DNA of 20,058 nucleotides, from IMG/VR virus record IMGVR_UViG_3300018079_000043, positions 1 to 20,058 of that record. The stretch is one strand, 5' to 3'. Source of the DNA: a virus. The translations under genes were made by a program, and so were the position numbers. Below the pieces are notes generated by a model. That model was given only the letters and a program-made list of their open reading frames with translations, was not told the origin of the DNA and ran no database searches. Position 1 is the first letter of the stretch; the number at the start of each line of letters is the position of its first letter. This document shows positions 1 to 20,058 of the stretch, in pieces.

Positions 1-270
1 CTTCCGCTCGCCGGTGAACAGGCGGGGGGAGCTGATGGCGGTGATCGCCTTCCAGTTGTCGCTGTTGGCCCCGGGCTTGGTCTTCCGGGGGATGGAGTTG
101 TAGAAGGGCGACAGCAGCGGGACGAGCTGCTTCGCCGGCGCCTGGAGGTTGTACCCCACCAGGCCGGTTCCCACGCTGATCGCGCGGGTCAGCTTCGGGT
201 CGGCGAGAGCCTCCCGGGCCGCCTGCATCGATCGCTGGATGGTTTCTTGGGTGATCTGTTGCGCATTCAT
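1..270 (-). CDS. Major capsid protein, N-terminal part (cut by window edge)
   Basis: Only the first 90 residues are present; the frame stays open to base 1. The protein starts MNAQQITQETIQ and continues with a helical stretch and then VGTGLVGYNLQAPAKQLVPL. The last is typical of N-terminal arms of major head proteins in metagenomic tailed phages. The ATG at 270 is preceded by GGAGAG about 11 nt upstream, and the gene begins 26 nt after the protease/scaffold stop. Position supports the call: terminase, portal, protease, then capsid is the standard head-gene order. By family knowledge the product would assemble into the capsid shell under the control of the upstream protease/scaffold. The identity is inferred from context and N-terminal resemblance; the HK97-fold core lies outside the window. 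Confidence 0.7.
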   Translation of the reverse strand, partial: MNAQQITQETIQRSMQAAREALADPKLTRAISVGTGLVGYNLQAPAKQLVPLLSPFYNSIPRKTKPGANSDNWKAITAISSPRLFTGERK

Positions 271-296
271 GGACTTGGTCTCTCCAGAGCCGGAAT

Positions 297-2186
297 TCAG
301 GTCCTCGTACCCTGTCCGGCGGGCGAGGCCCCGGGAGCCAGCAGCGCTGCAGCACGCAGCACGAGCTGGGTCTTCAGGGCCGGGTCAGTCATCGTTTCCG
401 CCATACGCTGAAGCTCTCCGCTCACGGTGACGCGGTCGGCGGGTGTTTCGGTTCCGGCCAGGGTCTTGGTGACCGGGGCGGCCGGTGCGCGCCCGATCGG
501 TGCCGGCTGCGACGCGACCTGTGCCACTCGTTCGTCGATGGAGGCGATCCGGGTCACGAGACCCTTCACCTGCTCCGCGACCTCTCCGAGTGTCTGGAGG
601 ACCTGGTCGTTGCCGGTAGGACTGGAAACTCGTTCGATGGGGGCGGCCGCCGGCGCCGCGGTGGCGGCGGGAGCCGGGGCTGCAGCTGCAGGGGTACGCG
701 CGGGCGCGGGGGGCCTGGCGCCCGTGGAGTGCCGCAGGCCGACCTCCTGGGGGCTCGGGAAGCCGGCCCTCTGGATCGGCGGAGGCGTGGCGCTGGCCAG
801 CCTCTCCTCCTCTGTCTCTCCAGGCCGGCAGGCTCCCGCGCTGCAGGCGCCGCCCATCTTCATGGTGGCGTCGCACAGGGCGTGGCCGAGGTCGTGCATG
901 GTCGCGACGTTGCCCTTCATCTCCTCCTGGCCCATGAGGCGCTCGAGCTGGCCGCGGCTCAGGACCTGGGGGAGCTGGGTGAACCGCTCGAGCTCGCCCT
1001 GCGCGAGACGCTCGGCGGAGTTGGTGAGGGAGGAGAGCTGCTCGCCGAGGCGGGACCCGATGAAATCCAGGATCGACTCGGCCGCCGTCGTGAGAGCGGC
1101 CACGTCCGCCTTCGAAGCCTCGGGGACATCGGACATTCCCGGGGTCGAATACATGACGCTCGAGATCGCCTGGCATAGGGCCGCCAGCGCGGTCAGGCTG
1201 GGCAGGATGGTGTACTCCTGCGATTGACAGGCCCGGAGGATCTCCGGCTCGACCAGGCGCAGGATTTCGCCGAAGCGGGCCGAAGCCGAGTCCGTCTTCA
1301 GGTTTCCGGAGAGGAGCTCGACGCCCTCGCCCAGGGAGACGGCCTCGATGTCCGAGAAATCCTTCACGGCGCGCTGCTCGATCTCGAAATGCGTCGCGTT
1401 GGGGGCGACCTCGGGGACGGCGCGGACCAGGAAGTCGTGCGCGCGCGCCCAGTTGACGGCGGTCCCGGGCATGAACTTCTGCGCATCGAAGCGCAGGGAG
1501 ACGGCCACGCGGGCCATCGCCGGCGTCGACGGAGCGGCCGGTGGGATGACCGGAACAGGGGGCGCGGCCGCGGCGGCCGGGGTGACCTCCTCGGGAGCGG
1601 CCGCGGGCGGTGCAGCTGCAGGCGGCTCAGGGGCGGCCGGTGTCTCGGGGGGCGCCGGATCCTCCGCACGCCGGAAGAGCGTCATCACGGCCCCAGGGCA
1701 GGACGGCTTGTCGGCCAGGGACAGCTCCTGGACCGTGAATGCCGGGACGGTCTCGATCAGCTTGCCATTGCGGCGCTCGAAGACGGACGGCGCGGTCTGG
1801 AGCACGCCGTGCGAGAACCCGGTGTAGACGCGGGCCTTGACCTTCTCCCACTCCTTGTCGTCGGCGACGAAGGCCCCGACGTAGATCCCGCGCTTCTCCT
1901 CGTCGGGCTCGCAGGCGATGACCTTGCCGGCGGCGATCTTCTGGTGCATCGCGCGCAGGTTGCCCTTGCTCTCGCCGTCGGTCAGGCGTTCGAAGTTGTC
2001 GTTCCACTCCGCGTAGGCCTTCTTGCTGGCCTCGAAGGGGAAGACCGTTCCGAAGGTGTCGACCTGGTCGGTCGTGGCGTAGCCCCAGACCTCGCGCTTC
2101 TCCTCGTCGATGCGCGTGATCGGGATGAACATCTGGCGGGGGATGGGTGCGCCGTCCGCGGTGGCGAGAGCTGCCTTCGGTTTCAT
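297..2186 (-). CDS. Prohead protease (XkdF-like) fused to a scaffold-like C-terminus
   Basis: The protein has 629 residues. Residues 17-173 resemble the XkdF-type prohead protease domain (Peptidase_S78_2): FIPITRIDEEKREVWGYATT, then NLRAMHQKIAAGKV with H81, YTGFSHGV with S125-H126, and VQELSLADKPS with S156. These are the candidate catalytic positions of a herpesvirus-type serine protease; which serine is the nucleophile is inferred. A Pro/Ala-rich linker follows (about 178-225), then a mixed domain, then an Ala/Pro-rich tail ending in a predicted coiled coil. A protease of this fold is normally about 200 residues, so the extra 430 probably act as internal scaffold. A small Cys cluster (GGACSAGACRPGE, near residue 450) is unusual. 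ATG at 2186 has GGAGAGAT upstream. A long hairpin separates it from the portal gene. Confidence 0.8.
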   Translation of the reverse strand: MKPKAALATADGAPIPRQMFIPITRIDEEKREVWGYATTDQVDTFGTVFPFEASKKAYAEWNDNFERLTDGESKGNLRAMHQKIAAGKVIACEPDEEKRGIYVGAFVADDKEWEKVKARVYTGFSHGVLQTAPSVFERRNGKLIETVPAFTVQELSLADKPSCPGAVMTLFRRAEDPAPPETPAAPEPPAAAPPAAAPEEVTPAAAAAPPVPVIPPAAPSTPAMARVAVSLRFDAQKFMPGTAVNWARAHDFLVRAVPEVAPNATHFEIEQRAVKDFSDIEAVSLGEGVELLSGNLKTDSASARFGEILRLVEPEILRACQSQEYTILPSLTALAALCQAISSVMYSTPGMSDVPEASKADVAALTTAAESILDFIGSRLGEQLSSLTNSAERLAQGELERFTQLPQVLSRGQLERLMGQEEMKGNVATMHDLGHALCDATMKMGGACSAGACRPGETEEERLASATPPPIQRAGFPSPQEVGLRHSTGARPPAPARTPAAAAPAPAATAAPAAAPIERVSSPTGNDQVLQTLGEVAEQVKGLVTRIASIDERVAQVASQPAPIGRAPAAPVTKTLAGTETPADRVTVSGELQRMAETMTDPALKTQLVLRAAALLAPGASPAGQGTRT

Positions 2187-2202
2187 CGATCTCTCCGTGA
2201 CC

Positions 2203-2258
2203 CCAAAAGAAAAGGGCCTGTCGAGGTGTCGGCCCCGACAGGCCCTTGAATCTTTTGG
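2203..2258 (-). terminator. Long hairpin with U-rich flank between portal and protease genes
   Basis: A perfect 12-bp stem (2212-2223 with 2236-2247) closes a 12-nt loop. A further 8-bp outer stem (2203-2210 with 2251-2258) lies beyond a small asymmetric internal loop. Read on the minus strand, the GC-rich inner stem is followed by TTTTCTTTT, the form of an intrinsic terminator. It falls between portal stop and protease start, where genes to either side are co-oriented and should be made together. It may therefore act as a partial terminator, a processing site or an mRNA-stabilising structure that sets portal versus capsid dosage. Confidence 0.65.
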
Positions 2259-2321
2259 TCTCGGTTGTGAGAGCCGCTGCGCTGGCCGGCGCCGCGGCGG
2301 AACTACGTCTCCGTCAGTCCG

Positions 2322-4790
2322 TCATGCGGCCTCCTCGGCCGCTTCTACATTCGGCGCGAAGTCCCGGCGGCAGTGGGGATGCCCGACCGGGTACTCGTTG
2401 AACTTGTCCAGCGTCCAGGTCTCCCCGTTCACGCCGCGCTGCCCGTCGTCGTGCCCGTCCTCGAGGCAGCCTGGCCCGTCCAGGACCGTTCCAGTCTCGA
2501 CGCCGGCGGCGCGGTAGGTCTCGGCCGCTCCCTGGTTCACCGCGATTGCCACCTCGGTCCGGGCGATCATGTCGGCGCGGGTGTCCCAGATGGCGCCGCT
2601 CTCGAGCTCCGCGGCGAGCTGCTTGCCGGTCCAGCCCTCCTCGGTCGCCTTGGCGACGACGTCGTGGATCCGCTGGCGCACCGTCTTGGACACGGCCCAC
2701 TCGGCATTCGGGTTTTTCACCAGGGTGCCGTCCTCGAGGCGGCGCATCCCGACGAGCTCGGCCGCGCGCTCCTCGGCGTAGGCGGTGGCAGCCTCGTCCA
2801 GGAGGCCGAAGGAGACCCCCTCCCCCGGGATCTGCTGCTCGGCGAGCGTCCCCCCCTCGGCGAAGGCGTCAGCCAGGCGAGGCTCGACCTTCCCCTGGAA
2901 GACCTCCCACTGCATGGCCTTGTCGATCTCGTCGTCGGGGGGCTGGCCAGCGCCCGACTCGTCGCCGGCGGCGCGCTCCTGGGCGGGCTCCTGGTAGTAG
3001 CGGAGGGCCAGGGCGGCGATCTCGGGGGCCCGGTCCTTGAAGTGGGCCAGGGCCTCAGCGCGCAGGCTCCGCTCGAGCCGGATCCGCTTCCTGGCCTGCA
3101 GGAGGGGCCGGCGCGCCCGGGCGAGGACGTGGAAGCCCCACAGGACGTCTTCCCTCGAGGAGGCGTGCTGCAGCCATTCGGAGAGCGCCAGGCGCACGGC
3201 GCTGGGGATGGCGGTGGTCTCGAAGGCCCGGCGCGCCCGACCCTTCTCGACGTCCTTGAGGGCGACCTTGCGCCAGCGCTTCAGGTCATCCTGGGCGGCG
3301 CGCGCGAGCCCCGGGATGGCCAGGCGCTCGGTGACGGGAGCGTCCTTCTCCTTCCCCTTGGCCGGCGGGTCGCCCGCGGCGGGGTCCTCACCGTCCCCCG
3401 GCGGTGTGGCGTCCGGGGCCATCGCCTGGCGCTGCTCGTCGCTCAGAGCCTTCTTCCCTTCGGACTCCCGGACCTCGTCCTCGGTGTAGATGCCCAGCTC
3501 GACGTACTTCGCGTTCTTCTCGAGCTGCAGGCGCTCGTCGGCCTCTTTCTCCTCTTTCCAGATGAACTCGATGCCCTCGAACCCCAGGAACTCCTCGATC
3601 TCCTGGTTCAGGATCCCGGCGATGAACCCCTTCCGGACCTTGGTGCCCGAGTCGGATTCGCCGGCGTCGGCCTGCTCGCCCGTGGCCCGGTTCATCATCT
3701 GGACCACGGGCAGCGGGGACACGTTGAAGGCGGCATAGATGTCGCGCTTCAAGGCTTCGTCGAACTCGCGGGACCAGGTGTCGTGGCCCCGGGGGTTCTC
3801 GAGACCGGTCCCCTCGCCTCCGGCCATGAGTCGGAGCCTCGATCGGAGCTGAGGATTGCCCACCAAGAGCTGGTCGAGGATGGTCTGCGCCTGGTCGATC
3901 TGTTCGGGCGACCAGGTCTCCGGGCATTTCCAGAAGGCCTCGGGGACATTGCCCTCGGTGTAGAAGCCGAGGTAATGCAGGTAGCGTCGCACGTAGAGGT
4001 TGATCGTGGGGATCAGCCGCTCGATGGGGCCTTCCCCATACGGCGTCCACGTGCGCGGGAACATCGGCTTGTAGACGAGCTCGGCCTTCGCCACCCGATC
4101 CGGCTGGAATGGATCGGGCGTGTGCCAGGGCATCGTGAACTCGGACTCGACGCGGCCGAACCCCACCTGCTGGTACGCGGGGAAGGGCGGCGCCGGCGGG
4201 ATGCCGTGGAAGTCCACCAACGGCTTGATCGTCGAGCCGTCCAGGATCAGGAGCGCGTGCGGCGTGCCGTCCATGAGGCGCTGGCGATAGATGGAGAGGG
4301 CGTCGATGACCAGGACCTCGTCCATGAGCATGGCCAGCCAGGCCTGAAAGTCGTGGTGGCGGTCGGGCCGTTTCAGGAATTCCTTCACCTCGGCGATCGC
4401 GCTCGTCTCTGATTGGCTGTTGTCGTCCTTCGCCTTCACGTCCCATCCGAAGCCGAGGACCTCGCCCTTGACGTCCTGCATCGCATTCTTCACGGGGTCG
4501 CAGATGGAGGCGAGGTTGCGCAGGATCTGGAAGGGGGTGAGGCCGCCCGTCTCCCCGCGCGGCGTGAAGGCCAGGTTGTAGCCGGCCCAAGGGAACCACT
4601 GGCGCGGCTCGGTGCCAGTCGGAAGGGCGGGCTTGAGCGGCTGGCCAGGCGGCAGCTCGCGCCCGGTGAAAGGATTGTCCGCGCCGCCAATCGGCCGATT
4701 GTCCGGCCCGTAGAGGATCGGAGCCAGGGCCGTCTTCACGTTGAGCGGGGTCTTCGAGATCGCCTGGCCTGGGTTCAGGGCGGGGCTCAC
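2322..4790 (-). CDS. Portal protein fused to a MuF-like head morphogenesis domain
   Basis: This 822-residue protein is much longer than an ordinary portal (about 400-550). Roughly residues 20-450 are portal-like, with the YGEGPIERLIPTINLYVRRY helix region typical of these rings and an acidic, lysine-rich linker near 440-490. The segment after that (LKRWRKVALKDVEKGRARRAFE) matches the variable middle of many long portals. About residues 610-815 look like the Mu gpF head-morphogenesis domain: MIARTEVAIAVNQGAAETY, then GPGCLEDGHDDGQ and the Cys/His end PVGHPHCRRDF. The portal forms the dodecameric DNA gate and MuF proteins act in early head assembly. ATG at 4790 overlaps the terminase stop by 4 nt (ATGA). 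A single open frame covers both parts, so the fusion is read directly. Confidence 0.85.
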   Translation of the reverse strand: MSPALNPGQAISKTPLNVKTALAPILYGPDNRPIGGADNPFTGRELPPGQPLKPALPTGTEPRQWFPWAGYNLAFTPRGETGGLTPFQILRNLASICDPVKNAMQDVKGEVLGFGWDVKAKDDNSQSETSAIAEVKEFLKRPDRHHDFQAWLAMLMDEVLVIDALSIYRQRLMDGTPHALLILDGSTIKPLVDFHGIPPAPPFPAYQQVGFGRVESEFTMPWHTPDPFQPDRVAKAELVYKPMFPRTWTPYGEGPIERLIPTINLYVRRYLHYLGFYTEGNVPEAFWKCPETWSPEQIDQAQTILDQLLVGNPQLRSRLRLMAGGEGTGLENPRGHDTWSREFDEALKRDIYAAFNVSPLPVVQMMNRATGEQADAGESDSGTKVRKGFIAGILNQEIEEFLGFEGIEFIWKEEKEADERLQLEKNAKYVELGIYTEDEVRESEGKKALSDEQRQAMAPDATPPGDGEDPAAGDPPAKGKEKDAPVTERLAIPGLARAAQDDLKRWRKVALKDVEKGRARRAFETTAIPSAVRLALSEWLQHASSREDVLWGFHVLARARRPLLQARKRIRLERSLRAEALAHFKDRAPEIAALALRYYQEPAQERAAGDESGAGQPPDDEIDKAMQWEVFQGKVEPRLADAFAEGGTLAEQQIPGEGVSFGLLDEAATAYAEERAAELVGMRRLEDGTLVKNPNAEWAVSKTVRQRIHDVVAKATEEGWTGKQLAAELESGAIWDTRADMIARTEVAIAVNQGAAETYRAAGVETGTVLDGPGCLEDGHDDGQRGVNGETWTLDKFNEYPVGHPHCRRDFAPNVEAAEEAA

Positions 4791-6199
4791 TTCGGATTCT
4801 TCTCCGCTTCCTGCATGCGTGCGAGCTGGCGCTTCATCATCTCGATGTACGCCGCGGCCCCCGAGGTCGCGGACCCGACTGCAATGAGGAGGGCCATGAC
4901 GATGTCATCTTTCGCGCCCGCTGGCGCTCCGAACGTCCACGTCTGCGTCTTCGGGTTCTGCTGGGACTCGTAAACCGTCAGCTCATTCAACATCGCCGCG
5001 ATCTTGGGGATTGTCAAGCCGCCCTTGTCCAGGCGGTTCAGGACCTCGAAGACCGCGGTCCTCTTGTTCAGGTTGTCCGTCTCCCAGCCCTGCACCTTCT
5101 TGTAGAGCCTCGCCACCTCGTTGAAGATGACCAGACCGAGCCCGTTCTTCTCGACGACGATCTGCGGCTCGTTCCACAGCTGCTCGTCCCCCTTCTTGCC
5201 GGCGGAGGTCCTCCACAGCTTCGAATACTCGACGATCTTCGCCGGGAGGCCGGTCGTGTCCCCAGGGCGGTCCCGGTAGTAATCGCTGATGCTGAAGCAG
5301 TTGAGGCAGAGGGGTGCGCCGACGGTGTAGTCCGACGTCACGCCGATGTCCCAGGCCACCAGGTAGGAGTGCCCGGGGTGCGGCGTCTTGTCGGGGGCGA
5401 TGAGCTTCCCCTCCTTCTCGAGCTTCTTGACCACGGCCCCGAAGATGCTCTTCTCGGGGACCGCCCAGTCCGCGTCGTACAGGCGGGCGAACTCGAAGGG
5501 CTGGAGGGTGCGCCGCTCGTTCTCGATGAAGTAGACGTAGCGGACCTGGTTCTCAGGGGAGAGCGCGTCGTGCCGCGTCTTCCAGGTCCACTTGAGGACG
5601 TCCCAGTAGCCCTCGCCCTTCTCCTTCTCCTCGGTCGCCTGCTGATGCAGCAGCCAGAACTCGGAGCCCGAGGCGGCTGGGTTGCCGATGTACCTGGCCG
5701 GGCCCAGGTAGGCCGATCGACGCGAGCTGATGATGGCGCGCGCGGCCGAGGTGAGAAGGCCCGCCTCGTCGACGACCAGGCCGTAGATGGAATCCCCCTG
5801 CAGGTTGGCCGGGTTCTTCCAGGACCTGCACTCGATCCGCGCCCCGTTGATGAGGCGCAGGATCATCTTGCCGTCGGTGAAGCCCTGGCGCCCGGGCAGG
5901 AGGATTCCCGCCGACTGGGCGATGCGCTTCATCGTCTCGTAGCCGTTGTTGGCCTGCTTCTTCGTGGGGGCGCACCACCAGTTCAGAGTCCCGGGGTGCT
6001 CCCATGCGGTGGCCAGGAGCCAGCAGGCGCACGCGAAGGTTTTCCCGATCTGCGTGGCCGAGACGATGACGAGCTCCCAGGCGCGGGAGCTGACGAGCCT
6101 GACCTGGTAGGGGAAGAGCGGGGGTAGGACGAACTCGACGACGTTCCCGGGGGCTACCTCTTGTCGTGGAGGAGTAGCTGGCGGAGCCGCTCGTGCCAC
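4787..6199 (-). CDS. terL: Terminase large subunit (packaging ATPase/nuclease)
   Basis: The protein has 470 residues from the GTG at 6199. It has Walker A SATQIGKT (47-54) and Walker B LVVDE (141-145). The RNase H-like nuclease acids are D284 in VAWDIG, E350 in IVVEKNG and D431/D432 in GAKDD. Both the packaging motor and the headful or cos-cutting nuclease therefore look intact. The frame stays open to an ATG at 6340. That longer start would almost completely overlap the Zn-finger gene and would add only Arg-rich shadow sequence, so I prefer 6199, although its ribosome site is weak. It is followed by the portal gene with an ATGA overlap. Function is secure; the exact start is not. Confidence 0.93.
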   Translation of the reverse strand: MARAAPPATPPRQEVAPGNVVEFVLPPLFPYQVRLVSSRAWELVIVSATQIGKTFACACWLLATAWEHPGTLNWWCAPTKKQANNGYETMKRIAQSAGILLPGRQGFTDGKMILRLINGARIECRSWKNPANLQGDSIYGLVVDEAGLLTSAARAIISSRRSAYLGPARYIGNPAASGSEFWLLHQQATEEKEKGEGYWDVLKWTWKTRHDALSPENQVRYVYFIENERRTLQPFEFARLYDADWAVPEKSIFGAVVKKLEKEGKLIAPDKTPHPGHSYLVAWDIGVTSDYTVGAPLCLNCFSISDYYRDRPGDTTGLPAKIVEYSKLWRTSAGKKGDEQLWNEPQIVVEKNGLGLVIFNEVARLYKKVQGWETDNLNKRTAVFEVLNRLDKGGLTIPKIAAMLNELTVYESQQNPKTQTWTFGAPAGAKDDIVMALLIAVGSATSGAAAYIEMMKRQLARMQEAEKNPK

Positions 6200-6363
6200 C
6201 CGAGGATCCAGGCGCGGACGGCGCGCTGCTTTCTCAGGCCGGCCATCGTGATCTCGGCGCACCGATCGCACACGTCGGTGCCCTGTGTCCGCTCGCCGCG
6301 CGCTTGCTCGTCCGGGAGGTCTCGGCGACACTGCCGGCATCGGCTATCCCTTGGCCGGGGCAT
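6154..6363 (-). CDS. Small zinc-finger-like protein beside the terminase
   Basis: This 69-residue protein has two CxxC pairs about 24 residues apart (CRQC near residue 9 and CDRC near residue 35) in an Arg-rich N-terminal half. This is the layout of a small zinc ribbon. The second half is basic and helical (RAWILGWHERLRQLLLHDK). It overlaps the end of the small terminase candidate by 20 nt and the start of the large terminase by 46 nt, so it sits inside the packaging cassette and may bind DNA or bridge terminase subunits. That role is inference. Composition resembles a real protein better than the competing terminase-frame extension does. Confidence 0.6.
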   Translation of the reverse strand: MPRPRDSRCRQCRRDLPDEQARGERTQGTDVCDRCAEITMAGLRKQRAVRAWILGWHERLRQLLLHDKR

Positions 6364-6688
6364 CGCCGCTCTTCTTCTTCAAGGGGGGAGCCAGGGCCGA
6401 CTCGCCGGTGGAGAGCGTGCTCTTGAAGATGGTGCCTTCCGCGAAGCTGTCGCCGACGATCTCGTGACGGTCGGTGAGGCCCTTCCACTTCCCGACCTGG
6501 ATGAGCATCTGGACGTCGCCCGCCTCGCAGGCCTTCTTCACCTTCTCGAAGAACCAGGCGTCGGGGAGCTGCTCGTCGAGGCCCTGGCGCAGGAGGATGG
6601 TCCGGTTGTTCTGGCGTCCAGCTGGTCGGCCGGCGCCCTCGCGCTTCCCCCCCCGCCCCTTGCCCTTGCCGCTCCCGCGCTTAGCCAT
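6344..6688 (-). CDS. Terminase small subunit candidate
   Basis: The protein has 114 residues and begins MAKRGSGKGKGRGGKREGAGRP, containing the GGKREGAGRP(K/A)G basic motif that opens many phage small terminases and terminase-neighbouring proteins. A helical centre follows (DEQLPDAWFFEKVKKACEAGDVQMLIQVGKWKGL, split here by function only), then a Lys/Pro tail. Small terminases recognise the packaging site and hand DNA to TerL. The location directly upstream of the large terminase supports this. I cannot see a confident HTH, so another DNA-binding packaging accessory is possible. ATG at 6688 lies 3 nt after the previous stop, with GAGGG close by. Confidence 0.6.
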   Translation of the reverse strand: MAKRGSGKGKGRGGKREGAGRPAGRQNNRTILLRQGLDEQLPDAWFFEKVKKACEAGDVQMLIQVGKWKGLTDRHEIVGDSFAEGTIFKSTLSTGESALAPPLKKKSGDAPAKG

Positions 6689-6691
6689 CCC

Positions 6692-7057
6692 TCACCACCA
6701 CCGGGGGACGTCGAGGGCCTGGCCATCCTGGATGTCGAGGCAGAGCTCGCAGCCTGGCGCTGTGCACTTGACGTAGCCGTGCGCGGTGACGCGGCCCGTC
6801 GTCGGGACCCACAGGCTCACGCCATCGCCGAACTTCAGGTGGTGCAGGCAGCGCGGGCATTCGAAGGTCAGGTTGACGATCGTGCCGGCGTCATCGCGGA
6901 GCGGCGTGCACAGGACGCGGCGGCCGCGGTACGAGAAGCTGATGCAGATCGGGAAAGCGATGGGGCCAGGAGCGGGAGGGGGGGCTTCAACCTCGAGGGG
7001 AACGACCTGAGGCGGCTCGGGTCTTTGCCTGATTGACAGGCGCTGGGTCCGGGCCAT
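6692..7057 (-). CDS. Cys-rich (zinc-ribbon-like) protein, first gene of the late block
   Basis: From ATG 7057 the protein has 121 residues. An N-terminal Pro-rich region (PEPPQVVPLEVEAPPPAPGP) leads into a beta-rich domain with CPRCLHHLKFGDG, then CTAPGCELCLD. The Cys spacing is CxxC followed by CxxxxCxxC, as in a zinc ribbon. The same frame extends to a TTG at 7090, but the added residues are Gly/Pro-rich and the ATG is the more ordinary start. It is the first gene after a 228-nt gap with a candidate promoter. I do not recognise a specific family; nucleic-acid binding is an inference from the Cys pattern. Confidence 0.6.
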   Translation of the reverse strand: MARTQRLSIRQRPEPPQVVPLEVEAPPPAPGPIAFPICISFSYRGRRVLCTPLRDDAGTIVNLTFECPRCLHHLKFGDGVSLWVPTTGRVTAHGYVKCTAPGCELCLDIQDGQALDVPRWW

Positions 7058-7285
7058 AGAAGGGGGCCTGTAAGGGTTGGGGCCCCCCAAGACCCCCGTC
7101 TATGTCTCTGAGAATCGGTCGCTTGCGCGGCGCCCGACGACGCGTGGGAGTAAGTCTACAGGTCCGTCCCCGCGCCTTCAACATCGGGGTTTTACGGGGC
7201 GGGTGTCAAGCGGATCAGTGGGGGCTGTGCTCTCCGGGCGGGAGGGACATCTTTGATTTCCAAGGGGACGGGGGTTGATATTTGA
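7058..7285. other. Intergenic control region ahead of the late genes
   Basis: This 228-nt gap is the only sizeable break within the gene block. It holds the candidate promoter at 7153-7181 and an isolated TTGACA (minus strand, 7209-7204) without a clear -10. A GGGG/CCCC-rich dyad (7078-7091) lies near the TTG alternative start. A 10-bp palindrome TTTGATCAAA (7281-7290) overlaps the RusA stop and could be an operator half-site. A minus-strand open frame through it (7184 to 6987) is Arg/Pro-rich and I treat it as chance. Confidence 0.5.
7153..7181 (-). promoter_or_regulatory. Candidate late promoter (TTGAAG, 17 nt, TAGACT)
   Basis: On the minus strand TTGAAG (7181-7176) and TAGACT (7158-7153) are separated by exactly 17 nt. 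Each matches the sigma70 consensus at four of six positions. Predicted start is near 7146, about 90 nt before the first gene of the terminase/head block, in the one wide gap of the region. It would allow the packaging and head genes to be expressed apart from the replication genes. No experimental support. Confidence 0.4.
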
Positions 7286-7753
7286 TCAAACGCCCTGCGC
7301 CCTGGCGCGCCGCCGCTTCTTCACCGGTGGGAGCGGCTCGCAGCCGGGCAGGTGAGCCGTCCTCACCGCCGGGCCCGGGAGGTCCTCGATCTCGAACCAG
7401 GTGGATGGGGCGATCTCCTCGGGCGGGATGGCCAGGCGCTGCACCGGCTTCTCCAGCTCGAGCAGATCGGGCTCGTCGTCCACGAACCATCCCTTCTTCG
7501 CCATGATGTCGATGATGGCGGCGCAGGAGTAGTAGACGTTGCCGGTGTCGAACTTCCGCTCCTTCGTGGTCATCAGGCGCACGATGGTCAGGCGGCGGGG
7601 ACCGACCGCGCGCTGTCGCTCGTCCGGGTCTGGGATGGCGATCCACCACTCGCGCTGCAGGGCCTTGAAGCAGAAGAAGGCGCGGTTGCCGTAGCTCGGC
7701 GTCAAGGTATTTTTATAAGGGAGGCGGAGAGGGATCCTTATCTGGATCTTCAT
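7286..7753 (-). CDS. RusA-like Holliday junction resolvase
   Basis: The protein has 155 residues. The RusA pattern is visible: FDTGN (D69, N72), then IIDIM (D82), then GWFVDDEPD (D92, D93). This is the same order as the D-x-x-N, D and DD metal-binding residues of RusA-family nucleases, which cut four-way junctions as dimers. A basic tail (PVKKRRRARAQGV) could add DNA affinity. The start TGATG overlaps the HNH stop by 1 nt. In phages such enzymes resolve recombination intermediates before packaging. Divergence is high, so the family call rests on motif order and spacing. The stop lies within the palindrome TTTGATCAAA. Confidence 0.65.
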   Translation of the reverse strand: MKIQIRIPLRLPYKNTLTPSYGNRAFFCFKALQREWWIAIPDPDERQRAVGPRRLTIVRLMTTKERKFDTGNVYYSCAAIIDIMAKKGWFVDDEPDLLELEKPVQRLAIPPEEIAPSTWFEIEDLPGPAVRTAHLPGCEPLPPVKKRRRARAQGV

Positions 7754-8295
7754 CAGCTCTCGTCGCCGCGCCGGGCACGCCTACGCCTTCGTATTTCAGT
7801 CCATCCGGTCTTGTGGTAATAGGCCAATGCGTAGAATCGGGCGCAGGCCATGCAGCGCCGCGTGTTCCGGCTCTTGGGCGTTGAGATCATCTTCACGTTG
7901 TCGCCCGAAAGCTCGTGCCCCCTGGAACAGTGCGTCTTCCTTTTGTTCCTCGCTGAGAAGCCTTCGCCCCGCAGAACATTCTCGGCCGTCGTCACGGGCT
8001 CAAGATGTGTCGGGCCTACGCAGCGCCTCACCCTGCAAAGGTGATCCAGATCAAGCCCAGGTGGAATCGGTCCGATGACGGCTTCGTAGACGACTCGGTG
8101 AGCGAGCTTCCCTTGATTGCCATCGCAGAGCGTCCATCGTCCGTAACCCAATGGATCAAGAGTGCCCGTCCAGATCCAGCAGCCAGTTGTCGCATCGAGG
8201 ATGATCGGCCAGTGCTCCGTCCAGATGGCGAACGGTTGCCCTGCCCACGAGCGCGGTTCAAGCGTGGCGATGCAGCGCGTACTCAGATCGATCAT
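7753..8295 (-). CDS. HNH endonuclease (HNH_3 type) with C-terminal Zn-binding segment
   Basis: The protein has 180 residues. The centre carries GCWIWTGTLDPLGYGR, AHRVVYE with H66, and LDLDHLCRVRRCVGPTHLEPVT with D84-H85, C87, C92 and H97. N106 follows in TTAENVLRG. This is the classic HNH_3 fold of homing or phage nucleases. A second metal-binding segment follows: HCSRGHEL and RRCMACARF (C123, H127, C148, C151). The C-terminus is Arg-rich and probably binds DNA. It could be a free-standing homing nuclease or a packaging-associated HNH. It starts in a TGATG overlap with the gene before and ends in one with the RusA-like gene. Confidence 0.85.
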   Translation of the reverse strand: MIDLSTRCIATLEPRSWAGQPFAIWTEHWPIILDATTGCWIWTGTLDPLGYGRWTLCDGNQGKLAHRVVYEAVIGPIPPGLDLDHLCRVRRCVGPTHLEPVTTAENVLRGEGFSARNKRKTHCSRGHELSGDNVKMISTPKSRNTRRCMACARFYALAYYHKTGWTEIRRRRRARRGDES

Positions 8296-8552
8296 CAGTT
8301 CCTCCTCGCTGCATCGTTGCGCTTCCAGCTCCCGTCCTTCTGCACGACGTACTCGGCCCCGTCGCGCATGACCATCGTCGTGCCCGGCCGGCCGACGCGG
8401 AACTGCTTCTGCAGCTGGCGCATCCTGTCGAGGCTGATGATTCGGCGCGGCTCGAGCTTGGGCGTCGGGAAGTATTCGACGGAGGCCTTCGGCAGCGGGG
8501 CGCGCCGGCGCCAGCGGCCGCAGAGGGTCTGGAGCCAGGGACAGAGCCTCAC
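8295..8552 (-). CDS. Small hypothetical protein
   Basis: This 85-residue basic protein starts from a GTG that shares GTGA with the preceding stop. The N-terminus is Arg-rich (LCGRWRRRAPLPK). The second half has an alternating pattern (GTTMVMRDGAEYVVQKDGSWKR) suggesting a small beta hairpin. No family recognised. It is held in a run of 1- and 4-nt overlaps, which argues that it is expressed. Confidence 0.55.
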   Translation of the reverse strand: MRLCPWLQTLCGRWRRRAPLPKASVEYFPTPKLEPRRIISLDRMRQLQKQFRVGRPGTTMVMRDGAEYVVQKDGSWKRNDAARRN

Positions 8553-8884
8553 GCGCCCTTCACGAGCGCGACGGCCTCGGCCTCGTAGAGGTAGACCGCG
8601 ACGCGCGGCTCCTTGGCGACGTAGCGCAGGACGTACCGATCGATCTCGGGCTTTGCCTGAATGAGGTCGTTCACGACGTCGTCGATGGTGCGGTAGACCC
8701 GGGGCATTCGGAGATCAAGCGTCTCCGGCGGCGGGTCGGCGACGCGGGCCTGCGGATGAGACACGATGCGGCCATGCCTCCAGATGGTGACGGGAATCAG
8801 AGGGCGATCGGCACCGCTCACTCGGACGCTTTCGAGCAATCCCTTGCGCGGCCGGCGGCGGCGGAAGAAGCGGAGGAGTTTCAT
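8549..8884 (-). CDS. Hypothetical protein, 111 residues
   Basis: A strongly basic N-terminus (LLRFFRRRRPRKG) precedes a mixed alpha/beta part (IWRHGRIVSHPQA, then IDDVVNDLIQAKPEIDRYVLRYV). No family recognised. The ATG at 8884 overlaps the previous stop as ATGA, and the gene ends in a GTGA overlap with the next. No membrane segment is evident. Confidence 0.6.
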   Translation of the reverse strand: MKLLRFFRRRRPRKGLLESVRVSGADRPLIPVTIWRHGRIVSHPQARVADPPPETLDLRMPRVYRTIDDVVNDLIQAKPEIDRYVLRYVAKEPRVAVYLYEAEAVALVKGA

Positions 8885-9165
8885 TCGCAGACTTCACCCG
8901 CGTCCCAAACCGACTCATCGGGCCAGGCGATTCTCTTGGGGCAGTCGTACCAGCAGGTCTTCTCGCTGGCGTCCGCGAAGCAGAGATGCCACTTCTCGAT
9001 CACCGCGGAGCCGACCGGCGGCGTGATGGACAGGTCGATCTCGATGCCCTCGCCGTCGCAGGGCTGGCAGAAGTACGTCGGCAGCACGATGACGAGGCGG
9101 GGCCGATCGTCATGGCAACCGAGAGCGGCCAGCGCGATGGCGAGGACGATCAGCCGGCGGTTCAC
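8881..9165 (-). CDS. Small secreted or lipoprotein-like Cys-rich protein
   Basis: This 94-residue protein starts with a short classical signal sequence, MNRRLIVLAIALAALGC, whose Cys follows Ala-Ala-Leu-Gly. That is close to a lipobox, although position -3 is Ala rather than the usual Leu. The mature part has six more cysteines, including FCQPC and KTCWYDC, suggesting disulfides outside the cytoplasm. Phage lipoproteins of this size include Rz1-type spanins and superinfection-exclusion proteins. This one lacks the Pro-rich Rz1 look and is not beside lysis genes, so exclusion is only a guess. Starts at GTG with GTGA overlap. Confidence 0.6.
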   Translation of the reverse strand: MNRRLIVLAIALAALGCHDDRPRLVIVLPTYFCQPCDGEGIEIDLSITPPVGSAVIEKWHLCFADASEKTCWYDCPKRIAWPDESVWDAGEVCE

Positions 9166-9788
9166 GCCTGCGCCCCGCGGCCGCGCCCCCGGCCCTTCCT
9201 CCCGGCCGGCGGCGGCGTTCTGGCCAGGTCCTGTGGCTTGATCGCCCTGTTGTGCATCTCCCGCTCCTCGGCTTCCTCGATCTCCTCGGAGACGAGCTTC
9301 GCCTTCACCGTCTCCTCGACGTCGAGCGTCGCCTCGTGCCCGTCGACGGCGTAGCCGGTGATGCCCTGCTCCTTCATGGCCTGCAGGAGGTGGGCCTTCT
9401 TCTCGATCTCGACCTTGGTCAGCTCCATGCGGGCATCGCGGGCAGCGACGTAGTCCTCGATCGCCTGGTGCACCGATTCGATGACCTTGGGCTTCATCCC
9501 GGGCAGGTGCGTCTGCTTGGCGCGCGCCGATGGAGCGAAGGCCTCGGCGACCTTCTTCGCGCGCCGGGCCACCGGGTTGCCGTGAACGATCTCGATGTCG
9601 GGGTCCTTGCCGTTCGCCTTCATCGTGTTCCTCCCTTTGGGTGATTTGCAGAGACAGATGTTTTCGCGGGCCGTCGAGTGGTAGCAGCCCACGTCAGCAT
9701 CACCGGGAAACACCTTGCCGAGGTGGGCGTGCTGGCAGTCTGGGCAGTTCTCAGGGCTCGGCTTGCTCGGGGGCGGCTGGGCGATCAT
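9162..9788 (-). CDS. Zn-ribbon-like N-terminus plus helical domain; possible nested shorter product
   Basis: From ATG 9788 (GGAGG five nt upstream, ATGA overlap with the HNH stop) the protein has 208 residues. Residues 1-55 carry CPDCQH, GCYH and ICLC, a likely metal site. Residues 56-208 are mostly helical and charged, with KKAHLLQAMKEQGITGYAVDG and ATLDVEETVKAKLV, ending in a very basic Gly/Arg tail. Met56 (9623) has its own near-ideal ribosome site, AAAGGGAGG six nt upstream, so a second 153-residue product is likely. No named family recognised. A longer upstream frame to 9935 overlaps the HNH gene and is rejected. Confidence 0.65.
   Translation of the reverse strand: MIAQPPPSKPSPENCPDCQHAHLGKVFPGDADVGCYHSTARENICLCKSPKGRNTMKANGKDPDIEIVHGNPVARRAKKVAEAFAPSARAKQTHLPGMKPKVIESVHQAIEDYVAARDARMELTKVEIEKKAHLLQAMKEQGITGYAVDGHEATLDVEETVKAKLVSEEIEEAEEREMHNRAIKPQDLARTPPPAGRKGRGRGRGAQA
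9624..9636 (-). promoter_or_regulatory. Internal ribosome binding site for a nested start at 9623
   Basis: On the minus strand GGGAGG stands six nt before an in-frame ATG (9623-9621) inside the 208-residue gene. It is as strong as the site used by the full-length start, which suggests two products from one frame: full length and one lacking the Cys-rich 55 residues. Confidence 0.5.
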
Positions 9789-10213
9789 GCGAACCTCCGT
9801 CTCGCCCGGACACCGTCCCCGATTCCCACGGGCTTCGGCGGCGCCGGCAGTAGCCGCGGCTGTCGCTCCTCCGCCGTCCGGCTCCGATTCCAGCGGTGCA
9901 GGTCGATGTCGTACCGGAGGTGACAGCGGTTGCACATCGCCCGCAGGTTGTCCGGGCCACAGTCCAGATACCCGTCAGGCATGAGCGTTGAGTCCAGGTG
10001 CGCGACAGTGAGCATGACCAGGCCCTTCGCCCAGGTGGCCGGCATCCCGTCGCGCTCAAGGCAACGTCGCGGGCCTGGCGTCGTCCGGTGCAGACCACAT
10101 TGACCCGAGCATTCGCAGCGACCACCGGACCGCGCCCGGATCAGGACCGAGATCATCGGCCAGTCGGGCGGGTAGGGCGGCTTCGAGGTATCGCTCAAGA
10201 GATCACCCCGCAT
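9785..10213 (-). CDS. HNH endonuclease
   Basis: From ATG 10213 the protein has 142 residues. It has GGRCECSGQCG (C33, C35, C39), LTVAHLDSTLMPDG (H72), DNLRAMCNRCHLRYD (N89, C94, C97, H98) and H106. This is the HNH layout common in small phage nucleases where paired cysteines hold a zinc. The open frame extends to 10447, but that part overlaps the HTH gene in another frame and reads as Arg/Asp shadow. Met20 (10156) is another possible start. The overlap with the HTH gene is 19 nt and the stop shares ATGA with the next gene. Likely a DNA nuclease in packaging, repair or homing. Confidence 0.8.
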   Translation of the reverse strand: MRGDLLSDTSKPPYPPDWPMISVLIRARSGGRCECSGQCGLHRTTPGPRRCLERDGMPATWAKGLVMLTVAHLDSTLMPDGYLDCGPDNLRAMCNRCHLRYDIDLHRWNRSRTAEERQPRLLPAPPKPVGIGDGVRARRRFA

Positions 10214-10746
10214 ATCTGGCGGTGCAGCCGTGCGATCCGCCGCGCGTTCGATCTCCTGCATTTCGTCCGTGCGATCTGGAGCGCCGCTCTCTTGAGTCCG
10301 AGCGCCTTGGCAATCCTGGCCTTCGACCAGCCGCGCGCGCGGATCTCTTCGATGCGCTGCCACGTCAGGGTCGCATCGACGAGCGCACCATCGGCCAGCG
10401 CCCAGCGGCCCACTTCGAGGATCCGCAGGCCTGTCTGCCGGCGGCACCGGCGACGTTCACCAGATCGGATCTTCATCACAACAGTGCGCGAGACGCGGGC
10501 GATCCGCGCCACGGTGCAGCGGCCGATACCCATGGCGGAGAGCGCGTGAATATGCGCGCGCGCCTTCGCCGCGGAGACGATGTCGTTGCGCTCGCCGGCA
10601 CGTACCCGAGCATCGCAGCCCGTGTTGTAGCGGGAATTGGCCGCGCGGCAGGGGACACACTGACACCCGCCCATGTAGCGGATGCGCGTCCCGTGCGGGT
10701 GACGCGGGCCGAGAATTTCTGCAGGAGGTAGGGTCGCTGGCCTCAC
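10195..10746 (-). CDS. HTH DNA-binding protein with N-terminal GCxC-xx-CR motif
   Basis: GTG 10746 lies just after the preceding stop, with GGGAGG ten nt upstream, giving 183 residues. The N-terminus HGTRIRYMGGCQCVPCRAAN (Cys at 28, 30, 33) is a hallmark of a protein type common in phages of GC-rich bacteria. Two helix-turn-helix-like stretches follow: IGRCTVARIARVSRTVVMKI and GWSKARIAKALGLKRAALQI. The stretch between them, LADGALVDATLTWQRIEEI, is also typical of the type. It is probably a transcription regulator or DNA-binding accessory. The frame extends to 10833 but that part overlaps the upstream gene. Confidence 0.75.
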   Translation of the reverse strand: MRPATLPPAEILGPRHPHGTRIRYMGGCQCVPCRAANSRYNTGCDARVRAGERNDIVSAAKARAHIHALSAMGIGRCTVARIARVSRTVVMKIRSGERRRCRRQTGLRILEVGRWALADGALVDATLTWQRIEEIRARGWSKARIAKALGLKRAALQIARTKCRRSNARRIARLHRQICGVIS

Positions 10747-10748
10747 GG

Positions 10749-10967
10749 TCAGTCGCCCTCCCGGATTTGCGGTTGCGTGCAGAGCACGAGCCCGCCCATG
10801 CGCGTGCAGTCGATCGACCCGCAGTAAGCGCATGCCGGGTACGGATGGAGCGAGCTACAACGGCTGCACAGGTCGTCCTCGACCCAGCGGCAGCCGCCCT
10901 CGCATGCCTCCTCGTCGGTGCAGCCGCAGACCGCGCACATGCGGGGATGGAGAACGGGGGTGCTCAT
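10749..10967 (-). CDS. Small Cys-rich (zinc-binding) protein
   Basis: From ATG 10967, 72 residues with twelve cysteines, mostly paired: CAVCGC, CEGGC, CSRC and CAYCGSIDC. The run C-x2-C-G-C-T-D-E-E-A-C-x3-C-x-W-V-x-x-D-L-C is a recurrent small phage protein pattern. Its biochemical role is unknown; zinc binding is inferred. ATGA overlap with the gene before it, and its stop is followed within 3 nt by the GTG of the HTH gene. Confidence 0.7.
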   Translation of the reverse strand: MSTPVLHPRMCAVCGCTDEEACEGGCRWVEDDLCSRCSSLHPYPACAYCGSIDCTRMGGLVLCTQPQIREGD

Positions 10968-11215
10968 GGCTTCACCTTGGCAGCACGTCGGCGGCGTTCC
11001 ATTTCCAGCGGCCACGCCCTCAGGTCAGCAGCGAGCAGCGGATACTCCCTCACACACGCTCGTTCGTAGGCTTGAAGCGCCGTGATGGCGAACGGATCGT
11101 GCGTCAGGTCAAGCACGAAGTATTCGCAGCCGTCGTGCTTCTCGCCGGGCAGGCTCTTGCCGTCCGTGCGCTCAATGTGAAACTTCCCGTAGAGTCCTCG
11201 CGTCTTGTCGCCCAT
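10964..11215 (-). CDS. Conserved phage protein of unknown function
   Basis: The 83 residues include TDGKSLPGEKHDGCEYFVLD and LTHDPFAITALQAYERAC. I recognise this as a small conserved protein seen repeatedly in phages and prophages, without an assigned role. It looks like a compact alpha/beta domain with a basic C-terminus. It starts 19 nt after the previous stop and overlaps the next gene by 4 nt. Confidence 0.7.
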   Translation of the reverse strand: MGDKTRGLYGKFHIERTDGKSLPGEKHDGCEYFVLDLTHDPFAITALQAYERACVREYPLLAADLRAWPLEMERRRRAAKVKP

Positions 11216-11234
11216 TACTTTTCCTTCTCGGCGG

Positions 11235-11465
11235 TCATGGCTTCACCGGGATCGTGATGACGGCGGACGAGGCGATCCGCGTTTCGAGCGCCTGCCTCAT
11301 CCGCGCATCGATGAGTGGATCTCCCGATAACTCGGTCACGCCGAGGGTGATGAACGCGAGGACCTGGGCTCCATCCTCGCTTCGTCCACGCCAGACGCGG
11401 GCCGGTGGCGGTTCCGCGACGATTTCGGCGGTCGATTCGAGCGTGATCCGGACGGCGCGGCTCAC
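11235..11465 (-). CDS. Hypothetical protein, 76 residues
   Basis: I chose GTG 11465 because it forms a GTGA overlap with the upstream stop; the open frame to 11561 would lie inside that gene. The protein is short, beta-rich at the start (RAVRITLESTAEIV) and ends in a helix plus strand (MRQALETRIASSAVITIPVKP). No family recognised. Confidence 0.55.
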   Translation of the reverse strand: MSRAVRITLESTAEIVAEPPPARVWRGRSEDGAQVLAFITLGVTELSGDPLIDARMRQALETRIASSAVITIPVKP

Positions 11466-11719
11466 GGCCTGAACCCCGTCAGCGACAGGAAGTGCCGTCC
11501 GATGATGCGAATGTGCTGCGCCGCCTCCGACCGTGACGGGAAGCCGAGCCAACCGAACCACGCGCGCTGACGGCGGCGTCGCGGTGGCCTGGCTGGACGG
11601 TGAATGGCGGGCGTCGCGGTCGTCTCTCCGCTGACCGCGGTATCGATGGGGTTCTCTGCCGGCGGTGGCGCCGCCCAGGGCCTCTCAGGTTTCATTTTCT
11701 GAATCGTGTCGTTGTCCAT
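11462..11719 (-). CDS. Hypothetical basic protein, 85 residues
   Basis: ATG 11719 with GGAGG eight nt upstream and a TGATG overlap with the pentapeptide gene. The middle is Pro/Arg-rich (RPARPPRRRRQRAW) and the end FGWLGFPSRSEAAQHIRIIG is helical. It may bind nucleic acid through the basic patch; nothing further can be said. Confidence 0.6.
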   Translation of the reverse strand: MDNDTIQKMKPERPWAAPPPAENPIDTAVSGETTATPAIHRPARPPRRRRQRAWFGWLGFPSRSEAAQHIRIIGRHFLSLTGFRP

Positions 11720-12366
11720 CAGGCTGCCTCCTTCGGTTGCGGTCTCTTCACGAGCCCCAGTGCGGCGAGGTCCTTCTCGAAGAGGACCTTGCAGCGGTGC
11801 ACGCGGAACTTCCCGTCCGTGGCGATCGGGATCGCCGCGATGTCCGCTGCCGTGAACTCGACGACGAGAATCCGATACCCCTCGCGCCAGCTCTGCATCG
11901 CCCAGTCGAGCGTGCAGAGGTTGATCCCCGCCGCGCACTGCACGCGCTCGTCGGTGTTGGCCATTTCCACCTCGACGCTATCGCCCACGGCGTAGGCCAG
12001 TCCGCCGTTGAAAGGCCCGATGCCTTCCGCCGTGACGAGCTTGTAGGCGCGGATCGGACCGGGCTGCTCCAGGAGAATCCGCAGGGGCGTGCAGCGGTTC
12101 GGATCGATCCCCTTGGCCCCGACCAGCGAGGCCCCGTCCAGCGAGGCCCCGTCCAGCGAGGCCCAGTTCAGCGAGGCCCCGACCAGCGAGGCCCGGTTCA
12201 GCGAGGCCCCGACCAGCGAGGCCCCGTCCAGCGAGGCCCAGTTCAGCGAGGCCCCGTCCAGCGAGGCCTTCTGCTTGACTGCCATCTCGACGGCGAGCTT
12301 CAGCGACTCCGTCTCGCAGCTGAACAGCACGCCGCCGTCGAACCAGGACTTGATCTCGAATTTCAT
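11719..12366 (-). CDS. Pentapeptide-repeat protein with a DUF5758-like C-terminus
   Basis: The protein has 215 residues. Residues 34-83 are ten pentapeptides of the form A-S-L-x-x, where the last two residues switch among DG, NW, VG and NR; the next five residues (AKGID) break the pattern. Such repeats build a right-handed quadrilateral beta helix. The remaining 130 residues (IRAYKLVTAEGIGPFNGGLAY, CAAGINLCTLDWA, YRILVVEF, GKFRVHRCKVLF) resemble a domain often found behind pentapeptide repeats in phage proteins. The ATG at 12366 overlaps the upstream stop (ATGA); a longer frame to 12942 is an Arg-rich shadow. Ten blocks are too few to cap DNA gyrase confidently, so a DNA-mimic role is speculative. 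Confidence 0.85.
   Translation of the reverse strand: MKFEIKSWFDGGVLFSCETESLKLAVEMAVKQKASLDGASLNWASLDGASLVGASLNRASLVGASLNWASLDGASLDGASLVGAKGIDPNRCTPLRILLEQPGPIRAYKLVTAEGIGPFNGGLAYAVGDSVEVEMANTDERVQCAAGINLCTLDWAMQSWREGYRILVVEFTAADIAAIPIATDGKFRVHRCKVLFEKDLAALGLVKRPQPKEAA
12121..12270. repeat. Ten tandem 15-bp units encoding the pentapeptides
   Basis: The core CAGCGAGGCC recurs every 15 bases from 12124, ten times, with variation only in the four bases between cores. Each unit encodes one pentapeptide. The near identity at DNA level suggests recent duplication. Because the unit is a multiple of three, gain or loss of copies keeps the frame. Confidence 0.95.
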
Positions 12367-12743
12367 GAATCCTCCAGGTCGTCGGTGTATGGCAGGTAAC
12401 TTCGGCGGACGGCAGGCGCCGCCTCGCCGATGGGACGGAGATCGTTCGGCTTCGACAGCCTGGTCGGCTGGGGCGGTGGAGGAGGCCATGGTTCCCCGGG
12501 GTCCACACGAACGAGCGGAACTAGAGCCGGATCCTTCGCCTCCGCGTCCAGCCTCTCCCGCTCGATCTCCAGCTCCTCCCGGGGGCCGTCGTCCACGCGC
12601 CGCAGGATCGGCAGGTGGCGGATGTAGAAATCCCTCGGGGCAAGCGCCGGGGCCCCGAGCATGCCCATGTACCACTCGCCCCGCCGCGGCGGCCGCTCCT
12701 CGCCCGTCTCCTCGAAGCGCATCTCGGCTGTGACCTGGCTCAT
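12363..12743 (-). CDS. Hypothetical protein, 126 residues
   Basis: ATG 12743 overlaps the upstream stop (ATGA) and the stop overlaps the pentapeptide start. The protein is acidic to mixed, with GEWYMGMLGAPALAPRDFYI, a charged helix (REELEIERERLDAEAKD), a Pro run (WPPPPPQP) and an acidic end. No family recognised; a structural adaptor or flexible linker protein is possible. Confidence 0.6.
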   Translation of the reverse strand: MSQVTAEMRFEETGEERPPRRGEWYMGMLGAPALAPRDFYIRHLPILRRVDDGPREELEIERERLDAEAKDPALVPLVRVDPGEPWPPPPPQPTRLSKPNDLRPIGEAAPAVRRSYLPYTDDLEDS

Positions 12744-12958
12744 TCCCCGCTCCCTGGAATTCCGTGCACGCCGTCGAGACGCAGGACCTCCACCATGACG
12801 CGCTCTGCCGCGTCTTCCTCGCCGCCGTCGACCAGGACCTGGACGGCCCGCACCAGGTACGGGCGGATCGCCGGGTACTGCTCCGGACTGCACGCCACGC
12901 GCTTGCCCTGGTAGGCGGTGCGCACGGCCTGGCGGGAGACACGCACGCGCTCGGTCAT
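12740..12958 (-). CDS. Hypothetical protein, 72 residues
   Basis: Helical small protein (RQAVRTAYQGKRVACSPEQY, then AIRPYLVRAVQVLVDGGEED). ATGA overlaps on both sides. No family recognised, and no signal or membrane segment. Confidence 0.6.
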   Translation of the reverse strand: MTERVRVSRQAVRTAYQGKRVACSPEQYPAIRPYLVRAVQVLVDGGEEDAAERVMVEVLRLDGVHGIPGSGE

Positions 12959-13173
12959 GCTCGACCTTCGCGCGAGGTGACGGCGCGCGGCCTACTCCTG
13001 CACTCATCGCAGGGACCGGCGCCCGCCTCCACGGCGCACGAGTTGCAACACCACCAGAGCCTGGATTCGAGCTTGCGCTTGGCGCATCCTGGACACCGCC
13101 ACAGACGCCAGCGCGCCCCCGGCCCGTGGCAACGCGAGCATGGACGCGCGCCGGAAATCGCGGGCTCAGTCAT
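12955..13173 (-). CDS. Small Cys-rich zinc-ribbon-like protein
   Basis: The 72 residues contain CSRCHG, CPGCAK, CCNSC and CDECRS: four CxxC pairs, probably two zinc ribbons, on a basic background. ATG 13173 overlaps the replication initiator stop (ATGA). Binding to nucleic acid or to the replication machinery is plausible from context but not shown. Confidence 0.65.
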   Translation of the reverse strand: MTEPAISGARPCSRCHGPGARWRLWRCPGCAKRKLESRLWWCCNSCAVEAGAGPCDECRSRPRAVTSREGRA

Positions 13174-13763
13174 GCGTCCTTCCGTGGGGTCGGCTGCCCG
13201 TCGGCGATGTGCAGTTCGGGGTAGTCTCGGGACGGCCTGATAGAGGAGGGGGGTAGGGGGGTAGTGCTCTTAATATCTGCTCTCTTCTCTTCTCCTCTCC
13301 TCTGCTCCGTCACATTTGCGCGCCACCTGCGTGTTCGTGACGTACTGCTATCTTCTTGGAACTTGAACCATTTATTCCATGTGACGGTAAACTCACCGTC
13401 ACCAAAACCCACCCCCTTGTGACGCGACTTGCCGGGGGGGGTGTGACGCGACTTGCCGGGGGGGTGTGACGGGATTTCGCCACCGGCTGTGACGACCTTT
13501 TCATCCCCTCGGTGGTATTCCTCAACGACCATGTGTGGCAGCCTCCTGATGGTGGAAATCAGAGATTTGATCGGCACACCCATGGCGCTGGCCAAGACCT
13601 TGTTCTTGGCGGAGACGACGACCCGTCCACCTGACCCATGGACCTTCGTGTGGGCACCGAAAGCCGCCCATGCCCAACGCAGCGCCGGAGAGAGAGCGGT
13701 GATCTTGTCGTCCGAAAGAGCCGAGTGCCATAACTTGAACCACCGTTGCTGATCGGACACCAC
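13170..13763 (-). CDS. Phage replication initiator / replisome organiser-like protein
   Basis: The protein has 197 residues. The N-terminal 80 (RWFKLWHSALSDDKITALSP, then AKNKVLASAMGVPIKSLIST) resemble the winged-helix N-terminus of phage replisome organisers that load the host helicase. Residues 125-160 (TVTWNKWFKFQEDSSTSRTR, then VTEQRRGEEKRAD) match the linker seen in many such initiators. The middle repeats PPGKSRH twice. The coding DNA for that part carries iteron-like repeats and the 3' part a long polypurine tract, so the origin may lie inside the gene. GTG 13763 is the likely start, with a weak ribosome site; the previous stop is 24 nt upstream. Confidence 0.7.
   Translation of the reverse strand: MVSDQQRWFKLWHSALSDDKITALSPALRWAWAAFGAHTKVHGSGGRVVVSAKNKVLASAMGVPIKSLISTIRRLPHMVVEEYHRGDEKVVTAGGEIPSHPPGKSRHTPPGKSRHKGVGFGDGEFTVTWNKWFKFQEDSSTSRTRRWRANVTEQRRGEEKRADIKSTTPLPPSSIRPSRDYPELHIADGQPTPRKDA
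13280..13495. other. Candidate replication origin inside the initiator gene
   Basis: TGTGACG occurs at 13418, 13442, 13465 and 13488, spaced 24, 23 and 23 bp. The first two units are near identical over more than 20 bp, the third shares the core, and the fourth keeps only the heptamer. A further TGTGACG lies at 13380 and an inverted TGTGACGG near 13307-13314. Next to them are TTAATAT (13270-13276) and a 24-nt pure pyrimidine run (13280-13303; purine on the coding strand). Iterons plus an asymmetric, easily melted tract within the initiator gene is the plan of the lambda origin. Inference from pattern only. Confidence 0.5.
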
Positions 13764-13787
13764 GCCCCCGCTAAATGAAGCGGTGAA

Positions 13788-14534
13788 CTACCGTCCGGAG
13801 ACCGAATCCCTCTTGAAGAACCGGACGCCAGCAAGGACCGGGAGTTTCCCCTCGGGGACCTGGCCAAGCCTCTCCTGGGCGCGCCCGGCATTGAGGACAA
13901 AGCCACGCCGAAGCTCGTACGCCTCGGGAAGCGCGACGATTAGCGCAGCCGGGTCCGTGACCTCGAAGTCGAGGACCTGGGGATAACTGGCGGCGCCGAA
14001 GTCGGTGCGCGTCGTCTTCGCCGGCTCGGCGACGGGCAGGGGCGCGACAACCTCCTCCGCGGCGGCCGCGGCGTACTCCACGGTCTCCGCCGGCGTGAAG
14101 TTCCCAGCAGCCTTGGCGTCCTCAGCTGCGCGCGTCTCGGCCTCCTGGCGCTGGCGCTCGACATCGGCCGCGATACGCCTGTTCTCCTCGTCGACGCGGC
14201 GCTGCTTCTCCTTGCGCCAGGCGAGGAGCTGCGCGTCGACGTACTTCACCGCGACGTCGATCGCGTCGGTGATCTTTCCGAAGGCGGCGTTGACCTCCTT
14301 CACGAACGCGTTGTGCGGCTGGACTTCCGTGGTCCTCGATTTCTCGGCGGTGCTCTCGTGACCCTTGAGGATCTTCCGCGCGACGATGGCGCGCTCCTCG
14401 GTCTGATCGTCCTTGACCGAGATGGCCTCGGCCGCCTTCACGGCTGCCGGGACGCGCGCCTGCAGCTCGGCCAGCTTGGCGGCCGTGTCGGGCGCCAGGT
14501 CGTATTTCGGGATGGGTGCGGGTTGGGTGCTCAT
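13788..14534 (-). CDS. Coiled-coil protein of the recombination block
   Basis: The protein has 248 residues from ATG 14534 (GGAGG nine nt upstream, ATGA overlap). A long charged helix runs from about residue 20 to 135 (VKKDQ-type heptads, DAQLLAWRKEKQRRVDEENRR and a Gln/Glu/Ala-rich continuation). An Ala/Pro linker and a C-terminal beta-rich domain (TRTDFGAASYPQVLDFEV, then GKLPVLAGVRFFKRDSV) follow. Proteins of this build are often found beside phage single-strand annealing and exonuclease genes, including DUF1351-like proteins. I infer an accessory role in recombination or replication; no catalytic motif is visible. Confidence 0.6.
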   Translation of the reverse strand: MSTQPAPIPKYDLAPDTAAKLAELQARVPAAVKAAEAISVKDDQTEERAIVARKILKGHESTAEKSRTTEVQPHNAFVKEVNAAFGKITDAIDVAVKYVDAQLLAWRKEKQRRVDEENRRIAADVERQRQEAETRAAEDAKAAGNFTPAETVEYAAAAAEEVVAPLPVAEPAKTTRTDFGAASYPQVLDFEVTDPAALIVALPEAYELRRGFVLNAGRAQERLGQVPEGKLPVLAGVRFFKRDSVSGR

Positions 14535-14854
14535 GATGCGACGTCCTCCATTTTCGATTTGACCCAGGCGAGGATCTCCGCCTCGGTCAGAGTCCAGGAG
14601 TATCCGAAGCTGGAGACGAAGTGGCATTTGAATGGCTGGTGCAGGTGGAAGGCGAGACGATCGTCGCCGGTGGCATCGGCGAGGAGCGCGAGAGCTAACT
14701 GCGCCGGGCCGCTCCCGCTATAGCCCCACTCAAAGCCGGTCGGTGAGTGGTTCCAGAGATCGGTCCGGGGATTGAGCGTTGTGATGCGGGTCCCGACCTC
14801 AACCTGGACGCGCTGTCCACCTGCGCCTGCCCGCGTGCCGCTGTAGATCTTCAT
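14531..14854 (-). CDS. DUF6166-type protein
   Basis: The protein has 107 residues. The diagnostic stretch NHSPTGFEWGYSGSGPAQLALALLADATGDD followed by LHQPFKCHFV matches the DUF6166 pattern as I know it (long motif at about residues 32-62, given here in two blocks only for its key residues H33, S34, G37, W40, G41, Q49, D57). Function of the family is unknown; it occurs widely in phages and mobile elements. ATG 14854 has GGAGG eight nt upstream and an ATGA overlap with the nuclease. Confidence 0.75.
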   Translation of the reverse strand: MKIYSGTRAGAGGQRVQVEVGTRITTLNPRTDLWNHSPTGFEWGYSGSGPAQLALALLADATGDDRLAFHLHQPFKCHFVSSFGYSWTLTEAEILAWVKSKMEDVAS

Positions 14855-15882
14855 GCGACGTCCTCCTGCTTCCCGGCCGCGGCCACGCCGGCGATCTTCA
14901 CTTCGGCGTACTCGACGTCCTTCACGACGTAGCCGCTGCGGAAGCGCTTCACGATCGAGACGGCGAAATCCCCGCAGATGGCGCGCATCAGGAAGTCCTT
15001 GGCCTTCGCGGCTTTCAGCTTGGCCTCGGGGATGGTGGCCTTCAGGCGCGACTTGATCCACTTGTCGTCTGCCTCGTACTCCTGGTGGGATTTCAGGTTC
15101 TGCGCCCGGCGCCTCAGCCGGTCGAGGAGCTCCGGGTCGTCCAGGAAAAGGGCCCCCTGCTCCTCGATCGGCGGCTGGCAGATCACCCCGAACGCCCAGC
15201 AGGTTCGGCAGGTCGTCGGGTCCTTGGCAAACGGCGGGGGCGTGCCGGCCTTGACTGCCGCGTCGACCTGCTCTCCGAGCTGCAGCGCCAGCTCGGCATC
15301 GTCCAGGTGGTCATCGAGCACGACCTGGATCGGCTTGAGCTTGCCCTGGCACGTGAGAAGGAGGATCCCCTCCGGGGCGCTGCGCTGCAGGAGGTAGACG
15401 AGGACCTGCCCGCGATACTTCCTGGTCCACCAGAAGTGCTCCAGGTCCTCGTAGGAGTCGATCTCCTCGAAGACGAAGTCCGAGACCTCCTTCGACTCGA
15501 CCGGGACGCGCGCGCCGTCGAACACCAGGGCGAAGTCGATGATCCCGGTGTAGACGAGCCGGCCGTCGCGCTTGAACGCTTCGATGGGGGTCTCGACGTC
15601 CACGACCTCGAAGCCCAGGTCCTCGAGGTAGCGGCGCGCCGCCGCGGCCGCGAGCTTGCCGTCCGCCATGCGCTCAGATCCCTGGATGCCAGGGTCCCGG
15701 CGCGCCAGCGGATTCGTGACGCCGTAGTACATCTCGCGCGCGCAGTCGAAGTTGACGTCGCTGGCGATGGGGTTGCGTGGCGATACACGGCCGGCGGTCC
15801 TGGCCCGGCGCTTCTCGTGCTCCTTGCGCCAGAAATCCTCCCGGCGCGTGTTGAAGGTCTCGATCAGCTTCTGCGCTTGCAC
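14851..15882 (-). CDS. PD-(D/E)XK exonuclease, Cas4/RecB-like, with four-cysteine cluster
   Basis: The protein has 343 residues. It has the RecB-type nuclease motifs GIIDF (D116), VESKE (E129, K131) and YRGQVLVYLL (Q159, Y163). A single N-terminal Cys in CAREMYY (C47) pairs with a C-terminal CRTCWAFGVIC (C225, C228, C235). Four cysteines in this split arrangement are the iron-sulfur signature of Cas4 and AddB nucleases. It probably resects DNA ends for annealing-type recombination with the upstream protein. GTG 15882 has GGGAGG seven nt upstream. The C-terminal 100 residues (helical, with KATIPEAKLKAAKAKDFL) are typical of phage members. There is no CRISPR array or other cas gene here. Confidence 0.82.
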   Translation of the reverse strand: MQAQKLIETFNTRREDFWRKEHEKRRARTAGRVSPRNPIASDVNFDCAREMYYGVTNPLARRDPGIQGSERMADGKLAAAAARRYLEDLGFEVVDVETPIEAFKRDGRLVYTGIIDFALVFDGARVPVESKEVSDFVFEEIDSYEDLEHFWWTRKYRGQVLVYLLQRSAPEGILLLTCQGKLKPIQVVLDDHLDDAELALQLGEQVDAAVKAGTPPPFAKDPTTCRTCWAFGVICQPPIEEQGALFLDDPELLDRLRRRAQNLKSHQEYEADDKWIKSRLKATIPEAKLKAAKAKDFLMRAICGDFAVSIVKRFRSGYVVKDVEYAEVKIAGVAAAGKQEDVA

Positions 15883-15928
15883 CGTCCTACCTCCCGCGCT
15901 ACGATCAGCGCCTCTGTGCGTTCAGTAA

Positions 15929-15960
15929 GGGCCGGCCGGTGCTTCGAACACCGCCGGCCC
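15929..15960. other. Strong GC hairpin between annealing and exonuclease genes
   Basis: Twelve base pairs with one bulged C (15929-15941 with 15949-15960) close a 7-nt loop CTTCGAA. On the minus strand only TTACT follows, so it is a poor intrinsic terminator. It fills the 87-nt gap before the GTG of the exonuclease and may mark a processing or pausing site. Confidence 0.55.
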
Positions 15961-15969
15961 GTTTCGTGT

Positions 15970-16944
15970 CTACTGGCCCTGCGGCGTGTCCCCGAAGACC
16001 TCGTGAACAGCCAGGGCCTTCTCCGCGAGCTTCACCTGCCATGCCTGGGTGAACCGCTCGTGGGAATCGAGACCCCGGAAGCCCTTGTCGTCCTTCTTCT
16101 TCGGGTCCGGACCGCGCTTCGTGATGTCCACCAGGACCTGCTTGGCTTCGCCGACGTTGCCCCCCGTCCGCCGGACGATCTCGTCCCACAGCGCCTTCGC
16201 GAGCTCAGGCACGCCTTCCTCCGCAACCTTTCCGGCCGAACGCTCGGAGGACGAGCCGTAGCCGCTGCCCTTGTAGCAGCGCTTGACGTCGATGCCGGCG
16301 GCGGCGAGCTCGGTCTCGGGGACCTTGGTGATCCCGATCGCCATCGCGATCGCTTTCTTGTCCAGGCCGGTGCGCAGGCAGGAGAGCAGGTCCTGCTCAC
16401 GCGGGCCGCCGTAGCGCTCCTCCCGAGCGGCCCGCCCGATGAACTGGTCGTCGGAGCGAATCGAGAACGGGATCCCCTCGAGGATGTCGGTGCCGAGACG
16501 GACATCGCACTGCATCTCGAGAACGGTGACTTTCTTGTCGCCCTTCTGGATCTCGCTCGTGGTCGGCTCGCCCGGGCGGCCGTCCATGGAACGGTGATTG
16601 AAGACGGAGACGTTGAACCAGGGGCGGACACGAAGCATCGCGCTAGCGCGCGGGGTCGCGACCACGTGCCCCTCGTTGTCGCGCCAGAGCGTCCAGTCCT
16701 CCGGCTGGGTGAGCTTCAGCGCGAAGAGGCGCATCGTCTGGACGATCTTGAGACGGGCCGCGAGCATGCGCTCGACGTCCTTCTCGGTGATCCCGTCCTT
16801 CATGGTCAGGGCGTCCATCGTCGTGCGGCGGACCACGGTCTGGAGCTCGGTCTCCTCCTTCCGGATGTCGTCCGGCAGGGGCGCCAGCGGTGGCTGGTCC
16901 TCGAGCGTCGCGGTCGTGGCTCTCGGTTTTACTTCGGCTGCCAT
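15970..16944 (-). CDS. Candidate single-strand annealing / recombination protein
   Basis: The protein has 324 residues from ATG 16944 (AAAGGAG six nt upstream). A helix RLKIVQTMRLFALKLTQPEDWTLW leads to EGHVVATPRASAML, then a beta-rich centre (VTVLEMQCDVRL, FSIRSDDQFIG). A helical unit CLRTGLDKKAIAMAIGITKVPETELAAAG follows, then a Gly/Ser-rich turn and a basic end. I associate this build (T-x-P-x-D-W entry, then a helix resembling the one before G-x-G-Y-G) with uncharacterised proteins in phage recombination loci. Position directly upstream of a RecB/Cas4-type exonuclease is where RecT, Erf or Sak proteins lie. No clear RecT/Erf/Sak signature is visible, so the role is inferred from context. 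Confidence 0.4.
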   Translation of the reverse strand: MAAEVKPRATTATLEDQPPLAPLPDDIRKEETELQTVVRRTTMDALTMKDGITEKDVERMLAARLKIVQTMRLFALKLTQPEDWTLWRDNEGHVVATPRASAMLRVRPWFNVSVFNHRSMDGRPGEPTTSEIQKGDKKVTVLEMQCDVRLGTDILEGIPFSIRSDDQFIGRAAREERYGGPREQDLLSCLRTGLDKKAIAMAIGITKVPETELAAAGIDVKRCYKGSGYGSSSERSAGKVAEEGVPELAKALWDEIVRRTGGNVGEAKQVLVDITKRGPDPKKKDDKGFRGLDSHERFTQAWQVKLAEKALAVHEVFGDTPQGQ

Positions 16945-17009
16945 GGCCTTCTCCTTTCTCTCGAAAAGAGGCCCCGGACTGCGGACCTCGGTTGGATCGG
17001 ATCGCTGCG

Positions 17010-17384
17010 TCACCAGTTCCCTCCGATCGTTTCTGCTTCCCCGAACGTGCAGGGGCCGCACATGCCGGTCGCCGGGACGATGGGCGATTGGCCGCACACC
17101 TCGCAGGTGCCGTTCCAGTCGGGCTCCATCTCATCGGTGCCCTGACCGAAACGACGGCCCTGTTGAGCGCGGAACTTCCTGGCCGCCTGAATCGCGAGGC
17201 GCTGCTTCTCGTTCCTGCAGCCCGGGGCGTGCGGGGTCTTCGGCCTGGCCGGCGTCACGCAGCAACCTCGGGTCGCGGTGCGCTTTCGATCCGCCCGCCG
17301 ATGGTCTCGGGCGACGACGCAGCCGGCGGCATGCGGCACGTCCTGGCCACGCGCGGTAGAGCAGCACTTCCGCAGGTCGTTCAT
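17010..17384 (-). CDS. Cys-rich protein with a duplicated CC...PHAxGC motif and a Zn ribbon
   Basis: From ATG 17384 (ATGA overlap) the protein has 124 residues. Two related segments follow each other: KCCSTARGQDVPHAAGC and GCCVTPARPKTPHAPGC. A basic helix (KQRLAIQAARKFRAQQGRRF) and a C-terminal CEVCGQSPIVPATGMCGPC come after, a CxxC pair set typical of a zinc ribbon. Probably binds metal and possibly nucleic acid. The longer frame to 17447 lies in the previous gene. Confidence 0.65.
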   Translation of the reverse strand: MNDLRKCCSTARGQDVPHAAGCVVARDHRRADRKRTATRGCCVTPARPKTPHAPGCRNEKQRLAIQAARKFRAQQGRRFGQGTDEMEPDWNGTCEVCGQSPIVPATGMCGPCTFGEAETIGGNW

Positions 17385-17677
17385 CGTCGCCCCCCATGAA
17401 AGAAGGGCCGCGTGTCGATGATCGGGACCTCGGTGAGAATCGAGCACGTCAGGAAGGACCCGGCGCCGCCGAGGACCAGCGCGACCAGGGCCAGGCGCAG
17501 GACGGAACGCCCGTGCCAGATCAGCCAGTCCACGACCGGGTTCTCGCTGCGCCAGGAGCTACGCAGGCCGCGGGCCCACTCCTCCTGGATCCGCTGCGCC
17601 TGGGACTGGACGCAGAGACGACGGGTCGGCCGGGGGACGGGAGCCGGCGCCGGACGGAGGGCGGGGGCGGCGCTCAT
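17381..17677 (-). CDS. Small single-pass membrane protein
   Basis: The protein has 98 residues from ATG 17677 (TGATG overlap). An Arg/Pro-rich cytoplasmic-type N-terminus is followed by an amphipathic helix (QAQRIQEEWARGLRSSW). One clear transmembrane helix follows (about residues 62-82, LRLALVALVLGGAGSFL), then a short outside tail. Positive residues before the helix predict the N-terminus inside. Role unknown: early phage membrane proteins can affect host physiology or exclude other phages, but nothing here identifies it. Confidence 0.65.
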   Translation of the reverse strand: MSAAPALRPAPAPVPRPTRRLCVQSQAQRIQEEWARGLRSSWRSENPVVDWLIWHGRSVLRLALVALVLGGAGSFLTCSILTEVPIIDTRPFFHGGRR

Positions 17678-17919
17678 CAGTTCACCGTCTCGGCGGCCGC
17701 GAAGCCAGCGGCGATCTCCGGCTCGCCGACCTCGCCCCATGCAGCGGCGATCTGCTGGTCGTACTTCCAGCGCGAGGTTCGGCACGTCAGGCAGTTGAGG
17801 TTGCCGAAGTTGACCGCCTTGCACTCGTCGCAAACGGGGTGCGAGTGGTCGCCCACGCGCGGGCAGGTGAGGAAGGGACAGGAGCCTCCGGGCGACGGTT
17901 TCAGATCGATGCGGCTCAT
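17677..17919 (-). CDS. Small Cys/His-rich zinc-binding-like protein
   Basis: The 80 residues include CPFLTC, GDHSHPVCDEC and NCLTC: six cysteines plus two histidines in the first half, probably one or two zinc sites, and a helical acidic second half (AAAWGEVGEPEIAAGFAAAE). Overlaps its neighbours by 4 nt and 1 nt. Confidence 0.6.
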   Translation of the reverse strand: MSRIDLKPSPGGSCPFLTCPRVGDHSHPVCDECKAVNFGNLNCLTCRTSRWKYDQQIAAAWGEVGEPEIAAGFAAAETVN

Positions 17920-18134
17920 GGGCGGGCCTGTCCGTTCGGATGGCAGCCGGTCCCGGACTGGTGCTCATGGATGGCGGCGATCTTCGCCAGCGAACCGGTC
18001 GAAGCTAGGACGCGGTGGATGCACGCGCCCTTCCACGCTGGGTTGTAGTAGCGGGTGTAGGCCATAGGCTTGCGCGTGGAATACTCAGGGCGCGGGAACA
18101 CGCAGACCTCGTACAGCACAGGCTCGCGCTTCAC
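17916..18134 (-). CDS. Hypothetical protein, 72 residues
   Basis: GTG 18134 makes a GTGA overlap with the previous stop, which decides the start over the longer frame to 18176. The protein (EPVLYEVCVFPRPEYSTRKP, then GACIHRVLASTGSLAKIAAI) looks like a compact alpha/beta domain. No family recognised. Confidence 0.55.
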   Translation of the reverse strand: MKREPVLYEVCVFPRPEYSTRKPMAYTRYYNPAWKGACIHRVLASTGSLAKIAAIHEHQSGTGCHPNGQARP

Positions 18135-18355
18135 GGCTTCACCTTGGCGAGCGCCGCGGCGCGGGGGCCGTACCACCAGCCGTCGTATTCCTTGGCCGCA
18201 TGAAGCAGATCTCGTTTATCGCGTAACGTCGGCGCGTTGACTGGTTCCGGTGCGGCCTTCAGCGCAACGATCAGCAGGTCGCGGTCCTGGATGATTTGCA
18301 GCGAGCTCCTGCGCGCCGCGAGCTTCCCGATGCGGATCGCTTCGGAGGTTTTCAA
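18131..18355 (-). CDS. Hypothetical protein, 74 residues, TTG start
   Basis: The only start that fits the coupling pattern is TTG 18355, which shares TTGA with the previous stop. The frame upstream to 18901 runs through the preceding gene and the structured leader and is not protein-like. The product is helical (KTSEAIRIGKLAARRSSLQI, then DLLIVALKAAPEPV). No family recognised. Confidence 0.5.
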   Translation of the reverse strand: MKTSEAIRIGKLAARRSSLQIIQDRDLLIVALKAAPEPVNAPTLRDKRDLLHAAKEYDGWWYGPRAAALAKVKP

Positions 18356-18606
18356 TCCATCACCCCGGCGGCGCGGAGCCGCTGCGCTAGATCCCCGCGA
18401 TTCCAGGCAAGGAATCCGGCCACCTGGTCGGGGAAGCCGAGCCGCAGTCGATCCAGGTTGCCGTCGTCGGCGCGCTTGATTGCCTCCGACAGCGCTTGCT
18501 GGAAATCGCCGAGGAGGCGCCATTGCCAGCGCACGACCCACTTCTCGCCCTCGGTCCAGTCGGGCGAGGCGAGCATCTTGTGGACCGCCTCCATCATCTC
18601 GTCCAT
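18352..18606 (-). CDS. First early-operon gene, hypothetical 84-residue protein
   Basis: ATG 18606 has GGGAG five nt upstream, directly behind a GC hairpin and UUU. The protein is helical and charged (EMMEAVHKMLASPDWTEGEKW, then NLDRLRLGFPDQVAGFLAW). No family recognised. It is the first gene of a run of five genes that all overlap by 1 or 4 nt, and it follows 1.1 kb without genes, so its translation may set expression of the whole early set. Confidence 0.6.
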   Translation of the reverse strand: MDEMMEAVHKMLASPDWTEGEKWVVRWQWRLLGDFQQALSEAIKRADDGNLDRLRLGFPDQVAGFLAWNRGDLAQRLRAAGVMD

Positions 18607-18616
18607 GTCGGCTCCC

Positions 18617-18656
18617 AAAGGCCGGCCCGGCTGCGTTGGGGAGTACCGGGCCGGCC
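18617..18656 (-). terminator. Terminator-like hairpin (possible attenuator) before the first early gene
   Basis: A perfect 11-bp GC stem (18656-18646 with 18630-18620 on the minus strand) closes a 15-nt loop and is followed by UUU, then at once by GGGAG and the ATG at 18606. Only three U residues follow, so termination would be partial. It could mark the 3' end of the structured RNA upstream, with read-through giving the early operon. Confidence 0.45.
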
Positions 18657-19267
18657 CACAGCAGGCTGATCGCCGGTGTGGGCGGCGATCCGGAAGGCGG
18701 AGAGAAGCTGCGTTGGCAACGCTCCGGTCGTACCTTCCGCGGGGAGGGCGGCCCCCCGGGTCCGGTTGCTCCAGATGGAGCGCACGTTGAAAGCCCGCCG
18801 CCGAAACCAGGCCCGGGATCCTGACGGAGTCGGTATCCGGCGGCGGGCAGTCCCGCCTCTGGACTGTGTCCTCGTGGCGGGCAGGATGAATGCGAAGCCA
18901 CGGCATTTCGTCGCGCCGCAGCCGGGCTTCACGGTCCCAGTTAGCTGACCTCCCGTGGTTAGCGGTTGGTTTGAAAAGCAAGCGCCGAGCGACAGGGATG
19001 AATGCGTACCGCCGACCCGTGTGGAGTACGAGGGGTCATGCTCGGGCCGGCGGCCTGTCGATGATCCGCGCCTCGCCCAGTTAAGGGGGCACGGTATTGC
19101 GGAGCGTCGCTCATGCGGACCGAGCGGCGCAAGAGGGGGGAATGCGGGGCACGCCAGAAGATGAACGGAAGGGATAATGCCTGAAACGCCATCTAGGCGC
19201 GACTTACACGGCGTCTCACCTATAGAAATCCACTGTAATCCTAGAGCGGCGCGGCTTTCCAGAGACG

Positions 19268-19279
19268 TAAGATATCTTA
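19268..19279. promoter_or_regulatory. 12-bp AT-rich palindrome
   Basis: TAAGATATCTTA is perfectly self-complementary and stands out as AT-rich in a GC-rich setting. It may be a protein-binding site or the tip of an RNA helix; no regulator is known. Confidence 0.3.
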
Positions 19280-19381
19280 TCGGACCCTGGCCCGAACGGC
19301 GCGTGTAACTGTGTCCTGCGGCTTCGGTTGCCACGAAAAGGTTACCCCTCGTATGTGAAAGGCTTGGCGGACGTGGATTCC

Positions 19382-19501
19382 AGAGACACGAAGGCCCGCC
19401 CGGAACGCTTAGCGTCAAGGCAGGCACACCGGCGAGGTGATGCCGCCACCGGGCGGGCCAGGTTGTCTCTATGTCGTGTGGTGCTCATGCATCACCTCGC
19501 C
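19382..19501. other. Interleaved 18-bp and 13-bp helices (pseudoknot or switch)
   Basis: Arms in plus order: b 19382-19388 and 19393-19403, a' 19431-19443, b' 19449-19459 and 19464-19470, a 19489-19501. b pairs with b' (7 bp, 4x4 internal loop, 11 bp) and a' with a (13 bp), which is the order of an H-type pseudoknot. A competing nested fold exists: hairpin 19405-19415 and an 11-bp hairpin 19419-19447 with two bulged A residues inside the b/b' helix, giving a three-way junction. Both folds are fully Watson-Crick, so two states are possible. Confidence 0.7.
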
Positions 19502-19508
19502 TGACGCC

Positions 19509-19537
19509 TATTTACGCCGACGCGACTCCCCTGTCAA
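19509..19537 (-). promoter_or_regulatory. Candidate early promoter (TTGACA, 17 nt, TAAATA)
   Basis: On the minus strand a perfect TTGACA (19537-19532) and TAAATA (19514-19509) are exactly 17 nt apart. The predicted start near 19502 coincides with the first base of the 13-bp helix arm. TTGACA itself is flanked by a 5-bp dyad, TCCCC/GGGGA (19542-19538 with 19531-19527), a possible operator over the -35. It would drive the structured RNA and the early genes. Confidence 0.5.
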
Positions 19538-19546
19538 GGGGATCCT

Positions 19547-19583
19547 GGAAAAGAATTCGCCGGGGGCCCCAGCGGACCCCCGG
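19547..19583 (-). terminator. Terminator-like hairpin ending the upstream transcription unit
   Basis: Stem 19583-19577 with 19566-19560 (7 bp, GC only, 10-nt loop), followed on the minus strand by CGAATTCTTTTCC. The T-run begins some bases late, so efficiency is uncertain. An alternative hairpin (19579-19583 with 19590-19594) would compete for the same bases. It lies between the partial gene at the right edge and the early promoter. Confidence 0.4.
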
Positions 19584-19723
19584 ACCCTCCCGGGATGGCG
19601 TTGTCAGATTGTTGGCGTTCGGAGCGGAAAGTACGGCGAGAGCGTCAGGCGGTCAATGGGGGTGAAGACCCTAATCTCGGGTAGGGTGAAATTCCTGGTC
19701 TACGTGGTCCACGTACGTGGCGC
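19584..19723. other. Gene-less spacer downstream of the right-edge gene
   Basis: No gene is credible here. A 15-bp perfect dyad TACGTGG-T-CCACGTA (19701-19715) lies 8 nt past the stop of the right-edge gene. A 6-bp hairpin ACCCTA/TAGGGT (19668-19673 with 19682-19687) follows. A 10-bp arm (19642-19651) is the inverse of 19498-19507. A plus-strand frame (19437-19826) crosses it but looks random. Confidence 0.4.
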
Positions 19724-20058
19724 TCACCACTCCCGCCTGAAACCAACCTTCGCCCGTGCGTCGTCCTGGGTGACCTCGGCCGAGAAGTTTACGTGCCGCC
19801 ACAGGATGATCCCGCCCTCGCCGTAGACCCCGGGCGCCTGGTCGAGCACGGACCAGGTAGCCCCGCCCTCCAGGAAGGGCCGGAACCACCGGGGGCGCTC
19901 CGCCCGGGCGGCGACGAGCTGCGCGCCGAGCCTTTCGATAGCGACCGTGGACCGGACGGTGCAGCTCGTCGGCTCGCAGGTGTAGCCGTCGACGCACCAA
20001 GCCGGGCGGGCCCGGCAGTCCGGCTCTGCTCCGAAGGCGACCAGTCCGGCCAGGAGCA
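19724..20058 (-). CDS. Secreted Cys-rich protein, 3' part (start beyond the right edge)
   Basis: The frame is open from 20056 to a TGA at 19724 (110 residues) with no start in the window. It begins LLAGLVAFGAEPDC, which reads as the end of a signal peptide, and continues CRARPAWCVDGYTCEPTSC, four cysteines in 18 residues likely to form disulfides. The rest is an alpha/beta domain (VRSTVAIERLGAQLVAARAE, GGIILWRHVNFSAEVTQDDA) ending FRREW. I recognise no family. Two other frames are open here but give Arg/Pro-rich shadows; this one has the natural composition. Its product would act outside the cytoplasm, for example in lysis or host-surface change; that is a guess. Confidence 0.65.
   Translation of the reverse strand, partial: LLAGLVAFGAEPDCRARPAWCVDGYTCEPTSCTVRSTVAIERLGAQLVAARAERPRWFRPFLEGGATWSVLDQAPGVYGEGGIILWRHVNFSAEVTQDDARAKVGFRREW

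Follow-up and report, generated by a model that had tools for sequence, protein, structure and literature searches.

What occupies positions 18607-19723 of this phage genome, where genes are otherwise densely packed? The window (the whole stretch of 20,058 nucleotides analysed) is a 20-kb linear virus record of 61-74% GC. When the codon model was run over the whole window, 29 of 29 genes fell on the minus strand. Read from right to left, a gene fragment (19724-20056) comes first and the tract second, followed by a series of small genes and the genes for a nuclease-like protein and an exonuclease. Beyond further genes lie the large terminase, a portal-MuF fusion and the head protease. The phage is distant from isolates, with the top portal match at about 32% identity across half of the protein. 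Three further observations were made in the window. The portal carries a fused MuF-like C-terminal domain (822 aa, 2322-4790), and the same annotation is found in an Arthrobacter phage. The gap between the portal-MuF and protease genes (2187-2321) contains a nearly symmetrical, very stable hairpin, A-rich on its 5' flank and T-rich on its 3' flank. Over 150 nt its fold z is -6.0 (plus) and -6.9 (minus), and it resembles a bidirectional terminator within the head-gene operon. A 407-aa protein (11719-12942) contains pentapeptide repeats, and its C-terminal part matches RIIB lysis-inhibitor families.

The genes on both sides of the tract were analyzed on the minus strand. The upstream fragment (19724..20056) comprises the C-terminal 110 aa of a protein truncated by the contig end. 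Its codon log-odds were positive, searches of Pfam and PHROG gave no match, and the upstream operon ends with its TGA. On the other side, the downstream operon opens with an 84-aa gene (18352..18606, codon score 30.8), whose ATG at 18606 comes soon after GGGAG and whose product matched weakly to phrog_15317, a family without assigned function (E 3.5e-4). Further downstream follow the nuclease-like protein (14851-15882), with 25% identity to a podovirus protein annotated 'crispR-associated', and an exonuclease gene belonging to PHROG 10477 (13788-14627). With these two genes lying there, the term 'early operon' used in the preliminary description is plausible.

That description had called the tract gene-less, and this was borne out. 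Using a codon log-odds model trained on genes of the same phage, every open frame on both strands of 18613-19723 scored as non-coding. A 277-aa minus-strand ORF (18594-19427) had a total of -75 log-odds with a best segment of 6.3, compared with 31 for the 84-aa gene directly downstream. A Pfam search of the tract's frames gave no credible match. A protein-coding reading is thus disfavoured by codon statistics, and introns and rRNA or tRNA fragments were ruled out by codon statistics together with Rfam. By the codon model, the non-coding tract exceeds 600 nt, the length taken here as a mark of large structured phage ncRNAs in general.

Stem counts demonstrate that the tract is a real feature, well above chance. 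At least eleven perfect stems of 5-13 bp had been noted previously. The tract contains exactly four stems that are perfect over 11-13 bp and span no more than 150 nt (18620/18656, 18793/18848, 19393/19459 and 19431/19501), against a mean of 0.05 in dinucleotide-preserving shuffles (n=3000), none of which reached four. Likewise, five stems of at least 10 bp within 200 nt were counted in the tract versus 0.4 in shuffles, and stretches of equal length sampled elsewhere in the window had two at most. Stems of 7-8 bp showed no clear excess over shuffles, so only the long stems count as evidence; from the earlier list the four long ones stand, and those of 5-8 bp are individually uninformative. The hairpin at 18691-18739 was predicted as described before, with probabilities of 0.99 for the outer and 0.82 for the inner stem. 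Direct repeats of at least 10 nt were marginal (four versus 1.1, a number reached by 2.7% of shuffles). Two minus-strand copies of CGCATTCATCC (18894-18884 and 19006-18996, span 18884..19006) form a candidate repeated loop motif.

Perfect Watson-Crick stems are identical on both strands, whereas G-U pairs and loops differ by strand. The excess of fold stability is assigned to the minus strand, on which all genes lie; no strand had been given before. The fold z of the whole tract was -4.84 (minus) versus -3.29 (plus), and that of 18607-19510 was -6.16 versus -2.67 (48 shuffles each). The value of -6.16 is slightly favoured by choice, because the limit of 19510 was set after the promoter-like box had been read; the whole-tract z is unaffected. 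With the strongest 5' and 3' hairpins removed (18665-19380), z was -3.40 minus and +0.12 plus, and 0 of 100 shuffles were as stable on the minus strand. Therefore, the signal is more than that of terminator hairpins. This central z of -3.4 is modest taken alone, because coding control stretches of 897 nt ranged from -2.4 to +3.0. For 18853-19380 we obtained -2.93 minus and +0.89 plus, and for 18612-18852 a value of -3.58 on the minus strand. The minus-strand ensemble had 174 pairs above p 0.9 versus 83 in shuffles, with 0 of 40 shuffles having as many. The plus-strand ensemble was also well defined (157 pairs), so the definiteness of pairing, high on both strands, cannot settle the strand. In summary, the tract is more stable on one strand than its composition predicts.

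Read along the minus strand, the tract contains an upstream stop, a terminator-like hairpin, a TTGACA box, a fold of about 890 nt, a 13-bp hairpin, GGGAG and ATG. A separate transcription unit would have its parts in this sequence. The terminator-like hairpin (19583-19560) has 10 pairs, 9 of them GC, and a T-rich tail CGAATTCTTTT to 19550; its function as a terminator is putative, because terminator-like sites in the region do not exceed the shuffle number. The promoter-like element TTGACA-N17-TAAATA (19508..19537, TTGACA at 19537-19532) has a perfect -35 and a poor -10, and its role is likewise putative. It was not accepted by an automatic sigma-70 scan. A 10-nt inverted repeat CGCCTGACGC/GCGTCAGGCG (window 19498-19507 and 19642-19651) brackets the terminator-like hairpin and overlaps the first 5' helix; it may serve as an antiterminator arm or as a site for a protein.

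The candidate structured RNA would span about 890 nt (18615..19503), its ends being placed by the promoter-like box and the last hairpin. At its 5' end, helix S1 (19431..19501, arms 19501-19489/19443-19431) has 13 perfect bp, and helix S2 (19382..19470, arms 19470-19449/19403-19382) has an 11-bp core and a 7-bp outer part. The two are interlocked, and a crossing pair of helices of at least 11 bp occurred in 1 of 3000 shuffles. If both formed at once, the result would be a pseudoknot whose connecting stretches measure 18, 5 and 27 nt; the interlock may thus represent a pseudoknot or two mutually exclusive states of a switch. Next comes a long central arm (18853..19375) in which helices are nested; pair probabilities are 0.93-1.00 for 19325-19318/18901-18894, 19303-19296/18919-18912, 19261-19254/18979-18972, 19053-19044/19018-19009 and 19218-19208/19192-19182. 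The 3' stem-loop array (18683..18848) comprises 18848-18836/18805-18793, 18739-18733/18697-18691 and 18781-18777/18772-18768. The last hairpin (18619..18657) has 13 bp followed by UU(U). It is terminator-like and a candidate terminator or processing boundary; a terminator scan did not accept it.

The preliminary description had placed the tract within or beside the GOLLD and ROOL RNAs and had proposed an Rfam search with these, OLE and all other models. Membership was not supported. No family reached its gathering threshold and nothing credible was found in the region up to E=5, and the GOLLD, ROOL and OLE models had no match to the tract up to E=10. The Rfam thresholds are 150 bits for the GOLLD conserved domain (416 positions) and 99 bits for ROOL. 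The ROOL single-model search is weak alone, since control genomes also gave no positive; a cmscan with permissive filters agrees with it. A match to Phage C4 antisense RNA (RF01695; 22 bits, E 0.31, plus strand 19425-19511 over S1) is attributed to chance, because it lies far under the 45-bit cut-off and on the wrong strand for the fold signal. As far as models can do so, known RNA families thus appear to be excluded. A tRNA search found none within the 20-kb window, which is a genome fragment only. tRNA genes near GOLLD loci are usual, not universal, and many GOLLD and ROOL loci have them.

Homologues were sought in several collections. By blastn, neither the tract against phages nor the tract with its flanks against plasmids gave a homologue, and no relatives of the proteins flanking and near the tract were found in viral_contigs. 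A search with the peptide read from the tract's long minus frame gave none either. The portal-based search returned two contigs, both too short (L002, L003), and portal in genome_contigs returned none. The two-copy CGCATTCATCC motif was absent from viral_contigs; in genome_contigs it had 19 matches, mostly tandem or coding repeats, whose likeness to the tract was confined to the motif. The terminase search yielded ten relatives (L003 and L023-L031), which had no significant similarity to the tract; coverage of the tract's position was shown in 0 of 10. Absence of the RNA from relatives is not established, because some terminase relatives (L024 and L025, for example) stop before the corresponding place.

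Gene-free gaps in the longer relatives (L030, L043) and the corresponding place in a podovirus were examined for analogues, and these three loci were rejected. L030 2220-2834 folds strongly and lies inside a repeat-bearing 311-aa ORF (2223-3158). Two DNA repeats occur in that ORF, one of them tandem and palindromic (AACCCCTAAAGGGGTT, coding for KPLKGL-like units) and the other rich in GATCT, and the ORF folds strongly on both strands. In the 39-kb relative L043, no gene is called over 1.2 kb directly upstream of the terminase (11681-12875); this stretch has one good tRNA (54 bits) inside, and its fold is not unusual. The podovirus L046, which has the nuclease-like protein in common, shows small ORFs at the corresponding place and a z of 0.07 on the tested strand.

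Giant phage RNAs can be very abundant and take about 1 kb of scarce genome; to our knowledge, the function of none is known. GOLLD is borne by phages and prophages, is often longer than 800 nt and has multiple stems with pseudoknots, its role being unknown (PMC12286853). The candidate resembles GOLLD (RF02032) in being phage-borne, large and multi-stemmed, and differs in that the model is unmatched to E=10, no sequence is in common and no tRNA lies in the window. ROOL, also of phages and prophages, measures about 0.6 kb and is pseudoknotted; it is non-essential, and one strain contains it in very high abundance. Both GOLLD and ROOL assemble RNA-only cages (PMC12286853). Like ROOL (RF03087), the candidate is phage-borne, but it is longer and has no model match to E=10. 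OLE (RF01071), a bacterial RNA, is likewise large and ornate; its model does not match the tract. In ICP1, a phage without tRNAs, an RNA of about 800 nt is the top-abundance transcript and comes from an ORF-less space of about 1 kb at the lysis cluster (PMC7567579). Size and ORF-less space make this RNA the closest working parallel we could draw, with the difference that the ICP1 RNA is known by its transcript and the candidate by sequence alone. The ICP1 space adjoins the lysis cluster, whereas the candidate's neighbours have no such identification. The tract showed no nucleotide similarity to anything in the 'phages' collection, which may not include ICP1's record.

The best reading of the tract is a new, so far singleton, large phage ncRNA working like GOLLD, ROOL or the ICP1 RNA. 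We give a probability of about 0.5 to a large structured RNA that is free and transcribed from its own promoter, a reading which we favour over a leader, a DNA element or decay. From a promoter just past the upstream operon's terminator, a dedicated ncRNA of about 890 nt would be transcribed leftward. It would fold into two interlocked long helices at the 5' end, a central arm that is long and branched and, on the 3' side, an array of stem-loops, closed near its ends, and would be ended or trimmed at the 13-bp hairpin directly ahead of the next operon's first gene. Like GOLLD, ROOL and the ICP1 800-nt RNA, it would be abundant in infection and act through its shape as a free RNA, perhaps in an oligomeric cage. 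The earlier proposal of a large structured RNA heading an operon thus has the support of fold statistics, of the strand bias and of the anatomy; its GOLLD/ROOL membership does not. Defined ends of a free RNA are not established, because the promoter -10 is poor and only two or three U's follow the last hairpin.

The main rival, which we consider unlikely, is a long regulatory leader. Here, the RNA would be the 5' part of the downstream operon's mRNA, with S1/S2 as a switch and GGGAG hidden in a loop-SD pseudoknot. The fold stops 13 nt ahead of the first gene's start codon, and the CUCCC loop of the last hairpin (18643-18639) complements the ribosome site GGGAG (18616-18612) with -8.9 kcal/mol, although a 5-nt complementarity of this kind is not rare by chance. 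Forced folding of the 5' domain gave two good alternatives (S2 -66.8, S1 -56.7 kcal/mol). Pairing is also possible between the arm 19651-19642 and 19507-19498, a helix that would enclose the terminator and overlap S1, and the last hairpin has no strong U-tract behind it. However, control of such a type does not need the central arm, and the attenuators and riboswitch leaders known to us are all far shorter than 900 nt.

That the tract acts as DNA, as a replication origin, packaging site or operator cluster with inverted repeats bound by proteins, is improbable. Such an element would suit the apparent operon boundary, the several inverted and few direct repeats of 10-11 nt, and perfect stems that are present on both strands by construction. 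DNA function does not, however, predict a strand-specific fold excess, and operators do not feature long-range nested pairing; no tandem iterons were seen, and the tract has a GC of 0.62-0.68 with no AT-rich unwinding region. Least probable is decayed or chance sequence, a gene remnant with a few terminators and no RNA function. This would fit a singleton without homologue in any collection searched. It does not fit four long perfect stems where 0.05 are expected, a strand-specific fold z, or the close succession of a terminator, a promoter-like box, the fold and a ribosome site; moreover, phages rarely keep 1 kb of junk.

Under the favoured reading of a free structured RNA, the tract RNA may be a relative-in-kind of the giant phage RNAs. 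Tentatively, at somewhat less than even odds, it would be the founding member of a new large phage-RNA family that has no sequence relationship to GOLLD, ROOL or OLE; it would have its own promoter and a 5' domain of two interlocked helices, and may self-assemble as they do. If it is an independent family without common sequence, phages would have evolved giant RNAs repeatedly. Its high GC content and its defined interlocked domain at the 5' end would then make it useful for testing if cage formation or another property is the point that these RNAs share.
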